Below are positions 1-64,000 of a stretch of DNA of 64,000 nt, piece after piece. The notes beneath the pieces are model-generated. The model searched no databases. It was given only the letters and a program-made list of their open reading frames with translations, and was not told the DNA's origin. Both the position numbers and the translations under genes were made by a program. The first letter of the stretch is position 1. Each line of letters opens with the position of its first letter. Source of the DNA: Spelaeicoccus albus (lineage in GTDB: Bacteria > Actinomycetota > Actinomycetes > Actinomycetales > Brevibacteriaceae); assembly GCF_013409065.1 (NCBI RefSeq), contig NZ_JACBZP010000001.1, forward strand, positions 1,612,001 through 1,676,000, written 5' to 3'.

Positions 1-521
1 GGCCGGGCGACAACGGAATTGCAGCAGACGCCGTGATCGAAATAGTCCTCATCCGGACTGACGCCCGGCTGGCGACGGAGCCACGGCACGTAGTCGTCGA
101 AGTAGGGAAAGTTGCGGCCGTGCGCTCGGCGCGCAAAATGCAAAAACCCATCGTGCAGAACGACGTCGTCAAATCCGGAACGGGACCGTTCGGGGAACAC
201 GTGCATCTTGCCGATCGCTTGCGTGTGATAGCCGGCCTTGCGGAACTCGCCCTGGAGCGTGACCGGATGTGCCACATCGAATGGCACGCCGTCCGTGTAC
301 CCCACTCGTCCGTGCCGTTCTTGAGACTGCCCGGTGAACAGTGCGACCCGGGCCGGCACGCACGTCGGTGTCGCCGAATAGCCGTTGGCAAATCGGGTGC
401 CCCGGCGCGCCAGGTCGTCGAGATGCGGCGTCTGCACGTGCGGGTGTCCGGCCGCGGAGAGACAATCGCCGCGCCATTCGTCGACGCAGACCAGTATGAC
501 GTTCGGCCGGGTGTCGGGCAT
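1..521 (-). CDS. Type I sulfatase, N-terminal part (cut by window edge)
   Basis: Reads leftward from an ATG at 521 with a GAGGAG ribosome site about 8 nt upstream, and stays open to the window start (about 173 residues seen). The N-terminus PNVILVCVDEWRGD carries the metal-binding Asp of the alkaline phosphatase/sulfatase fold. The diagnostic C-x-P-x-R motif is at residues 54-58 (CVPAR), where the Cys becomes formylglycine, followed by TGQSQERHGR. Such enzymes hydrolyse sulfate esters (arylsulfatase or choline-sulfatase types). No signal peptide is visible, so a cytoplasmic enzyme is likely. The substrate cannot be told because the C-terminal two-thirds and any further neighbours lie outside the window. 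Confidence 0.9.
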   Translation of the reverse strand, partial: MPDTRPNVILVCVDEWRGDCLSAAGHPHVQTPHLDDLARRGTRFANGYSATPTCVPARVALFTGQSQERHGRVGYTDGVPFDVAHPVTLQGEFRKAGYHTQAIGKMHVFPERSRSGFDDVVLHDGFLHFARRAHGRNFPYFDDYVPWLRRQPGVSPDEDYFDHGVCCNSVVAR

Positions 522-621
522 CGGAACAAACTCCTCGCATGTGGGATCGTCGGCGGTGGCGCCATCTTGCGACGACCCTACCGCGTGCCGGGCTCGCCGC
601 GGGCGCCCGTAATCTGGCGTA

Positions 622-1413
622 GTGACTTCCGCACCCACCAGCTACTTCTCCCACCTGGACTCGACGACGTATCGTCCCACCACGCTCACCGGCGGCGCGT
701 GGACGCCGACCGAGCAGCACATCAGTCCAATGGGCGGGCTCATCGCGCACGCTGTTGAAAAGTTCGTTGCGGCCCGCGGTGACGACGGACGGCAAATCTC
801 GCGCCTGAGCATCGACATCCTCGGTGTGCTCACCCTCGACGACTTCGACGTGAGCGTGGACGTCGTCCGGCCCGGCAAGACGGTTGAGCTGCTCGAGGTG
901 ACTGTGACGTCGAATGGCCGCGCCGCCGTCCGCGCGCGGGTATGGCGGCTCGCGTCGGCCGACACGTCGAGTGTTGCCGGCGGAGAACCGGACAGGCTGC
1001 CGGCGCCGGAGACCATCGAACCCTGGCCGCTGACATCGGTGTGGCCCGGCGAATACATCCAGTCGCTCGAGCTGCGCGCCGTCCGCGACCCCGAGCCGGG
1101 GCGCGCCACGGCGTGGATCGCCAGCAGGGCGAAATTGGTGGACAACGAGAGAGTCAGCCCACTGGCCGAGTACCTCGCCTTGATCGACACGACGAACGGT
1201 ATTGCCGTGCGCCAATCGCCGGACGAATGGCTATTTCCGAATTTGGACCTGACCATCCACTTGCATCGGACGCCGTCCGGCCCCTGGGTGGGACTGGACA
1301 CGTCGGTCGTGTTCGGCCCGGAAGGGGTCGGGCTGACGTCGACGGTGTTGCACGACGTCGACGGCCCGGTCGGGCGCGCCGAGCAGTCGCTCACGCTGCG
1401 CCCGCGGACCTGA
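622..1413 (+). CDS. Acyl-CoA thioesterase family protein (TesB-like double hotdog)
   Basis: 263 residues from a GTG start, divergent from the sulfatase with about 100 nt between starts. Length and layout (TPTEQHISPMGGLIAHAVEKF near the N-terminus, SRLSIDILGVL and later LDLTIHLHR, WVGLDTSV) match the two-hotdog thioesterase family that hydrolyses acyl-CoA esters. The C-terminal half has the usual TSTVLHD and GRAEQSLTLRPR ending. No neighbour indicates the substrate. Function beyond thioesterase-like is an inference from fold-level motifs. No membrane segment or signal peptide is seen. Confidence 0.75.
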   Translation: MTSAPTSYFSHLDSTTYRPTTLTGGAWTPTEQHISPMGGLIAHAVEKFVAARGDDGRQISRLSIDILGVLTLDDFDVSVDVVRPGKTVELLEVTVTSNGRAAVRARVWRLASADTSSVAGGEPDRLPAPETIEPWPLTSVWPGEYIQSLELRAVRDPEPGRATAWIASRAKLVDNERVSPLAEYLALIDTTNGIAVRQSPDEWLFPNLDLTIHLHRTPSGPWVGLDTSVVFGPEGVGLTSTVLHDVDGPVGRAEQSLTLRPRT

Positions 1414-1487
1414 CCCTTCGCGTCGAGCACGGGCGCCTGCCCCGCCGCGCCGAGTGGTGGCCAGTGGTCGTCTGAAGGCGGATTTCG

Positions 1488-1602
1488 CAGCCGTTCGCCA
1501 CCACTCGATTTGGGCGGGCAGCCGTTCGCCACCACTCGATTTGGGCGGGCAGCCGTTCGCCACCACTCGATTTGGGCAGGCAGCCGTTCGCCACCACTCG
1601 AT
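1488..1602. repeat. 31-bp tandem repeat, about 3.7 copies
   Basis: Copies begin at 1488, 1519, 1550 and 1581, exactly 31 bp apart, each starting CAGCCGTTCGCCACCACTCG. Copies are nearly identical (GGGCGGG in two spacers, GGGCAGG in the third). The first unit's GCCACCACTCG (1497-1507) pairs perfectly with CGAGTGGTGGC at 1451-1461, so a hairpin with a 35-nt loop is possible. The array fills the gap between the convergent 3' ends of the thioesterase and the polyol permease, a place where a terminator or a mobile intergenic repeat would be tolerated. Confidence 0.9.
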
Positions 1603-1631
1603 GTCCCGCCGACGCCGCAGAAAACAGCCGA

Positions 1632-2948
1632 TTACGTTGCGTCCGCGGGGCTTGTCTCCAGGTCGGGGTCGGGATCGTTCTTCGGCACTGCCAGGAAATA
1701 CGACATCACGAACGCCGCCCCGTAGAGCACAACGAACGCCCACACGGTGCCGACGCCGCCGCCCCACGGCCGCACGATCGCCACAACCGCGGAGCCCAGG
1801 AACGCCGCGCCCCCGGCAGCAGTCGTGTACATGGCCATTGCCGCACCCTTGTGCTCGGGAGTTTGCGCCGGCATGATCGCGCCCATTGGCACGAATCCGG
1901 CCAGCAAGACGCCGAACGAGATGCCGCCGACCAAGGAAAGATAATAGCCCCAGTCCGATCCGGCCGGCACGAGATGCGGCACGTACCACCAAGCAAGCAG
2001 GCCGAGGGACGACCCGAATATGCCGAACCAGCGCACGGTGCGCACCCAGCCGAACTTGTCGCCCACGTACCCGAACACGGCGTTCACGATGATGTTCGAC
2101 GCATAGACGACGACCGTCATGGTCAGCCACCGGCTTTGGCCCCAGCCGAGCTGGTCGGCGATGACCGTCGGCAACACGATGAACATGCCGTACTGCGGTG
2201 CCGTGTTGATGAGCCTGATGAGGAAGCCCATCAAGATCTTCGGCTCGCGCCCGGTCAGCAGGACACCGGAGAAGATCACCTTTGATGCGGAGTCCTCTTT
2301 CGGCGCCAGGCGCCGGCTGCCGTGCGGTTCATGGACGCCGAACCAGGCCACCAGGAATCCGGCCAGGACGAGGAACGACGAGAGCACCATGCTCCACGTT
2401 TCACCCGTATACCCGCCGGTGAACGCCGGAATGGTGAACACGGCAATGAGCGAGCCCAAGGTGGGAAGTCCGCCCGTGAACATCACGTAGAACCAGCCGA
2501 CCGCCGTTCCGTTCCGGCTGTACGGCGCAACCGCGTTGATCCACACCAGGAACGAGAAGGCAAACAACGGGTAGCCGAACCCGCGCAGGAAGTAGGTGAT
2601 GAAAATCAGCGGAACCGACGCGATCGACAGGCTTGCCAAGAACAACGCCTCGAAGACGATCCAGACGATGAAGCCCAGCAGCATGATCCGCCGTGGACCG
2701 AAAAGGTCCGACAGTGCGCCGGACAAGTACGAGCCGATCAGCACGGCGAGGCTGTACATGCTGATGATGACCGCGACGATGTTGGCTGTGTTGTCGCCGA
2801 GCGCGTGCACCATATGCGGCTCGATGAAGTTCGACTCGACGCCGTTGCCGGTCATGAAGATCAGCACTGCCAGGAATCCCCAGCGAAGCGAGTGGGGAAT
2901 GCCCACTCGATCGAGACGAGTCTCGGGACGGGGAACAGTTGAGCTCAT
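1632..2948 (-). CDS. MFS polyol permease, RbtT/DalT/CsbX family
   Basis: 438 residues, 12 predicted membrane segments, with the family's early NGVESNFIEPHMV segment and the loop GALSDLFGPRRIMLLG between helices 2 and 3. This family carries ribitol, arabitol and related polyols by proton symport. ATG start with GAAGGT seven nt upstream. It lies 12 nt downstream of the eltD-like dehydrogenase on the same strand, so the two are almost surely cotranscribed. With that partner the likely cargo is a C4 polyol (erythritol or threitol); this is inference from context. Confidence 0.85.
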   Translation of the reverse strand: MSSTVPRPETRLDRVGIPHSLRWGFLAVLIFMTGNGVESNFIEPHMVHALGDNTANIVAVIISMYSLAVLIGSYLSGALSDLFGPRRIMLLGFIVWIVFEALFLASLSIASVPLIFITYFLRGFGYPLFAFSFLVWINAVAPYSRNGTAVGWFYVMFTGGLPTLGSLIAVFTIPAFTGGYTGETWSMVLSSFLVLAGFLVAWFGVHEPHGSRRLAPKEDSASKVIFSGVLLTGREPKILMGFLIRLINTAPQYGMFIVLPTVIADQLGWGQSRWLTMTVVVYASNIIVNAVFGYVGDKFGWVRTVRWFGIFGSSLGLLAWWYVPHLVPAGSDWGYYLSLVGGISFGVLLAGFVPMGAIMPAQTPEHKGAAMAMYTTAAGGAAFLGSAVVAIVRPWGGGVGTVWAFVVLYGAAFVMSYFLAVPKNDPDPDLETSPADAT

Positions 2949-2960
2949 GAGGCGACCTTC

Positions 2961-4058
2961 CTATTTCGCGCCCGCAGGCAGCAACGAGACTTTGACCGAG
3001 CGGCCGCTCGTGTCGCCGACCAGATCGAGCGCGGCCTGGAAGTCCTCAAGCGGAAACTGATCCGTGCAGATGTCGTCCATCGGCAGCCGGCCGGATTCGA
3101 TCATGGCGATCGCCGCCGGCCAGCAATGCGGGCCGAGATGGGCGCCGCGGACATCGAGTTCTTTGTCGTCGCTGATGATTGACCAATCGACTGTGACATC
3201 CGAGCCGAAGACCGAATATTCGACGTACGTGCCCAGCTTCCGCAGCAGTCCCAGGCCTTGCCCCACAGCCGACGGATGTCCGGTGCTTTCGATGTAGACG
3301 TCCGCGCCGTAGCCGTCCGTGAGGTCCCGGACGACTGTGACGGCGTCCTGCGTGGCGATGTTGACGGTGACGTCGGCGCCGCACCTCCGGGCAAGCTCCA
3401 ATTTCTCGTCGACCATGTCGAGCGCCACGACAGTCATCGGGTTTTTCGATTTGGCTCCGGCGATCATCCCCAGGCCGATGGGGCCGGCACCGGCCACCAC
3501 GACGACGTCCTCGAATTGAATGTTTGCGCGCTCGACGCCGTGCAGCGAACACGACAGGGGCTCGGCAAATGCCGCATGGGCAGGAGGCAGATCCTTGCTG
3601 ATCTTGTGCGGAAGCGCGATCTTCGGCACGACGAGGTACTCGGCCATCGCGCCGGGCGTGGCGCGTTTGAACCCGAACATATCGTGCGGGGCGCACATCC
3701 AGTACTGGCCGCGCCGGCAATAACGGCAAGTGCCGCACGGGACTATTTGCTCGCACGTCACCCGATCGCCGAGTTCGACCCCGTGGTGGGTCAGCGCTTC
3801 GTCGTCGGCCTGGATGATCGTGCCGGCGAATTCGTGTCCCGGCACCACCTCGGACTCGGCCCACGCCGGCCGGTTCTCGTCACCCCAGAATTTCGCTGCT
3901 CCGTGATAGCACTTCAAATCCGAGGCGCAAATTCCGACGCCGTCGACTTTGAGGAGCATCTCGCCGGGCCCCGGCGTGGGGACCGGCAGTTCTTCGAGCC
4001 GGTAGTTCTCGGGGCCGTGGCATACGACCGCTTGCATGGTGGCGGGAATGTCTTGCAT
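2961..4058 (-). CDS. eltD: Erythritol/L-threitol dehydrogenase-like zinc alcohol dehydrogenase
   Basis: Zinc-dependent medium-chain dehydrogenase of about 365 residues. Counting from the ATG at 4058 (AAGGAA seven nt upstream), catalytic zinc ligands are C44 and H75-E76, structural zinc ligands C108, C111, C114 and C122, and the NAD-binding GAGPIG follows near residue 201. The segment CASDLKCYHGAAKFWGDENR is the feature I associate with EltD of the Mycobacterium smegmatis tetritol pathway, which oxidises erythritol or L-threitol to erythrulose. It is cotranscribed with a polyol permease and divergent from a threitol-dehydrogenase-like SDR. The frame is open to 4118, but that upstream region overlaps the promoter. 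A different polyol substrate remains possible. Confidence 0.75.
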   Translation of the reverse strand: MQDIPATMQAVVCHGPENYRLEELPVPTPGPGEMLLKVDGVGICASDLKCYHGAAKFWGDENRPAWAESEVVPGHEFAGTIIQADDEALTHHGVELGDRVTCEQIVPCGTCRYCRRGQYWMCAPHDMFGFKRATPGAMAEYLVVPKIALPHKISKDLPPAHAAFAEPLSCSLHGVERANIQFEDVVVVAGAGPIGLGMIAGAKSKNPMTVVALDMVDEKLELARRCGADVTVNIATQDAVTVVRDLTDGYGADVYIESTGHPSAVGQGLGLLRKLGTYVEYSVFGSDVTVDWSIISDDKELDVRGAHLGPHCWPAAIAMIESGRLPMDDICTDQFPLEDFQAALDLVGDTSGRSVKVSLLPAGAK

Positions 4059-4090
4059 CATCTGGTTCCTTCTATGGGGTGTTACGCGCC

Positions 4091-4118
4091 ACACTATGCC
4101 GGTCAGATCGTGTGTCAA
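4091..4118 (-). promoter_or_regulatory. Putative promoter of eltD-permease operon
   Basis: On the minus strand a consensus -35 TTGACA (4118-4113) is followed after 16 nt by TAGTGT (4096-4091), a TANNNT -10, about 33 nt upstream of the chosen eltD start at 4058. The GAGGGGTGCA repeat at 4121-4130 sits just upstream of the -35. Sequence match only. Confidence 0.5.
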
Positions 4119-4120
4119 TA

Positions 4121-4185
4121 GAGGGGTGCATCCGCGCGGACGGCGCGATCGACGCTGCTAAACATCCGTTTACGCGAGGGGTGCA
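4121..4185. promoter_or_regulatory. Direct repeat GAGGGGTGCA, two copies 55 bp apart
   Basis: Identical 10-mers at 4121-4130 and 4176-4185 in the divergent eltD/SDR control region. One touches the eltD -35, the other lies between the putative -35 and -10 of the SDR gene. The 55-bp spacing is close to five helical turns, so both could be bound on one face by a single regulator. No dedicated regulator gene is adjacent. Confidence 0.4.
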
Positions 4186-4197
4186 CAGTTGTACGAT
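4169..4197 (+). promoter_or_regulatory. Putative promoter of the threitol-dehydrogenase-like gene
   Basis: TTTACG (4169-4174) and TACGAT (4192-4197) with a 17-nt spacer fit an actinobacterial sigma-70-type promoter, about 40 nt upstream of the ATG at 4239. The second GAGGGGTGCA repeat lies in the spacer. Confidence 0.4.
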
Positions 4198-4238
4198 TGC
4201 CGAACATTCTCGGGGCTGACGAAGGGAGATCGAGAATA

Positions 4239-4994
4239 ATGGATGAGCAGATCGGATCGGAATTCTCCGGGCGCGCGGCGGTTGTGACGGGCGCCGCAAG
4301 CGGGATCGGCAATGCCGTGGCCAAGCATTTCGCCGAGCGCGGTGCACGGGTGGCCGGCGTCGACTTGAGCGATGACGTGGGCCGGGCCGTTGCGGAACTC
4401 CCGGGATCGGGTCACATCGCCATCCAGGCCGACGTGACCGCGGACGACGCGCCGTCCGGCATCATCGCGGAGGTCGTCCGGCGGCTGTCGGCAGCTGACA
4501 TTCTGGTCAACTCGGCGGGCATCGTCCGGCTGGCGAAGGCGCTCGACATGGACAAATCCGACTGGAACTCGACAATGGACGTCAATCTGACTGCCGGTTT
4601 CATGATGGCGCAGGCGGCCGGGCGGGAAATGACGAGCCGTGGCTACGGCCGCATCGTGAACCTGGCCTCGCAAGCATCGGTCGTATCGCTCGACAAGCAC
4701 GTGGCGTATTGCGCCAGCAAGGCTGCCATCGTCGGGATGACGCGCGTGTTGGCCGCCGAGTGGGCCGACACCGGCGTCACGGTGAATGCGGTCTCGCCTA
4801 CAGTCGTCGAGACGGCGCTGGGGAAGAAGGCCTGGGCGGGCAAGGTCGGTGAGGACATGAAGGCGAAGATCCCCGTGGGCCGCTTCGCCCAGCCGGACGA
4901 AATTGCCGGGCTGATCGGCTATTTGGCCGGAGAATCGGCGGCCATGGTGACCGGCGAGAACGTGGTCATCGACGGCGGCTACTCGATAGTGTGA
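4239..4994 (+). CDS. dthD: Short-chain dehydrogenase, D-threitol dehydrogenase-like
   Basis: 251 residues of a classical SDR: TGAASGIG at 17-24 for NAD(P) binding, NSAG at 91-94, catalytic S144, Y157 and K161, and C-terminal DGGYSIV. The ATG at 4239 has AAGGGAG 10 nt upstream; an in-frame start at 4197 would fall inside the promoter. The loop SPTVVETALGKKAWAG with KIPVGRFAQPDEIAG resembles D-threitol dehydrogenases (D-threitol to D-erythrulose), and divergence from eltD and a polyol permease supports this. Assignment to threitol over other polyols is inference. The stop overlaps the 3' end of the next, convergent gene by 16 nt. Confidence 0.65.
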   Translation: MDEQIGSEFSGRAAVVTGAASGIGNAVAKHFAERGARVAGVDLSDDVGRAVAELPGSGHIAIQADVTADDAPSGIIAEVVRRLSAADILVNSAGIVRLAKALDMDKSDWNSTMDVNLTAGFMMAQAAGREMTSRGYGRIVNLASQASVVSLDKHVAYCASKAAIVGMTRVLAAEWADTGVTVNAVSPTVVETALGKKAWAGKVGEDMKAKIPVGRFAQPDEIAGLIGYLAGESAAMVTGENVVIDGGYSIV

Positions 4995-5446
4995 GCCGAG
5001 GCGCGGGACTTCGCCGGCCCGGTGCGCCGCAGCATCCAGGTCAGGCCGCCGGCGATCAGGCTGAAGACGATCAACACGAAAATGCGGCCCACGACGGCGA
5101 TCGGGTTGAGGATGCCGAAGATGTGCACGCCGCCGATCATGTTGAAAAACGCGCCGAGCCACATTCCGACGACCGCGCCGTCGTAGGCATTCGGACGGAA
5201 CACGTTCGTGACGCCGCCGCGTGCGTAGCGGTACACGGCCATACCGATCAGCACCAGAAACGCGACGAGTGCGATGTAGCGGGAATTGTGTGCGCTGAGA
5301 ATTGTCGGGATCAGCACGATGGCGCATGCTGCCGCTGCCATGACGCCTCCGACGAACCGGTCGTGCAGCGTGGCAGGTGAATTCTTCTCGGCCGCGCGCT
5401 CCCGTTCCACATAACGCTCGCGCTTGGTCGGTTGATCGCTGGTCAT
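4979..5446 (-). CDS. Small integral membrane protein, unknown function
   Basis: 155 residues from the ATG at 5446, preceded by GAGGGA at 5 nt; the frame extends to 5554 but without a better start. A charged N-terminus (KRERYVERERAAEKN) is followed by about four hydrophobic stretches (VMAAAACAIVLIPTIL, YIALVAFLVLIGMAV, VVGMWLGAFFNMIGG, IFVLIVFSLIAGGLTW). The positively charged start suggests a cytoplasmic N-terminus. I do not recognise the family. It is convergent with the threitol-dehydrogenase-like gene and divergent from the next small membrane protein. Confidence 0.6.
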   Translation of the reverse strand: MTSDQPTKRERYVERERAAEKNSPATLHDRFVGGVMAAAACAIVLIPTILSAHNSRYIALVAFLVLIGMAVYRYARGGVTNVFRPNAYDGAVVGMWLGAFFNMIGGVHIFGILNPIAVVGRIFVLIVFSLIAGGLTWMLRRTGPAKSRASAHTIE

Positions 5447-5554
5447 CGTGTCCCTCGCGTCCTTATCGGTCGGCACCTTCAAGTCTAGCCGTCCGGGCCG
5501 GTTCCGGGCGTACGATGAAATCAGTGGATTCGTCTGCGGGGAGATGACACGCAT

Positions 5555-5983
5555 ATGTATGCCGGTGCCGGTCAGTTAGTCACAGCACGAGGGCAGCGCT
5601 CGGCATCGCCGTCCCGGCCGGCATCGGTGACGTGGGCCGTGCGGCTGATGAAACTCGGCGCCGTCGTCAGTTTCGGCAGCCTGCTGGCGGCGTTGGAGGC
5701 CGCGGGCGAAACGGCTCCGACCTGGGCCATGCTTGCCGCGACGGAGGTCGCCTTGTGGCTCGTCATGACGAGACAAATCGCCGGCGGACGGGCAATGGCC
5801 CGCTTTTTTGGCACAGTGCTTGCCGTCTTGAACGTGCTCTTCACCATCGGCATGTTCGCCGGTGAACCGCAAAGCGCCGAACCCGCTCCGCTGGTTGCCG
5901 CGCTGTTCCTCGGCAATGCGGTATTGGGTTCGGCGATCGTCGGCATGCTGTGGACGCCGACCGCCGAGCCGCACTTCGATTGA
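5555..5983 (+). CDS. Small integral membrane protein, unknown function
   Basis: 142 residues, ATG start with GGGGAG about 12 nt upstream. Four hydrophobic stretches are visible (LGAVVSFGSLLAALEA, WAMLAATEVALWLVM, FFGTVLAVLNVLFTIGMF, LVAALFLGNAVLGSAIVGML), separated by short loops. No motif is recognised. It is divergent from the preceding membrane protein gene and convergent with the ClpC-like gene. Only membrane localisation can be supported. Confidence 0.6.
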   Translation: MYAGAGQLVTARGQRSASPSRPASVTWAVRLMKLGAVVSFGSLLAALEAAGETAPTWAMLAATEVALWLVMTRQIAGGRAMARFFGTVLAVLNVLFTIGMFAGEPQSAEPAPLVAALFLGNAVLGSAIVGMLWTPTAEPHFD

Positions 5984-6010
5984 CGAAGCCGCTTCGGCGA
6001 TCGGCGTCTC

Positions 6011-8527
6011 TCAGGCAGCGATCGGACGGGCCACCCGGACGGCGAGCCGGTCGCCGTCCGCGCTCACCTCGACGCGCTGGCTTTCGTGCAGTTCGGAAGC
6101 GACGAGCAACTCGGCGATCCGGTCGTCCAGTTCGCGCTGTATCACGCGGCGGAGCGGCCGTGCGCCGTATTCGGGCTGATAGCCGTGCTCGGCGATCCAA
6201 TCCACCGCCGAATCGTCCACCCGCAAACCGAACCCTTGGGCATGCAGCCGGCGTTCGGTCAATTGCAGCTGCAGTCGCACGATTTCACGCAGTTGCGCCT
6301 TGTCGAGCTTGCTGAACAAGACGATCTCATCGATGCGGTTGATGAATTCCGGCCGCATTGTCTCCTTCAGCCGACCCATCACGCGGCTCCGCACTCGTTC
6401 GGTGCTGCCGGCGTCCTCGCCTTCTGGGGCGAAGCCGATGGTGCCGATTTGGCTTGTCAGGAACTCCGAGCCGAGGTTCGACGTCATGATGATGACGGTA
6501 TTGCGGAAGTCGACGGTGCGGCCCTGGCCATCGGTCAACCGGCCGTCCTCGAGCACCTGCAGCAGCAGGTTGAACACGTCCGGGTGGGCCTTTTCAACCT
6601 CGTCGAGCAGCACGACCGAATACGGACGCCGGCGAACACGCTCGGTCAGCTGGCCCGCCTCGTCGTAGCCGACATAGCCGGGAGGGGCCCCGACCAGGCG
6701 GCTGACGGTGTGGCGCTCGCCGAACTCGCTCATATCAAAACGCGTCATGGCGTCTTCGTCGCCAAAGAGGGATTGCGCGAGCGCCCGGGCCAGTTCGGTC
6801 TTCCCGACGCCCGTCGGTCCGAGGAACAAGAACGAGCCGACCGGCCGATTCTCGTCACTCATGCCGGTGCGGCTGCGGCGCACCGATTTTGCGATGGCCG
6901 TGACGGCGTCGTCCTGACCAATGACGCGGCCATGCAGATCGTCTTCCAGATGCGCCAGCCGGGCACGGTCGGTCTCGGTCAGCTGCGCCGCCGGAATTCC
7001 CGTCGTCCGGGAGATGACTTCGGCGATCTGCTGCACGTCGACGGTACGGTTCCCGTCGTCGGCAGCGGTATCAGCCTCGGCGATTTTCGCGCTCACGCGC
7101 AGGGCCTCGTCGCGCAGCCGCGACGCCTCTTCGTAGTTTTCTTCAGCCACCGCCGCCGATTTCGCGGATTCCAGCGACTCGATCTCGCTGTTCAGTGCGG
7201 CCACGTCGACGCGTGGGCCTCGTCGCAACGTGAGCCGTGCACCGGCCTGGTCGATCAAGTCGATCGCCTTGTCCGGAAGGAATCGGTCCGAAATGTACCG
7301 GTTCGACAGCTCGACGGCTGCGCGCACTGCTTCATCGGTGTAGTGGACGCCGTGGTGGTCGGCGTACCGGCCGGCGAGACCGGCAAGGATTTGAACCGCA
7401 TCCTCGACGTTCGGTTCGTCGACGTGAATGGGCTGGAATCGGCGTTCAAGAGCCTGATCCTTTTCGACCTTGCGGTATTCGGCGAGCGTCGTCGCGCCGA
7501 CCAGGTGCAGGTCGCCGCGGGCAAGCCGGGGCTTGAGAATATTGCCGGCATCCATTCCGCCGTCACCGCCGGCCCCGGCGCCCAGCACCGAGTGAACCTC
7601 GTCAATGAAGACGATGTATTTGCCCTTGCCTGCCGTGATTTCGTCAATGGCCTTCGTCAGTCGTTCTTCGAAGTCGCCGCGGTACTTGGTGCCCGCCAGC
7701 ATGGCCGGCAGATCGAGGGAGATGACGCGCTTGTCCTGTAATTGGGCCGGTACATCGCCGGCGGCAATCAACTGGGCGAGCCCTTCCACGATTGCGGTCT
7801 TGCCGACACCGGCTTCGCCGATCAGCACCGGATTGTTCTTGGTACGACGTGCCAGCACCTCGACGGCCTGGTCGATCTCATCGGCGCGGCCGATGACGGG
7901 ATCGAGTTGGTCGCTCTCGGCCAAGGCCGTCAGATCCACGCCGAACTGGTCGAGAGTGGGCGTGTTCGAGTCGTTGCCGGCGCCTGGCCGTTCACCGGTC
8001 GCTTCTTGCTGCTGTCCGGCAGCGAGGTTTTGCGGCGTCACCCCTTCGGCCGCGAGGACCCGACCGGCCGAGGACTCCTGACCGAACAGGAATGCCAAGA
8101 ACAAGTGCTCCGGTTCGATATACGTGGATCCATAGCCGCGGGCAACCCGGTAGGCGTCGAACAACGATCGTTGCATGGCCGGTGTGAGCGACGGATTGCC
8201 CGATGCCGGGCCTTCGGAGGTTTCCGGGAGGCGCTTTTCGGCGGCCAGGGCGACGGCTTCGGGCGAGCCGCCGGCCGTGCGAATGTGGCCGGCGATGGCC
8301 TCGTGCTGGGTCATGGCGTACAGCACGTGCAGGACGTCGACATCGGCGTGGCCGTGAGCGATAGCGTACTGCGCGGCGTCTCCGAGCAATTCGTGAGTGC
8401 TGCGGGTGAGGAGCTTGGTGATGTCGACCGGGCCGCCCGGCGCATCGGCTTGCCGGCCCTGCAGGAACCGGGCAAGGAAGTCTTCGAAGTTTCCGCCCTG
8501 ATCGGCCGGACCGAAGAACGTGGGCAT
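6011..8527 (-). CDS. ClpC-like AAA+ unfoldase/chaperone (Hsp100)
   Basis: 838 residues with two AAA+ modules. After a 37-residue lead come the Clp N-domain (to about 170), Walker A1 GEAGVGKT (237-244), Walker B1 YIVFIDE (304-310), a UVR-like coiled stretch (about 452-478), Walker A2 GPTGVGKT (570-577), and arginine-rich C-terminal elements ([16 protein letters not shown]). The short middle region with a UVR motif points to ClpC instead of ClpB, and an IGF tripeptide after [11 protein letters not shown] suggests docking to ClpP. Start is an ATG with GGAGG five nt upstream. A HAIR element 19 nt upstream of the start implies HspR control and heat-shock induction. It unfolds proteins for ClpP or disaggregates them in the cytoplasm. 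Confidence 0.9.
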
Positions 8528-8545
8528 GTAGCCTCCAATAAGTTT

Positions 8546-8566
8546 CTTGAGCGTCTTTCACTCAAG
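8546..8566. promoter_or_regulatory. HAIR operator (HspR-binding inverted repeat)
   Basis: CTTGAGC, seven bases, ACTCAAG: one mismatch from the HAIR consensus CTTGAGT-N7-ACTCAAG bound by the heat-shock repressor HspR in actinobacteria. It lies between the start of the clp gene (8527) and the divergent G6PD frame, so it most likely represses clp; an effect on G6PD is possible. Confidence 0.85.
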
Positions 8567-8733
8567 GTAACAAGATGGGGAGAGAATTATTCCGGCGGAC
8601 TATTTGCTGGCTACGTAGCGGCCAGGGGCCGCCGCTCGATGCCGCGCTCGAGGTGCTCTACGCGGCCGATGACCGGGGCCGGCAAGCGGACCTGACGGTT
8701 GTCGGAGACGAGCAGTCGTGGAACTATGCCGAT

Positions 8734-10227
8734 ATGCCCGAATATGCCGAATTTCCCATCGCCCATCCCGCTACCGGAGCGCGCCCGTACGGGCACACGG
8801 AAGAATCGCTGCCGCCGTTCGTGATAGTGCTGTTCGGCGCCACCGGCGATTTGGCGAGGCGCAAACTGCTTCCCGGGCTGGCTCATCTGGAGCTTTCCGG
8901 GCTCGCACCCGACGTCCGGATCATCGGCAGCGGACTTGACGACATCAATGACGAGCAATTCCACGATCTTGCCCGGCGGGCGGTCGCTGAATTCGGCCAT
9001 CATGCCATGACCGACGAAGCGTGGAACGCGTTCGCGACCAAACTCAGTTACGTGCCGCAAACTGCCGGTGCCGATGCGCTGGCTGCCGCGGTCCGCGCCG
9101 CCGAGCATCACCTCGATGGCGACGCGCAGCTGTTGCATTACCTCAGCGTGCCGCCCTCGGCTGCCCTCGACGTGATCACGATGCTCAATGACGCCGGACT
9201 GGTCGAGCGCTCGCGAGTCGTGATGGAGAAGCCGTTCGGCACCGACTTGGCCAGCGCGCGCGACTTGAACGCCTTCGTGCATCGGACGTTCGACGAGAAG
9301 CAGCTCTTCCGCATCGACCACTTCCTGGGGAAGGAAGCCGCACAGAACATCCTGGCGTTCCGCTTCGCCAACGGGCTCTTCGAGCCGATCTGGAACCGCA
9401 ACTTCATCGATCACGTGCAGATCGACGTGCCCGAAACGCTAGGGTTGGAAAACCGGGCAGGGTTCTACGAAGCGACTGGCGCCTACAAGGACATGGTGGT
9501 CACCCACCTGTTCCAGGTATTGGCGTTCGTGGCCATGGAGCCGCCCACGGCGCTCGAGCCGCAATCAATCAGCGAGGAAAAGAACAAGGTGTTCCGTTCG
9601 CTGTTGCCGATCGACCCGAACCATGTCGTGCGCGGCCAGTTCTCCGGATATCGGGACGACGCGGCAGTCGCCCGGGATTCCGACACCGAGACCTTCATCG
9701 CCCTCAAATGTTTTGTGGACAACTGGCGCTGGGCGGGCGTGCCGTTTTATTTGCGCACCGGCAAGCAGCTGGCCGAGGGACAGCGGATCATTTCCATTGC
9801 GTACAAAGAAGCGCCAAAGAGCATGTTCCCGCCGGGATCCGGCGTCGAGTCGATGGGCCCGGACCACCTGACTTTCGACCTGGCAGACGAGTCGAAGGTG
9901 TCATTGTCGTTCTACGGCAAACGGCCGGGGCCCGGCATGAAGCTCGACAAGCTCAGCATGCAGTTCTCTACCGAAGAAACAGACCGGGCCGGCGACGTCC
10001 TCGAAGCGTACGAGCGCTTGCTTCTCGACGCCATGCGCGGCGACCACACGCTGTTCAATTCCGCGGAAGGAATAGAAAGCCTGTGGGAGAAGTCGGCGCC
10101 GCTTCTCGCCGATCCGCCGCCGGTGCGGCCGTATGCGCCGGGCTCCTGGGGGCCCAACGCCATTCACCAACTCATTGCTCCGTATGCCTGGCGGCTGCCG
10201 TTCGAGCGCGCCTGGCGCGAGAAGTGA
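8734..10227 (+). CDS. zwf: Glucose-6-phosphate dehydrogenase
   Basis: Oxidises glucose 6-phosphate to 6-phosphogluconolactone with NAD(P), the first step of the oxidative pentose-phosphate route. From an ATG at 8734 it has 497 residues: [10 protein letters not shown] (35-44) binds the cofactor, EKPFG is at 165-169, and the substrate motif RIDHFLGK is at 193-200 (Phe replaces the usual Tyr). The frame is open upstream to 8575, but that leader is unconserved-looking and begins next to the HAIR operator; no start has a convincing ribosome site, so the N-terminus is uncertain. It ends one base before the convergent substrate-binding protein gene. Neither opcA nor tal is nearby, unlike the common actinobacterial zwf operon. 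Confidence 0.9.
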
Positions 10228-11328
10228 TCAGGAGTTGAGCCCATTGGCCTCCAGGAATTTTTGGGCGACTGTGGACGCGTCCTTGTGGTGCGTTTGCACG
10301 GCGATGTCCATTGTTTGAACGGCTTTCAAGGTCAGCAGCGACGACACCCAGTTCAACGTCTTCGTGAATTGCGGCCCTTCCGCCTTGACCACCGACTGCT
10401 TCACGACGGGCGCCACATGCTGGAATCCCATGATGTGCTTGGTGTCGTTCAACGCCAGGTATTTACCGGCGTTCACCCCGCTGGCAAAGGCCGGATCGGT
10501 GCTGAACGCGTCACCCACGTTGCCCTGGCCTTTGTTGATGGCCTTGTACTGCTGGCCCGGAGGAGCTCCGACGAAGTTGACCTTGGTCAGTCCGTACGCC
10601 TTTTGCAGCCCCTTCAAACCGGCGAACCGGGTGCGGCTCGGCGGCTGGGCCACGTAAGTGACTCCTTGCCCCTTTGCGCCGACGTTCGTCAGATCGCCGA
10701 CCGACTTCAAATTGTTCGCCTTGGCAAACGCGGTCTTCACAAACAAGACGTCAACATCTTGGAACGGTGTCTGCTTGAGCAATGTGGCATTGCGGTGCGA
10801 CTGTTCGAACTTCTTTGCCGCGTTGTATGTTGCGACGTCGCTCTTTTGCGGGCTCTTCTTGGCCACGCTGCTGACGATCTCTCCCAAATATTCCGGGTAC
10901 AGATCGATCTGCCCGGACTTGAAGCTGGTGTCGATGATCTCCGATCCGCCGATATTCGGCTTCACCGTGACCGTGTACCCCTTTGCCTTCAACGCGATTT
11001 GGTAAAGGTCGCCGAGTAGAAACTCTTCCGGGAAATTCTTGTCGCCGATCGTGACCGACGGCTTGCCCTGTCCCGGTGTTCCGTTGGGCAGAGAAACGTT
11101 GTGCGCGGTGACCGGCGACAACCCGCTGCCACTGCTCTTTGATGAATTCGACGACGCATTCGATGACTTCGACGACGATGATGAGCTACTCGTCGATGCG
11201 GCGTTGGATTTGGAGTTGCCGCTGCATCCGGCGGCCCCCAGTGACAATGCGACGAGGGTCGCTGTGGCAATTGCGCCCCGCCACGGACGCGACCCGGCCC
11301 CGCCCGTTCTGTTGAACATGGTCAACAT
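10228..11328 (-). CDS. Glycine betaine/choline ABC transporter substrate-binding lipoprotein (OpuAC/OpuCC type)
   Basis: 366 residues. The N-terminal signal peptide ends in the lipobox LGAAGC, followed by a Ser/Asn-rich tether of about 45 residues typical of actinobacterial lipoproteins. The binding domain shows VTIGDKNFPEEFLLGDLY, GGSEIIDTSFKSGQIDLYPEYLG and later VAPVVK, the OpuAC signature of quaternary-amine binders. It is the last gene of a four-gene minus-strand cluster with two permeases and an ATPase, and takes compatible solutes such as glycine betaine, choline or carnitine. The stop codon directly abuts the zwf stop. Confidence 0.9.
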   Translation of the reverse strand: MLTMFNRTGGAGSRPWRGAIATATLVALSLGAAGCSGNSKSNAASTSSSSSSSKSSNASSNSSKSSGSGLSPVTAHNVSLPNGTPGQGKPSVTIGDKNFPEEFLLGDLYQIALKAKGYTVTVKPNIGGSEIIDTSFKSGQIDLYPEYLGEIVSSVAKKSPQKSDVATYNAAKKFEQSHRNATLLKQTPFQDVDVLFVKTAFAKANNLKSVGDLTNVGAKGQGVTYVAQPPSRTRFAGLKGLQKAYGLTKVNFVGAPPGQQYKAINKGQGNVGDAFSTDPAFASGVNAGKYLALNDTKHIMGFQHVAPVVKQSVVKAEGPQFTKTLNWVSSLLTLKAVQTMDIAVQTHHKDASTVAQKFLEANGLNS

Positions 11329-11397
11329 TAGTTACTCGCTTCCTTTCAACTTTCAGCGAGATACGCGAGAGGAGTACGGGTTCAAGAGTCCGGAGCG

Positions 11398-12081
11398 TCA
11401 TCCGGGATTTGCGTTCGCGGCCAGTTTCAGTCCGCGCGGCGTGAGCAGTCGTTCGGCGCCGGCCAGCACGAGTTCGCCGACCAAGGCAATGACGACGGCC
11501 ACGGCCGTCGCGGCAAGCACGCCGCCCAAGCCGAAGCTGCCGATATCGACGATGACGTCGCCGAGCGTGCCCGAGTAGCCGGAGAACGCCGCCAGGTACG
11601 CGGTGGCCACCACATACACCCATGCGGTGCGCACGCCCGCCATCACGAGCGGCACACAGCTGGGCAGCTCCACTCTCAGCAGGATTTGTCGGCCGGTCAT
11701 CCCCATGCCCTGTGCCGCTTTCACGGTTCCCGGGTCCACGCCGTCAACCGCGACGAAGGCGTTCGTCAGGATCAGCGGCAATGCCAAAATCACCAGCGCC
11801 ACGGTGATGTTCACCAGACCGAAGCCGTAGATGCCAATGCCGATGGCGATGATCGACAGGGTCGGCAAGGCACGCAACACGTTGCCGCCGTTCACGGCGA
11901 TGAACGACAGTTTGTGGATATGTCCGACCATGGCGCCGATCGGCAGTCCGATGACTATCGCGATCGCCACGGCCAGCGCCGATAGCTCGATCTGTTTCAC
12001 TCCCTCGGCTACCAGCATCCGACCCTGCTGGGTGAAGAACGTGCCGATGTCCACTACAAGACCGGCCGCTATGACGTGCAC
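11398..12081 (-). CDS. Quaternary-amine ABC transporter permease 1 (OpuCB/OpuCD-like)
   Basis: 227 residues from a GTG start, preceded by GAAGGGG, only six nt after the previous gene. About six membrane helices. The cytoplasmic EAA-type loop reads TVKAAQGMGMTGRQILLRVELP, where the permease contacts the ATPase. One of two similar permeases that pair in OpuC/ProU-type importers of osmoprotectants. The gap of 69 nt to the downstream substrate-binding protein gene could permit extra expression of that component. Confidence 0.9.
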   Translation of the reverse strand: MHVIAAGLVVDIGTFFTQQGRMLVAEGVKQIELSALAVAIAIVIGLPIGAMVGHIHKLSFIAVNGGNVLRALPTLSIIAIGIGIYGFGLVNITVALVILALPLILTNAFVAVDGVDPGTVKAAQGMGMTGRQILLRVELPSCVPLVMAGVRTAWVYVVATAYLAAFSGYSGTLGDVIVDIGSFGLGGVLAATAVAVVIALVGELVLAGAERLLTPRGLKLAANANPG

Positions 12082-12087
12082 GTCGGC

Positions 12088-12828
12088 TCACCCCTTCGCC
12101 CGGGCCCGTATCCACGGGGTGATTGAGCGCTGCACGATCACCAACACCAGGTCGGCGGCGAACGCCAACAAAATGGCAAGGACGCCCGCGGCGATCAGCT
12201 CGGTGGTGAACGTGGTGTGCAGTGCAAAGAAGATCGGATTGCCAAGACCCAGCGGCGTGACGTCGGCGGCGATGGTAGCCAGCGAAATCACCGTCACCGC
12301 CGAGATCCGCACGCCGGCCATGATCGACGGGATCGCCAACGGCAGATTGACGCGCAATAGCACCTGTCGCGGGGTCATGCCCATTCCGGTGGCCACCTTG
12401 ATGGCATCGGCCGGCACCGATCGCAGACCGGTGAGCGCATTGCGGAACATCAACAAGAACGTGTACCCGGTCAGACCGATCTCGATGGTCATCAGGCCCA
12501 ACCCCGTCACCGGCACGAAGAGCAGGAAGAATGCCAGCGACGGGATCGTGTACAACAATGTCGAAAACGCGGTGAAGCCGCGTTCGAACCAGCCCACGCG
12601 GTAGGCCAGCAGCGCCGCGGCCAACGAGATGATCAAGCCGCAGACCACGGCGATCACGGTGATGTAGATGTGCTGCACCAAGGCCGGCTCCAACACGCCG
12701 GCCCAATTGGTGCGGACCCAACTCCAGCAAAATGTCTGGCTGGACGTACAGCTCGACGATCCGAACGACGGGATGACAGGGCCCGCCTGCCAAGCCGGCA
12801 GAACGATGGACGCTGCCGCGGAGGTCAC
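12088..12828 (-). CDS. Quaternary-amine ABC transporter permease 2
   Basis: 246 residues, GTG start overlapping the ATPase stop in GTGA, indicating translational coupling. About six helices. The coupling loop AIKVATGMGMTPRQVLLRVNLP parallels that of the other permease. An unusual N-terminal stretch of about 45 residues (WQAGPVIPSF, then CTSSQTFCWSWV with two Cys) precedes the first helix and may sit outside the membrane. Partner of the preceding permease in the osmoprotectant importer. Confidence 0.9.
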   Translation of the reverse strand: MTSAAASIVLPAWQAGPVIPSFGSSSCTSSQTFCWSWVRTNWAGVLEPALVQHIYITVIAVVCGLIISLAAALLAYRVGWFERGFTAFSTLLYTIPSLAFFLLFVPVTGLGLMTIEIGLTGYTFLLMFRNALTGLRSVPADAIKVATGMGMTPRQVLLRVNLPLAIPSIMAGVRISAVTVISLATIAADVTPLGLGNPIFFALHTTFTTELIAAGVLAILLAFAADLVLVIVQRSITPWIRARAKG

Positions 12829-13859
12829 GGCGCGCCGTCCGTCCGGCGATGGGCGGCAACCGCCTCGCGCAACTCGTCGAGTGTGACCGCGCCGAGCGTC
12901 GTCCCGTCGTTCTCGGTGACGCGCACCGCGCTGGCGTCGGTGGTGAAGAGTCTCGACAGCCCGACGCGCAGCGAGGCGTCCGCGCTGATGGTCGGAACAT
13001 TCGGCTTGGCCTCGAGCGACGGGTCGGGGTGCACGATGTCGCGCATTCGGCGCAACGACAACCGTTTCAAGCCGCGGTCGGCGCCGACGAAGTCCGCCAC
13101 ATAGTCGTCCACCGGGTGGGCCAGCAGATCGTCGGCCGTGCCGAACTGGGCAAGTATGCCGCCTTCGCGCAGCACCGCGATTCGGTCGCCCATCTTGATG
13201 GCTTCGTCGATGTCGTGGGTGACGAAGATGACTGTCTTATTGATCCGTTCCTGGAGTTTCAAGAACTCGTCCTGGAGTGCGGAACGGGTGATCGGATCGA
13301 GCGCGCCGAACGGCTCGTCCATCAGCATCAGTGGCGGGTCGACGGCCAGTGCGCGGGCTAGCCCGATGCGTTGCTGTTGACCGCCCGACAGCTGAGCCGG
13401 ATAACGGCCGGCGTAACTCCGGTCGAGCTGTACCAGGTTCAGGAGCTCCAGCACGCGTTCGCGGATCCGGGCCCGTGGCCACCCGAGCAACTTTGGCACG
13501 ACTGCGATATTGCCGGCAATGGTCATATGCGGGAACAGGCCGATTTGTTGGATCACATAGCCGATCGCGCGGCGCAGTTCGGTGGTATTTGCCGAGCGGA
13601 CGCTCGCCCCGCCGATCAGGATGTCTCCGTCGGTCAAGTCGATGAGCCGGTTGACGAGCATCATAGTCGTGGTCTTGCCGCCGCCGGACGGGCCGACCAA
13701 GCAGCAGATCACGCCGGCCGGGATAGTGAACGACAAGTTGCTGATCGCCGGTGCTTCTTGGCCGGGGTAGCGCTTGGTGGCGTTCCGGAATTCGATCTCT
13801 ACCTGCGATTGTCGCCGCACGCCGGATGCGGCAATCGGGTCCGTTTCGTCATGGGTCAT
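12825..13859 (-). CDS. Quaternary-amine ABC transporter ATP-binding protein (OpuCA/ProV-like)
   Basis: 344 residues. Walker A GPSGGGKT, Q-loop around YVIQQIGLFPHMT, signature LSGGQQQR, Walker B LMLMDEPFGALD and switch His in FVTHDIDEA are all intact. After the ATPase domain (about 250 residues) a tail with SADASLRVGLSRLF and TTLGAVTLDELR looks like a CBS-type regulatory module, as in OpuCA, where it senses ionic strength. First gene of the four-gene cluster, with ATG start but a weak ribosome site. It energises uptake of compatible solutes. Confidence 0.9.
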   Translation of the reverse strand: MTHDETDPIAASGVRRQSQVEIEFRNATKRYPGQEAPAISNLSFTIPAGVICCLVGPSGGGKTTTMMLVNRLIDLTDGDILIGGASVRSANTTELRRAIGYVIQQIGLFPHMTIAGNIAVVPKLLGWPRARIRERVLELLNLVQLDRSYAGRYPAQLSGGQQQRIGLARALAVDPPLMLMDEPFGALDPITRSALQDEFLKLQERINKTVIFVTHDIDEAIKMGDRIAVLREGGILAQFGTADDLLAHPVDDYVADFVGADRGLKRLSLRRMRDIVHPDPSLEAKPNVPTISADASLRVGLSRLFTTDASAVRVTENDGTTLGAVTLDELREAVAAHRRTDGAP

Positions 13860-14162
13860 ATCGCGACGCGATCCGACTGCCAGTCGAAGCGGTCGATAGC
13901 GAAGGATTAGCCGTGACGCTGCTCGTTCGTCTCGTGGCTTTGCCTCCTCGCTGCTCGGGAACTACTCCTTGATCAGCCTCCAATTCGCAATCGAGTTAAT
14001 TAAATAGTCCTGCGAAGTTAATGCGTCGTCAAGACAATCGAGCCGAACTTGGCCGAACTGCAACTGCCGCAGTGAAACCGCGGGGCCGAGGCATTGTCGG
14101 GTAGTGACTCGGCCCGGTTTTGACTCGTCCGCTTCCGCGGCCTACAGTGATTGCCATCACGC
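13860..14162. other. Intergenic region between divergent OpuC and nucleoside operons
   Basis: No gene is supported here. It holds a short AT-rich patch (about 13985-14025, including TTAATTAA) in otherwise GC-rich DNA, which is the likely promoter zone of the osmoprotectant importer on the minus strand. The right end leads into the 16-bp palindrome before the ribokinase gene. No clear -35/-10 pair could be fixed. Confidence 0.4.
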
Positions 14163-14178
14163 ATCTACGCGCGTAGAT
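14163..14178. promoter_or_regulatory. 16-bp perfect palindrome, probable LacI-family operator
   Basis: ATCTACGCGCGTAGAT is a perfect 16-bp palindrome with the central CG typical of LacI/PurR-type operators. It lies 40 nt upstream of the ribokinase start, and the second gene of that operon encodes a LacI-family regulator, so autoregulated repression is the simplest reading. Confidence 0.7.
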
Positions 14179-14217
14179 AGATGCCATGCCGACACAGCAT
14201 CTCGAAGGGGAGACTTG

Positions 14218-15270
14218 GTGGAGCAGTCCATGACCGACGCACCTCGCACCGGGGACGTCATTGTTCTGGGATCGATCAATGTCGACCACTCCATTTATGT
14301 GGATGCCTTCCCCGAACCCGGCGAAACGATCCTGGCCCGAGCCGGCGCCAAGGGCCTGGGCGGCAAGGGCGCGAATCAATCGGCTGCCGCGTCCCTGCTC
14401 GGTGCCACAGTCCATCTGCTCGGCCGCGTCGGCGACGATGAAGCGGCTGGTTTCATCCGCTCGCGGCTGGAACATTTTGGTATCGACGCGGGGGAGCTGG
14501 CCGTCTCGGCCGATAACTCGAGCGGCGCCGCGTACATCACCGTCGAATCGTCCGGCGAGAACACCGTGGCAGTCGTGTCGGGGGCAAACGCCGATGTCGA
14601 TATCGAGTCCCTCACCCGGGCCGTCGACGGCGTGATCGGGCGGCTGCCCAGCGGCGCCGCCGACGTCGTCGGGCTGGCGCAAGGCGAAACGCCGGCGCGC
14701 ATGACCGCCGCGTTCGCCCGCCGGTGCCGTACGGCCGGCGTGCGTTTCGTTGTCAACCTGGCACCGGCCATCGAACTCGACAGGGCAACTATCGCCCTGG
14801 CCGACCCGCTCATCGTCAATGAAGGCGAAGCGCGCGCCGTGCACGGCCGTCTGGGCTCCGGCCCGATCGCCGTCGAAACGACGGACGACGCGTTGACCGC
14901 CGCGCGCCGCATGCTTGCCGACGGTCTCGCGGAATCCATCGTCATCACGCTGGGAGCGGACGGCGCGGTAGTGGCCCGCCGCGCGGACGGTGCGGAACCC
15001 GGGGACGCGGTCGACGCGTGGCACGAGCCATCGCCTGCCCCGGCCGGCGTCGTCGACACCACCGGCGCCGGCGACGCGTTCGTCGGCGCGCTCGTCGCAC
15101 TGCTTTCCGGCGGCACGGACTTGAAGGACGCAGTCCGGTGGGCGGCAGCCGCCGGATCGGCCGCCGTCACGAAAAAGGGCACCACCGACTCTTATCCGGA
15201 TCGCGAGGCGCTTGCCGAGCTGCGGTCTGCCGGCTCCGCCGGAGCCGGACCGACCAAGCCGCGCGGATGA
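14218..15270 (+). CDS. Ribokinase-family (PfkB) sugar kinase
   Basis: 350 residues from the GTG at 14218, which has GAAGGGGAG five nt upstream; an internal ATG at 14230 is less well placed. The PfkB signatures are GGKGANQ (48-54) and DTTGAGDAF (280-288), with D286 as catalytic base. The order of motifs and the early NVDHSIYVDAFPEPGET match ribokinase, which makes ribose 5-phosphate. Downstream are a LacI regulator, an ECF importer and a nucleoside hydrolase, so it probably phosphorylates the ribose freed from imported nucleosides. Another pentose or a nucleoside as direct substrate cannot be excluded. Confidence 0.85.
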   Translation: MEQSMTDAPRTGDVIVLGSINVDHSIYVDAFPEPGETILARAGAKGLGGKGANQSAAASLLGATVHLLGRVGDDEAAGFIRSRLEHFGIDAGELAVSADNSSGAAYITVESSGENTVAVVSGANADVDIESLTRAVDGVIGRLPSGAADVVGLAQGETPARMTAAFARRCRTAGVRFVVNLAPAIELDRATIALADPLIVNEGEARAVHGRLGSGPIAVETTDDALTAARRMLADGLAESIVITLGADGAVVARRADGAEPGDAVDAWHEPSPAPAGVVDTTGAGDAFVGALVALLSGGTDLKDAVRWAAAAGSAAVTKKGTTDSYPDREALAELRSAGSAGAGPTKPRG

Positions 15271-16292
15271 TCACCAAGAAGCGTCCGGCGACCCGCGCCG
15301 ATGTCGCCCGCGAGGCCGGCACGTCGGTCGCCGTCGTCAGCTACGTCGTCAATGACGGCCCGCGCCCCGTGGCAATGGCGACCCGCCGACGCGTGCTCGA
15401 CGCCATCGAGGCCGTCGGCTACAGCCCCAACTCCATCGCCCGAGCACTGGCATCCGGCGTCAGCGGCGCCTACGGATTGATAGTGCCGGACATCTCGAAT
15501 GCGTTCTTCGCGGCAATGGCGCACAAGCTCGAGGACGCCGTTGCCGCGCTCGGCACCGTACTGCTGCTCGGCGATTCGGCTGAAAGCAAGGACCGGGAAA
15601 ACGAACTGGTCCGGCAATTCGTGCAGCGCAATATCGACGGAATCCTCTATATCGGCGTCGACGACGACCCGTGCGTGCAAATCGCACTGGACGCCTCCGT
15701 CCCGGTCGTCATGCTTGACCGCGTGGACCGGGCCAAGCCGGTCTCGTCGATCGCCATCGACAACGTTGCTGCCGCGCGTGCCGCCACCGAGCACCTCATC
15801 GGGCACGGGCACACGCGTATCGGGATCATCGCCGGCCCACCCCAATTGTCCACGGCCGACGACCGGACGACGGGCTGGCGGCAGGCGATGGAATCCGCCG
15901 GTCTGCCCATCGACCGGGCGTGGCGATACGAAGCCCCGTTTTCGCGCCGCGGAGGCGAGAGCGCGGCGTCCGCCATCTTCGAGCGGGGCCACCGGCCCGA
16001 CGCTCTGTTTGCCTCAAATGAACAGCAAGCGCTCGGACTGGTCCACGCCGCGGCGGTGCGCGGTATCCGCATACCCGACGACCTGGCCGTCATCACCATT
16101 GACGGCACCGACGACTCCGAATTCGCCAATCCCGCGCTTTCGACAGTCGTCCAGCCGCTCGAAGAGACCGCCAAATCGGCGTTCGACCTGCTCACACAAC
16201 CGAGCGGCACGGCCGTGCACAGAACCTGCACATATACGCTGCGGCTTCGCCAGTCATGCGGGGCACATCATTCACGGAAAGAAACTAGGTGA
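15267..16292 (+). CDS. LacI-family transcriptional regulator
   Basis: 341 residues. The ATG overlaps the ribokinase stop (ATGA), so translation is coupled. The N-terminal helix-turn-helix and hinge are ATRADVAREAGTSVAVVSYVVN and YSPNSIARALASG; the rest is a periplasmic-binding-protein-like effector domain (YGLIVPDISNAFFAAMAHKLE, HTRIGIIAGP). It likely senses ribose or a nucleoside and binds the palindrome at 14163-14178 to control the whole operon down to the nucleoside hydrolase. Confidence 0.9.
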   Translation: MITKKRPATRADVAREAGTSVAVVSYVVNDGPRPVAMATRRRVLDAIEAVGYSPNSIARALASGVSGAYGLIVPDISNAFFAAMAHKLEDAVAALGTVLLLGDSAESKDRENELVRQFVQRNIDGILYIGVDDDPCVQIALDASVPVVMLDRVDRAKPVSSIAIDNVAAARAATEHLIGHGHTRIGIIAGPPQLSTADDRTTGWRQAMESAGLPIDRAWRYEAPFSRRGGESAASAIFERGHRPDALFASNEQQALGLVHAAAVRGIRIPDDLAVITIDGTDDSEFANPALSTVVQPLEETAKSAFDLLTQPSGTAVHRTCTYTLRLRQSCGAHHSRKETR

Positions 16293-16296
16293 CACA

Positions 16297-16953
16297 GTGC
16301 GAAATCAAAGCCGATTCGCCCGCTTCCTGCGCGGCTACGGTCGGTTGACGATCTTCCTGATCCCGATCGGCATCGCGACCAACTTCATCGGCGGGCAGAT
16401 CGCCAGCCTGCTGAAGCTGCCCATGTACCTCGACAGCATCGGCACCATCTTGGTCGGCGCGCTGTGCGGAGGCCTGCCGGGCGCGCTCGTCGGGTTCATC
16501 TCGAACTTCATCAACTCGATCACAACGCCGACGCTGATGCCGTTTGCACTGGTCAGCATCTTCTTGGGTCTGCTCGCCGGCCTGCTCTCGCGCATGGGCG
16601 TGTTCCGCAGCCTGTGGAAGACGATCGTCTCGGCAGTGCCGTTCGCCCTGATCGGGGGAGGCCTCGGCGGGCTAATCACCATATGGGTGTTTGGCGGACT
16701 CGGCGGCAACGGCGTGGCCATCATCACGGGCGCCCTGCACGCCCTGGGCATGGATTTGAACACGGCGGTCTTCGTGTCCGGCTTGCCCGCCGACTTCGTC
16801 GACAAGATCGTCACGGTGCTCATCGTGTTCTTGATCTTGAGTCGCATCCCGACCAGGTTGTTCGTGAAAGTCCCGCTCGGCCGGGCTTACATCGGCCGGA
16901 CGAAGCGGGACGTCATCGACATTCCGGACGACGAGCTGGCGTTGGAGCTGTGA
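16297..16953 (+). CDS. ECF transporter substrate-binding (S) component, putative nucleoside specificity
   Basis: 218 residues from GTG at 16297, a few bases after the LacI stop. Five to six hydrophobic helices, beginning LTIFLIPIGIATNFIGGQIA, with LDSIGTILVGALCGGLPGALVGFISNFI in the middle, the ECF S-component style of membrane protein. It binds the substrate in the membrane and topples with the EcfT/ATPase module. It does not show motifs of the vitamin S-components I know (RibU, ThiT, BioY, FolT). Operon partners (nucleoside hydrolase, ribokinase) suggest a nucleoside substrate; this is inference. Confidence 0.7.
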   Translation: MRNQSRFARFLRGYGRLTIFLIPIGIATNFIGGQIASLLKLPMYLDSIGTILVGALCGGLPGALVGFISNFINSITTPTLMPFALVSIFLGLLAGLLSRMGVFRSLWKTIVSAVPFALIGGGLGGLITIWVFGGLGGNGVAIITGALHALGMDLNTAVFVSGLPADFVDKIVTVLIVFLILSRIPTRLFVKVPLGRAYIGRTKRDVIDIPDDELALEL

Positions 16954-16955
16954 CA

Positions 16956-17774
16956 ATGACGAATTCAGTGCACACCGCGACAACGACCGAAGAATTTATC
17001 GAGCGGTTTCGGCGCCCGGTGTCCAGCGGCAACGTGATCCGCGATTTCAACCCGATCAACATCATTATCATGCTGGCGAGTCTGGCCGTGATGTCGTTGG
17101 CGCTGCCCGGCATCGTCCCGGCCATCGCGGTCAGCGTGGCCTACGTCGTCATTGCGTTCGCAGCCGGGGTCGGGCGGCAGTTCTCGTCGACCTTCGGCAA
17201 GCTGTACGCAATCGTCGGCGTGATCCTTTTCGTATTGCGCGCCATCTTCTTGGACATCGGCCACCAGCTGCTGACGTTCGGCCCGTTCGTGATCAGCACC
17301 GGCGGCCTCATGCAGGCGCTGCGGTTCAGCCTGCTCGTGATGGCGCTGTGCGGAGCGTTGACCTTGTTCTTTGCCATGACGCCGATGAAGAACCTGATGC
17401 TTGCGTTGGAAACCCGGGGCGTGACGCCGCGCGCGACCTACGTCATCCTTGCGTCGTTCCAAGCGATCATCGACCTGGGAAAGAACTCTCGCACGGTGAT
17501 GGACGCGCAACGGTCGCGCGGGGTCGAAACGGAAGGATCGCTGCGCATCCGGCTCAAAGCGTTCGCGCCGATCCTGGCTCCGGTCTTTCTGGCCGCTATG
17601 AACCAGACCGAGGAACGCGCCCTGGCGCTGGACGCCCGCGCGTTCAACTCGCGGCAGCGGCACACGCATTTGGCCAAGCTGAAACCGGTATCGGCTGGTG
17701 AAGCCATCATCACGGCGGTGCTTGCCGCGGTTGCCGTCTTTTCGATAGTAGGGGTGTACACGTTATGGAACTGA
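16956..17774 (+). CDS. ecfT: ECF transporter transmembrane (T) component
   Basis: 272 residues; ATG two nt after the S-component stop. After a soluble N-terminus of about 40 residues come four to five helices and the long cytoplasmic coupling helices bearing the two short EcfT motifs, here AQRSRG and LDARAF, that dock into the grooves of the two ATPases. A C-terminal helix (IITAVLAAVAVFSIVGVY) closes the protein. Its end overlaps the first ATPase gene by 10 nt. Confidence 0.85.
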   Translation: MTNSVHTATTTEEFIERFRRPVSSGNVIRDFNPINIIIMLASLAVMSLALPGIVPAIAVSVAYVVIAFAAGVGRQFSSTFGKLYAIVGVILFVLRAIFLDIGHQLLTFGPFVISTGGLMQALRFSLLVMALCGALTLFFAMTPMKNLMLALETRGVTPRATYVILASFQAIIDLGKNSRTVMDAQRSRGVETEGSLRIRLKAFAPILAPVFLAAMNQTEERALALDARAFNSRQRHTHLAKLKPVSAGEAIITAVLAAVAVFSIVGVYTLWN

Positions 17775-18616
17775 TCTCGTTGAAAAACGTGGGCTTTTCG
17801 TATGCCTACGCCGAGAAGCCGGCATTGCGCGGGATCACTCTCGATATCGAACCCGGCAAGCTGTACGGCGTCATCGGGCCCAACGGGAGCGGAAAAAGCA
17901 CGCTGTGCAGCGTCATCCGCGGCACTATTCCGCATTTTCACCCGGGAGAATTATCCGGCGACGTGCTGATTTACGGACGCGACACCGTGGACTGGGATCC
18001 GGCGGAGTTGTCCAACCGGATCGGGTACGTGTTTCAGAATCCGTTCACGCAGATCAGCGGCATCAAGGACACGGTCTTCGAAGAGATCGCGCTCGGCCTG
18101 GAAAATCTCGGAGTCGAACGTGAAGAGTTGATCGACCGGGTGCGTGCCGTCATCGACCAGGTCGGAATCGACAAGCTCGTCGACAAGGACCCGAACCAGC
18201 TCTCAGGAGGGCAACGCCAGCTCGTCGCGTTTGCATCGATCATCGCCATGGACGCTGACTTCATCGTCATCGACGAGCCGACGTCGCAGCTCGACCCGGA
18301 AGCATCCGAGGCGGTCTTCGGCATCATCGAGTCGTTGAAGGCGGGCGGCAAGACCATTGTGCTGGTTGAGCACAAGATCGACCTGCTGGCCGAATACGCG
18401 GACGAGCTCATTGTGATGAAGCGCGGCGAGGTGCTCGCACACGGGCCGGCCCGTGACGTGTTGGTGTCCGAAGAACTCGCTGTCGCGGAGATCCCGCGCC
18501 CCGAGGTCACCGAACTGGGACTGGCCCTGGAGCGCGCCGGTAAACCGTTGTCATCCATTCCGATCACCCGCGCCGAAGCCAGGGAGCTTGTCGCGGCGCG
18601 CATGCAGGAGGCGTGA
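17765..18616 (+). CDS. ECF transporter ATPase 1 (canonical)
   Basis: 283 residues. All ABC ATPase motifs are intact: Walker A GPNGSGKST, Q-loop YVFQNPFTQI, signature LSGGQRQ, Walker B FIVIDEPTSQLD, switch His in LVEHKID. ATG start with AGGGGTG eight nt upstream, overlapping ecfT. It forms the asymmetric ATPase pair with the next gene and powers the ECF importer. Confidence 0.9.
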   Translation: MELISLKNVGFSYAYAEKPALRGITLDIEPGKLYGVIGPNGSGKSTLCSVIRGTIPHFHPGELSGDVLIYGRDTVDWDPAELSNRIGYVFQNPFTQISGIKDTVFEEIALGLENLGVEREELIDRVRAVIDQVGIDKLVDKDPNQLSGGQRQLVAFASIIAMDADFIVIDEPTSQLDPEASEAVFGIIESLKAGGKTIVLVEHKIDLLAEYADELIVMKRGEVLAHGPARDVLVSEELAVAEIPRPEVTELGLALERAGKPLSSIPITRAEARELVAARMQEA

Positions 18617-18617
18617 A

Positions 18618-19412
18618 ATGCCGATTCAACTCAGTGATGCGTCGTTTACGTATCCCAACGGCACTCCAGCCGTCGAGAACGTGAACCTGACCATCGGCGA
18701 CGGTGAACGGGTCGCGATAGTCGGGCAGAACGGTGCCGGCAAGACGACGACCGTGAAGATGATGAACGGACTGCTGCGGCCGACGTCCGGAACAGTCAGC
18801 GTCGACGGCGAATTGACGGCGGACCGTTCGGCGGCCGATATCGCCAAGTCCGTCGGCTACGTTTTTCAAAACCCGGACGACCAGATCTTCGGCAGCGACG
18901 TGCAAGGCGAGCTCGAGTACATGCCGAAGTATTACCGGTGGGACGCCGTCAAGAGGACCGAGCGCGTGAAGCGGGCCGCCATGATGACGGGCATCGGCCA
19001 TTTCATGCAGCTGAACCCGAACGATCTGCCGTTCGCCATCAAGAAGTTCGTGGCAATCGGCGCGATTCTCGTTGGCGAATGCCGCTACGTGATCCTGGAC
19101 GAACCGACTGCCGGTCTCGACGGGCGCGGGCTGAAGCTGTTGAACAGGATGATCGACCAGCTGGGCGCGGACGGCATCGGGGTCATCACCATCACCCACG
19201 ACATGCGGTTCGTTGCCGACACGTTCGACCGGGTGGTCGCCATGGCACACCGCACGGTAATCGCGGACGGCGATGTCCATGACGTGTTCGCCGACGACTC
19301 GGTGATGCGCGAGGCCAAGCTGAAGCGCCCGGAAGTGTCGCAGCTGGCGCGCGATCTTGGGCTCAGCGACACGGCCTTGCGACTCGGCGACGTCGCAGCG
19401 CTGGTTCCGTAA
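18618..19412 (+). CDS. ECF transporter ATPase 2 with degenerate signature motif
   Basis: 264 residues, ATG one base after the stop of ATPase 1. Walker A GQNGAGKTT, Q-loop YVFQNPDDQIF, Walker B YVILDEPTAGLD and switch His in TITHDMRF are intact, but the LSGGQ signature is replaced by DLPFAIKKF. In the ATPase heterodimer each site uses Walker A of one chain and the signature of the other, so the site formed by ATPase 1 Walker A should be weakened. Similar degenerate forms occur, as I recall, in some ECF ATPases, so this may be a real asymmetric pair and not decay; the frame is open and the spacing tight. Confidence 0.85.
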   Translation: MPIQLSDASFTYPNGTPAVENVNLTIGDGERVAIVGQNGAGKTTTVKMMNGLLRPTSGTVSVDGELTADRSAADIAKSVGYVFQNPDDQIFGSDVQGELEYMPKYYRWDAVKRTERVKRAAMMTGIGHFMQLNPNDLPFAIKKFVAIGAILVGECRYVILDEPTAGLDGRGLKLLNRMIDQLGADGIGVITITHDMRFVADTFDRVVAMAHRTVIADGDVHDVFADDSVMREAKLKRPEVSQLARDLGLSDTALRLGDVAALVP

Positions 19413-19445
19413 TCATCCACGACTGAGCAACAAGAAAGAGACACA

Positions 19446-20402
19446 ATGAATCATTCGATCATTTTGGACGTCGACACGGGAATCGACGACGCCATGGCGA
19501 TCATGTTCGCCGTCAAACATCCGGACGTGGACGTGCGAGCAATCAGCTGCGTGTCCGGCAATACCGGGCTGGACAATGTGGTGGCCAATACGCTGAAGAT
19601 TTTGGACGTCGTGGACGCCCCGGACATCCCGGTCGCGGCCGGTGCGACACGACCGTTGATCGAAGAGCCGCGGGATGCCTCGTACGTGCACGGTGCCGAC
19701 GGGCTGGGCAACTCGAGCCTGCCGGTGAGCAGCCGGGCGGTAGTGCCGGAACACTCGGTGGAGATGATGCGCCGGATGCTCGTCGAATCGGCGGAGAAGC
19801 TGACAATCGTGGCGCTCGCGCCGCTGACGAACGTCGCGCTGCTGCTGCGCATGTATCCCGAATGCGCCGACAAGATCGAGCGGATCCTGTTCATGGGCGG
19901 GTCGGCATCGGTTGGCAACGCGACGGCAGTCGCCGAGTTCAACATCTGGCACGATCCGGAAGCGGCGAGCATCGTGGTGAATTCCGGCGTGCCGCTGACC
20001 ATGTACGGGCTCGATGTGTTCAACTCGGTCATCGTCGAGCCCGACGACGTCGCGCGGCTCACGGCCTCGGACGATCCGATCGCCTCCACGCTCGGCGCGT
20101 TGCTCGGATTCAGGATGGAAGGCGTCGACGGCGGACCCGACAACGCGTTCAGCCGGATCGGCGATGCCGGCGCCGTCTGCTCGCTCGTTGCACGTGAATT
20201 CATGAATTGCCAGACGCACGCCCTTCAAGTGGAGACGGCGGCCGGATATGCTCGCGGGCAGACAATCGTCGATCGGCGTGATCATGCCGGTGAGGACGTC
20301 GTGCACGGACTTGCCGGGCCGTGGCCGACGGCCGACGTCATCCTCGGCGCCGACGTGGATGCGGTCGTGAAGGTGTTCCTCAGCACCGTCCTCGCGGGCT
20401 GA
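19446..20402 (+). CDS. Inosine-uridine preferring nucleoside hydrolase
   Basis: 318 residues. The calcium-binding motif DVDTGIDD (8-15) defines the nucleoside hydrolase family, which cleaves nucleosides into base and ribose. Further family segments are SGNTGLDNVVANTLKIL, LAPLTNVALLL and EFNIWHDPEAA. ATG start preceded by AAGAAAGAG, 33 nt after ATPase 2. As last gene of the ribokinase-LacI-ECF operon it should act on the imported substrate in the cytoplasm and feed ribose to the kinase. Confidence 0.9.
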   Translation: MNHSIILDVDTGIDDAMAIMFAVKHPDVDVRAISCVSGNTGLDNVVANTLKILDVVDAPDIPVAAGATRPLIEEPRDASYVHGADGLGNSSLPVSSRAVVPEHSVEMMRRMLVESAEKLTIVALAPLTNVALLLRMYPECADKIERILFMGGSASVGNATAVAEFNIWHDPEAASIVVNSGVPLTMYGLDVFNSVIVEPDDVARLTASDDPIASTLGALLGFRMEGVDGGPDNAFSRIGDAGAVCSLVAREFMNCQTHALQVETAAGYARGQTIVDRRDHAGEDVVHGLAGPWPTADVILGADVDAVVKVFLSTVLAG

Positions 20403-20430
20403 CCTCACCTTCCCCCTCCCTTCCTTCCGC

Positions 20431-20496
20431 AAAACGCCCCGCGGCGTAGGGAACGCGCAGTCATGACTGCGCGTTCCCTACGCCGCGGCGCGTTTT
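20431..20496. repeat. 66-nt near-perfect palindrome (REP-like element, copy 1)
   Basis: Two 33-bp arms with a single mismatch (20438/20489) and no loop, centred on AGTCATGACT. Outer arms read AAAACGC / GCGTTTT. It lies between the convergent ends of the nucleoside hydrolase and the siderophore-interacting protein genes, where it could terminate transcription from both sides. A related but more degenerate copy is at 36619-36692, so it looks like a dispersed repeat family. Confidence 0.9.
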
Positions 20497-20528
20497 GTCG
20501 TGAGATCGAGTGGGCGGCGCATTCCGCT

Positions 20529-20547
20529 GGTTGAGCTTGTCGAAGCC
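20529..20547. repeat. Short intergenic motif GGTTGAGCTTGTCGAAGCC
   Basis: This 19-mer closely resembles a short intergenic repeat that I recall as common in actinobacterial genomes (GGTTTCGACAAGCTCAACC on the other strand). It sits just beyond the 66-nt palindrome and six bases before the 3' end of the next gene. Confidence 0.4.
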
Positions 20548-20552
20548 CGCCC

Positions 20553-21272
20553 TCACCGTTTCCAGTATGCGGCGGCGTGAAGGTCGTCGCGCGCAACGCC
20601 CCAGGCTGACGTCGCATGGTGTCGGAGCTCGCGGGTCACTCCTGCCTCAGCGGCGATCCAGACATTGCAGCGGACCGCCGGTACCGGAAGCTCGCGCATC
20701 AGCGGTAAAAGTTCGGCGTCGCTTTCGGTCCAGTGCACGTCGACCCCGTCGCGCAGAGACAGTAGCGACCGATCGCCCGGTGGCACGGCCGCGAGAACCG
20801 TCGCCGTCCACTCATCAGGCAGCGATTCGACGATGGCGGCGATCGCCGGCATTGACGACGAATCGCCAATGAAGACGGCGTGAGACAGACAGTTGTCCTG
20901 CGCCCACTCGTGCCGAAAGCCATATAGCGTAACGACGTCGCCTCGCTCAGTACGACCGAGCCACTCCTTGATGAGGCCGGGATGCAGGACGACGTCGAAG
21001 TCTAGGGTTGCGGCCGAGGCGTTGAATCTGCGGACGGTGAGTGCACGCATTCGAAAGACTCGAGTGATCACGTTGGATTCGTGACGAGGGATGAGCCCCA
21101 GCTTGAACGCATCGGCGGGGGCGATCGGGCGTTGCTGATCGAAATTGTCACTTGTGAGCCGAACGCGCATGAAGTTTGTGGTCACGAGCCGGGCGGACTC
21201 GAAGGCGACGTCGTAATGGCTCATCGAATGACTACGCGCCGTCTCACGCAGCGCCTTGCGGAGCATCGTCAT
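20553..21272 (-). CDS. Siderophore-interacting protein / ferric-siderophore reductase
   Basis: 239 residues. The family (ViuB/YqjH-like) uses flavin and NAD(P)H to release iron from imported siderophores. Visible parts are the FAD-binding barrel (VTRVFRMRALTVRRF, LDFDVVLHPGLIKEWL) and the SIP domain with VFIGDSSSMPAIAAIVESLP, VLAAVPPGD and WIAAEAGVTRELRHH. The iron box lies about 27 nt upstream, so iron-dependent repression is likely. Start codon choice among M1, M3 and M17 is uncertain; M1 keeps the box at promoter distance. Confidence 0.9.
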   Translation of the reverse strand: MTMLRKALRETARSHSMSHYDVAFESARLVTTNFMRVRLTSDNFDQQRPIAPADAFKLGLIPRHESNVITRVFRMRALTVRRFNASAATLDFDVVLHPGLIKEWLGRTERGDVVTLYGFRHEWAQDNCLSHAVFIGDSSSMPAIAAIVESLPDEWTATVLAAVPPGDRSLLSLRDGVDVHWTESDAELLPLMRELPVPAVRCNVWIAAEAGVTRELRHHATSAWGVARDDLHAAAYWKR

Positions 21273-21298
21273 GCATCAGCCGATCACTTGAGAATAAT

Positions 21299-21317
21299 TA
21301 AGGTGAGCCTACCCTAA
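21299..21317. promoter_or_regulatory. DtxR/IdeR-type iron box
   Basis: On the minus strand TTAGGGTAGGCTCACCTTA matches the DtxR/IdeR consensus at 16 of 19 positions. It sits upstream of the siderophore-interacting protein gene, and its right end overlaps the last codons of the LysR gene. With iron, DtxR/IdeR would bind and repress. Confidence 0.8.
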
Positions 21318-22249
21318 TTCAACGCTGATTGCTGCCGTCGCTCGCCGAGCGTCCTATCGCACTCCTCGATGAACGCCGAAGCTCGGCGCGTCAGCCGGGC
21401 GCCGGCCAAATGGGCGGCGACGACGGCGAGCCCAATGGACGCGTCTTTAACCGGCCTGGTCACGAACGGCCGGTTTTCGTAGCTGACGCCGGTTTCGGTG
21501 TGCTGAGTGAGGATCGAGTATCCGAGCCCGCGTGCAACGAGCGAGCGGACGAGTTCGAACTCGGTTGTGCGGAATCGGATCGTCGGGGACATGCCGCGAC
21601 GCTCGAACAACGATTTGAAGTAATCGCCGCCGGGTGGTAGGTCGAACAAGATCATCGGCTCGTCGACAAGTTTTTCCAGCGGGACACTCTTCAATTTCGC
21701 CAGTTTGTGGTCGGGATGCAGGACGACGTGCGGCGGGATGCTTTGCAATCTCAGCTTGGTCAAGTCGGCCGGGAAGAGATCGGTGGCGAAATCGTAGTCG
21801 TACAACAATGCCACATCGCAGGTGCCATCGCGCAGCTTGTCGCACAAGTCGGCATGCGAACCGACGGTGAAATCCAAATCGACGCCGGGATGCTCGGTCA
21901 GGAAGGCATCAATGATCGGCGGCAACAAAAGCGGGGCCAGTGTGCTGTAGCACCCGATCGACAATTTGCCGGAGAACGATCCGCTCAGATCCTGCGCGTT
22001 GCTGTGTAATTCGTCGACCTGTCCTAGCAGTTGCCGCGCCTCGAGGAGTATCTGCCTCCCGACCGTCGTCACCGTCAGCCCGCGGGCATGGCGAATGAAT
22101 AGCTGCACGCCCAGCGTTTCCTCGAGCTCGGCCAGCGCCGTCGAGATCGCGGATTGCGACAAATACACTCGGCCCGCAGCGGCCGTCACGCTTCCCGTCT
22201 CGGCGGCAGCGACAAAATACTCGAGCTGTCGCAGTGTCACGCGGGCCAT
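21314..22249 (-). CDS. LysR-family transcriptional regulator
   Basis: 311 residues from the ATG at 22249 (GGAGA six nt upstream); a TTG four codons earlier is less likely. The N-terminal winged helix-turn-helix is LRQLEYFVAAAETGSVTAAAGRVYLSQS, followed by a linker helix and a periplasmic-binding-like effector domain. The aldehyde dehydrogenase upstream lies on the same strand about 90 nt away, so the target is not obvious from orientation. LysR regulators usually act on a neighbouring gene; candidates are the amine-oxidation genes or the iron gene. Confidence 0.9.
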   Translation of the reverse strand: MARVTLRQLEYFVAAAETGSVTAAAGRVYLSQSAISTALAELEETLGVQLFIRHARGLTVTTVGRQILLEARQLLGQVDELHSNAQDLSGSFSGKLSIGCYSTLAPLLLPPIIDAFLTEHPGVDLDFTVGSHADLCDKLRDGTCDVALLYDYDFATDLFPADLTKLRLQSIPPHVVLHPDHKLAKLKSVPLEKLVDEPMILFDLPPGGDYFKSLFERRGMSPTIRFRTTEFELVRSLVARGLGYSILTQHTETGVSYENRPFVTRPVKDASIGLAVVAAHLAGARLTRRASAFIEECDRTLGERRQQSALN

Positions 22250-22340
22250 CGATTTCTCCAAACGCTTCTTTGGGTTTGAAAGATTTTACCGCACAATCGT
22301 GCCGACTGTTCACCAGCCGGTCCCCGTCACAAGTATGTGG

Positions 22341-23843
22341 TCATCCGAATTGGATCCACGTGGTTTTGAGCGCCGAGTACGTGTCGATGGCGTGCAGCGA
22401 CAAGTCGCGACCGAATCCGGATTGTTTGAATCCGCCGAACGGAGTCGTTACTCCGAGCGCGTCGACAGTGTTCACCGACACTGTGCCTGCCACAAGCGCT
22501 CCGGCCACTCGGTGTGCGCGGGCCAGCGATCCGGTCCAGAGAGATGCGGCGAGTCCGTAGGGGGTGCCGTTGGCAATTCGCACTGCCTCCTCTTCGCTGT
22601 CGAATGCTTCGACGGTGAGCAGTGGCCCGAAGATTTCGTCACGCAGTACCGCGTGATCGCTGGGCAGGTTGCCGATGATCGTCGGGGTAATGAAGGCGTC
22701 GGATCCGTTGATCGTCCGGCGCTCACCGCCGTGGAACAGTTCGCCGTCTGCCTTCGCCTTCTCAATGGCGCTCCACACATCGTCCGCATGGGACTTGCTG
22801 ACGAGCGAGCCGGTACCGCTGGTTTCGTCCAAGGGGTCGCCGGGAAGATATGCGACGCTCGCTTCGGCAACCAGCCGGACGAACTCGTCATGGACGGCCC
22901 GTTCGACGAGCACTCGGCAATTGGCCGAGCACACCTCGCCCTGGTTGTAGAACGCGCCGGCCGCTGCCATGTCTGCGGCTACCTTCAAATCGTCGGTATC
23001 GGCGAAGACGACGTTCGCGCTCTTGCCGCCGGCCTCCAGACTGAGGCGCTTCATATTCGACTTGCCCGAATATCCGAGCAGCGTTTTCGCAACCTCGGTC
23101 GAGCCCGTGAAGGTGAGCACATCGATATCCGGATGCATGCCCATCGCTTCACCGGCCTCGCCGCCTGGACCGGGCACCACATTGAGGACGCCGGCCGGCA
23201 GGCCGGCCTGCCGAGCCAGATCGGCCAGCCGGAGCACCGACAGCGGCGATCCTGTCGCCGGCTTGTGGACGACGGAGTTGCCCATCACGAGCGCTGGCGC
23301 GAGCTTCCAGCTGGCGATCTCGAGCGGATAGTTCCACGGTGTGATGGCCCCGACTACGCCGAGAGCCTCGCGCGTGACAAGCGCGGTTGAACCCGGATCC
23401 GTCGACGGGATCTCGTCAGTGAGCTTGTCGATCGCCTCGGCGTACCATCGGAACGTGTCGGCGGCCCCGGGCACGTCCGCATTGCGCGCCTCCGCGACCG
23501 GTTTGCCCATGTCGAGGCTGTCCAAGAGAGCGAGCTCGTCGGCGTTCTCCTCCATCAGATCGGCAAGGCGGAGTAGAACGGCCTTTCGCTCACCGGCGGC
23601 GATCCGGCTCCATCGGCCACCGTCGAACGCTGCCCGTGCGGCGCGGACGGCGCGATCGATGTCGTCGGCGTTCACCGACGCCACCTCGGTGATCGTGTTG
23701 CCGGTGGCCGGGTTGACGTCGGCGACGGTCCGTCCGTTGGTGGCGTTCGTGCGTTCCCCGTCGATGACGGCGCGACCATCGATCGCCAGGGCAGCGGCGA
23801 GATCGTGCCACGAGTCCGTGTTGCCGGGTGCCATGATCAGCAC
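22341..23843 (-). CDS. NAD-dependent aldehyde dehydrogenase (PuuC-like)
   Basis: 500 residues from a GTG at 23843 with AAAGGA five nt upstream. Catalytic residues are N171 in TPWNYP, E270 in LSLEAGGKS and the nucleophile C305 in NQGEVCSANCR; FTGSTEV binds cofactor. The family oxidises amine-derived aldehydes such as gamma-glutamyl-aminobutyraldehyde, aminobutyraldehyde or phenylacetaldehyde. It overlaps the copper amine oxidase gene by seven bases, so it should take the aldehyde made by that enzyme. Confidence 0.9.
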   Translation of the reverse strand: MLIMAPGNTDSWHDLAAALAIDGRAVIDGERTNATNGRTVADVNPATGNTITEVASVNADDIDRAVRAARAAFDGGRWSRIAAGERKAVLLRLADLMEENADELALLDSLDMGKPVAEARNADVPGAADTFRWYAEAIDKLTDEIPSTDPGSTALVTREALGVVGAITPWNYPLEIASWKLAPALVMGNSVVHKPATGSPLSVLRLADLARQAGLPAGVLNVVPGPGGEAGEAMGMHPDIDVLTFTGSTEVAKTLLGYSGKSNMKRLSLEAGGKSANVVFADTDDLKVAADMAAAGAFYNQGEVCSANCRVLVERAVHDEFVRLVAEASVAYLPGDPLDETSGTGSLVSKSHADDVWSAIEKAKADGELFHGGERRTINGSDAFITPTIIGNLPSDHAVLRDEIFGPLLTVEAFDSEEEAVRIANGTPYGLAASLWTGSLARAHRVAGALVAGTVSVNTVDALGVTTPFGGFKQSGFGRDLSLHAIDTYSALKTTWIQFG

Positions 23844-25831
23844 TCACATCCTTTGCTGTTTGGTTGCTCGTCTTTCACGTCTTGGTATTCGGAATCGCCC
23901 GTGCAGCAGTGCGCCGAGACCGGCCGTGGCACGTCCAGCGTTGGGTTCTGGTCGAAGAAGCCGGACGGTGTGAGCGTGAACCCACACGTATCGACCGGCA
24001 TGATCGGCCAATCCTCCGGCCGCGGGAAATGCGTCATGCCAAACGAGTGCCACACAACGATGTCCGCGTTGTCGATGTCGCGATCGGCTCCGACCCAGTC
24101 GACGATGGTGCCGTTGCCGGGGTTCTGATTGACATACGTGCCGGAGGGGAACCGTTCGGTCTCGTCACACTGTGTGACCCACAGATGCTTGGTCGCGAAA
24201 GCTGCTCGCTTCGAGATCGACGAGCCCTGGTCGGCCATCAGGGTCGGCTTTCCTTCCGGACGCAATTCGTAGGCCACCGGTTTGTGGTGAGCATTGAGTT
24301 TCCCCGGGTTGACGATCTGCCACACCCGACCGTGCGCGTTGTCGGCGAGCCGGACGCCGTCCGATTCCCGGGCCAGTCTCGTCACCGACTTGGTGAACGC
24401 ATTTCCGTACGGGTTCCCCGGACCGGTCGACACACGCTCGACATTCACCTCATCGACGGCGTTCGTTGGCCCGTCGACGTTCATGTCGAGTCGTGCCGAA
24501 AATAGGTGCTGGTGGTACGGCGCGCCAAGACCTTCGTCCCCGAGCATCGTGGCCCATGGGTTGTCAGTGCCCGCGTCGCCGTAGGCGGCGGTGTATACGA
24601 CGCCCGTCGCCTTGCATTCGAGTTCAATGGTGCCGTCCAGATAGAGGTACCAGTAAAACCCGTAGTCGTAATTGCCGACTGTGACGAAGAACGAGATCAC
24701 CATGCGGCGCTGCCGGCGCACGTCGACAGACCTCGTGTAGTCGTCCGTGTGCTTCCACAGGATGCCAGCGTCCTCCTCGTGCATGCAGATTGCATTGGTG
24801 ATCGTCCGAGCATGGCCGTCGTCGTCGGAAAGTACCGCATCGGCGTAGTGGATCTCGCCGAGGCAATCGCAGCCAAGCTCGAGTGAATTGGCACTCTTGC
24901 CGAGGGAGTACTCGCCGGCGTCGAAATAGTTCTGCCAGAAGCGGACTGGACTGGGATCGCCGTACGGCACGACCATTTCGGCGATCGAGGCCCGGTAAAT
25001 GATCGGTCGGAGCCTCCCGCCGTCATCGAACCCGAGCTGATGCAGCACGAGACCCTCGACGGGGTCGAAACCGAGCCGGACCTGCCACTTCTCCCACGTG
25101 AGCACGTCGCCGTCAAGCGTGAAGCTCGCGCCGTCGGGCTGGGTAATCTCGATCGGCTTTTGGGTGGTGCGCGGTGCCGGAAGCCCCTCGTCCAGGTGGA
25201 AGTTGAACGTTTGCCCGGGAATCGGCGCGGCATCGGTCTCGACAAGGTGCACGACTTTGCCGGTGTTCAGGTCCAGGTACGCCACCAAACCTTCGATCGG
25301 GTGCGCCCAGGCATTGTCGTTCTCATCCAGCTGAAGGAACGACGAGCCTCGAATGAGACGGCGTCCCGATTCGCCAGGAATGTCGAAGCAGCCGGCGCTC
25401 AGCGCGCAAATCCGCACCAGCGAGAAGTCGGTGATTCCGCGACGCTCGATTGCGGCACGCCAACCGGCGTCCTGACGGATCATTTCCTCGGCCAGCTCGA
25501 ATTCCTCGGCGATGATGGGCGGCTGCCCTTCGCCGACGACGTCGACCGTTCTGGCCGACACGACGGCTTCGCCGGTGAGTGACACGACGAGCTCAGTGAC
25601 TTGGCCGGTGCCGCGCTCGAGCAAGAGCGTTTTCACTTGCCGATCGATATTGGCCGCGTGTGCGAGGATAAGATGTTTGGCAGGCTCGACGAGACTGACC
25701 AGAGTAAACCGGGTGTGGTCGGTGACGTATCCGGATCGTGTGAGGATTTCCCGGTTGGCCTCGATTTCGGCTGACGTCAGCCGGGCCAGTGGATGCCGGA
25801 TGGTTGTCGAGGTCACTGGGGCGGTGTTCAT
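23837..25831 (-). CDS. Copper-containing primary amine oxidase
   Basis: 664 residues. Converts primary amines to aldehyde, ammonia and hydrogen peroxide. The topaquinone precursor is Y388 in GNYDYG, the catalytic base D304 in YFDAGEYSLG, and the copper ligands are H440, H442 and H601 (THFPRPEDWPIMP). The 84-residue distance between base and topaquinone equals that recalled for Arthrobacter globiformis phenylethylamine oxidase. The C-terminal tail carries extra cysteines (HCCTGDS, KGCEC), possibly for copper handling. It overlaps the permease gene upstream (ATGA) and the aldehyde dehydrogenase downstream, giving a complete amine uptake and oxidation operon. Substrate may be phenylethylamine, tyramine or a similar amine. 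Confidence 0.95.
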   Translation of the reverse strand: MNTAPVTSTTIRHPLARLTSAEIEANREILTRSGYVTDHTRFTLVSLVEPAKHLILAHAANIDRQVKTLLLERGTGQVTELVVSLTGEAVVSARTVDVVGEGQPPIIAEEFELAEEMIRQDAGWRAAIERRGITDFSLVRICALSAGCFDIPGESGRRLIRGSSFLQLDENDNAWAHPIEGLVAYLDLNTGKVVHLVETDAAPIPGQTFNFHLDEGLPAPRTTQKPIEITQPDGASFTLDGDVLTWEKWQVRLGFDPVEGLVLHQLGFDDGGRLRPIIYRASIAEMVVPYGDPSPVRFWQNYFDAGEYSLGKSANSLELGCDCLGEIHYADAVLSDDDGHARTITNAICMHEEDAGILWKHTDDYTRSVDVRRQRRMVISFFVTVGNYDYGFYWYLYLDGTIELECKATGVVYTAAYGDAGTDNPWATMLGDEGLGAPYHQHLFSARLDMNVDGPTNAVDEVNVERVSTGPGNPYGNAFTKSVTRLARESDGVRLADNAHGRVWQIVNPGKLNAHHKPVAYELRPEGKPTLMADQGSSISKRAAFATKHLWVTQCDETERFPSGTYVNQNPGNGTIVDWVGADRDIDNADIVVWHSFGMTHFPRPEDWPIMPVDTCGFTLTPSGFFDQNPTLDVPRPVSAHCCTGDSEYQDVKDEQPNSKGCEC

Positions 25832-27354
25832 GATGCTCCTTCGTATGGTTCGTTATCGTCCAAGAGCTCGGACGCTTCGGGGTTGGGCTTGTGGGCGCGT
25901 ATATGCTTGCCGCGGACGTATCCGACGAGTCCCAGAATGATGAGGAACGCGAGGGTACCGAGTGTCAGAATCTCGAAGGGCAGCCGGCCGACGCCCCAAT
26001 TGTCCTTGAAGTCATAAGACAGGCCGAATAGCGGTTCCAGGGTCCCCGGGAAGACCGTTACCCAGGAGCCGAGCACTACCCAAGCGAAGCAAATGATGCC
26101 GAGGATGCGGAATCCCGTGTCGTTCACCGGTGCCCGGAACGGCCGCTCGACGTCCGGATACGCCGTCCGGAGTTTGATTGCCGCCGGGATTATCAGCAGG
26201 TAGCTGAGCAGGAACGTTGAGATCGAGATGGACAAAACGACGCCGAAGACCGCTGCCGACGTGCCGGTCAGTTGGATGGCAACGAGCATGAACCCGGTGG
26301 CGACGGCGCCTGACAGCAAATTGACGTGGATGGGTGTACCCAGCGTGCGGTGGAACTTTCCGAAGAACCCGCCAAAGAATGAACCGTCGGCGGCGGCCAG
26401 TGCCTGCATCCTGTCGCTGATGATCATCCAGGCTGCTCCCTGCGATGCCAGTGCGACCACGAATATGACGGCAGCGATGAACACCATGGCGTTCGCGGCC
26501 GGGCCATACACGCCGAATACGGTGCGGACGGCGTCCATGAGTCCGCCGATGCCGGTGATTTTGGTCTTCGGCAGCACTAACAACATGGCGAGGATCGGCA
26601 GTAAATAGCAGGCTGCCGCCGTGACGCCGGATCGGAGGATGGACACTGGGATGTCCTTCTTGGGATCCTTCATCTCCCCGGATGCGCTGTTTGTCGACTC
26701 AAAACCGAGGTACGCGAAAAGCAGGAGTGGCGTGAGCCCGAGGAACCCCGTCATGGTCGGGCTGAAACTTCCCAGGCTGAGTTGGGCAACGCCGTGCTTG
26801 ACGGCATAGAGCACCGTCGTGAAGAGAAAGAATGCCAGGAAAACGATCTTCAAGATCGCCCCGAGGCTCGGGATCCATTTGGCGCGGCTCAGCGAGAGTA
26901 TCGCGGCAATGACGGTGACCCAGATGAACACGATCTTGAACACGTAGTCGGCGACCGAGCCGGCCGGCAGGGGAGAGATGAACTGATCCCACGTGGCCGA
27001 AGCCAGAAATGCCATGGATCCGCCGACCCAGACGGGCTGCGTGATCCAACTGAGGATCGAAGCCAGAGCGCCGGCCGGCCGGCCAAATGCCTGCCGGACC
27101 CACAAGTATGCGCCGCCTTCGCCGATGAACGTGCTGCCGGTCTCGGCGAAGATGAAGCCGTACGGGACCAAGAACACGACGGCCAGGACGAGGGTCCATG
27201 TGAACGTCTCGCTGCCGAACGATGCTGTCTCGGCAAGTGTTTCAATACCGAGGACCGCCGACATGACGAGAAAAACGATGTCGAAACGGCCGAGCGTCTT
27301 TTTCAGATTCTTGGTTTGTTCATTTGCCAGGGCTGTTGAATCACCGTCGCTCAC
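25828..27354 (-). CDS. APC-superfamily amine/amino acid permease
   Basis: 508 residues from the GTG at 27354, which has AGGAGG eight nt upstream (a GTG three codons earlier overlaps that site). Twelve to fourteen helices, with the APC features FLVMSAVLGIETLAE in helix 1 and LLLFAYLGFESTNSASGEMKDPKKDIP between helices 6 and 7. First gene of the permease, amine oxidase, aldehyde dehydrogenase operon; it probably imports the primary amine. It is divergent from a TetR regulator with an inverted repeat in the gap. Confidence 0.85.
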   Translation of the reverse strand: MSDGDSTALANEQTKNLKKTLGRFDIVFLVMSAVLGIETLAETASFGSETFTWTLVLAVVFLVPYGFIFAETGSTFIGEGGAYLWVRQAFGRPAGALASILSWITQPVWVGGSMAFLASATWDQFISPLPAGSVADYVFKIVFIWVTVIAAILSLSRAKWIPSLGAILKIVFLAFFLFTTVLYAVKHGVAQLSLGSFSPTMTGFLGLTPLLLFAYLGFESTNSASGEMKDPKKDIPVSILRSGVTAAACYLLPILAMLLVLPKTKITGIGGLMDAVRTVFGVYGPAANAMVFIAAVIFVVALASQGAAWMIISDRMQALAAADGSFFGGFFGKFHRTLGTPIHVNLLSGAVATGFMLVAIQLTGTSAAVFGVVLSISISTFLLSYLLIIPAAIKLRTAYPDVERPFRAPVNDTGFRILGIICFAWVVLGSWVTVFPGTLEPLFGLSYDFKDNWGVGRLPFEILTLGTLAFLIILGLVGYVRGKHIRAHKPNPEASELLDDNEPYEGAS

Positions 27355-27411
27355 CAGTCCCACCTCCTCAACGAGAGTTCTTTGTGGCGTAGCTCATAGA
27401 ATTGCACGCAA

Positions 27412-27443
27412 CAGCGTCCATGGAAAGGGAAAAATGGACGCTG
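27412..27443. promoter_or_regulatory. Inverted repeat between permease and tetR (operator candidate)
   Basis: CAGCGTCCAT (27412-27421) and ATGGACGCTG (27434-27443) form a perfect 10-bp inverted repeat with a 12-nt spacer in the 130-nt divergent gap. It is 58 nt from the permease start and 42 nt from the tetR start, fitting a shared TetR-type operator. Confidence 0.65.
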
Positions 27444-27484
27444 ACCTATGGCATTTTTCGATTGGTTGCATAGATAATTAATTA

Positions 27485-28099
27485 ATGGCCAGACCAAAGA
27501 ATCAAGGAGCACGGCGCCAGCAATTGATCGGGGCCGCCAAAAGGGCAATTGCGATCCACGGGCTGACCGGGCTGCGGACGAAAGATGTGGCGGCTCAAAG
27601 CCAGCTGTCGGCCGGGGCTGTCTCGTATTACTATCCCGATTTGGCCGGCCTCATCCGCGACGTCCATAGTCAGGAACTCGACAGGTTCTACTGGTCGCGG
27701 CTGCGTGACGCCGAGTTCGCCGATGATCCGCGCGTCAAGCTGTGCTGCACTATCCGCAGCGGAATTCCCCATGCCGCCGACGACGTGGACTATCAAGTGC
27801 TCAACGAAATGCACGTGCAAGCATTTCGCGACCCGTTTCATGCGCGTCTGATGGCGAATCTGTTCGAGCGAGAAGTCTCGTTGTACCTGCCGATCCTCGA
27901 ATCGGGCGCGGAGCAGGGGCTGTTTACTCTACGCGCGTCCAGTCTGACGATCGCGCGCAACCTCGTGGCGCTCGAGGACGCCTATGGCCTTCATATTCTC
28001 GGTGGCACGCCGCTCGGTGCCGATGAGGCGTACAACTTGATTGTCGCCAACGCCGAAAACGCGACAGGTTGCGTGCTCGCCGGTGTTGACGTCCGATGA
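27485..28099 (+). CDS. TetR-family regulator of the amine oxidase operon (inferred)
   Basis: 204 residues. The N-terminal TetR helix-turn-helix is QLIGAAKRAIAIHGLTGLRTKDVAAQSQLSAGAVSYYYPD; the C-terminal ligand domain has no motif I can assign. It is divergent from the permease, amine oxidase, aldehyde dehydrogenase operon across a gap that holds a perfect inverted repeat, which supports local, probably autoregulated, repression relieved by the amine or aldehyde. ATG start without a strong ribosome site. Confidence 0.85.
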   Translation: MARPKNQGARRQQLIGAAKRAIAIHGLTGLRTKDVAAQSQLSAGAVSYYYPDLAGLIRDVHSQELDRFYWSRLRDAEFADDPRVKLCCTIRSGIPHAADDVDYQVLNEMHVQAFRDPFHARLMANLFEREVSLYLPILESGAEQGLFTLRASSLTIARNLVALEDAYGLHILGGTPLGADEAYNLIVANAENATGCVLAGVDVR

Positions 28100-28124
28100 T
28101 AATGCGTAATTGTCACGCTTAGGG

Positions 28125-29585
28125 TCAGACGCGTTCGCCGGGCACGGTGTGGCCGAATTTTCGCCGCACGACGTAGGCGATCAGCACGACGATCAAGCTT
28201 GCCACGCTCAGTAGCACCTGGGCGCGCGTCGACGGTAACCAGATCATCAGAATCAGCACGGCCACCATCCAGCCAATCGCGATGTACGACAGGTAGGGAA
28301 AGGCCCACATCTTCAGTTTGAGACTGCCGGGGTCCGTCTTTTCGAGACGCCGCCGGAACCGGATCTCGGCTGCCACCAGGATGATGTAGTAGATCAGCAT
28401 CAAGGCGCCCGACGAACTCAGCAGGAACGCGAATACTTGATCCGGGAAGAAGTAGTTGAAGATGACTGCCACATACCCGCCCATCGTTCCTGCAAGAATT
28501 GCCCAAGTCGGCACGCCGCGCTTGTTAACGGTCGTCCACTTTTTCGGGGCGTCATGGAAGCGGCCGAGCGCAAAGAGCGTCCGGGAGGTGATGTACAGGC
28601 ACGAGTTCAGTGAACTCAACACGGCAGTGATGACGACGATCTCCATGGCGACCGAAGCAAACGGGATACCCATTTGCTTCAGTGCGACGGTGAAAGGGCT
28701 CTGGATGCCTTCGCCGGTGAAGTTCGTGCCGTTCCACGGAATGACCAGGACGATCAAGGAGACCGAGGCCACGTAGAAGATCATGACGCGGGTCATCACC
28801 TGACGGGTTGCTCGCCCGGCGGACTTCGCCGGCTCCTTCGACTCGGCCGCGGCGATGGTGGCGATTTCCGCGCCACCCATCGAAAACATGATGCTGACGC
28901 CGGCGACGACAACGGCAAGCCCGCCATTCGGGAAGAAGCCGCCATGGTGCAGAATATTCGCCGTGCCGGGTGAGACGTCCCAGAGTCCGAGCAAGTAAAG
29001 GACACAAATCGCCAGGAAGGCGACTATCGCGACGATCTTGATGGACGCGAACCAGAATTCGGTTTCGCCATACATCTTGACGGAAAACAGGTTGACGCCG
29101 GTCATAATGAGCATCAACCCCAGGCAGATCGCCCAACTCGGCACCGATGGCAAGTGGTTGGAGAGGATTCCCGCACCACCGACGGCTTCGACTGCGGCAA
29201 TGACTACCCAGAAATACCAATAAAGCCAGCCGACGCTGAATCCTGCCCAATTACCCAAGGCCAATCGGGGATATTCGGCAACGGAGCCGGCCGCCGGGCG
29301 CGCGACTGCCATTTCTCCGATCGCGCGAATAACCAGGATGATCAGAACACCGGAAAGTAGGTAGCTGAGAATGACGGCCGGGCCGGCCTCGTTGATTGCC
29401 GGGCCGGAGCCAACGAAGAGCCCGGCGCCAATGATGCCGCCAAGAGCAATCATCGTCACGTGACGGTTCGACAAGCTGTTCTTCAAATTGCTCGCGTGCG
29501 TCTTCTCTTCGGCTGACCGAAGAAGAGTTTTCGTCCGTCCGCTCATCCGACTGTTGTCGCTTGTCAGCATGTCCCGTCGTTTCAT
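28125..29585 (-). CDS. Amino acid permease, AAT/GabP-like
   Basis: 486 residues with 12 helices. The family hallmark MIALGGIIGAGLFVGSG begins helix 1, and GAEIATIAAAESKEPAKSAGRA follows helix 6, as in GABA, proline and basic amino-acid carriers. A hydrophilic N-terminus of about 40 residues precedes helix 1. Convergent with tetR (25 nt gap). Its stand-alone position leaves the substrate open; given the amine operon next door, GABA or another amine-derived amino acid is plausible but unproven. Confidence 0.85.
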   Translation of the reverse strand: MKRRDMLTSDNSRMSGRTKTLLRSAEEKTHASNLKNSLSNRHVTMIALGGIIGAGLFVGSGPAINEAGPAVILSYLLSGVLIILVIRAIGEMAVARPAAGSVAEYPRLALGNWAGFSVGWLYWYFWVVIAAVEAVGGAGILSNHLPSVPSWAICLGLMLIMTGVNLFSVKMYGETEFWFASIKIVAIVAFLAICVLYLLGLWDVSPGTANILHHGGFFPNGGLAVVVAGVSIMFSMGGAEIATIAAAESKEPAKSAGRATRQVMTRVMIFYVASVSLIVLVIPWNGTNFTGEGIQSPFTVALKQMGIPFASVAMEIVVITAVLSSLNSCLYITSRTLFALGRFHDAPKKWTTVNKRGVPTWAILAGTMGGYVAVIFNYFFPDQVFAFLLSSSGALMLIYYIILVAAEIRFRRRLEKTDPGSLKLKMWAFPYLSYIAIGWMVAVLILMIWLPSTRAQVLLSVASLIVVLIAYVVRRKFGHTVPGERV

Positions 29586-29816
29586 GCATTAAGTGTGCTG
29601 TGTCACGTCATCTTTCGTAAAACAGATATTTCTGACTTCAGCTATCGGTTAAACTGATACATACCGTCGAGCAACTCGTCTTGATGAGGTATCTAAAAAA
29701 GCGATGCTATTTAACATTTTATTCTGATTTACAGGTGTCTTTGAGGGACGTAGCGTGAGCCTCATTAGGAACCCGCTGGCGCACAGGCCGTGCGCAGCAT
29801 GCCGATTGGAGACTGG
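29586..29816. promoter_or_regulatory. AT-rich divergent control region with an imperfect 17-bp dyad
   Basis: No gene is supported. About 29600-29750 is clearly richer in A and T than the surroundings. At 29643-29659 lies TATCGGTTAAACTGATA, whose halves match at 14 of 17 positions, a candidate operator for either the permease or the monooxygenase operon. No adjacent regulator gene explains it. Confidence 0.45.
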
Positions 29817-31160
29817 ATGTCGAATCAAGAGATCGAGGTTTTGATTGTCGGCGCCGGCCAGGCCGGGGTCGCGATGAGTGAACACCTGAGCGCTCGCGGC
29901 ATACCGCATCTCGTTCTGGAACGTGCGCGGATCGCCGAGCGGTGGCGCTCGGAGCGATGGGACTCGCTGGTCGCTAACGGCCCGGCTTGGCACGACCGGT
30001 TCCCGAACATGGAATTCGCAGACGTCGCGCAAGACGGCTTTGCGACGAAGGATCAGATCGCTGAGTACTTGACGGCGTATGCCGAGAAGTTCAAGGCGCC
30101 CATTCGTTGCGGCGTCGAGGTGACAAACGTGCGTAAGAACGTCGGCCGCACAGGTTTCCGAGTGGAAACGTCGGAGGGCGTTATCGACGCACGCTACGTC
30201 GTGGCTGCGACTGGGCCGTTTCAGCGGCCGCTCGTACCGAACATCGTTCCCGATGCGGCGGTGCGGGAACAGATTCACTCCAGTTCGTATCGCAATCCGT
30301 CGCGCCTCCCGGAGGGAAACGTCCTTGTAGTCGGCGCCGGCTCATCGGGTGTCCAAATCGCCGATGAGCTCCAAAAATCCGGCCGACAGGTCTATCTGTC
30401 CGTCGGTGCCCACGATCGCCCCCCGCGGCGATATCGTGGACGCGACTTCGTCTGGTGGCTCGGCGTCCTCGGCAAATGGGAGGCCTCGGCTCCTCCCGTC
30501 GGCGCAGAACATGTCACGATCGCTGTCAGCGGCGCGAACGGCGGACACACCGTCGACTTTCGCGATCTGGCATCGAACGGCATCGAACTAGTCGGCAGGA
30601 CGGCCGACTTCGATGCCGGCATTATGCGCTTCGCGCCAAACGTCGGGGAACGCATTGCCCAAGGTGACGCCAACTACCTCTCATTGCTCGACGAGGCCGA
30701 TGAGTACATTGAACGCAACGGGCTTGATCTGCCGGAGGAACCGGAAGCCCGCGATTTTTTGGCTGACCCGGAATGCATGATGAACCCCGTGCTTGAGGTC
30801 GACTTGGAGGACGCCGGCATAACTTCGATCGTCTGGGCGACCGGCTTCGGCGTTGACTACAACTGGCTGGACGTCGACGCATTCGATGACGACGGCAAGC
30901 CGCGGCATCAACGCGGCGTGTCGTCCGAACCCGGTGTCTACTTCTTGGGATTGCCGTGGTTGTCACGCCGTGGTTCCAGCTTCATTTGGGGAGTGTGGCA
31001 CGACGCCAAATATTTGGCCGACCATATAGTCATCCAGCGGGGATACCAAACCTATCGGCCCGAGAATGCGTTGCCGACCGAGAATGCGAATATGCCCGAC
31101 GAAGTCCACCGCGACACCTGTGAGGTGCTCGCGGGCAAATCTACTGGAGTGGCCCAATGA
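29817..31160 (+). CDS. FAD/NADPH flavin-containing monooxygenase (CzcO/FMO-like)
   Basis: 447 residues from ATG 29817 with GGAGA about five nt upstream. Two Rossmann motifs are seen: GAGQAG near the N-terminus for FAD and GAGSSG in the middle for NADPH; FQRPLVPN and IVWATGFG are typical of the family. Members oxygenate N or S atoms or act as Baeyer-Villiger-like enzymes. It is the first gene of a tight four-gene set (overlap ATGA with ridA), so its product is probably an imine or enamine later handled by RidA and a hydrolase. Substrate unknown. Confidence 0.85.
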   Translation: MSNQEIEVLIVGAGQAGVAMSEHLSARGIPHLVLERARIAERWRSERWDSLVANGPAWHDRFPNMEFADVAQDGFATKDQIAEYLTAYAEKFKAPIRCGVEVTNVRKNVGRTGFRVETSEGVIDARYVVAATGPFQRPLVPNIVPDAAVREQIHSSSYRNPSRLPEGNVLVVGAGSSGVQIADELQKSGRQVYLSVGAHDRPPRRYRGRDFVWWLGVLGKWEASAPPVGAEHVTIAVSGANGGHTVDFRDLASNGIELVGRTADFDAGIMRFAPNVGERIAQGDANYLSLLDEADEYIERNGLDLPEEPEARDFLADPECMMNPVLEVDLEDAGITSIVWATGFGVDYNWLDVDAFDDDGKPRHQRGVSSEPGVYFLGLPWLSRRGSSFIWGVWHDAKYLADHIVIQRGYQTYRPENALPTENANMPDEVHRDTCEVLAGKSTGVAQ

Positions 31161-31579
31161 CCAATCACACGCGCATCCGTCCGTTCAACACACGTGATAC
31201 CTATCCCGAGCAGGATCTCGACAACGACCTCTGCCAGGCGGTCGTGGCCGGCAACACCGTCTACTTGCGCGGACAAATCGGCCAGGATCTCGAAACCAGA
31301 GAAAGCGTGGGCGTCGGCGATGCGGAAGCACAGGCCGACAAGGCGATGGCGAATATCAAGATGCTGCTCGACGAAGCGGGAAGTTCACTGGCCGACATCG
31401 TGAAAGTCACCGTCTACGTGACCGATATCCGCTATCGCGAGACCGTCTATCGCGTCATGGGCAAATGGCTGAAGGGCGTCTATCCGGTCTCGACGGGCAT
31501 CATCGTCGATGGCCTGGCCCGGCCGGAATGGGTAGTGGAGATCGATGCCACCGCAGTGATCAGTTCAAAGGAGTCCTAG
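31157..31579 (+). CDS. RidA/YjgF-family imine deaminase-like protein
   Basis: 140 residues; ATG overlaps the monooxygenase stop. RidA proteins hydrolyse reactive enamines or imines. Family layout is visible: VVAGNTVYLRGQIGQD, then ADKAMANIKMLLDEAGSSLADIVKVTVYVTD and the C-terminal PEWVVEIDATAV, although the usual Arg of the RVxE pattern near the C-terminus is less clear here. In Rut-type pathways a RidA (RutC) follows a flavin oxygenase, which parallels this arrangement. Confidence 0.85.
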   Translation: MTNHTRIRPFNTRDTYPEQDLDNDLCQAVVAGNTVYLRGQIGQDLETRESVGVGDAEAQADKAMANIKMLLDEAGSSLADIVKVTVYVTDIRYRETVYRVMGKWLKGVYPVSTGIIVDGLARPEWVVEIDATAVISSKES

Positions 31580-31582
31580 AGC

Positions 31583-32251
31583 ATGACGTTCTCACTTGTG
31601 GCCCGCGACGAATCCGGCGCCATCGGCATGGTCGTCACCTCGTCGTCGCCCTGCGTCGGCGCCCGGTGCATCCACTTACGCTCCGACGTCGGCGGCGTCG
31701 CATCGCAAAACATCACCGACCCGCGGTTTGGCGACATCATCCTTGATTCCCTTGCGTCCGGGGACGATGCGACACAGGCATTGGAGAAACTGCTCTCACA
31801 TGATTCAACCGTCGCCTACCGACAGATCACGGTCGTCGATGCGGCGGGCCGAACGGCGGCCCACTCCGGCGAGCACACGCTCGGCCGAAATCGCGTAGTG
31901 ACGTCGGACGGCGTTGTGGCCGCGGGCAACCTGCTGTCGAACGACTCGGTACCCAGCCGCATGCTCGAGGCGTATGAATCGACTGCGGGCGATTTGGAAT
32001 ACCGCCTCCTGGCCGCGCTCGCGGCAGGCGAAAAGGCGGGCGGCGAAGAAGGCGACATAGCCTCCTGTGGCCTGTCCGTCGTCCGTGAAGCCGGATGGCG
32101 GGTGACAGACCTGCGTATCGACTGGCACCCGAAACCGATCGAGGCGCTCGGTGAGTTGCTCGACGTCTGGATGCCGCAACGAGATGACTACGTCACGCGC
32201 GGCATCCACCCCGAGCTCGCGCCGTCCTACGGCGTGCCCGGTGACGAGTGA
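31583..32251 (+). CDS. DUF1028 family protein
   Basis: 222 residues, ATG three nt after ridA with AAGGAG upstream. The start MTFSLVARDESGAIGMVVTSSSPCVGARC and the internal GNLLSNDSVPSRMLEAYE are the DUF1028 hallmarks. The fold is thought to be Ntn-hydrolase-like, but no reaction is known to me. Its repeated partners here are an M20 hydrolase and a RidA protein, suggesting a role in breaking an amide or processing the oxygenated intermediate. Confidence 0.85.
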   Translation: MTFSLVARDESGAIGMVVTSSSPCVGARCIHLRSDVGGVASQNITDPRFGDIILDSLASGDDATQALEKLLSHDSTVAYRQITVVDAAGRTAAHSGEHTLGRNRVVTSDGVVAAGNLLSNDSVPSRMLEAYESTAGDLEYRLLAALAAGEKAGGEEGDIASCGLSVVREAGWRVTDLRIDWHPKPIEALGELLDVWMPQRDDYVTRGIHPELAPSYGVPGDE

Positions 32252-32255
32252 ACCC

Positions 32256-33383
32256 ATGAGTGACTTCAAGGAGGCGGCTCGCGAATCAATTGACTCGCGA
32301 GCCCGAGCCCTGATCGAGTTATCCCAGCGTCTGCACGACAGCCCCGAGATCGGTTGGCACGAGTTCGACTCGAGCCGAGACGTTGCCGAAGTCCTCGCGG
32401 GCATGGGGTTTGGCATCGAACGCGGGTATCTGGGATTGCCCACGGCACTACGCGCCACCTACGGAGCCGGGCCGTTTCGCATCGGACTGATGGCCGAATA
32501 CGATGCTTTGCCGGGGCTGGGACACGCATGCGGACACAATCTGATTACGGCGATGTCGGTGGGTGCGGCCTACGCGTTGGCGCAGGTCGCCGATGCCGCA
32601 GGCCTGACGGTCGAGGTCTACGGGACGCCGGCCGAAGAAGGCGGCGGGGGAAAGATCGAGATGCTCGAGCGCGGGGCGTTTGCGGGGTTGGATTTGGCCA
32701 TGATGGCACATCCCGCGCCGGTCGACGTGGCCGAAGCGCGGCCATTCGCCGTCGCGCATTCGCATATCGAGTACGTGGGAAAGGCTGCTCACGCCGCGGC
32801 GTTCCCAACTCTGGGGATTAACGCGGCCGATGCTTTCACCATCGCGCAAACGTCAATCGCCTTGCTGCGGCAACAGCTGCCGCCCACCGTGCGCGTGCAC
32901 GGAGTGATGACGAATGCCGGTGAGGCGCCGAACGCCATTCCGGAAAGAACCGAGGGTCGTTGGTACGTGCGGGCTGCAAGCCTGGCAGAGCTGGACGACG
33001 TGCAAGAGCGCGTCGAGAAATGCTTCCATGCCGGAGCGCTTGCTACCGGGTGCGAACTGACCATCACCCCGGAAAGCAAGCCGTATGCGGAATTCCGGAC
33101 GGACCGGGCGGCTCTGGACTTCTACCGTGCGAACGCCGAGACCCTGGGTCGGAAGCTGGAAAGTGAGGGCCCCGCCACGCAGATGGCCACTGCCTCGACC
33201 GACATGGGAAACGTCTCGCAGATCGTGCCGGCCATTCATCCCTACATTGGCGTCGACTCATTCCCGGTGTTGAACCACCAAAAAGAGTTCGCCGACCACT
33301 GCATCGGCCTCGTTGCCGAGAAAGCGTTGCTCGATGGGGCAACAGCCTTGGCCTGGACCGCCTTGGACATGGCATCGGCGTGA
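32256..33383 (+). CDS. M20-family amidohydrolase (p-aminobenzoyl-glutamate/IAA-amino acid hydrolase-like)
   Basis: 375 residues; ATG four nt after DUF1028. Metal-binding segments are GLMAEYDALPGLGHACGHNL and GTPAEEGGGGKIEMLERGAF, followed by the dimerisation lid (IEYVGKAAHAAAFPTLGINAADA). The AEYDALP and GHACGHN pattern marks the amidohydrolase branch that cleaves N-acyl amino acids and related amides. Last gene of the operon; likely releases an amine or amino acid from the oxidised product. Confidence 0.9.
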   Translation: MSDFKEAARESIDSRARALIELSQRLHDSPEIGWHEFDSSRDVAEVLAGMGFGIERGYLGLPTALRATYGAGPFRIGLMAEYDALPGLGHACGHNLITAMSVGAAYALAQVADAAGLTVEVYGTPAEEGGGGKIEMLERGAFAGLDLAMMAHPAPVDVAEARPFAVAHSHIEYVGKAAHAAAFPTLGINAADAFTIAQTSIALLRQQLPPTVRVHGVMTNAGEAPNAIPERTEGRWYVRAASLAELDDVQERVEKCFHAGALATGCELTITPESKPYAEFRTDRAALDFYRANAETLGRKLESEGPATQMATASTDMGNVSQIVPAIHPYIGVDSFPVLNHQKEFADHCIGLVAEKALLDGATALAWTALDMASA

Positions 33384-33435
33384 TGTCCTGCCGCGCGGCT
33401 AGACTACGGCACAACCTGCTCATCGAGGAGAAGTC

Positions 33436-34275
33436 ATGACAAAGTTCGCCGGGGCCGACGATCTTCGCGCTGCCGAGTTCGTCCACACGAGCCTTCGCGG
33501 TGCCCGGTTCACCGGAGTCGATCTGTCCGAAGCCGTGATACGCGAAGCGGACTTGTGCAAGGTGCGGATGCGCGCCGTCGACGTCCGCGATTCCGAGATC
33601 GATGCCCCGTGGCTGTTCGAGGCCGAGAACTACCTGCTCGTCAATGGCGTGGACGTCGTTCCATTGGTTGACGCCGAGCTGAACCGGCGCTTTCCCGGTC
33701 GCGTGGAACGGCATGCCGACGACCCGGCAGGCTTGCGTTCGGCGTGGTCCGCGCTCGAACGCACCTGGTCGGCCACCCTTGAGCGGGTTCAAACGATGCC
33801 GACGGGCACTGTCGATATTTCGATCGACGGCGAGTGGTCATTTGCGCAAACTCTGCGGCATCTGATCATGGCGACCGATACGTGGCTGGGACGGGCCATT
33901 CTCGAAAAAGACCAGCCGTACCACCCGATCGGTCAGCCGGATTCCAGCTACGAGGACGACGGTCGGTCACCCTTTCAAACGGAGCGTCCGACATACTCCG
34001 ATGTGCTCGATGTGCGGGCGGGTCGAGTCGCAATGATGCGCGACTTCCTCGCCGCCGCCACTGCCGACGAGCTGGCTGCTCCTCGAAAGAACCCGCACGC
34101 GCCGGAACATGAGGAAACGGTGCTGTCGTGCCTGCACACGATCCTCGAGGAGGAGTGGGAGCACCATCGCTATGCGGTTCGCGATCTCGACGCGATCGAC
34201 GTGCGGACAGGCGTGCGGACAGGCGCGCGGATCGCCGCATCGGAACGACGCCGTAGGCCGGACGACGTCAGGTAG
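33436..34275 (+). CDS. DinB-like protein with N-terminal pentapeptide-type segment
   Basis: 279 residues, ATG with GAGGAG five nt upstream. The first 60 residues (LRAAEFVHTSLRGARFTGVDLSEAVIREADL) show the A(D/N)LXX rhythm of a short pentapeptide-repeat helix. The remainder matches the DinB four-helix-bundle superfamily (SFAQTLRHLIMATDTWLGRAIL, and HTILEEEWEHHRYAVRDLD), whose metal-binding His residues fit H146-type and C-terminal EEEWEHHR positions. The biochemical role is unknown; DinB relatives include bacillithiol/mycothiol transferases. It ends overlapping the convergent MFS gene by eight bases. Confidence 0.75.
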   Translation: MTKFAGADDLRAAEFVHTSLRGARFTGVDLSEAVIREADLCKVRMRAVDVRDSEIDAPWLFEAENYLLVNGVDVVPLVDAELNRRFPGRVERHADDPAGLRSAWSALERTWSATLERVQTMPTGTVDISIDGEWSFAQTLRHLIMATDTWLGRAILEKDQPYHPIGQPDSSYEDDGRSPFQTERPTYSDVLDVRAGRVAMMRDFLAAATADELAAPRKNPHAPEHEETVLSCLHTILEEEWEHHRYAVRDLDAIDVRTGVRTGARIAASERRRRPDDVR

Positions 34276-35584
34276 CGATCTCTTCCAGCTCCTGCCCGGG
34301 CTTGATGTTCGGAAGCCAGAACGTCGCAATGCCCTGCCCGCATCCCAAGACCACTCCGATCACGATCCAGGTGACCGTCAGGTTCGTCGTTGACGACAGC
34401 ACCGTCCAGAACAGGCTGCCGAGCATCAGTCCACCCACGAACATGGCGCCCATCCATCCGATGGCGATGGCCCGCACCCGGGTGGGGAAGCTTTCTCCTT
34501 GATAGGCGTAGCCGGCACCCGACCAGGTTCCGTTCGTCGCTTGGTAGATGAGGAAGAAGACGATGGCCACCCAGACGTAGTTCATGATCAGTAACAGAGC
34601 GAGGTTCAGCGGGCCGACGAGTACTCCTGAGATGACAAGCACATTGCGGCGTCCGAATTTCTCGCCGAGTACCCCGCCAAGCAGATAGAAGAAGAAACCG
34701 ATGCCGCCGCAAAAGAGCAGCAGGACTGCGGCTTGGTCCGACGTCCAGCCCTTTTCCGCCGTCAGCCAGTACGCGATGTAGAGGTTTGTGGCGACGTACG
34801 ACGTCGCATAAAAAAGCCAGGTGACCGTGAGCCTGGTGAGAACCGAGCGGACGGGGCCGGGCGTGGCAAAGAGCTGCCGGACGGACCCCTTCTTCAGATC
34901 GTCGGCGTTCATGGGACGCTCCGCGCTCAAGCGCGCGACTTCCGGCTGATCGTTTGCCGCCACCGCCTTCCGCATGGCTTTCAGGTGGAGGTAGCGCTCC
35001 GATTCGCGGACCTTGTATCGGCCGATTGCCACCAGGACGAGCGGAATGACTCCGAAGAGATAGACGGTCCGCCAGCCAAGCCCGCCGACGAGGAGGTACA
35101 GGCCGGATGCCATGAAGACACCGATCGGCCATCCGCCTTGGACAATGGAATACAAGAACCCGCGATGCTTCGACGGAACCTGCTCATTGACCAGAGTGAT
35201 CGAGACGGCGAGCTCGGCTTGAGCGAACCCGGAGGCCAATGCGCGGACGAGTGCAAGCTGCCAGAACTCCTGAACGAAGTACGTCAACCCGGTGAAAAGG
35301 GCGGCCATGATGAGGCAGAACATCCACATCCATTTGCGGCCTTTGCGATCCATGCCCCAGCCGACGAATAATGCGATGACGAATTCAGCCCCGAAGACGA
35401 TGAATCCCAGGACGCCCAAGATGCCGGAAGACAGGTTGAAGTCGTCGGCGATGGCCGGCATCGTCAGCGTCAACAGGTTGGAATCGTATGAGGCGAGCGA
35501 CCATCCGAGTACGGCGATGATCACCAGGTAGATCGTGTAGCGGCGGTCTTTTTCCTCTTGCGTAGCGAGCGAGCGGTCGGACAT
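34268..35584 (-). CDS. MFS transporter (aromatic acid/sugar-type)
   Basis: 438 residues, 12 helices. GWGMDRKGRKWMWMFCLIM is the conserved loop 2-3, VNEQVPSKHRGFLYSIVQGGWPIG lies in loop 4-5, and LGEKFGRRNVLVISG in the second half. These fit the MFS branch that moves small organic acids. It lies 63 nt downstream of a cyclase-family hydrolase on the same strand, so the pair may import and process one compound. ATG with GAAAGG six nt upstream. Confidence 0.8.
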   Translation of the reverse strand: MSDRSLATQEEKDRRYTIYLVIIAVLGWSLASYDSNLLTLTMPAIADDFNLSSGILGVLGFIVFGAEFVIALFVGWGMDRKGRKWMWMFCLIMAALFTGLTYFVQEFWQLALVRALASGFAQAELAVSITLVNEQVPSKHRGFLYSIVQGGWPIGVFMASGLYLLVGGLGWRTVYLFGVIPLVLVAIGRYKVRESERYLHLKAMRKAVAANDQPEVARLSAERPMNADDLKKGSVRQLFATPGPVRSVLTRLTVTWLFYATSYVATNLYIAYWLTAEKGWTSDQAAVLLLFCGGIGFFFYLLGGVLGEKFGRRNVLVISGVLVGPLNLALLLIMNYVWVAIVFFLIYQATNGTWSGAGYAYQGESFPTRVRAIAIGWMGAMFVGGLMLGSLFWTVLSSTTNLTVTWIVIGVVLGCGQGIATFWLPNIKPGQELEEIAT

Positions 35585-35647
35585 AGCGGCCTTTCAGTTA
35601 ATTCTTTCGTCGCCGCTGCATCGCGGCGCCGTCGATTACCTGCCCGG

Positions 35648-36445
35648 TCAGAGCCAGGCGAATGCGCGGCCCGGCGCACCGGTACCGCGTGCAACTTTCA
35701 GCGGAGCGAAGCAGAACATGGCTCCGCGGACGGGAAGTTCTTTCAAATTTCCCAATGCCTCGATATAGGCCACCCTGGCCGCGAGACCCAGATGGTGCAC
35801 GCCGGCGCCGTCATGGGACGAACCCATGCTGGCGCCGTCCGTCCCAACACATCGGACGCCGCGATCCATCAACAAGCGGATCGCTTCTTCGTCCGGGGCC
35901 GGCCATCCCGGCCCCTTCCGCGTGACGAGCGGGTCGTGGCAATAGGCGAAGCCATTGGGGCCGGCGACATAGTGCTTGTCCCAATTTGTCCGAAATAGGA
36001 CGACGTCATTCGGCTCGATCGCTCCGTTCTCGGTCTCCCATGCCGTCAGGAAGTCCGCGGTGATCATCGGCGAGATACCTGGGCCGGCCCCCGGAAGATC
36101 CTCCGGGATGTCGACGACGACGGCAGGACCCATGAGTTGGTCGAGGGGGATCTGCTCAACAGTGACTGAGCCGACGTCGGCCGCGTGCGGCAATCCGGTA
36201 TCCGGCTCCGGGATGAAATGTGCCGGAGCATCCACGTGAGTTCCGGTGTGCTCGTCGATGAGCAGCCAGCGCGTTTGATAGGGGCCGGTCGCGCTTTTCA
36301 ACGGCGAGGCCTGACTGTCGACGTTTGCGAAGTAATTGAACGTCTTCTGCTGATACGGCATGTGCTTGGCCCAGGCAGCAGGCAACTCTTCGGCAAGGAG
36401 CAACGTCAGATCAATGATCCGGCGTGGTCGGGCGGTTTCCGCCAT
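35648..36445 (-). CDS. Cyclase-family metal hydrolase (kynurenine formamidase-like)
   Basis: 265 residues from ATG 36445 (AAAGG about 11 nt upstream); the frame opens earlier, at 36520. The metal-binding motif H-x-G-T-H-x-D appears as HTGTHVDAPAHF, the hallmark of the cyclase family that includes bacterial kynurenine formamidase and isatin hydrolase. Other family segments are DVVLFRTNWDKHY and GVRCVGTDGASM. It probably opens an amide or lactam ring of a substrate brought in by the adjoining MFS carrier. No kynureninase or tryptophan dioxygenase is nearby, so kynurenine is not favoured. Confidence 0.8.
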   Translation of the reverse strand: MAETARPRRIIDLTLLLAEELPAAWAKHMPYQQKTFNYFANVDSQASPLKSATGPYQTRWLLIDEHTGTHVDAPAHFIPEPDTGLPHAADVGSVTVEQIPLDQLMGPAVVVDIPEDLPGAGPGISPMITADFLTAWETENGAIEPNDVVLFRTNWDKHYVAGPNGFAYCHDPLVTRKGPGWPAPDEEAIRLLMDRGVRCVGTDGASMGSSHDGAGVHHLGLAARVAYIEALGNLKELPVRGAMFCFAPLKVARGTGAPGRAFAWL

Positions 36446-36529
36446 GATGCATCGTGCCTTTCGTGATGAAGTGCCCAGTCCGCACTTCTCCTCGATCCTG
36501 AAGTGCACGGGAGAGACCACGTAATATTT

Positions 36530-36539
36530 CCTATATGAT
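36530..36539 (-). promoter_or_regulatory. TATAGGAAAT-type motif upstream of the cyclase gene
   Basis: On the minus strand CATATAGGAAATATT is almost the same as CGTATAGGAAATATA before the isomerase at 62.7 kb and shares TATAGGA with the sites at 45466, 48433 and 55100. It lies about 85 nt upstream of the cyclase start. It could be an operator or, in part, a -10 element. Confidence 0.4.
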
Positions 36540-36618
36540 GGCGAATTTGCCGCCGTCCGTCAATACCTTAATTTTTTGCTCGGCTCGGCCGGCGCATCGC
36601 GTCTCGCTCTCGCATCGG

Positions 36619-36692
36619 CCGCAAAACGCGGCGCGGCGTCGAGAACGCGAAGTCATGACGGCGCGGGCTATACGGGGTGCCGCGTTTTGCGG
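36619..36692. repeat. REP-like palindrome, copy 2
   Basis: Perfect 14-bp outer arms CCGCAAAACGCGGC (36619-36632) and GCCGCGTTTTGCGG (36679-36692) enclose an imperfect inner part that shares GAACGCG and AGTCATGAC with copy 1 at 20431-20496. Here it lies between divergent genes, so it cannot serve only as a terminator. Confidence 0.75.
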
Positions 36693-36712
36693 GGAGAAAG
36701 ACTTTCAAAAAG

Positions 36713-36744
36713 TATCTTGATATCAAGATAAATTGTGGGATACT
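36713..36744 (+). promoter_or_regulatory. Promoter with 18-bp perfect palindrome (MarR-type operator candidate)
   Basis: TATCTTGATATCAAGATA (36713-36730) is a perfect 18-bp palindrome of the ATCTTGAT-TCAAGAT kind bound by MarR-family regulators. It overlaps a -35 TTGATA (36717-36722), and GATACT (36739-36744) follows at a 16-nt spacing as -10. The first gene starts at 36807. No MarR gene is in the window, so the regulator is encoded elsewhere. Confidence 0.65.
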
Positions 36745-36806
36745 AGAGGTAAGGCATACCTAAGAGGTGATGCTGCAGGCGGACTTTGCTCCGAAAGGGG
36801 AACGAC

Positions 36807-38183
36807 ATGACCGAAGTACACGAGTTGGCTGCTTTCGTAGACGAGGCACAATTCGAATCCATCAGCCCCGAAGCGCTCGAACAGCTGAAGATCCGGGTGC
36901 TCGACACCATTGGAGTGGCGATCGGCGCGCTGGACGCCGAGCCGATGACGGCGATCCGCGGCCTCATGGACGATCTGGGCGGCACCGAGATGGCCACACT
37001 GATCGGCGGCGGACGCACCACTCCCGAACGCGCAGCATTCTTCAACAGCGCTCTCAGCAGATATCTCGATTTCATGGACGCGTACCTGGCGGCAGGGGAG
37101 ACGGGACATCCGTCCGACAACCTCGGTGCCGTGCTCGCCGCTGCCGAGACCGCCAACGCATCCGGCGCGGAATTCCTCACTGCGCTCGCCGTGGCCTATC
37201 AGGTGCAAACGCGGCTGTCGGATGTCGCTCCGGTTCGCGCCAAAGGATTCGACCACACCACGCAGGGCGCTTTCGCTGCAGCCGCATCGGCGGCCAAGGC
37301 CTTCGGCCTGTCTGCGGAACAGACCGCGAACGCCATCGCGATGGCCGGCACGGCCAACGTCGCACTACGAGTGACGCGCACCGGCAATCTTTCTCATTGG
37401 AAGGGCCTGGCCTACCCGCACGTGTCCAAGGAGGGCACCTTTGCCGCAATGCTGGCATCCCGCGGAATCACCGGGCCGGAAGAGGTCTTCGAGGGAAACA
37501 AGGGCTTCAAGGACTCCGTTGCCGGCGACTTCGACATCGACTGGTCCGCCGAGAACCTGGAAAGCGTCCTGCGCACCATCATCAAAAAACACAACGCCGA
37601 GATCCACTCGCAATCGGCGCTCGACGCAGCACTCGACATCCGGGCGCAAGACGGATTCGACGCGGCCGAGATCGAATCGATCAAGCTCACGACCTTCGAT
37701 GTGGCCTACTCCATCATCGGCGGCGGCGAAGAAGGCGACAAACGCACCGTCCGCACGAAGGAAGAAGCCGACCACTCGCTGCCGTGGATGCTCGCCGTCA
37801 CGCTGCTCGACGGGCGGCTCGGTCCCGAACAATACGCGCACGAGCGCGTCGTCGCAGCCGATGTCCAACAGCTCATGACGCGCGTGACAATCGCGCCGGA
37901 CGACGCATATTCGGCTCGCTTCCCGAACGAGATGCCCGCCGAGCTCGAGATCGTCCTGCGCGACGGCACCCGCTTTCACGCCGAACGCGCCGCCTATGAC
38001 GGCTTTCACTCGCAGCCGCTCGATTGGGAGGGCGCCCGCGCCAAGTTCGATGCTGTCACGGCGCCGTTCGCGTCAGAGCAATTGCGCGATGAGATCGCCG
38101 ACATCATCCATCGACTCGACCGGGAACCCGTCACGGCGCTCACTGCAGCGCTCGCCAGGGTCAGCCGGACACGCAACGCTTGA
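36807..38183 (+). CDS. MmgE/PrpD family protein
   Basis: 458 residues from ATG 36807 with GAAAGGGGA five nt upstream. The family includes 2-methylcitrate dehydratase and cis-aconitate decarboxylase. Visible family parts are DTIGVAIGALDAEP, HPSDNLGAVLAAAETANASGAEFLTALAVAYQVQ, KGFDHTTQGAFAAAASAAKAFGLS and IIGGGEEGDKRTVRTKEEADHSLPW, the last matching the conserved (R/K)TREDADHSLPY region. First gene of an operon with a ComA-like enzyme and a nitrilase. Methylcitrate genes (prpC, prpB) are absent, so a different organic acid is likely. Confidence 0.85.
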   Translation: MTEVHELAAFVDEAQFESISPEALEQLKIRVLDTIGVAIGALDAEPMTAIRGLMDDLGGTEMATLIGGGRTTPERAAFFNSALSRYLDFMDAYLAAGETGHPSDNLGAVLAAAETANASGAEFLTALAVAYQVQTRLSDVAPVRAKGFDHTTQGAFAAAASAAKAFGLSAEQTANAIAMAGTANVALRVTRTGNLSHWKGLAYPHVSKEGTFAAMLASRGITGPEEVFEGNKGFKDSVAGDFDIDWSAENLESVLRTIIKKHNAEIHSQSALDAALDIRAQDGFDAAEIESIKLTTFDVAYSIIGGGEEGDKRTVRTKEEADHSLPWMLAVTLLDGRLGPEQYAHERVVAADVQQLMTRVTIAPDDAYSARFPNEMPAELEIVLRDGTRFHAERAAYDGFHSQPLDWEGARAKFDAVTAPFASEQLRDEIADIIHRLDREPVTALTAALARVSRTRNA

Positions 38184-38224
38184 TGGCCACCCGCCATCGC
38201 CCCCAGTGATGGCCGCCGGCCATC
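38182..38224. repeat. Two tandem small hairpins between PrpD-like and ComA-like genes
   Basis: GATGGC/GCCATC (38182-38198) and GATGGCC/GGCCATC (38208-38224) form two adjacent short stem-loops in the 64-nt gap. They could stabilise or segment the operon mRNA. No T-run follows, so they are not classical terminators. Confidence 0.5.
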
Positions 38225-38247
38225 GCACAAGAAAAAGGAGACAGATC

Positions 38248-39084
38248 ATGTCCAACGAAATTCCGTATGACGTTTCGTTCAACTTCATTCCGCGGGCACA
38301 CCGCCCTGCCAAACCGCGCACCCGCGGCATCACCGAAATCCGCGCGCCGTATTACAGCACCTTCGGTACCCGGCACCTCGAGGACGTCTTCGACGTCGCC
38401 GGCCAGTGGGTCGACGGCATCAAGTGGGCGGGCGGCTCGTTCGCCCTGTTGCCGAGCGAACAGGTTCGCGCGTTCAGCGATATCGCCCACAAGAACGACG
38501 CCTATGTCTCGTCCGGCGGCTGGATCGAAACGATCCTGCGCTACGGCGACGACGCGGTCGACCACTACCTGAAGGAGGCCAAGGAATCCGGATTCGACGT
38601 CATCGAGATCTCGACCGGGTTCATCATGCTGCCGACGTCGGGCCTGGTCCGGCTCGTCGAGAAGGTCACGAAGGCCGGTTTGAAGGCCAAGCCCGAGCTG
38701 GGCATCCAAATCGGCTCCGGCGGCGATTCCGGCGAGGCCGAGCTCGCGGCCGAAAGCAAGAAGGACATCGGCGACCTCGTCGATCGGGCACAGAAATGCC
38801 TGGACGCCGGCGCCTCGATCGTGATGATCGAGTCCGAGGGCATCACCGAGAACGTCACCGAGTGGAACACCGGAGCCGCCGCCTCGATCATCAACGGCGT
38901 CGGCCTGGAAAACGTGATGTTCGAAGCCGCCGACGGTCCCGTCTTCGAGTGGTACATCAAGAACTACGGCAACGAGGTCAACCTCTTCGTCGACCACAGT
39001 CAGATCCTGCAACTCGAGGGCCTGCGCCAGAACATCTGGGGCAATAAGAGCACGTGGGGCAGGGTCATCAACCCGGCCGCCTGA
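38248..39084 (+). CDS. ComA-family (phosphosulfolactate synthase-like) TIM-barrel protein
   Basis: 278 residues from ATG 38248 with AAGGAG upstream. ComA joins sulfite to phosphoenolpyruvate to make phosphosulfolactate in coenzyme M synthesis and in Bacillus sulfolactate formation. Family segments seen are GITEIRAPYYSTFGTRHLED, VDGIKWAGGSFALLP, AYVSSGGWIETIL, GFDVIEISTGF and IVMIESEGITENV. No other sulfolactate or coenzyme M gene is nearby; partners are a PrpD-like protein and a nitrilase. The real reaction may be a related PEP or enolate addition and cannot be fixed from sequence. Confidence 0.75.
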   Translation: MSNEIPYDVSFNFIPRAHRPAKPRTRGITEIRAPYYSTFGTRHLEDVFDVAGQWVDGIKWAGGSFALLPSEQVRAFSDIAHKNDAYVSSGGWIETILRYGDDAVDHYLKEAKESGFDVIEISTGFIMLPTSGLVRLVEKVTKAGLKAKPELGIQIGSGGDSGEAELAAESKKDIGDLVDRAQKCLDAGASIVMIESEGITENVTEWNTGAAASIINGVGLENVMFEAADGPVFEWYIKNYGNEVNLFVDHSQILQLEGLRQNIWGNKSTWGRVINPAA

Positions 39085-39088
39085 CACA

Positions 39089-40030
39089 ATGAGTTCTATG
39101 ACTCGTGTGACGGTTGCAGCGGTTCAAGCCGGATCGGTCCTCTTCGACACCCCGGCCACACTCCTCAAGGCGGAGCGGCTGATCCGCGAGGCCGCTGCAA
39201 CCGGCGCCACGCTCGTCGTCCTCCCCGAAGCCTTTCTCGGCGGCTATCCGAAGGGGCTGGACTTCGGTATCACGGTCGGCGGGCGAGCGCCGGAGGGCCG
39301 AGACGTGTTCCGGCGGTACGCTCAGTCGGCCGTCCGGCTCCCCGGACCGGAAACCGACCATCTCGCCGAACTCAGCACCGAATTGGGTGTCATGATCGTG
39401 GGCGGCGTGATCGAGCGCGACGGCGGCACGTTGTATTGCACCGCCGTCTTCATCGCTCCGGGTCGCGGACTTGTCGCAAAGCACCGCAAACTCATGCCGA
39501 CCGCCGCCGAACGTTATCTCTGGGGGCAAGGCGACGGGTCCACGCTGCCGGCCGTGCCCTGCGACGCCGGCGTGTTGGGAGCGGCCATCTGCTGGGAGAA
39601 CTACATGCCGTTGCTTCGGCAGACCATGTACTCCAAAGGCGTCGAGATCTGGTGCGCTCCAACTGTCGACGAACGCGAGCAATGGCAGTCCACAATGCGC
39701 CACATCGCCCTCGAAGGCCGATGCTTCGTGATCGCTGCGTGCCAGTTCCTCACCAGGGACGGCATGCCGGACGACGTGCATCCGGTGCAGGGCGACGAAC
39801 CCGGCACGGTGCTGATCAGCGGCGGCTCCGTGATCATCTCACCGCTGGGAGAGGTGCTGGCCGGGCCCGAACGCGGCGGGGAAACAGTGCTCACGGCCGA
39901 ACTCGATCTCGACGATCTGGACAGGTCGAAGTTCGACTTCGATGCCGCCGGCCACTACGCCCGTCCCGACGTCTTTACCCTCACCGTCGACGAATCGCCG
40001 AAGCACCCGGTCGCCCGGCACGACCGTTAA
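39089..40030 (+). CDS. Nitrilase (carbon-nitrogen hydrolase)
   Basis: 313 residues, ATG five bases after the ComA-like stop. The catalytic triad is E47 (LPEAF), K134 (KHRK) and C168 in CWENYMPLLR; CWEN is the form found in true nitrilases, which turn nitriles into acids, and not in amidase branches. Length fits aliphatic or arylacetonitrilase enzymes. As last gene of the operon it may supply or remove a carboxyl or nitrile group on the substrate of the PrpD-like and ComA-like enzymes. Confidence 0.85.
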   Translation: MSSMTRVTVAAVQAGSVLFDTPATLLKAERLIREAAATGATLVVLPEAFLGGYPKGLDFGITVGGRAPEGRDVFRRYAQSAVRLPGPETDHLAELSTELGVMIVGGVIERDGGTLYCTAVFIAPGRGLVAKHRKLMPTAAERYLWGQGDGSTLPAVPCDAGVLGAAICWENYMPLLRQTMYSKGVEIWCAPTVDEREQWQSTMRHIALEGRCFVIAACQFLTRDGMPDDVHPVQGDEPGTVLISGGSVIISPLGEVLAGPERGGETVLTAELDLDDLDRSKFDFDAAGHYARPDVFTLTVDESPKHPVARHDR

Positions 40031-40052
40031 GCCGTTTTGCCTGCGTCCGCAG

Positions 40053-40952
40053 TCAGTTCCGGACGACGTCGCGCGCCACCCTCTCCATTTGCTCGGCCGG
40101 CTCCACCATCGGGTGGACGATGATGTGGGTGACGCCTAGCGATTCGAGCCATTCGACGTGCTCGCCGATCCGTGCGGCGCTGCCGACGACCGGGATCGTC
40201 GCGGCGAGATCGGCATTGCCGTAGTGGCTGCCGAAAAATTCGCGGACCCGCTCGGCGACGTCCGGCGTCTCGTCGCCCACATGCAGATACACGCGTTTGG
40301 CAATCGTGAAATCATCAGCCGTGCGCCCGTGAGCGTCAAGTAGCGGCAGCAGTGTGTGCAACGACTCCTCGAACGATTCGGGGGAGGCCGAGCCGGCCCC
40401 GATCCATCCGTTGCCAAGGCGCGCGGCACGGTCCAATGCCGGCCGCGCCCGCGCGCCGAACCAGATCGGCGGATGCGGCACCCGCACCGGACGGACCGGG
40501 ACGCGGACGTCGTCCAGCGTCCACCAGCGATTGGCGAACGTGACCCGGTCCTCGGTCCACAGCCGTTTCACCAACGCGATGCCGTCTTCGAACCGGGCTG
40601 CGCGGTGCGCCGGGTCCAATCCGTAACTTGGGTACTCGGCAGTGCCGTTGCCGATGCCGACGCCCGCGATCAGTCTGCCCGCGCTCAGCCGGTCGATCGA
40701 CGCCAGATCGCCCGCCAGCTGCATCGGCGTACGCCGATTCGTGATCAGGACCGCGGTGCCGAGCCGCGCCCGCGTGGTGACGGCGGCCGCGAAACTCAGC
40801 GTGGCCAGCGGATCGACGGCGCTCACACCGCTGCTTTCGGACACCCACAGGCCATCGAATCCGAGCGACTCGGCGGTCTCGAGGTATTCGCGCAGCGTCA
40901 TCGACTCCAGCTCGCCGACGTCTTGCGGGACTGCGATGCCGAATTCAGTCAT
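40053..40952 (-). CDS. LLM-class flavin-dependent oxidoreductase (luciferase-like, possibly F420)
   Basis: 299 residues from ATG 40952 with GGAGG about five nt upstream; the frame opens earlier at 41009. The luciferase-like monooxygenase fold shows ESLGFDGLWVSES, RLGTAVLITNRRTPMQLAGDLASIDRLSAGRLIAGVGIG and HPPIWFGARARPALDRAARLGNGWI. Actinobacterial members often use coenzyme F420, but FMN cannot be excluded. Convergent with the nitrilase operon (22-nt gap) and alone on its strand. Substrate unknown. Confidence 0.85.
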   Translation of the reverse strand: MTEFGIAVPQDVGELESMTLREYLETAESLGFDGLWVSESSGVSAVDPLATLSFAAAVTTRARLGTAVLITNRRTPMQLAGDLASIDRLSAGRLIAGVGIGNGTAEYPSYGLDPAHRAARFEDGIALVKRLWTEDRVTFANRWWTLDDVRVPVRPVRVPHPPIWFGARARPALDRAARLGNGWIGAGSASPESFEESLHTLLPLLDAHGRTADDFTIAKRVYLHVGDETPDVAERVREFFGSHYGNADLAATIPVVGSAARIGEHVEWLESLGVTHIIVHPMVEPAEQMERVARDVVRN

Positions 40953-41111
40953 GGGCTCCTCCACCGGAAAGCCGTCGGTTGAGCCGGGCGGTGCCGGACT
41001 TGCGGCCAACGGTTGTCGCCAATCGTACTTCCTTTCACACGCAGCTCGGGCCGGTCGGCGCCGTCCGCTCGGACTCTTGACCGCTCATAGCGGGCTGATA
41101 GTCTGCTTTCT

Positions 41112-41429
41112 GTGTCCACGTCGGTACTCGTCACGGGCGAAGCGAAAGCACCGGCCAACAATCCGATCACCAATAAGTTCGGGTTGTTCTACGTGGCTTT
41201 CGTCATCGACACGGACACGCACCTGATCCAGGATGCCGAATGCTCGGCGACGTTGGCTTTGACGAACCGGTTCGTCAAGAGCTTGTTCGTGGGAGAGCGC
41301 ATCACGGAGGAAGGTCGACTGCAAGAACGCGTCGCGTCCCGGTACCACGGTTCGTCGCAGCGTGCACTTGCCGCGGCGCTGCACGGCGCCGTCGCCAAGT
41401 ACCGCGGCATCGCCGAAGCACCGGAATAG
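41112..41429 (+). CDS. DUF3870 family protein
   Basis: 105 residues from a GTG start. The pattern VTGEAKAPANNPITNKFGLFYVAFVIDTDTHLIQDAECSATLALTNRFVKSLFVGERI resembles the DUF3870 family of short proteins of unknown role, often near catabolic genes. No membrane segment or signal peptide. A terminator-like hairpin follows 66 nt downstream, so it may be transcribed separately from the DUF819 operon. Confidence 0.6.
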   Translation: MSTSVLVTGEAKAPANNPITNKFGLFYVAFVIDTDTHLIQDAECSATLALTNRFVKSLFVGERITEEGRLQERVASRYHGSSQRALAAALHGAVAKYRGIAEAPE

Positions 41430-41495
41430 CGGCCGTGCGCGCATCAGTAGCCGACATCATCTGATTGCCTGGTCCCTCACCGGACGAGACCCAGT

Positions 41496-41544
41496 CGGAA
41501 ACAGACCTCGGGGCACGACGCCCCTGCCTGTTTCCGGCTTTTTT
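41496..41544 (+). terminator. Intrinsic terminator or attenuator before DUF819 operon
   Basis: CGGAAACAG (41496-41504) pairs with CTGTTTCCG (41528-41536), enclosing GGGGC/GCCCC (41510-41514 and 41520-41524), followed two bases later by six T (41539-41544). It ends the DUF3870 transcript or, as it lies only 45 nt before the DUF819 start, it may be an attenuator in that operon's leader. Confidence 0.8.
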
Positions 41545-41589
41545 CTTGTTTGGCGCGTGATCGGCACCTGAATCTCAAGGGAGACATTC

Positions 41590-42744
41590 ATGATCACCTC
41601 CGGGTACGCCTTCGTCGGCGTATTACTGGGCCTGGCCGCCCTCATCGTCTGGTTTGAAAAACGCAAGGCCTGGAAGTTATTCAAATACGTTCCGGGATTC
41701 GTGCTGCTGTACATCGGCGCAGCACTGCTCAACACGTTTGGCGCCTTCGGCGACTCGAAAGAGATCGAGAACGTCGGCGGCAGCATCCGGGACCTGCTGC
41801 TGCCGGCCATGATTTTGTTGTTCTTGTTCAAATGCGACTTGCGCAAAATCGTGAAGCTCGGCCCCAAGCTGCTCATCACCTTCTTCATGACCACCGTCAG
41901 TATGATCGTGGCGTTCACCGCGGTCTTCTTCGTCTTCCAAGGACTCGTCGGCGACGAAGCCTGGAAGGGCGTGGGCGCGCTTTCGGCCTCGTGGACGGGC
42001 GGCTCGGCCAATATGGTCGCCGTCCAGGGCATCCTGCACGCGCCGCAGGACATTTTCGGTTACGTCCTCATCGTCGACACGCTGATGTACTCGATTTGGC
42101 TGCTGATCATGTTCGGCTCGGTGGCGTGGTCCGACAAGTTCAACCGCTGGACCAAGGCGGACGTCACCTATCTGAACGCTCACACCGGGTCGGAGGCCGG
42201 CGAGGCGGACAAGCCGATGGATCTGGCGTCGCTGCTCTCGCTGATCGGCTTCTCGATTATGATCTCGGCCGCCGCGACCTGGATCGGCACGATGCTGCCC
42301 GATATCGGCATCGTCATCAATTCGACCACCTGGACGATCTTAATAGTCAGCGTGCTCGGTCTCGTCCTGGCCACGACTCCGATCGGCAAGACCGCCGGTT
42401 CGGCGGACGTCGCGCAAATCATGCTCTACATGATCATCGGGATCATCGCCTCCGGGTCCGATTTCACCTCGATCGCCGATGCCCCGGCATACCTGTTGAT
42501 CGGAGCCCTCGTGCTTGTCGTTCACGCAGGGCTCATGACGATCTACGCGAAATTGACGAAGACCGAACTGTTCAGCCTGGCCGTGGCCAGCACGGCACAC
42601 GTCGGCGGCGTCGCCTCGGCGCCCGTCGTGGCCGGCGCGTTCAACCGCCAGCTCGTGCCGGTCGGCGTCCTGTTCGCCCTCATCGGCGCGTTCATGGGCA
42701 CAATCGTCGGCCTGTTGATCGCCCAGATCCTGGCGGTGATCTGA
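41590..42744 (+). CDS. DUF819 family membrane protein (YjcL-like), putative murein-peptide permease
   Basis: 384 residues, about 10 helices. Two similar halves can be seen, each with a glycine/serine-rich stretch (ALSASWTGGSANMVAVQGIL and VASTAHVGGVASAPVVAGAFN), the DUF819 hallmark. No transport activity is firmly known to me. It is immediately followed by a dipeptide epimerase (stop/start TGATG) and a YkfC-like endopeptidase, so import of murein tripeptides or dipeptides is a reasonable guess. ATG with AAGGGAG upstream. Confidence 0.75.
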   Translation: MITSGYAFVGVLLGLAALIVWFEKRKAWKLFKYVPGFVLLYIGAALLNTFGAFGDSKEIENVGGSIRDLLLPAMILLFLFKCDLRKIVKLGPKLLITFFMTTVSMIVAFTAVFFVFQGLVGDEAWKGVGALSASWTGGSANMVAVQGILHAPQDIFGYVLIVDTLMYSIWLLIMFGSVAWSDKFNRWTKADVTYLNAHTGSEAGEADKPMDLASLLSLIGFSIMISAAATWIGTMLPDIGIVINSTTWTILIVSVLGLVLATTPIGKTAGSADVAQIMLYMIIGIIASGSDFTSIADAPAYLLIGALVLVVHAGLMTIYAKLTKTELFSLAVASTAHVGGVASAPVVAGAFNRQLVPVGVLFALIGAFMGTIVGLLIAQILAVI

Positions 42745-43871
42745 TGCCCGTGGCACGCATCCGCACCCATGTCGAAGCGGCTGCGCTCACCCGACCGTTC
42801 ATCACATCCAGGCGCCGGGTCGATACCGTGGCAACCGTCGTGGTCGAGGTCGAACTCGCCGACGGCACGGTGGGGATCGGCGCCGCTTCGGAGAACCCGG
42901 CGGTCACGGGCGAGACGGTGGACTCCATCACGGCGCTCGTCACGGGGCAAATCGCGGACGCCGTCACGGGGTCGCCGGCGTCGCTGGCGGACCTGGCGCG
43001 CGCCGTCGGGGCATCGGCGGTCGGTAACGCCTCAGCCAAGGCGGCTGTCGACATGGCCATTCACGACGCGCACGCCCGCGCGCTCGGCGTCCCGCTCACC
43101 ACGTTGCTGGGTGGCGACGTCCGCGCCGCAATGGCGGGCGACATGACCGTCAGCCTCGACGAGCCCGACGTGATGGCCCGGCACGCGGCCGACGCCGCGG
43201 AGTCCGGATTCACCTGCATCAAGGTCAAGCTCGGCAACGACACCGCCCGTGACCTCGACCGGCTGCGAGCGGTGTGCGACGCGGCGCCGCACGCCCGGCT
43301 GCGCTTGGACGCAAACCAGGGATGGAACGCAAAGGACGCGGTGAGAGTGATCCGCCGAATCGAGGACGCCGACCTACCCGTCGACTTGGTCGAGCAGCCC
43401 GTGCCCAAATGGGATCTCGACGGGCTCGCGGCGGTCACGCGCGCCGCCGGGCTGCCCATCATGGCGGATGAGTCCCTTGCGAGCCCGCACGATGCGTTCG
43501 AACTGGCCCGTCGCGGCGCTGCGGACTTGTTCAACATCAAGCTCGCCAAGTGCGGCGGCATCCGGCAGGCACTGCAGATCGCGGATATCGCCGAAGCCGC
43601 CGGAATCGAATGCATGGTCGGCGCCATGATGGAACCTCGGATCGCCATCACTGCCGCCGCCCACGTCGCGGCGGCACATCCCAACATCACCGTGATCGAC
43701 CTCGACTCGGCCGACTGGTTTGCCGACTCCGGCACCGGCGGAAGCGTCACCGTCGACGGGGTTCTGCACCTCTGCGGCGGCCCCGGTCTCGGCATCGACC
43801 CCGCCCGCAACGCCGACAACGGACACCAAACACCCCGGCCCCACTCCCGCACCGAAAGGAAAGAACAATGA
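42744..43871 (+). CDS. ykfB: Dipeptide epimerase (L-Ala-D/L-Glu epimerase-like, enolase superfamily)
   Basis: 375 residues. Enolase-superfamily catalytic set is intact: K160 and K162 (CIKVKLG), metal ligands D189 (RLDANQGW), E217 (VEQPV) and D242 (ADES), and the second base lysine K266 or K269 (NIKLAKCGG). The DLD pair at 319-321 is the substrate-amine motif of dipeptide epimerases. It inverts D-Glu in L-Ala-D-Glu, allowing murein peptide breakdown. The start overlaps the DUF819 stop and the stop overlaps the endopeptidase start (ATGA), giving the same gene pair as Bacillus ykfB-ykfC. The symbol is by analogy. Confidence 0.85.
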   Translation: MPVARIRTHVEAAALTRPFITSRRRVDTVATVVVEVELADGTVGIGAASENPAVTGETVDSITALVTGQIADAVTGSPASLADLARAVGASAVGNASAKAAVDMAIHDAHARALGVPLTTLLGGDVRAAMAGDMTVSLDEPDVMARHAADAAESGFTCIKVKLGNDTARDLDRLRAVCDAAPHARLRLDANQGWNAKDAVRVIRRIEDADLPVDLVEQPVPKWDLDGLAAVTRAAGLPIMADESLASPHDAFELARRGAADLFNIKLAKCGGIRQALQIADIAEAAGIECMVGAMMEPRIAITAAAHVAAAHPNITVIDLDSADWFADSGTGGSVTVDGVLHLCGGPGLGIDPARNADNGHQTPRPHSRTERKEQ

Positions 43872-44923
43872 AGTCACGCTTTCGCTCCCGCACCGTGATC
43901 GGCGCCGCATTGGTCACCGCGCTGCTTCTGCCGGTTGGGGCTACGACCGCGGCCGCCCAATCGCCGAAGACCGCCGGAGCACACGGCGGAATCGAAGCCG
44001 GCGACACTGCATTCGTCGACGTGTCGGTGGCGACTCTGTGGGTGGGGCCGCGCATGACCCGGTCGATCGACAAACCGTCGACGACCAATCCGGTCGACCT
44101 GGACGCGTGGAACCGGTCCATGGAGGATACGCAAACCCGCCGTTGGTTGACCGGAAAACTCGAAACCCAGGCGTCGTACGGCGCAAAGGTCACGGTACTG
44201 GGAATCGACGGCTCGTGGGCCCACGTTGCCGTGGCCGGCCAAAAAACGCCGCGGAACGACCGCGGCTACCCCGGCTGGGTGCCGGTCCGCCAGCTGGTGA
44301 AGAACGACGCATTTTCCGAACGGGTCAAGACGAGCGATCGCGCCGTCGTGACGGCCAAGAAGACCTGGCTGACGAAGAAGGCGTCCGGCGAGCACCGCAT
44401 GGTGCGGATCGGCTTCAACACGAAGCTGCCGGTGCTCGACCGGGAAAGCAGTGCCGTCCGCGTGGCCACGCCCGACGGGAAGAAAGCGTGGGTGGACTCC
44501 GACTCCGTCGCGGTCTACGCGCCCGGTCAACAGCCGCCCGCGCCCACGGGCGCCGATCTCGTGCGCACCGGCAAGAAGTTTCTCGGCTTGCGATATCTCT
44601 GGGCCGGAGTCTCCGCATGGGGGTTCGACTGCTCGGGCTTCACGTCGTCGATCTATCGCGCGCACGGAATCGCCATTCCGCGCGATGCCGGCGCCCAGGC
44701 CGAGGCGGCGAACGGCAGGCCCGTCGACAAAAACCACCTGAAGCCCGGCGATCTGCTCTTCTTCGCCCAGCCCGGCGGCACCGGGGCGGTGCACCACGTC
44801 GGCATGTACATCGGCGGCGGCCGGATGATCCACGCCCCGAATGCGTCGACCCGGGTGCAGATCGTCGATTGGCGGCAGTGGGACACCTCGAACGAATTTG
44901 CCGGCGCTCAGCGATTCCTCTAA
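43868..44923 (+). CDS. ykfC: NlpC/P60 gamma-D-glutamyl-L-diamino acid endopeptidase (YkfC-like)
   Basis: 351 residues. A signal-type N-terminus (ALVTALLLPVGATTAAAQ) suggests export. Two bacterial SH3 domains follow, with the YkfC-specific start VSVATLWVGPRM, NPVDLDAWNRSM and GKLETQASYG. The C-terminal NlpC/P60 domain has catalytic C255 (FDCSGF), H310 (VHHVGMY) and H322 (IHAPN). YkfC cuts after D-Glu in peptides with a free N-terminal L-Ala, releasing L-Ala-D-Glu for the epimerase encoded just upstream. A secreted form would need the dipeptide to be imported, a job proposed for the DUF819 protein. Confidence 0.9.
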   Translation: MKSRFRSRTVIGAALVTALLLPVGATTAAAQSPKTAGAHGGIEAGDTAFVDVSVATLWVGPRMTRSIDKPSTTNPVDLDAWNRSMEDTQTRRWLTGKLETQASYGAKVTVLGIDGSWAHVAVAGQKTPRNDRGYPGWVPVRQLVKNDAFSERVKTSDRAVVTAKKTWLTKKASGEHRMVRIGFNTKLPVLDRESSAVRVATPDGKKAWVDSDSVAVYAPGQQPPAPTGADLVRTGKKFLGLRYLWAGVSAWGFDCSGFTSSIYRAHGIAIPRDAGAQAEAANGRPVDKNHLKPGDLLFFAQPGGTGAVHHVGMYIGGGRMIHAPNASTRVQIVDWRQWDTSNEFAGAQRFL

Positions 44924-44948
44924 ACGATTTCGTGCCTACTATCGAGAC

Positions 44949-45332
44949 ATGGATGATGTGCAGCGGGTCGACAGTCTGCAAGATGCGGTTGTCGATTACG
45001 GGTTCGCGTACCTCTTGACTGTCGGCGACGACGGCCGGCCGCACGCGGTGGCGGTCACCCCGCGGCTTGCCGACGGGCACCTCCAGGTCGACGACGTCGG
45101 GTCTCGGAGCTTGCGCAATCTGGCGGCGCGTCCCGACGTGTCGTTCGTGTGGCCGCCGCGGGCCGTCGACGAGTATTCGTTGATCGCGGACGGCGTTGCA
45201 GCGGTCGGCGACGGCGGAGCGATAGTCGTGGCCCCGAGCCGGGCGGTCCTGCATCGGCCCGGCCGCGCGCCGCAAGTCGATCCGCCCGGCGAAGGATGCG
45301 CCTCGGACTGCCGCGAGCTGCGGCTGGCCTGA
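44949..45332 (+). CDS. Pyridoxamine 5'-phosphate oxidase-like flavin split-barrel protein
   Basis: 127 residues from ATG 44949. DYGFAYLLTVGDDGRPHAVAVTPRL and the mid-region LAARPDVSFVWPP match the small FMN/F420-binding split-barrel family (PPOX-like). Role unknown; many actinobacterial members are F420- or heme-related reductases. It follows ykfC by 25 nt but the ribosome site is weak. A strong hairpin lies 39 nt downstream. Confidence 0.65.
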   Translation: MDDVQRVDSLQDAVVDYGFAYLLTVGDDGRPHAVAVTPRLADGHLQVDDVGSRSLRNLAARPDVSFVWPPRAVDEYSLIADGVAAVGDGGAIVVAPSRAVLHRPGRAPQVDPPGEGCASDCRELRLA

Positions 45333-45370
45333 TGGCGCAGACCGTTTGAGTGCGTTTGCTCGACGCGTGC

Positions 45371-45428
45371 GGGGTAGTTTGTCCCCCGTGGGGCTGCAAT
45401 TACAGCACCACGAGGGACAAACCACCCC
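45371..45428. repeat. Large inverted repeat (21-bp arms, 16-nt loop)
   Basis: Arms 45371-45391 and 45408-45428 pair at 19 of 21 positions (GGGGTAGTTTGTCCC... with ...GGGACAAACCACCCC). No T-run follows, so it is either a rho-type or stem-only terminator for the upstream gene or an intergenic repeat element. It differs from the REP-like family at 20.4 and 36.6 kb. Confidence 0.8.
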
Positions 45429-45465
45429 GGAGGCCGGCCGTCCGGGAGGACTGTCTCCGGCGTCG

Positions 45466-45473
45466 CCTATAGG
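45466..45473. promoter_or_regulatory. CCTATAGG motif upstream of FMN dehydrogenase
   Basis: The sequence GCCTATAGGATATTGT holds a perfect 8-bp palindrome CCTATAGG, 45 nt upstream of the start at 45518. It matches the TATAGGA[A/T]AT motif found before several genes to the right, proposed as a GntR-family site. TAGGAT could also be a -10 element. Confidence 0.5.
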
Positions 45474-45517
45474 ATATTGTTCCAAGAGATGATCCGTAGA
45501 CCGTCGAAAGGAACACG

Positions 45518-46771
45518 ATGCGTAGCGCGCCTCGCGGGAATGCCGCCACCGAACTGGTCAAGATGCTCATTGCCGGAGGAGTGTCCGTCGATTCGCTCGC
45601 GGCCGCCCCGACAATTGCCGACATTCGGCTGCTGGCGCGGCGGCGACTGCCTCGGATGGCCTTCGACTTCGTCGACGGGGGAGCCGACGCCGAGAACACG
45701 TTGCGCGCCAATGTGGCCGACTTGGCAAAGGTGACGTTCGACCCGCGCTCGCTGGTCGACGTGTCGACCGGCGACCTGTCGACGACAGTGACCGGCGAAC
45801 GGATGCCGATGCCGCTACTGCTCGGGCCCGCGGGCTCCGTGCGGATTTTCGGCGGCGACGGCGAACTTTCGGCAGTGCGGGCCGCAGGCAAGGCCGGACT
45901 GACCTACACGATCAGCACGGCGTCCAGCTGGTCGATTGAAGAAATCGCCGCCGAAGCAACGGGACCGCTCTGGTTCCAGCTCTACATGTGGCGCAGCCCG
46001 GACATCGTTCGGAACCTGGTGAAACGCGCGGCCGACGTCGGGTGCACGGCGCTCGTCGTCACAATCGACGTTCCGGTCAACGGTAAGCGCGCCCGCGATC
46101 AGCGCAACGGCATGTCGATTCCGCCGCAGGTCACGCTCCGCAACGCGGCAGGAGCCATTCGCCACCCCGCCTGGCTGGCCAGCCTGTTGCGCGGCCCCGC
46201 CATCGGATTCCGTAACCTCCAGGGAATCGCCGAGGGGTCAAGTGCCATGTCCCATCAGGAATACATCAACACCGAGCTCGTCAATCTCTCCGCCACCTGG
46301 GACGACATTGCGTGGTTGCGCCGCGAATGGGACGGGCCGCTCTTCGTCAAGGGCGTGATGAGCCTGGACGACGCCGAACAAGCTGCGCGCGTCGGGGCCG
46401 ACGGCATCTTCGTCAGCAACCACGGCGGACGGCAACTCGACAGTTTGCCGAGCTCGATCAGCGTGTTGCCGCGCATGGTCGATTCCTTCGGCGACCGCCT
46501 CAGTATCATCTTCGACGGCGGCGTCCGCAGCGGCGGCGACGTACTCAAGGCCAAGGCCATCGGTGCGGACGCTGCAGCCCTCGGCCGTAGCTGGGTCTGG
46601 GGAGCCGCCGCTGCGGGGGAGCGCGGCGTCGAACGCGTCATCGACATCTACCGGTCCGAATTGCGCGAGACGATGATCTTGCTCGGCAAGACGTCGGTCG
46701 ACCAGATCGACAGGTCGGTGGTCCATTTCCCGTCCGAATGGAGCGGCGGCCGGGCCGGCGTCCGCAGCTGA
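45518..46771 (+). CDS. FMN-dependent alpha-hydroxyacid dehydrogenase/oxidase (LldD-like)
   Basis: 417 residues; ATG with AAAGGAA five nt upstream. It oxidises 2-hydroxyacids such as lactate, glycolate or mandelate to 2-oxoacids. The FMN-binding and active-site residues are present: K278 (VKG), catalytic H302 and R305 in SNHGGRQLD, DGGVRSGGDVLKAKAIGA for the phosphate site, and an N-terminal FDFVDGGADAENT. Alone on its strand, opposite the Nramp-like gene; a CCTATAGG site lies upstream, as before other carbohydrate genes. The exact hydroxyacid, possibly a C4 acid, is not determinable. Confidence 0.85.
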   Translation: MRSAPRGNAATELVKMLIAGGVSVDSLAAAPTIADIRLLARRRLPRMAFDFVDGGADAENTLRANVADLAKVTFDPRSLVDVSTGDLSTTVTGERMPMPLLLGPAGSVRIFGGDGELSAVRAAGKAGLTYTISTASSWSIEEIAAEATGPLWFQLYMWRSPDIVRNLVKRAADVGCTALVVTIDVPVNGKRARDQRNGMSIPPQVTLRNAAGAIRHPAWLASLLRGPAIGFRNLQGIAEGSSAMSHQEYINTELVNLSATWDDIAWLRREWDGPLFVKGVMSLDDAEQAARVGADGIFVSNHGGRQLDSLPSSISVLPRMVDSFGDRLSIIFDGGVRSGGDVLKAKAIGADAAALGRSWVWGAAAAGERGVERVIDIYRSELRETMILLGKTSVDQIDRSVVHFPSEWSGGRAGVRS

Positions 46772-46821
46772 CGGGCCGCCCTACCGGCCGGCGCCGGCGG
46801 CAGGCCCGCCGACGCCGTGCG

Positions 46822-48237
46822 TCACGAGCTTCCGATCGAGAAGCCGAAGACGTTCAATAGCGTATAGATCCCGAGCAGCCCGATCGCGACGCTACTGATC
46901 ACGAGGGCCGCGTTGAACCAATTGCCGCCGTGCAGACGCTTGTCGACTTCCTGTTTGCGCAGGTACCACACTGCCACCACCACTGCGACCAGGAAGACGC
47001 CCGTGACGACGCCGCCGATCTGCACCATCAGCACCGGTACGCGCAGAACCAAGAACGCCACGCCCCAAATGATCGGCATGATGACCGTGAAGAAGCGGAT
47101 CCACCGCAGTCGCACGACGGGACTCCGGTGCCAGTCGAAGGCGCCGAACGTGGCAAGAATGTTCGTGTACATGCGCGCCCAGCTCGGAATGGCCGCCCAC
47201 ATGGTCGATCCCAGTACGGCGATGGCGCCGATGAGGAAGCCGATGCTTGCCCACTGACCGAGCGTGTCCGTGTACATACGCGACAAGGTGGTGATCATCT
47301 TGTTGCCCTCGGGCGCGAGGCCCTGCGGGTGCAACACTGCGGCGCCCATGATGAAGAACGCGACGGTGCCGAAGGTGTAGATCACCCACGAGATGATGGC
47401 GTCCTTGTACATGACGCGGATCCAACCCTTGGCGCGGCGCTCCCAGTCCTTGGTGCCGTCATTGGGGCCGACCCAGCGGGCATATCCCTTTTCCACGCAC
47501 CAGTACGTGTAGTAGGTGATCTCATCGGCGCCGACGCCGGTGATGCCGAACATGGCGATTGCCGCGCCGACAGCTCCCGCCGGGATCGTGAAGGTCAGGC
47601 CGCCGAGGAGGTCGTCGGCGCCGTAGCCGAACGGGGTCATGGGCAAGCCGAGGGCGATCACGACTGTGGCGAACACGAAGATCACGACGAGTGCGAACGC
47701 GCCGCGTTCGATCAGCCGGTAACTGTTCTTGTACAACAACACGATGCTGAGGATCACCATGAAGATCGTCCAAATGGTCACCGACGTCGTTCCAAGCGGC
47801 GGGCCGCCCAGCGGAATGAGAATGCTGGCAGCCACGGAGACGCCGCCGACGATCCCGCCGAACTGCAGGAATTTGGACAACGCCAGCACGATCCAGAGGA
47901 TGTTGATCCAGCTGACGCGGCCGATCTTCGGCGGCACCTTGTTGTAGCCGGTCAGGGCCGGATTGCCCGTCACGATTGTCCACCGTGCGAGTTCGACCTG
48001 CACCGCGACTTTGACGAGCGTGCTGAAGATGACCATCCACAAGATGGCGAAGCCGACCTTGGCGCCCAGTGCGGTCGTGGCGATGAGCTCGCCCGATCCG
48101 ACGATGGAGGCGCTCAAGATCATGCCGGGCCCGAGATATCTCAGACTGGCCTTCCAACCGACGGGCGGTTCTTTCACCCCGTCGGCCGTGAGCGTGTAGG
48201 GGTCGCGAGTGGGTGCGGAATCGGGAGCTGTCGACAT
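46822..48237 (-). CDS. Nramp-fold transporter lacking the metal-binding motif
   Basis: 471 residues from ATG 48237 (AGGA about eight nt upstream), about 11 helices. It shows Nramp-type helix patterns (GPGMILSASIVGSGELIATTALGAKVGFAILW) but the metal-binding DPGN of helix 1 is replaced by SIVGSGE, and helix 6 carries ITGVGADEITYY in place of the Ala/Met-Pro-His pattern. So manganese or iron transport is unlikely. It is divergent from the erythrulose-kinase operon, with TATAGG-like sites at both promoters, so an organic solute is favoured. Confidence 0.75.
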   Translation of the reverse strand: MSTAPDSAPTRDPYTLTADGVKEPPVGWKASLRYLGPGMILSASIVGSGELIATTALGAKVGFAILWMVIFSTLVKVAVQVELARWTIVTGNPALTGYNKVPPKIGRVSWINILWIVLALSKFLQFGGIVGGVSVAASILIPLGGPPLGTTSVTIWTIFMVILSIVLLYKNSYRLIERGAFALVVIFVFATVVIALGLPMTPFGYGADDLLGGLTFTIPAGAVGAAIAMFGITGVGADEITYYTYWCVEKGYARWVGPNDGTKDWERRAKGWIRVMYKDAIISWVIYTFGTVAFFIMGAAVLHPQGLAPEGNKMITTLSRMYTDTLGQWASIGFLIGAIAVLGSTMWAAIPSWARMYTNILATFGAFDWHRSPVVRLRWIRFFTVIMPIIWGVAFLVLRVPVLMVQIGGVVTGVFLVAVVVAVWYLRKQEVDKRLHGGNWFNAALVISSVAIGLLGIYTLLNVFGFSIGSS

Positions 48238-48250
48238 TGCCAATCCTGTA

Positions 48251-48260
48251 TCCAATAGGG
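48251..48260 (-). promoter_or_regulatory. CCTATTGGATA motif upstream of the Nramp-like gene
   Basis: On the minus strand CCCTATTGGATACAGG, one base from CCTATAGG in the core, 14 nt before the ATG at 48237. It belongs to the set of CCTATAGG-like sites. Confidence 0.4.
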
Positions 48261-48432
48261 TTTTAATGAGTATGGGTGGTATCCGGGGATACGTCAATAC
48301 CTCGAGACCGCTTTGTGATGTACCGCCGGCGGTGACCGGCAAGACGGTGAATGCGCGGGGTTTCGAGCAGCAAAGCGCCCGTCGGCCGGGGCACGAGGCG
48401 GTTCGTTTGACTTTCAGCATCGTGCCGGGTAA

Positions 48433-48442
48433 TCCTATAGGA
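48433..48442. promoter_or_regulatory. TCCTATAGGA palindrome upstream of derK operon
   Basis: Perfect 10-bp palindrome within AATCCTATAGGAAATT, 38 nt before the derK-like start at 48480. The last gene of the operon encodes a GntR/FCD regulator, so this is the best candidate autoregulatory operator. It also marks the region as promoter, making the earlier ATG at 48453 an unlikely start. Confidence 0.6.
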
Positions 48443-48479
48443 AATTGGGACAATGAAAAATGGCCGAGATCGGAGCGCA

Positions 48480-50222
48480 ATGACACGGCTGTTCAATGAA
48501 CCGAGCGCGTTCTCTGACGAACTCGCCGAAGGATTCGTCGCCGCGAACCCGGCATACGTGCGGAAGGTGCCCGGCGGTGTGGTTCGTGCCACGAAGACCG
48601 CGGGCGGCAGTGTCGCGGTGGTGGTCGGCGGGGGATCCGGGCACTATCCGGCCTTTGCCGGACTCGTCGGACGCGGCATGGCGCACGGCGCGGCAATGGG
48701 AAATATCTTTGCCTCGCCCTCGGCCCACCAGGTCTACGATGTGGCAAGGGCGGCCGAGCATGGCGGCGGCGTCATTCTCAGTTTCGGCAATTACGCCGGC
48801 GACGTACTGCATTTCGGCCAGGCGGCCGAACGCCTGAACGCCGAGGGCATCCGCACCGAAATCGTGACCGTCACCGATGACGTGGCAAGCGCGCCTCCGG
48901 ATGAAATCGCCAAACGGCGCGGCATCGCCGGCGATCTGACGGTCTTCAAGGTGGCCGGCGCGGCCGCCGACGCCGGATACGACTTCGACGAGGTCGTGCG
49001 TGTGGCACGGCAGGCCAACGACCGTACCCGCTCGTTCGGCGTCGCCTTTGCGGGATGCACGCTTCCCGGTGCGGACGAACCGCTCTTCACGGTGCCGGAG
49101 GGCAGAATGTCTCTCGGACTGGGAATTCACGGCGAGCCCGGCATTTCCGAGGCAGACATTCCCACCGCCGACGGGCTTGCCGACCTCTTTGTCGACAAGC
49201 TGTTGGCCGAACGTCCCGACGGCGCCGACGCGCGGGTTGCCGCCGTCCTGAACGGATTGGGCACGGTGAAATACGAAGAGCTCTTCGTCGTCTATCGCCG
49301 CGTGAGCAAACGGTTGGCCGACGCCGGTCTGACAATTGTCGAGCCCGAGGTCGGCGAGCTGTGCACGAGTCTCGACATGGCCGGCGCCTCGCTGACCTTG
49401 TGCTGGCTCGACGACGAACTCGAACGACTCTGGACGGCGCCGGCGGACGCGCCGGCATTCCGCAAAGGCAGTATGGGCGACGCGCAGATGGATGATGCAC
49501 GGGGAACCGCGGTGTCCGCGTCCGCTGAGATCCCCGCAGCCTCGGAGGAGTCTCGACGTGTCGTGCCGCTGCTGCTCGATGTGCTGCGCGCCATCCGGCA
49601 AGTCACCATCGACGGCTCGCAGGAATTCGGCCGTATCGACGCGGTGGCGGGCGACGGCGACCACGGAATCGGCATGGAACGCGGCGCCCGTGCCGGCGTC
49701 GATGCCGCCGAATCGGCAGCCAGCGCCGGCGCGGGCGCCGGAACGGTACTGCAATGGGCGGCCGATGCGTGGGCCGATAAGGCAGGCGGCACGTCCGGCG
49801 CATTATGGGGCGTCCTGCTCGGAGCCGTGGCCCAGACCTTCGGCGATACCGAGGCCGTCCATCGACGCGACGCGGCAACCGCTCTCGAGGCAGGCACGGA
49901 CGCCGTCATGAGACTCGGCAAGGCCGAACTCGGCGACAAGACAATGGTTGACGTGCTCGTGCCGTTTTCGCAGGCCGTGACCGACCGGATCGGCGCCGGC
50001 AACACTGCCGCCGAAGCCTGGACGGCCGGCGCAGCAGTTGCCGACGCCGCCGCCGCAGCCACGGCCGACTTGACGCCCAAGATCGGCCGCGCCCGCCCGC
50101 TCGCCGACAAGAGCATCGGCACCCCGGACGCCGGAGCCGTGTCGCTGGCACGCATCGTCGGCGCGGTGGCCGCCGTCTTGAACGACGCACGGAACGACTC
50201 GCAGCAAGGAGAAAACGCATGA
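48480..50222 (+). CDS. derK: Erythrulose kinase (DhaK-DhaL fusion, DerK-like)
   Basis: 580 residues from ATG 48480 with GGAG upstream. DhaK domain: GGGSGH (50-55) and the covalent substrate-binding H217 in GIHGEPG. DhaL domain: DGDHG at 392-396, magnesium-binding Asp residues, then [13 protein letters not shown] single-chain dihydroxyacetone kinase fold using ATP. N-terminal [11 protein letters not shown] with VPGGVVRA resembles the mycobacterial D-erythrulose 4-kinase. The next genes, an RpiB-type and a TIM-type isomerase, are the known partners for making erythrose 4-phosphate. Plain dihydroxyacetone remains an alternative substrate. Confidence 0.85.
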
Positions 50223-50719
50223 GTGACAAGCTGACAATCGTTGTCGGCTCCGACGACGCCGGCTTCGACTACAAAGAGGCATTGAAAGCGGATCTCGAAG
50301 CCAGTGACCTCGTCGAATCGGTGACCGACGTGGGCGTCGACGCGCAGTCCCACACCGCGTATCCGCACGTCGCAGTCGCGGCCGCGCGCACAGTGGCCGC
50401 CGGCGAGGCCGACCGGGCATTGCTGATTTGCGGCACCGGGCTCGGCGTAGCGATCTCGGCCAACAAGGTCAAGGGCATCCGCGCCGTGACGGCCCACGAC
50501 GGATACTCGGTCGAGCGCGCCATCAAGTCCAACAACGCGCAAGTGCTCTGCATGGGCCAGCGCGTCGTCGGCCTGGAGCTGGCACGCAAGCTCGCCGCCG
50601 AATGGCTCACTTACCGCTTCGACACCTCATCGGCGTCCGCCGAGAAAGTCGCGGCCATCGACAACTACGACCAGGCCGACAGCTCTCTGCCGGAATCGGT
50701 TGGAACGGAGTGTGACTGA
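50219..50719 (+). CDS. derI: RpiB-family sugar phosphate isomerase (D-erythrulose 4-phosphate isomerase-like)
   Basis: 166 residues; ATG overlaps the kinase stop. RpiB fold with catalytic C71 in [20 protein letters not shown] and [13 protein letters not shown]. The usual GSDHAG is GSDDAG here (Asp at 13), a change I associate with the C4-sugar isomerase branch and not ribose 5-phosphate isomerase. It likely converts D-erythrulose 4-phosphate to D-erythrose 4-phosphate, which enters the pentose-phosphate pathway. Confidence 0.8.
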
Positions 50720-51678
50720 TGCCCATCACGACAGCTGCAGTAGTAGGCAGCGGGTACATGGGCGGCGGCATCGCCCAAGTACTTGCCAAGGCCGGAATTC
50801 CGGTCGCCCTTGCCGATGCGTCGCCGGAACTGTCGGTGACGAACCTCGAGCGGCTGAAAGCCGAAGCGGGGAAATTCGAGGACGCCGGGCTGTTTCAGCC
50901 GGGCAGCGCCGAGACCATCGCCGCAAACCTCTCGGCCGCCGCATCGATCGAAGAAGCAGTGGCCGACGTCGACTACATCGCCGAAGCCGTCCCGGAAGTC
51001 TCATCGATCAAGGCCGACGTGCACACCCGCATCGACGCTGCCAAACGTTCCGATGCGATAGTCGGGTCGAATACTTCGACAATTCAAATCGAATCGATGA
51101 CGGGATCGTTCGCGGACGCCTCGACGTTCCTGGGTGTGCACTTTTCCAATCCGGCGCCCTTCATTCCGGGCGTTGAGATCATTGCGCATCCCGGAACCGC
51201 GCCGGACGTCGTCGATAGCGTGGCCGAGCTCGTCACCCGGGTCGGCAAACAAGGCGCGCGTATCAAGGACAACCCCGGTTTCGTGCTCAACAGACTGCAA
51301 TACGTCTTGTTCAAGGAAGCCATCGAGATCGTCGACGAGGGGATCGCTTCGGCCGAGGACGTGGACATGATCGTGTCGACGACCTTTGGATTCCGCACGC
51401 CGTTCTTCGGCCCGTTCGTCATTGCCGACATGGCCGGGCTCGACGTGTACAAGTTCTGCTTCGACGAGCTCGAGCCGCATTTCGGCGACAAGTTCGCCCC
51501 GCCGAAGATGCTCACCGATCTGGTGGCCTCCGGAAAGCTCGGCACGAAGAGCGGTGGTGGGTTTACTGAGCTGGACGGCGACCAGACGGACGAGTTGATC
51601 GCCTACCGGAACAAGGCCTACGCCAAGCTTTCCGAACTTCTCGCCGAGCTCGGTCCGCCGCCCACGGCGACGAAGTAA
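50719..51678 (+). CDS. 3-hydroxyacyl-CoA dehydrogenase-family NAD dehydrogenase, unusual partner in the operon
   Basis: 319 residues; start overlaps derI stop (TGATG). N-terminal Rossmann motif GSGYMGGGIAQVLAKAG, then AEAVPEVSSIKADV, the active-site GVHFSNPAPFIPGVEII with its His, and KDNPGFVLNRL before a C-terminal helical domain with GLDVYKF. The family includes hydroxyacyl-CoA, L-gulonate and carnitine dehydrogenases. In this operon it more likely oxidises a hydroxyacid or sugar acid than an acyl-CoA. No role is known for such an enzyme in the described tetritol pathway. Confidence 0.8.
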   Translation: MPITTAAVVGSGYMGGGIAQVLAKAGIPVALADASPELSVTNLERLKAEAGKFEDAGLFQPGSAETIAANLSAAASIEEAVADVDYIAEAVPEVSSIKADVHTRIDAAKRSDAIVGSNTSTIQIESMTGSFADASTFLGVHFSNPAPFIPGVEIIAHPGTAPDVVDSVAELVTRVGKQGARIKDNPGFVLNRLQYVLFKEAIEIVDEGIASAEDVDMIVSTTFGFRTPFFGPFVIADMAGLDVYKFCFDELEPHFGDKFAPPKMLTDLVASGKLGTKSGGGFTELDGDQTDELIAYRNKAYAKLSELLAELGPPPTATK

Positions 51679-51704
51679 TCCATTCCACGACGTAAGGACA
51701 CATC

Positions 51705-52481
51705 ATGAGCACAGCAGCAGCGTTCCCGGCCGAGCGGACCGCTTTGGTCACCGGGGCGGCGTCCGCACGCGGTATCGGCCGCGTGACCGCCGAACGACTG
51801 GCCGGCGACGGTTGGGCCGTCGCGATTGCGGATCTGGACGGCTCCGCCTCCAAGGAAGTGGCGGCCGAGATCAGCGACACGTACGGCGTCAAGACCTTCG
51901 GGGTCGGCATGAACGTGGCCGATGTCGACCAAGTGAACGCCGGCATCGACGACATCGAGGCCAACCTGCCCCAACTTGTCGCAGCAGTGAACATCGCGGG
52001 AATTTCGAATCCGACGCCCTATCTCGACATCACGCCTGCCGAATGGGACCTCGTCATGGCCGTGAACCTGCGCGGGCCGCACTTTGTGACCCAGCGGTCG
52101 GCGCGGTCGATGGTGAAGAACGGCGTCGGGCGTATCGTCAACATCTCCTCATGCTCGGCACCGATGGGCGGAGGCACTTATTCAAAGACTGCGTACTCCA
52201 CGGCAAAGGCCGGCATCGAGGGCCTCACCCGTGCCACGGCACGCGAACTCAGCCCGATGGGAATCACCGTCAACGCCGTCGCGCCGGGCCCGATCGACAC
52301 CGACATCATGGGCGGGACTCTCAGCGACGAACGTAAGGTGGAGCTGGCCGCCGGCCTGCTGGTGGGACGCGTCGGCACGCAAGCCGATATCGCGTCCATG
52401 ATCAATTACCTGGTGAAAGAGGAGACCTCGTTCATCACGGGACAAACGTACGACGTCAACGGCGGTCTGCAGTTCCGGTGA
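51705..52481 (+). CDS. Short-chain dehydrogenase/reductase, second polyol dehydrogenase candidate
   Basis: 258 residues; ATG with AAGGA six nt upstream. Nucleotide motif TGAASARGIG (16-25) has two residues more than the usual TGxxxGIG, and the catalytic residues are S149, Y164 and K168. C-terminal TGQTYDVNGGLQF is typical. Its place between the kinase, isomerases and regulator suggests oxidation of a C4 polyol or a sugar acid, duplicating or complementing the dehydrogenases at 3-5 kb. Substrate not known. Confidence 0.8.
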   Translation: MSTAAAFPAERTALVTGAASARGIGRVTAERLAGDGWAVAIADLDGSASKEVAAEISDTYGVKTFGVGMNVADVDQVNAGIDDIEANLPQLVAAVNIAGISNPTPYLDITPAEWDLVMAVNLRGPHFVTQRSARSMVKNGVGRIVNISSCSAPMGGGTYSKTAYSTAKAGIEGLTRATARELSPMGITVNAVAPGPIDTDIMGGTLSDERKVELAAGLLVGRVGTQADIASMINYLVKEETSFITGQTYDVNGGLQFR

Positions 52482-52545
52482 CCCCGCGCGCCCGGCACGC
52501 CGGGCTGCCCGGACAGCGAACCGTTCGACTGACAAAGGGGGCGCC

Positions 52546-53304
52546 GTGCTCATTGCGACAAGCCTGAAGATGTATTTCGGGTACCGGCAAACGCTCGACT
52601 GGGTGCGAAGTGTGGCCGAAATCGCCCGCGAGAGCCCGGCGGTGCAAGCCGGCGGGGTCGAGCTTGCCGTCCTGCCGGGCTTCCCGGCGTTGGAAGGCGC
52701 GGCGTCCGCATTGCGCGGAACGCCCGTGACCTACGGCGCGCAAAACCTGGCGTTTGCCGATTCGGGCGCTTTTACGGGCGAGGTGAGCGGTCGGATGCTT
52801 GCCGAACTCGGTTGCACGTATGTGGAGATCGGGCATGCCGAGCGACGTTCGTTGTTCGGCGAGACTCTCGATGTGGTGCGGGCCAAAACCGCGACGGCGT
52901 ACCGGGCCGGTCTGACGCCGATCCTGTGCGTCGGCGAGACCGAGAAAGGTGACCCGGGCAAGGCGGCCGACATCTGCAAGGGGCAGATTGCCGATGCGCT
53001 CGGCGATCAGGATCGAACGAGTGGCGACAAGCGCCTGGTCGTGGCCTACGAACCGGTGTGGGCCATTGGCGCCCCCGCGCCGGCCGGCGCGGACCATATT
53101 CGAGCCGTGTGCAGCGGTCTGAAGGCCTTCATTGCCGAATTGACCGGAATTCGCGGCACGATAATCTACGGTGGAAGTGCGCGTGTGGGTCTACTGTCCC
53201 AGTTGGCCGGCGAAGCGGATGGCCTGTTCCTGGGCAGATTCGCTCACGATCCGGGCGCGGTGAGAAGGATTGTCGATGAGGCGGGAGACGGACATGGTCA
53301 GTAA
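52546..53304 (+). CDS. lerI: Triose-phosphate isomerase-like enzyme (L-erythrulose 1-phosphate isomerase type)
   Basis: 252 residues from GTG 52546 with AAAGGGGG upstream. TIM residues are K8 (SLKMY in place of NWKMN), H97 (EIGHAERR), E169 (AYEPVWAIG) and IIYGGSARVG for the phosphate. The Ser change before K8 and the altered loop set it apart from glycolytic TIM. Beside derK and derI it fits the LerI/EryH branch that turns L-erythrulose 1-phosphate into D-erythrulose 4-phosphate. Its end overlaps the gntR start. Confidence 0.75.
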   Translation: MLIATSLKMYFGYRQTLDWVRSVAEIARESPAVQAGGVELAVLPGFPALEGAASALRGTPVTYGAQNLAFADSGAFTGEVSGRMLAELGCTYVEIGHAERRSLFGETLDVVRAKTATAYRAGLTPILCVGETEKGDPGKAADICKGQIADALGDQDRTSGDKRLVVAYEPVWAIGAPAPAGADHIRAVCSGLKAFIAELTGIRGTIIYGGSARVGLLSQLAGEADGLFLGRFAHDPGAVRRIVDEAGDGHGQ

Positions 53305-54007
53305 GACGAAAGCGCCGGCGGGCGGCCGACCGCCGTTGGCCCGGCGTAGCCTCTCCGACAGCGTGTACGACGCCGTCCTGGCCATGCTCATGGACAGGCA
53401 ACTCGAACCCGACGATTCCTTGAGCATTGACGGACTGGCGCGCGAACTCGGGGTGTCCCCGACACCGGTGCGGGAGGCGCTGGCCCGGCTGGAGGCGCCC
53501 GGACTTGTCCGCCGGACGGCGCTCAAGGGCTACCGGGTGGCGCCGCTCTTGACGGAGAGCGAGTTGCGCGACCTGATGGAGGCCCGACTGGTTCTCGAGC
53601 CGGTACTGGCCGCGCGCGCCTGCGAGCGGTCGACTCCCGAGTTCATTGCCGAACTGGAGCGCTTGATGGAATCCCAGGATCACGCCGGGCGCGGGCCGAG
53701 CTTTGAAAACTATCAGGATTTCCTCCGCTCGGACGAAGCTTTCCACGCCGCCATCGCCGAGCAATCCGGCAACCAATTCCTCGGCACCGCGTATACGGCA
53801 CTGGGCGGCCAGGTGCAACGGTTCCGACTCTTTGCCGGACAAGGCGTCATCGACGCCGAACAGGCGGTCGCCGAACATCAAGGAATCTTCGAGGCCATGC
53901 GCGGCGGCTCGCCCGACGAGACCGCGGAGGCCATGCGCACGCATTTGACGAACGTGGCCGATCGCGCCGCCGACGAACTCGCCGAGATCAGGCAAAACGA
54001 GGGGTAA
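53294..54007 (+). CDS. GntR/FadR-type (FCD domain) regulator
   Basis: 237 residues from ATG 53294 (GGGAG upstream), inside the 3' end of the TIM-like gene. Winged helix-turn-helix LSDSVYDAVLAMLMDRQLEPDDSLSIDGLARELGVSPTPVREALARLEAPGLV, then an all-helical FCD ligand domain (FHAAIAEQSGNQFLGTAY; HQGIFEAMRGGSPDETAEAMRTHL). Last gene of the kinase-isomerase operon; probably binds the palindrome at 48433 and related CCTATAGG sites, with a sugar-phosphate or acid as effector. Target range is inference. Confidence 0.9.
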   Translation: MVSKTKAPAGGRPPLARRSLSDSVYDAVLAMLMDRQLEPDDSLSIDGLARELGVSPTPVREALARLEAPGLVRRTALKGYRVAPLLTESELRDLMEARLVLEPVLAARACERSTPEFIAELERLMESQDHAGRGPSFENYQDFLRSDEAFHAAIAEQSGNQFLGTAYTALGGQVQRFRLFAGQGVIDAEQAVAEHQGIFEAMRGGSPDETAEAMRTHLTNVADRAADELAEIRQNEG

Positions 54008-54040
54008 TCGGCAACCCGCGCTCACGCAGGCTGGTGCCGC

Positions 54041-55066
54041 TCAGTCGAGCCGGCGCCGTTGTTTGGCCCGAAAAGCCTCGGTGTCGAAGACTTCCGGATT
54101 CAACGTCGTCTCGGGACGACGTCCGTGCGCCACCTCGATAATGGCCCCGAGCGCCGATGACGACACGGCACGGGTGAAATCGTCGGTCCAGTTGAGCGAG
54201 TGCGGCGCCAGCGTGACGTTGTCGAACGACAAGAGCTCATCGTCGGCCGCGATCGGTTCGGGATCGAAGACATCGAGACCGGCGCCGCTGATTTTCCCGT
54301 CGCGCAAGGCCGTGCGCAGTGCTTCCTGATCGATCAGTGCACCGCGACCCATATTGACGATGAATGCGGACTGCTTCATCAGCGCCAGCTTGCCGGCATC
54401 GACGAGGTGCCGGCTGGATGCGTTCAGCGAGGCGGTGACGACCACGTAGTCCGATTGGCGCAGCAGATCGTCCAGCTCGACCATTCGCACGCCGAGTGCG
54501 TCCGCGGCGCGGCTGTGCCCGCTGCGATTGGTGCCAAGTACCGTCATTCCGAGCGGGGCGAGGAGTTTTGCCAATTCGGACCCGACCGACCCGAATCCGA
54601 CGATGCCGACCGTCTTGCCGTCGAAAGCGGCGCCGCGGAAATCTTCGCGCTCGTCCCACCGGCCGGTGCGGGTGATGTGATCCTTCATCCGCAGCTTGTG
54701 GCCGACGGCCAGCAGCATGGTCAGCGAGGCAAGCGCGAGCGGACGGCGGATTGCTCCGGAAGTGTTTGTGACGGCAACGCCCGCATGGGTGCACGCTTCC
54801 ACGTCGATTGTCTCGTAGCCGGCACCGAATCGCGCGATGAGCTCGAGGTCGTCGGCGGCAGCGACGGTCTCGGCGTCGAACGTGATGTGGCCCAGCGACA
54901 GGACCGCCGCGACGCCGTTCAAATCCTCCGGCGGAATCGGGTCGAGATACCTGGCCAGCACATGCCAGGGGATGCCTGCGTCGTCGAGTCGGCCGAGGCC
55001 TAAATTTCCGAAGATCGTCCCGCCGTCCGGACGTGCCGAATCGGCGGTGAGTGCGGTACGAAACAT
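54041..55066 (-). CDS. D-2-hydroxyacid dehydrogenase, NAD-dependent
   Basis: 341 residues from ATG 55066 (GGGGAG five nt upstream); a GTG at 55093 is less likely. NAD fold GIVGFGSVGSELAKLL; catalytic Arg in NMGRGALID, Glu in DVFDPEPI and His in LAPHSLNW are present. Family members reduce 2-oxoacids or oxidise D-2-hydroxyacids (glycerate/erythronate-like). It is convergent with gntR, and a TATAGGATAT site lies 34 nt upstream. With the neighbouring sugar-acid genes it may act on a C4 or C3 sugar acid. Confidence 0.85.
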   Translation of the reverse strand: MFRTALTADSARPDGGTIFGNLGLGRLDDAGIPWHVLARYLDPIPPEDLNGVAAVLSLGHITFDAETVAAADDLELIARFGAGYETIDVEACTHAGVAVTNTSGAIRRPLALASLTMLLAVGHKLRMKDHITRTGRWDEREDFRGAAFDGKTVGIVGFGSVGSELAKLLAPLGMTVLGTNRSGHSRAADALGVRMVELDDLLRQSDYVVVTASLNASSRHLVDAGKLALMKQSAFIVNMGRGALIDQEALRTALRDGKISGAGLDVFDPEPIAADDELLSFDNVTLAPHSLNWTDDFTRAVSSSALGAIIEVAHGRRPETTLNPEVFDTEAFRAKQRRRLD

Positions 55067-55099
55067 ACTGGCTCCCCAATCGATAGCTGTCACGCTGTC

Positions 55100-55107
55100 A
55101 CTATAGG
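55100..55107. promoter_or_regulatory. CTATAGG motifs in the 54-55 kb divergent promoter region
   Basis: CACTATAGGATATAG (core 55100-55107) sits 34 nt upstream of the hydroxyacid dehydrogenase start; a weaker half-like site GATCCTATTTTC begins at 55153 nearer the MFS gene. Both resemble the derK and FMN-dehydrogenase sites, suggesting joint control of the divergent pair. Confidence 0.45.
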
Positions 55108-55283
55108 ATATAGCAAACGCTGCCGCAGCCTGCAGTCCGTTCCTTGATCGTGGATCCTATTTTCTGTATTATCAGTCTCGGCTTGATGTGAGCCGCCTCA
55201 CCGCAAACGACGGGAATACCGTCGGCGACGCATGCGCGCACAAGCCGGGCGACGCCAGGCACGTGTAACTCAAGGGGGAGAGA

Positions 55284-56636
55284 ATGACGGATAAATTGGG
55301 CCGTGGAGCGGACGTGGCCGCGCCCCGGCAAAAAGTGCGGTACGCAATCCTTGCTTGGTTCCTCATCGGCGGCATCATCAACTACGTTGATCGCTCGGCA
55401 CTATCCATTGCGGCGCCGAAGATGATCGACGAACTCTCGTTCTCCAATGTCGATATCGGCATTCTCGGATCCGCATTCTCATGGGCGTACGCCATCATGC
55501 AGTTGCCGGCCGGATGGCTGATCGACCGCTACGGCGTCAAGATCGTCTTCAGTGCGGGCCTGCTGGTGTGGAGCGTTGCCGAATTCTTCACCGGATTTGC
55601 CTCAATGCTCTGGGTGTTCATCCTGCTCCGGCTGCTGCTCGGCGTCGGCGAGTCGCCCTGCATGCCGTCGTCGGCCAAAGCGACGTCCTTTTGGTTCCCG
55701 GCTCGCGAACGCGGATTCGCCTCAAGCATCTGGGATTCGGCGTCGAAATGGGCACCCGCCTTTGCCCCGGCCCTGCTGACCGCGATCATGCTGATGTTCG
55801 GCTGGCGCGAGATGTTCGCCGTCACCGGTGTCGCGGGCATCATTTTCGCCGTGATCTTCTACTTCTTCTACAAGAACCCGGATAAATCTCGCGCGTTGAA
55901 AAAGCCCGAACGCGACTACATCATCGCGGGCGGCGGAGGCGTCGAGCACACCGCCGACACCAAGACCACGACGAAGGAATATCTGGCGCTGTTCCGGTTC
56001 CGTGCCACGTGGGGCATGATGCTCGGGTACTTCTGTACGATCTGGATCTGGAACATCTACCTCGTCTTTCTGCCGTTGTATCTGCTCCACGCCTTCGACA
56101 TCACGTTGGCCCAGATGGGCGTGCTCGCCGGCATCCCATGGATCGGCGGTGCCGTCGGCGAGCTGATCAGCGGCTACATCACCAAGACTATTGCCGCGCG
56201 AGGTATTACCTCGTCGTTCCATTCCAAGCGCATCGTCATTGCGATCTGCGCGGTAGCCGCGGGCGTTTGCGTCGTCATCGTCCCGTTCAACCACTCGCTT
56301 CCGGTGGCGATCGGGCTACTCACGATCTCACTCGCCTTCATCGCGAGCATCACCGGAAACGCCTGGGGTCTGGCCGGCGACGTCGCGCCTGCCTCCAAGG
56401 TCGCCTCGCTCGGCGGTTTGCAGAATTTCGGGGGCTACTTCGGCGGGACTTTCTCGCCGATCCTCGCCGGATTTATCGTCGACTCAACCGGTTCCTACTC
56501 GCTGGCGTTCATCAGCGGCGGAATCATCGCGGCGTGCGCGGCCCTGTGCTATCTGCTCATTTTGCGCAAGCCGATCTCGTCCGAGGACTGGAAGAAGGCG
56601 CTGAAGCGCAATACCGTCGCCGGGTCGGCAAGCTAA
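55284..56636 (+). CDS. MFS transporter, ACS family (sugar-acid/galactonate-like)
   Basis: 450 residues, 12 helices; ATG with AGGGGGAGAG upstream. NYVDRSALSIAAPKMIDELSFSNVDIGILGSAFSWAYAIMQLPAGWLIDR is the anion:cation symporter pattern (D-galactonate, glucarate and hexuronate carriers), and loop 4-5 is ARERGFASSIWDSASKWAPAF. First gene of a run with an alcohol dehydrogenase, a rhamnonate-dehydratase-like enzyme and a second MFS carrier. Likely a proton symporter for a sugar acid. Confidence 0.85.
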   Translation: MTDKLGRGADVAAPRQKVRYAILAWFLIGGIINYVDRSALSIAAPKMIDELSFSNVDIGILGSAFSWAYAIMQLPAGWLIDRYGVKIVFSAGLLVWSVAEFFTGFASMLWVFILLRLLLGVGESPCMPSSAKATSFWFPARERGFASSIWDSASKWAPAFAPALLTAIMLMFGWREMFAVTGVAGIIFAVIFYFFYKNPDKSRALKKPERDYIIAGGGGVEHTADTKTTTKEYLALFRFRATWGMMLGYFCTIWIWNIYLVFLPLYLLHAFDITLAQMGVLAGIPWIGGAVGELISGYITKTIAARGITSSFHSKRIVIAICAVAAGVCVVIVPFNHSLPVAIGLLTISLAFIASITGNAWGLAGDVAPASKVASLGGLQNFGGYFGGTFSPILAGFIVDSTGSYSLAFISGGIIAACAALCYLLILRKPISSEDWKKALKRNTVAGSAS

Positions 56637-56691
56637 CGGCGCGGTCCCCCGTGCGGACCCATCGTCCACCCGCCCACACATAAGGAACACA

Positions 56692-57720
56692 ATGCGATCT
56701 CTCGTCCTGACGGACTTCGACGCCTTGAGCGTCGAGACTCGCCCGACTCCCGAACCCGGGGACGGCGAGGTACTCCTGCGCGTGCTCGCCACCGGGATCT
56801 GCGGGTCCGACGTGCACGGCTACACCGGTGAGAACGGGCGCCGGTCCCCGGGCCAGATCATGGGCCACGAATCCGTCGGACGCGTTGCCGCACGAGGGCC
56901 GGACGTCACGGAGCCGGAGATCGGCGTACTTGCCACCTTCAATCCCGTCGTCGTGCCGGTCTCGCAGGCGAGCGTCTTCGAGGGGCGCGAACAGCATTGC
57001 CCGGACAAGACGGTGATCGGCGTTGCACCGGAAGTGCCCGCCGCATTTGCCGACTGCGTACTGGTGCCTGCCCGGAACATCGTGCCGCTACCGGAAACGA
57101 TGCCACCGCATTACGGCGCATTGATCGAGCCGATCGCCGTGGCCTTGCACGCCGTCCGCCGGGCCCTCACGCCGGCGGACGACCGCGTGCTCGTGGTCGG
57201 CGGCGGCCCGATCGGGCAATCCGCAGTCGTCGCGTTGACGAGCATGGGCGTCCGCTCGATCTACGTCAGTGAAGTCGACGCCGGACGCCGCGAGTTGTGC
57301 CGGCAGCTCGGCGGGACCGCGTTCGATCCGACGTCCGCGACTCCCGCCGAGCACCTCGCCGGACACGGCGGCCCCGTGCCGGTGGCCGTGGACGCCGTCG
57401 GGGTCACCCGCACGGTCGATGATGCGCTCGGCGCGACCGAACTCGGCGGCAGGGTCGCGTTAGTCGGAATGGGGTCGCCCCGACTGGATCTCGACGCCTT
57501 CCGCGTCAGCACGGCCGAACGCACGCTCACCGGGAGCTTTACGTATTCGATGGCCGATTTCCGCGATGCCGCCCGGTACGTGGGCGGGGCCCCCGAGCTT
57601 CTCGCGCACCTGATCAGCGAAGTCGTCACGCCCGATCGGGCCATGGCGGCGTTCGACACCCTCGCCCACGGCGCCCCGCCGGCGGGCAAGATCCTCGTCG
57701 ATTTCTCGGAAGACTCATGA
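56692..57720 (+). CDS. Medium-chain alcohol dehydrogenase lacking the structural zinc site
   Basis: 342 residues; ATG with AAGGAA upstream. Catalytic zinc site is present ([18 protein letters not shown]) and NAD motif GGGPIG, but the usual four-Cys structural-zinc lobe is changed: [23 protein letters not shown] keeps only one Cys. So it may hold just the catalytic zinc. The 3' end overlaps rhmD (ATGA). In this run it could oxidise a 2-keto-3-deoxy sugar acid at C4 or C5, or a polyol. Confidence 0.8.
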
Positions 57721-58892
57721 CACCGACAATCACGTCCGTTCGCGCGTACACGGTTTCCGGCGGCGGCGCGGACTATCACGATCAAGGCACGGGACATTGG
57801 ATCGACGATCACATCGCCACGCCCATGTCGATCTACCCCGAATATCGGAAATCACGCCAGAGCTTCGGTTTGAACGTGCTCGGGACGCTCGTGGTCGTCC
57901 TCGAGGCCAGCGACGGCACCACCGGTTTCGCCGTCACCACGGGCGGTGAGCCGGCCGCCTTCATCGTCGAGAATCATTTGTCCCGCTTTGTCGAAGGCGC
58001 CGCCGTGACGAACATCGAACGGATCTGGGATCAGATGTACCGCTCGACGTTGTTCTACGGGCGCCGGGGCCTCGTGCTCAACGCAATCAGCGGCGTCGAC
58101 CTGGCGTTGTACGACCTGCTTGGCAAGGTGCGCGGCGAACCGGTCTACGCGACGCTCGGCGGCACCGTGCGCGACGAGCTCACGTTTTACGCCACCGGTG
58201 CGCGTCCGGACGTTGCGAAGTCCCTCGGCTTCGTCGGCGGCAAGATGCCGCTGCACCACGGCCCGGCCGAAGGACAGCAGGGGATGGCGGCGAACCTCGA
58301 TCTGCTGGGCCGGATGCGCGATGCGACGGGGGACGACTTCTGGCTGATGTACGACTGCTGGATGTCGCTCGACGTGGACTACGCCACCCGGCTGGCGCAT
58401 GCCGCGGCCGAGCTCGGCCTCAAATGGATCGAAGAGCCGCTCCCGCCCGACGACTACTGGGGGCACGCGGAGCTCCGCCGCCGGATGCCGTCCACCGTCC
58501 TGCTCACCTCGGGGGAACACGAGGCGACGCGGTGGGGTTTCCGCCAGCTTCTCGAAACGGGGGTCGACATCATCCAGCCGGACGTCGGCTGGTGCGGCGG
58601 TCTGACCGAGCTGCTCAAGATCAGCGCGCTGGCGGACGCGCACGGCACTCCGGTCGTTCCGCACGGCTCGTCGGTGTATTCGTACCATTTCGTGGTCACG
58701 CGGCCCGGAAGTCAGTTCACCGAATTCCTCATGATGGCGCCGGATGCGGGCGAAGTCGTCCCCATGTTCTCCCCGTTGCTGCTGGGCGAGCCGGTGCCGG
58801 AATCGGGCCGCCTGACGGTACCCGACCGCCCGGGCTTCGGCGTCGAGTTGAATCCGGATGTTCCGTTGCATCGACCGTACACGCGCACGTAA
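57717..58892 (+). CDS. rhmD: L-rhamnonate dehydratase-like enolase-superfamily enzyme
   Basis: 391 residues. It shows the rhamnonate dehydratase hallmarks [50 protein letters not shown], metal-binding YDCW, EEPLP and SGEHEAT and the general-base His in [12 protein letters not shown]. Length equals E. coli RhmD, which dehydrates L-rhamnonate (and related 6-carbon or C5 sugar acids) to a 2-keto-3-deoxy acid. Translationally coupled to the alcohol dehydrogenase and followed by an RhmT-like carrier, so the operon uses a sugar acid. The aldolase RhmA is absent from the window. Confidence 0.85.
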
Positions 58893-58946
58893 CCGGCCCA
58901 AGGCCCGCGTCACACCAGAAACCCAGTAGTTTTTCGAGAGGAAATC

Positions 58947-60290
58947 ATGGCACCGAATATCAGGCGCGCCGAGCTCAGCCAGCTGGCGACCAAGAAGGTC
59001 TTCCGCAGGCTCATTCCATTCCTGCTGCTCATGTATGTCGTTGCGTTCTTGGACCGCAGCAACGTCGCATTCGCCGAGCAGGAGTGGAACGCGAATCTGG
59101 GCATGAGCACTGCCGCGTACGCGCTCGGCGCCGGCCTGTTCTTCGTCGGCTACGCGGTCTTCGAGGTACCGAGCAACCTGCTGATGCACCGTGTGGGCGC
59201 TCGCTGGTGGCTGGCCCGGATCATGGTCAGTTGGGGCATCGTCGCCACCCTCTTCATGTTCGTGCAGGGGCCGGTCAGCTTTTACGTGCTGCGACTGCTG
59301 CTCGGTATCACGGAAGCCGGCTTCTTTCCGGGCGTCATCCTCTATCTGACCTACTGGGTGCCGGCGCGTGACCTCAGCCGTGCGCGCGGCTACTTCTACG
59401 CCGGAATCGCGATCGCCGGCATCATCGGCAATCCACTGTCGGGAAGTTTGCTCGAGCTGGACGGGCTGCTCGGCATGCACGGGACGCAGTGGATGTTCCT
59501 GATCGAGGGCGTCATTGCGATCATCGTTGGAATCTGGTCGTTCTTCTTCCTGACCGACAAGCCGTCGGACGCCAAGTGGCTGCCCGAGGACGAACGCCGG
59601 GCACTGTCCGAGACGATAGCCGAGGAAGACACCGCAAAGTCCGAGGGGCACGGGCCGAAGAAGGCGTTGCGGGCCCTCGGTAACTGGCGGGTCTGGTACT
59701 TCTCGCTCATCTACTTCTGCATCCAGATCGCCGTGTACGGATTCACGTTCTTCCTGCCCACGCAAGTCACGGGCATCACGGGCCAGAAGCTCGGTTTCGC
59801 CGCCGCACTCGTCACAGCCATTCCCTGGGTGTTCTCGTTGATCGCCGTGGCGATTTTCCCGAAGCTGGCAGACAGGACGCGCAAGCACCGCCTGCTCTTC
59901 ACGGTGTTGCTGGCGGCGACGGCGGTCGGTCTGATCGCCTCCGGCGCACTGAGCGCTCATCCGGTGCTCGCCATTGGCGGATTGTCGCTGGCGGCCATCG
60001 GGTTCGTGGCGGCACAGCCCATATTCTGGACGCTGCCGACCGAATACATGACGGGCTACGCCGCGGCAGCCGGTATCGCGCTGATCAATTCGCTCGGCAA
60101 CCTCGGCGGCTTTCTGGCACCGATCATGCGCAATGCGTTCAAGTCCTCCATCGGCCCGAATGCGGGCACATATTCGCTTGCGGCCGGCGCGATCCTGGCG
60201 GCCATCCTGTTCGCATTGACCGGCGTGTTCAGGAAGGCGAACACCGTCGAGTCCGGCGAGGCCGAGACGCTCCGACGAGTTGACGGCTAG
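58947..60290 (+). CDS. MFS transporter, ACS family (RhmT-like)
   Basis: 447 residues, 12 helices; ATG with GAGAGGAAATC upstream. LLLMYVVAFLDRSNVAFAEQEWN, VPSNLLMHRVGARWWLARIM and LLGITEAGFFPGVILYLTYWVPA are the tartrate/rhamnonate carrier pattern. Directly follows rhmD (54 nt) and is the better candidate for sugar-acid import with it; the first MFS gene may serve a second substrate. C-terminus ends with a polar tail. Confidence 0.85.
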   Translation: MAPNIRRAELSQLATKKVFRRLIPFLLLMYVVAFLDRSNVAFAEQEWNANLGMSTAAYALGAGLFFVGYAVFEVPSNLLMHRVGARWWLARIMVSWGIVATLFMFVQGPVSFYVLRLLLGITEAGFFPGVILYLTYWVPARDLSRARGYFYAGIAIAGIIGNPLSGSLLELDGLLGMHGTQWMFLIEGVIAIIVGIWSFFFLTDKPSDAKWLPEDERRALSETIAEEDTAKSEGHGPKKALRALGNWRVWYFSLIYFCIQIAVYGFTFFLPTQVTGITGQKLGFAAALVTAIPWVFSLIAVAIFPKLADRTRKHRLLFTVLLAATAVGLIASGALSAHPVLAIGGLSLAAIGFVAAQPIFWTLPTEYMTGYAAAAGIALINSLGNLGGFLAPIMRNAFKSSIGPNAGTYSLAAGAILAAILFALTGVFRKANTVESGEAETLRRVDG

Positions 60291-60310
60291 GAGCGACGAG
60301 GACTGTCGTC

Positions 60311-61720
60311 TCAGCTGCCGCTCATGATCTCTATCGCGTCGGCCAGCGTTTCCTCGTTGCCCACGTTGCCGGCGAAGACCACGTAGGGAACGCCCACTGC
60401 GTCGTCGCCGGCAGCCGTCGGATTCAACACGGACACGATGCCTTCGAAGAGCTGGCCAAGCACGCGGGCGCGCCGGATGCCGAGACCGGAGACGGCCACC
60501 TCATGACTCGTGATGCCGCCCTTGGCGATCACCCAGCCGGGACGGGCAACCATGGCCGCGCGCACGACCGCGTTGACGCCCGCCGACACGGTGCGGGCGA
60601 TCCGCAGCGAATCCTGCTCATCGATGCCGCGAATCAGCGTGCGGCTCGTGTAGATCAGAGTGTGTCCTGCGGCAAGCGACTCCCGGACCGCCGAGGCCGC
60701 GTCGTCGATGTACGTTGCCGCGTCATCGCTGAGCAGGCGTTCGGCGTCGAGCTCGTGCTCGGTCAGCCCGAGTCGGCGCCGGGCCGCCTCGACCTGACGG
60801 CTCGTCAGGCCGACGTGCGAGCCGACGACCACGAGACCGTTTCCGGCCGGTGAATTAGTGCGGATATCGGACGCCGTCAGAGGCGCCTTGGCATCCAGAC
60901 CCGCCAGCGGCCGCGCCAACGACGGGCCGGCACGGTACCCAACCCTCTTGCCGCGCTGCTCCGCTTCGATGACGCCGAGGACGACGACTTCGAGATCCTG
61001 GTAGCACGCCGCGTTGACAACGACCGGCTGCGCATCCCGGGTGCCGGCAAGTACCTCGGCGACGCGGTCCGGCCCGCCCACGCGGATATCGTCCAGCGAC
61101 AGGCTCGCCACATCGTCCACGGCGATCCGGCCCGCCGACTTCTCGGCAAGGAATTCACGCAGATCGGACGCCGTATAGCCGAACGTCGCATCGCGGGCGA
61201 ACTCGGTCTCGCCAACCGGCAAAACGTCGTCGCCGACACGTGCGTAATGCACATTGCCCGCCGTGAACCTGCCGGCTTCAAAAAATGCCGGGGCAAAGAG
61301 GACGGCGTCCAGCGGCCGCCCGGCCCGCGTCGCCGAACGCGTCAGAGCGTCCATCTCGGCGATCACGTGCCCGCGGAGCGTCGAATCGCTGCGGGAGACG
61401 AGTGATAGCGGCACGTTCAGCTCCAGTGCCACGGAATACACGTCGTCCGCGACAGCCGTGCTCAAAGCGACGGCGTCCGACTCGTCGAGAGCGCGCGTAT
61501 TCGTCAAAATGAAACATTCCGAACCGGGCTCGGCCAGGGCGCGGCGGTATTCGACAGCATCCAACGCCATCACCACGTCAACGTCGTGGACGGTCTGTGA
61601 GCCGGTCGGATCGTCGTCCAGCAACGCAATCCGACGTCCGGAGCTCTTGTTGGCCGCACGGATGAGCTGCGCGGCGTCCGGAATCGTCAGCACCGGCGTG
61701 TCGTCCGGCATAGCGGTCAT
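60311..61720 (-). CDS. Four-carbon acid sugar kinase (DUF1537 family)
   Basis: 469 residues, ATG with GGGGGAA eight nt upstream. The N-terminal half has LLDDDPTGSQTVHDV and FILTNTRALDE with SRSDSTLRGH, and the C-terminal half NGLVVVGSHVGLTSRQ, VIAKGGITSHE and LNPTAAGDDAVGVPYVVFAGNVG, the DUF1537 marks. Members phosphorylate threonate, erythronate or 3-oxotetronate at O4. With the TIM-barrel isomerase upstream on the same strand (41 nt) it likely belongs to a tetronate branch that lacks its aldolase here. Confidence 0.85.
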   Translation of the reverse strand: MTAMPDDTPVLTIPDAAQLIRAANKSSGRRIALLDDDPTGSQTVHDVDVVMALDAVEYRRALAEPGSECFILTNTRALDESDAVALSTAVADDVYSVALELNVPLSLVSRSDSTLRGHVIAEMDALTRSATRAGRPLDAVLFAPAFFEAGRFTAGNVHYARVGDDVLPVGETEFARDATFGYTASDLREFLAEKSAGRIAVDDVASLSLDDIRVGGPDRVAEVLAGTRDAQPVVVNAACYQDLEVVVLGVIEAEQRGKRVGYRAGPSLARPLAGLDAKAPLTASDIRTNSPAGNGLVVVGSHVGLTSRQVEAARRRLGLTEHELDAERLLSDDAATYIDDAASAVRESLAAGHTLIYTSRTLIRGIDEQDSLRIARTVSAGVNAVVRAAMVARPGWVIAKGGITSHEVAVSGLGIRRARVLGQLFEGIVSVLNPTAAGDDAVGVPYVVFAGNVGNEETLADAIEIMSGS

Positions 61721-61761
61721 GGCGCGTTCCCCCAGTCAGTCATCCCCGGAATGTGCGGGCG

Positions 61762-62703
61762 CTACGCGCCGAGGTTGAACTTCAGAATTCCGCGCAGATA
61801 TTCGCGATTCTGCGCGCACACGGACAGGCCGTCGCCGCCGTAGTTCTCCAAGCAGATGGGGCCGTCGAACCCGACCTCGAGCGCCATCTCGATGGCGCGC
61901 CGGTACGAGATGAACCCGGACGACAGCGGTGCGGGCGCCGAGAAATAAGCACCGGTGGCCGGGTCGTAGTCGCGCAGGTAATTCTTGATGTGCCAATAGT
62001 TCGTGTACGGCAGCATTTTGGCCAGCATGGACTCGGGGCTCTCGATTTCTCGATGCAGCCGCACGATATTGCCGATATCGGGATTCAGTCCGCAGTTGCT
62101 GCGGTCGATGTCCTTGACCAGCTGGACGGCGGAGTCCGCCGTGCCGACGTACGTGTCCTCGTACATCTCGAGGGACACGTTGATTCCCTGAATGGCAGCG
62201 GCGTCGCTGATCTTCTGCAACCGTTCGACCGCCAGGGCCCAGGTGTCCGGGTCGTCGGCGGGGTCCTTGTGGCCGTCAACGAGCCAGAACCAATGGGCCT
62301 GCTTTTGCTCGTCGGTCAGCGGCATGTGCAGGCCGATGGACAGGACCGACGAGCCGAGGTATTTCACGGCGTCGATAGTGCGCAGCGCGTAATCGAAGTT
62401 GTCCTGCGCGACCTGTGGATCGGGTGCGATGACGCTGCGCCGGACGACGGAGATCGCCGTCACGCCGAGGCCCGCGTCGTCGAGCGACGACTTCAATTCG
62501 GCAAGCCGGTCGGGGGACAGATCGCCGGGGCGGAGCCAACTGTCGGTGAAGTCGACGTGGTCGAACCCTTCGTGCACGAGTTCGGCGAACACCTTGTCCC
62601 AGACCGAGCGGTCGGCATCTTGGACGGACGTGCCATCGGGAAGCGTGGCGCCGTACTGCAACATTGCCGCGCCCATCGGCCAAGTTTGTGAGGTGTAAGC
62701 CAT
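61762..62703 (-). CDS. Sugar phosphate isomerase/epimerase (xylose isomerase-like TIM barrel)
   Basis: 313 residues from ATG 62703 (GAAGGA about ten nt upstream). AP-endonuclease-2/sugar epimerase fold: DHVDFTDSWL, NVSLEMYEDTYVG and GLNPDIGNIVRLH provide the Glu, Asp and His metal ligands, and ICLENYGG a further Glu. Related OtnI/hydroxypyruvate-isomerase proteins accompany DUF1537 kinases. A TATAGGAAAT site lies 57 nt upstream, linking it to the proposed GntR regulon. Confidence 0.75.
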   Translation of the reverse strand: MAYTSQTWPMGAAMLQYGATLPDGTSVQDADRSVWDKVFAELVHEGFDHVDFTDSWLRPGDLSPDRLAELKSSLDDAGLGVTAISVVRRSVIAPDPQVAQDNFDYALRTIDAVKYLGSSVLSIGLHMPLTDEQKQAHWFWLVDGHKDPADDPDTWALAVERLQKISDAAAIQGINVSLEMYEDTYVGTADSAVQLVKDIDRSNCGLNPDIGNIVRLHREIESPESMLAKMLPYTNYWHIKNYLRDYDPATGAYFSAPAPLSSGFISYRRAIEMALEVGFDGPICLENYGGDGLSVCAQNREYLRGILKFNLGA

Positions 62704-62759
62704 TGAAAATCGGGTCCTTCTTCGAGTGCGCACGCGGCGCTAGCCAACTTTCCCCAGAT

Positions 62760-62767
62760 CGTATAGG
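62760..62767 (-). promoter_or_regulatory. TATAGGAAAT motif upstream of the isomerase-DUF1537 operon
   Basis: CGTATAGGAAATATAAAA, nearly the same as the site at 36530 (on its minus strand) and one core base from CCTATAGG. It is 57 nt upstream of the isomerase start. Confidence 0.45.
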
Positions 62768-62908
62768 AAATATAAAACCCTGTCGAGGAGACGGGGGTGT
62801 CAAGCCGCAGCATACCCGCCGAGCCGGGGGAGTACGTCGGCGGCGGAAGCGAACTATTGTGGGAGACAAGGTCGGCATCGGCCACGGAATCAGAAAGGCG
62901 GTGGCGGC

Positions 62909-63229
62909 GTGATTCTCATAGTCGTCAAATTCCACACGAAGCCCGAGTGGACGGAGAAGTGGTTGGACCTTGTCGACGGGTTCACGAAAGCGACCCGGTC
63001 CGAGCCGGGCAATCTGTGGTTTGACTGGTCGCGCAGCGTGGAGAATGCGGACGAGTTCGTGCTTGTCGAAGCGTTCAAGGACGATGCGGCCGAGTCGCAT
63101 GTGACGAGCGCTCACTTCCAGCAGGCGATGAAGGACATGCTGCCGGCTCTGGCCGAGACGCCGCACATCATCAACACAAATGTCGACGGCGAAGAATGGT
63201 CGCGGATGGGCGAACTCGCCGTCGACTAA
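62909..63229 (+). CDS. Antibiotic-biosynthesis-monooxygenase-type protein (YgiN-like)
   Basis: 106 residues from GTG 62909. Small ferredoxin-like ABM fold: ILIVVKFHTKPEWTEKWLDLVDGFTKATRSEPGNLWFDWSRS, FVLVEAFKDDAAESHVTSAHFQQAM. Members act as quinol monooxygenases or similar dimeric enzymes; sugar-acid loci often hold such proteins with unclear role (some relatives are mutarotase-like). It ends overlapping the amidohydrolase gene by four bases. Confidence 0.75.
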   Translation: MILIVVKFHTKPEWTEKWLDLVDGFTKATRSEPGNLWFDWSRSVENADEFVLVEAFKDDAAESHVTSAHFQQAMKDMLPALAETPHIINTNVDGEEWSRMGELAVD

Positions 63230-64000
63230 CGGACGCGCTCGCCGGCGATCCAAACGCCGCGAATGTTTTTGGTCGCGGAGATGTCGGCGAGCGGATCGCC
63301 GTCGATGAGGACGAGATCGGCGCGCCGTCCGGCCTCGATGCTGCCGCGGTCGCCGAGCCCCAGATGCCGGGCCGGCATGACTGTCGCTCCGCGCAGGGCA
63401 TCCAGCGGCGCCATCCCGGCCGCGACGAGCAGTTCGAGTTCATCGTGCAAGGACTCACCGTGCGCGACCTGGAGCGGTGCTCCCGGGGCCGCGTTCGAGT
63501 CCGTGCCGACGAGGATCGGCACGTTTGCGCGATCCATGGCCGCGACGGAAAGCTCGGCATTACGGAAGTCCACCTCGGCTCCGTGGGTGCGCGACCGGGC
63601 GAACCGGACGGCGCCGCGCATCATCACGAGTGTGGGAACCGACACTTGGCCATCCGCCACAATCGACTCGACGAGCCCGTCGTCCAACACGGCATCGAGC
63701 GGAACGTGCGTGAGCACGTCGACACCGGCATCGACGGCGATCCGGACCGCCGGAACCGTCGTCACATGCGCATACACGAGTAGGTCTCGGGCATGGGCGG
63801 CCTCCACCAGAGCGGTCGCCCGTTCGACGTCCAACGCCGCCGCCCCCATCACATCGGGGTCTTCCACAATGATCTTGAGATAGTCGGCGCCCTCGGCCAC
63901 ACGCGCGGCCACGAACGGTTCGGCGTCGTCCGACGTTGCGACGGCGGTTGCGGGATCGAACCCCATCGCGGTCGTTTGCATGCCGCCCGGCGCCGATGCC
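63226..64000 (-). CDS. Amidohydrolase family protein, C-terminal part (cut by window edge)
   Basis: At least 258 residues read from the window edge down to 63226; the frame is open beyond 64000 (the internal ATG at 63981 is preceded by in-frame SAPGG). TIM-barrel metal hydrolase parts are YLKIIVEDP with the carboxylated-Lys position, VYAHVTT, VDVLTHVPLD and ILVGTDSNAAPG with the catalytic Asp, ending in the small beta domain GSIEAGRRADLVLIDGDPL. Belongs to the imidazolonepropionase/prolidase-like branch. Substrate unknown. Confidence 0.85.
   Translation of the reverse strand, partial: ASAPGGMQTTAMGFDPATAVATSDDAEPFVAARVAEGADYLKIIVEDPDVMGAAALDVERATALVEAAHARDLLVYAHVTTVPAVRIAVDAGVDVLTHVPLDAVLDDGLVESIVADGQVSVPTLVMMRGAVRFARSRTHGAEVDFRNAELSVAAMDRANVPILVGTDSNAAPGAPLQVAHGESLHDELELLVAAGMAPLDALRGATVMPARHLGLGDRGSIEAGRRADLVLIDGDPLADISATKNIRGVWIAGERVR

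Follow-up and report, generated by a model that had tools for sequence, protein, structure and literature searches.

A conserved MmgE/PrpD and ComA-like gene pair behind predicted TamR and iron boxes in Spelaeicoccus albus: a possible link to aconitase failure

Spelaeicoccus albus carries a + strand tandem of three genes, for an MmgE/PrpD-family enzyme, a ComA-like protein and a nitrilase. Which compound do these proteins act on, and which signals control them? In the preliminary description, the three enzymes were read as one pathway for a nitrile or an organosulfonate-like acid, placed under a MarR-type, ligand-controlled operator. According to the analysis of the window (the whole stretch of 64,000 nucleotides) and of related genomes, the operator is retained, whereas the three-enzyme pathway is given up.

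In aerobic metabolism, aconitase is vulnerable: iron starvation and oxidative stress strip it of its iron-sulphur cluster. Some other enzymes of this kind have known iron-sulphur-free substitutes, but for aconitase we are aware of none that is established. If the reading favoured below is true, the first two proteins may be an iron-free stand-in for this Krebs-cycle enzyme.

The operon and its predicted operators

The three-gene operon and the perfect 18-bp palindrome in front of it are both real, as described before (Table 1). The MmgE/PrpD protein begins with MTEVHELAAF at the ATG start codon; since relatives open with MTEV, the longer frame that starts with TTG at 36786 is the less probable one.

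Table 1. Features of the locus, in positions of the window
Feature	Position	Strand	Remarks
Perfect 18-bp palindrome TATCTTGATATCAAGATA, predicted TamR (MarR family) operator over the -35 element	36713..36730		
Promoter-like -35 TTGATA, 16-bp spacer, -10 GATACT	36717..36744	+	Consensus match only
DtxR/IdeR-type iron box AGAGGTAAGGCATACCTAA	36745..36763		3 mismatches to TWAGGTWAGSCTWACCTWA
MmgE/PrpD-family enzyme of the conserved pair	36807..38183	+	458 aa; Pfam PF03972/PF19305, PrpD-type active site, predicted fold
ComA-like protein of the conserved pair	38248..39084	+	278 aa; separate PF02679 subfamily; predicted fold of 1qwg
NIT4-like nitrilase, lineage-specific third operon gene	39089..40030	+	Domain; 361 bits to NIT4

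The chance expectation of the palindrome in the window is 0.00, even when three mismatches are allowed, and five sites with up to three mismatches are present in the whole genome versus none for a control pattern. The same box is located upstream of the genes of aconitase (acn), 2-methylcitrate dehydratase (prpD), trans-aconitate methyltransferase (tam) and citrate synthase (gltA), and also upstream of tamR and of other operons of the pair. By comparative genomics, the palindrome is thus predicted to be an operator for TamR, a regulator of the MarR family. A TamR ortholog, which shares 70% identity with the box-linked MarR protein, is encoded at genome positions 2000366-2000842. The regulator had been expected to be encoded elsewhere and the palindrome to recur near a MarR gene, and both expectations are borne out, implying induction under ligand control. 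Among pair genomes, the box precedes the pair in 19 of 21 that encode a good TamR ortholog versus 1 of 26 that do not, and in the family, 8 of the 9 genomes with a pair gene have a third palindrome site versus 0 of the 28 without, although these statistics and those on the iron box below overstate independence because the sample includes related genomes. As the operator is common to aconitase, prpD, tam and citrate synthase, it points to citrate/aconitate metabolism.

In Streptomyces coelicolor, the ligands citrate and trans-aconitate release TamR, which is linked to aconitase there (PMC5487221, citing Huang and Grove, 2013, 2015). In likeness to that regulon, a TamR-type MarR gene, tam, aconitase and citrate synthase share one palindrome in this bacterial order, whereas the pair and its iron box are additions here. 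Most relatives carrying the same TamR-box regulon are devoid of the pair. The string TCTTGACATCAAGA gave no match in the literature search.

The iron box was overlooked in the preliminary description. It starts 14 bp past the end of the palindrome, just after the -10 element, and this position is conserved in pair promoters. When homologous promoters with up to five mismatches to the iron-box consensus are counted, a DtxR/IdeR-type box precedes 44 of the 53 actinobacterial pairs versus a background of 0.24%, and the 66 promoters of the TamR regulon that served as controls had none. Neither box is present in 4 of the 53 promoters. Elsewhere in the genome, iron boxes of the same type adjoin siderophore genes, and a DtxR homolog (94.6 bits) is encoded at 234084-234290. 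Where TamR is absent, iron control is often kept, with a DtxR box in most sampled corynebacteria and in some other actinobacteria. Fur-like boxes are located upstream of several proteobacterial pairs, and the patterns used detected no box in Bradyrhizobium, Thermalbibacter, Lentibacillus and others. By these promoter comparisons, the predicted regulation of the pair by TamR- and DtxR-type boxes is well supported, and we infer that TamR and DtxR would bind at this promoter.

The pair in other organisms

The genes of the MmgE/PrpD and ComA-like proteins are adjacent as a unit in 74 of the 80 related loci. The pair also occurs on plasmids of other phyla and in haloarchaea, so that its range extends from soil bacteria to salt-loving archaea. 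Among the related loci, no neighbouring gene is conserved with the pair beyond local synteny. The divergent MFS and cyclase genes were rejected as members of the system, being not conserved with the pair, and no shared transporter, for which the preliminary description had proposed to look, was found beside it.

A close known counterpart, compared through papers, is the orthologous operon cg2796-cg2797 of Corynebacterium glutamicum. In the parts of PMC1382209, PMC2627906 and PMC2807442 consulted, this operon is repressed by DtxR (+1610 by RT-PCR), and those parts assign no function to the two genes. An MmgE/PrpD gene and a ComA-like gene stand there in the same order behind an upstream iron box with measured DtxR repression, but the nitrilase is missing. 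In most sampled corynebacterial pair promoters, unlike here, no TamR box was found. cg2796 is unmentioned in PMC12327846, and MmgE/PrpD is unmentioned in papers on C. diphtheriae DtxR, C. pseudotuberculosis iron and Brevibacterium iron. The module is widespread and present in a model organism, and two independent regulatory signals would place it at the point of aconitase failure; therefore, the question of its function is directly testable.

Candidate reactions of the pair

In the MmgE/PrpD-like protein, the residues D88, H101, H150 and K199 and the PrpD-type E265 are present and invariant. The protein resembles 2-methylcitrate dehydratase PrpD in fold and in these residues, but it is far below the cut-offs of all three NCBIfam PrpD equivalogs (148.8, 133.5 and 118.2 bits versus 950, 575 and 458), and the genome has a separate gene for a true PrpD. 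The protein is likely, as judged from its Pfam families, active site and fold, to be an Fe-S-free hydro-lyase of a tricarboxylate. The PrpD models also carry a description of aconitate hydratase activity.

Tentatively, we favour the reading that the module acts on a tricarboxylic acid of the citrate/aconitate type and is derepressed when the iron-sulphur aconitase fails, its likeliest reaction being an iron-free bypass. The substrate and the reaction that we infer are as follows. In many actinobacteria, two repressors would occupy the pair promoter: TamR over the -35 element, to be released by citrate or trans-aconitate, and DtxR/IdeR just past the -10 element, to be released at low iron. For the MmgE/PrpD family, which has no Fe-S cluster, a mechanism through the enolate of a 1,4-dicarboxylate has been proposed (PMC12290011). 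By this chemistry, the PrpD-like enzyme would dehydrate citrate to cis-aconitate, and the ComA-like enzyme would then add water to cis-aconitate to give isocitrate. Relatives of ComA add sulphite to the C=C bond of phosphoenolpyruvate (PEP). The specific form of this reading, in which the two proteins together serve as an iron-free aconitase switched on by iron loss (through DtxR/IdeR or Fur) together with citrate/aconitate accumulation (through TamR), is conceivable but somewhat unlikely. Neither the proposed order of reactions nor a hydration by a ComA-like fold has a precedent. In C. glutamicum, the pair genes are also responsive to low pH, which counts against the favoured reading, as do the absence of the pair from most relatives with the TamR-box regulon and the pair promoters in which no box was found.

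Instead of bypassing aconitase, the module may dispose of leaked cis- or trans-aconitate when aconitase fails, in parallel to Tam. The MmgE/PrpD-like enzyme would decarboxylate, isomerise or hydrate the acid, the ComA-like protein would attach water, sulphite or a thiol as nucleophile to this unsaturated compound, and the result would be metabolised or excreted. Trans-aconitate inhibits aconitase. The regulator box is the same as that of tam, and the protein family includes cis-aconitate decarboxylase. Moreover, in the sampled Brevibacterium genomes, the box is kept in all 34, Tam is encoded in none and the pair is present in some. On the other hand, the genome of the window encodes Tam as well as the pair, and tam promoters lack the iron box that the pair has. 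The position aligned to His277 of the decarboxylase (which we take to be the residue number in the mammalian enzyme) is Glu265, as in PrpD, and this weakens an identity as cis-aconitate decarboxylase. Disposal is an unlikely account of the pair.

A role in iron acquisition is quite improbable. The pair would make a small polycarboxylate metallophore, or its precursor, from citrate or aconitate, and would be regulated by iron for that reason. The DtxR/Fur boxes are like those of siderophore genes, and citrate-derived chelators are known in general, but the pair has no conserved neighbour coding for a synthetase, an exporter or an uptake system, and the predicted TamR control associates it with aconitase, not with siderophores.

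The ComA-like protein and the nitrilase

As annotated, the ComA-like protein would be a phosphosulfolactate synthase, with PEP and sulphite as substrates and a sulphonate of the coenzyme M type as product. It matches PF02679 (ComA) with 246 bits, far over the curated cut-off of 25.2, and its predicted fold (pLDDT 74, moderate confidence) resembles 1qwg and 1u83. The TIM-barrel, the acidic core of E120, E150, E195 and E226, and K59 and R260 are shared with phosphosulfolactate synthase. However, Lys137 and Arg170 (M. jannaschii numbering), present as K/R in all 20 canonical members sampled, are replaced by Q154 and E197 in all 21 pair-type members. The identity to canonical members is 21-29%, and the score against the NCBIfam equivalog arch_ComA, a model of the archaeal enzyme, is 75.8 bits versus a cut-off of 280. 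The protein falls into a distinct subfamily that is linked to PrpD and is devoid of Lys137 and Arg170, and a function as phosphosulfolactate synthase is therefore improbable. These subfamily residues disfavour the canonical function; the annotated activity is very improbable, and the organosulfonate reading of the preliminary description is weak. The literature search found no paper linking phosphosulfolactate synthase with PrpD. The result suggests that many genes now called 'phosphosulfolactate synthase' are misnamed, and the favoured reading offers a functional lead for this orphan ComA-like subfamily of bacteria and haloarchaea.

The nitrilase is missing beside the pair in all 80 related loci and in seven family members, and none of its relatives in 297 genomes of the class adjoins the pair outside the genome of the window. 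The trio was accordingly rejected as a functional unit, failing the conservation test that the preliminary description had set; that description had overlooked that the conserved unit consists of the first two genes alone. By this comparison of loci, the core is a conserved two-enzyme module with the nitrilase outside it, and the nitrilase gene is one that apparently joined the operon in this lineage. A three-enzyme pathway with an essential nitrilase is scarcely credible, given these loci and an operator common to aconitase-type genes, even though the nitrilase gene starts only 4 bp past the ComA-like stop codon and encodes a true nitrilase close to NIT4. The literature search on nitrilase with MmgE gave nothing relevant. 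The identification as a true nitrilase was correct: the CWEN motif is present in the translation and the CN_hydrolase domain scores 207.6 bits. Plant nitrilase NIT4 (6i00) is the nearest solved relative, whereas the protein of the window is the product of an accessory gene with a predicted activity.

A conserved pair of genes

According to the sequence comparison, two enzyme genes form the conserved core of the operon, and a predicted TamR-type operator and a predicted iron box lie in tandem before them. The preliminary description had proposed three enzymes acting together on a nitrile or an organosulfonate-like acid. In 80 loci of other species encoding relatives of the ComA-like protein (54–90% identity), both the MmgE/PrpD-like and the ComA-like genes (the pair) are present at 74, and adjacency and gene order are nearly always kept. 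The nitrilase, the divergent cyclase and the MFS gene have no match at any of the 80 loci, and seven family members retrieved separately also carry the pair without the nitrilase. The trio is thus not conserved at these related loci. A transporter common to these loci, suggested as a check, was not found, and no further gene family recurs beside the pair apart from local synteny.

Features of the operon and related sites
Feature	Position	Strand	Remark
Perfect 18-bp palindrome	36713–36730		upstream of the three genes
Promoter-like match	36717–36744		−35 covered by the palindrome
Iron box	36745–36763		AGAGGTAAGGCATACCTAA; 3 mismatches to the DtxR/IdeR consensus
MmgE/PrpD-family enzyme gene	36807–38183	+	first of tandem trio
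ComA-family protein gene	38248–39084	+	second of tandem trio
Nitrilase gene	39089–40030	+	third of tandem trio
Siderophore-interacting protein gene	20553–21272	−	own DtxR-type box
DtxR-type box of that gene	21299–21317		TAAGGTGAGCCTACCCTAA
Divergently oriented genes for an MFS transporter and a cyclase-family protein (PF04199)	34268–36445		intergenic region common with the operon
DUF819 membrane protein, epimerase-like and NlpC/P60-like frames	41590–44923		tandem
TamR ortholog	genome 2000366–2000842		70% identity to box-linked MarR protein
Fifth palindrome-like site	genome 2524722–2524739 (locus L005, 1501–1518)		3 mismatches

The pair is plasmid-borne in Methylosinus, Methylocystis, Salinibacter and haloarchaea. 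On two Halorussus plasmids (L254, 2892–7828; L257, 2135–7828), about 2.8–3.5 kb with several small genes lies between the pair genes within one cluster. At five loci (L059, L065, L072, L076 and L083), the ComA-like gene has no recognised adjoining MmgE/PrpD match, reflecting either a contig end or a true loss. In one Brevibacteriaceae genome (G035, C15:45909–46658; loci L095 and L096), the ComA-like gene is broken by internal stop codons, and the TamR palindrome is intact.

The predicted TamR box and iron box

The perfect palindrome over the −35 was described correctly, and its chance expectation in the window is zero even with 3 mismatches allowed. The palindrome recurs in the same genome: one copy (1 mismatch) lies in the gap that separates citrate synthase from a Tam-like methyltransferase gene, and others precede aconitase (2 mismatches) and prpD, which encodes the true 2-methylcitrate dehydratase (3 mismatches). 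A fifth site, TGTCTCTATATCAAGATA, with no aconitate-linked gene identified in its vicinity, may be a chance match. In the family genomes, the exact or one-mismatch motif almost always occurs in two copies, preceding acn and prpD where checked. A third copy is present in 8/9 family genomes with the ComA-like gene vs 0/28 without it (p = 2e-7).

The search for the palindrome near a MarR gene was successful in order-level relatives, where the box is located immediately upstream of such a gene. In three of these genomes a trans-aconitate 2-methyltransferase gene is located divergently on the other side of the box, and 9/10 tam loci examined carry the box (≤3 mismatches). This arrangement resembles tamR-tam of Streptomyces coelicolor. 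The motif is present in 50/54 genomes with TamR vs 0/5 without, and the box precedes the pair in 19/21 pair-bearing genomes with a good TamR ortholog vs 1/26 without (p = 6e-10), although the significance of these tests, that of the third copy included, is overstated because related genomes were treated as independent. With a TamR ortholog in the genome and the box common to acn, prpD and tam, the palindrome is a predicted TamR box, in agreement with the earlier view of a MarR-type operator whose regulator is encoded elsewhere. According to a review (PMC5487221), TamR acts as a repressor of aconitase and of further genes of the citric acid cycle, and citrate and trans-aconitate weaken its binding to DNA.

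A second conserved sequence was observed in the aligned pair promoters, usually 14–16 bp past the palindrome. Its form, TTAGGTAAGGCTTACCTAA, matches TWAGGTWAGSCTWACCTWA, the DtxR/IdeR consensus. The C. glutamicum sites printed in PMC1382209 have the same form. At ≤5 mismatches the iron box is present in 44/53 actinobacterial pair promoters vs 0.24% of random 230-bp stretches from the same loci, and at ≤3 mismatches in 25/53 vs a background of 0.07%. It is absent from the other TamR-box promoters (acn 0/30, prpD 0/13, tam 0/12, tamR 0/7, gltA 0/4). Both boxes are found in 28 actinobacterial promoters, the iron box only in 16 (including most corynebacteria), the TamR box only in 5, and neither in 4. 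Fur-like boxes are present in several gamma- and betaproteobacterial pair promoters, for example CGTAACGAGAATCATTCTC (L061) and TGGAATGATAAACATTCTC (L055); at ≤6 mismatches they occur in 4/9 against a background of 1.7% (p ~1e-5). The Thermalbibacter, Bradyrhizobium and Lentibacillus pair promoters show no box with the patterns used.

The window genome encodes a DtxR homolog and contains eight further iron-type sites (≤3 mismatches). Four of them adjoin genes for a siderophore-type binding protein, a siderophore-interacting protein, a lysine/ornithine N-monooxygenase and a FecCD permease, and therefore matches to the pattern carry meaning here, even though the reversed control pattern also gives 2 matches.

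In C. glutamicum, cg2796 (MmgE/PrpD) and cg2797 (ComA-like, with 57% identity to a protein of Rubrobacter) form a DtxR-repressed operon, according to PMC2627906. The two operons are alike in gene pair and iron box, and DtxR repression is published for that of C. glutamicum. Brune et al. (PMC1382209) give the cg2796 box as GAAGGCAAGCCAAACTTAA and, for the dtxR mutant comparison, values of +5.3 and +1610, which we read as the array ratio and RT-PCR. A low-pH study places both genes under DtxR (PMC2807442), and a heme-tolerance study gives the value 11.01 for cg2796 (PMC9491836). The excerpted passages of these four papers assign the two genes no function beyond homology. A PF02679 profile search of the C. 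glutamicum control genome gave no match, though the papers report cg2797 in ATCC 13032.

The two enzymes and their proposed reaction

The predicted PrpD-like model (pLDDT 83) matches the folds of cis-aconitate decarboxylases and 2-methylcitrate dehydratases. Its best sequence match is PrpD (98 bits vs 67 for the decarboxylase), and it falls far below the PrpD equivalog cut-offs; the genome encodes a separate true PrpD. Asp88, His101, His150 and Lys199 are invariant in the subfamily. Glu265 occupies the position of decarboxylase His277 (mammalian numbering), as in PrpD. A 2025 study proposes an enolate of a 1,4-dicarboxylate as the mechanism for the whole family (PMC12290011).

The ComA-like model, with a pLDDT of only 74, shares the fold of ComA (1qwg and 1u83 among the best matches, then 2-methylisocitrate lyases). 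Among PF02679 proteins of the phylum sample, the pair-type group is 54–57% identical to the window protein and the others 21–29%; PrpD adjoins 7/8 pair-type loci vs 0/21 others. The acidic core, Lys59 and Arg260 are common to pair-type and canonical sequences. Lys137 and Arg170, which we assume bind the anionic substrates of ComA, are kept in 20/20 canonical sequences and replaced by Gln and Glu across 21 pair-type sequences. In our reading, metal/enolate chemistry is retained and the substrate or nucleophile is altered.

We consider it quite probable that the module responds to iron starvation and aconitate, and that its substrates are citrate-type acids. As iron drops, DtxR/IdeR would depart; once the Fe–S aconitase stalled, citrate and trans-aconitate would release TamR. 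The module would then be expressed. The exact reaction is proposed tentatively and with fairly low confidence. The PrpD-like enzyme would dehydrate citrate to cis-aconitate without an Fe–S cluster, and the ComA-like enzyme, whose relatives add sulphite to the PEP double bond, would add water to give isocitrate; the cycle would therefore bypass aconitase. The main rival readings are that the pair disposes of aconitate or that it makes a chelator. The regulators and folds themselves are already known, as is the control of cg2796 by DtxR. In the literature searched, we found no description of the two genes as a unit kept in several phyla, of a separate ComA-like subfamily, of joint TamR and iron-box control, or of a link to aconitase failure.

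The nitrilase and neighbouring genes

The nitrilase starts 4 bp past the ComA-like stop, and therefore it is probably co-transcribed with the pair here. Its nearest solved structure is plant NIT4 (361 bits). Relatives occur in 18/297 class genomes, the window's own included, and none outside it is beside the pair within 1.5 kb on either side. On this comparison, the nitrilase is a local addition outside the conserved module. The divergent MFS and cyclase-family genes are likewise not conserved with the pair. The tandem set with the DUF819 membrane protein, in which the epimerase-like frame belongs to the enolase superfamily, may serve peptidoglycan-peptide recycling.
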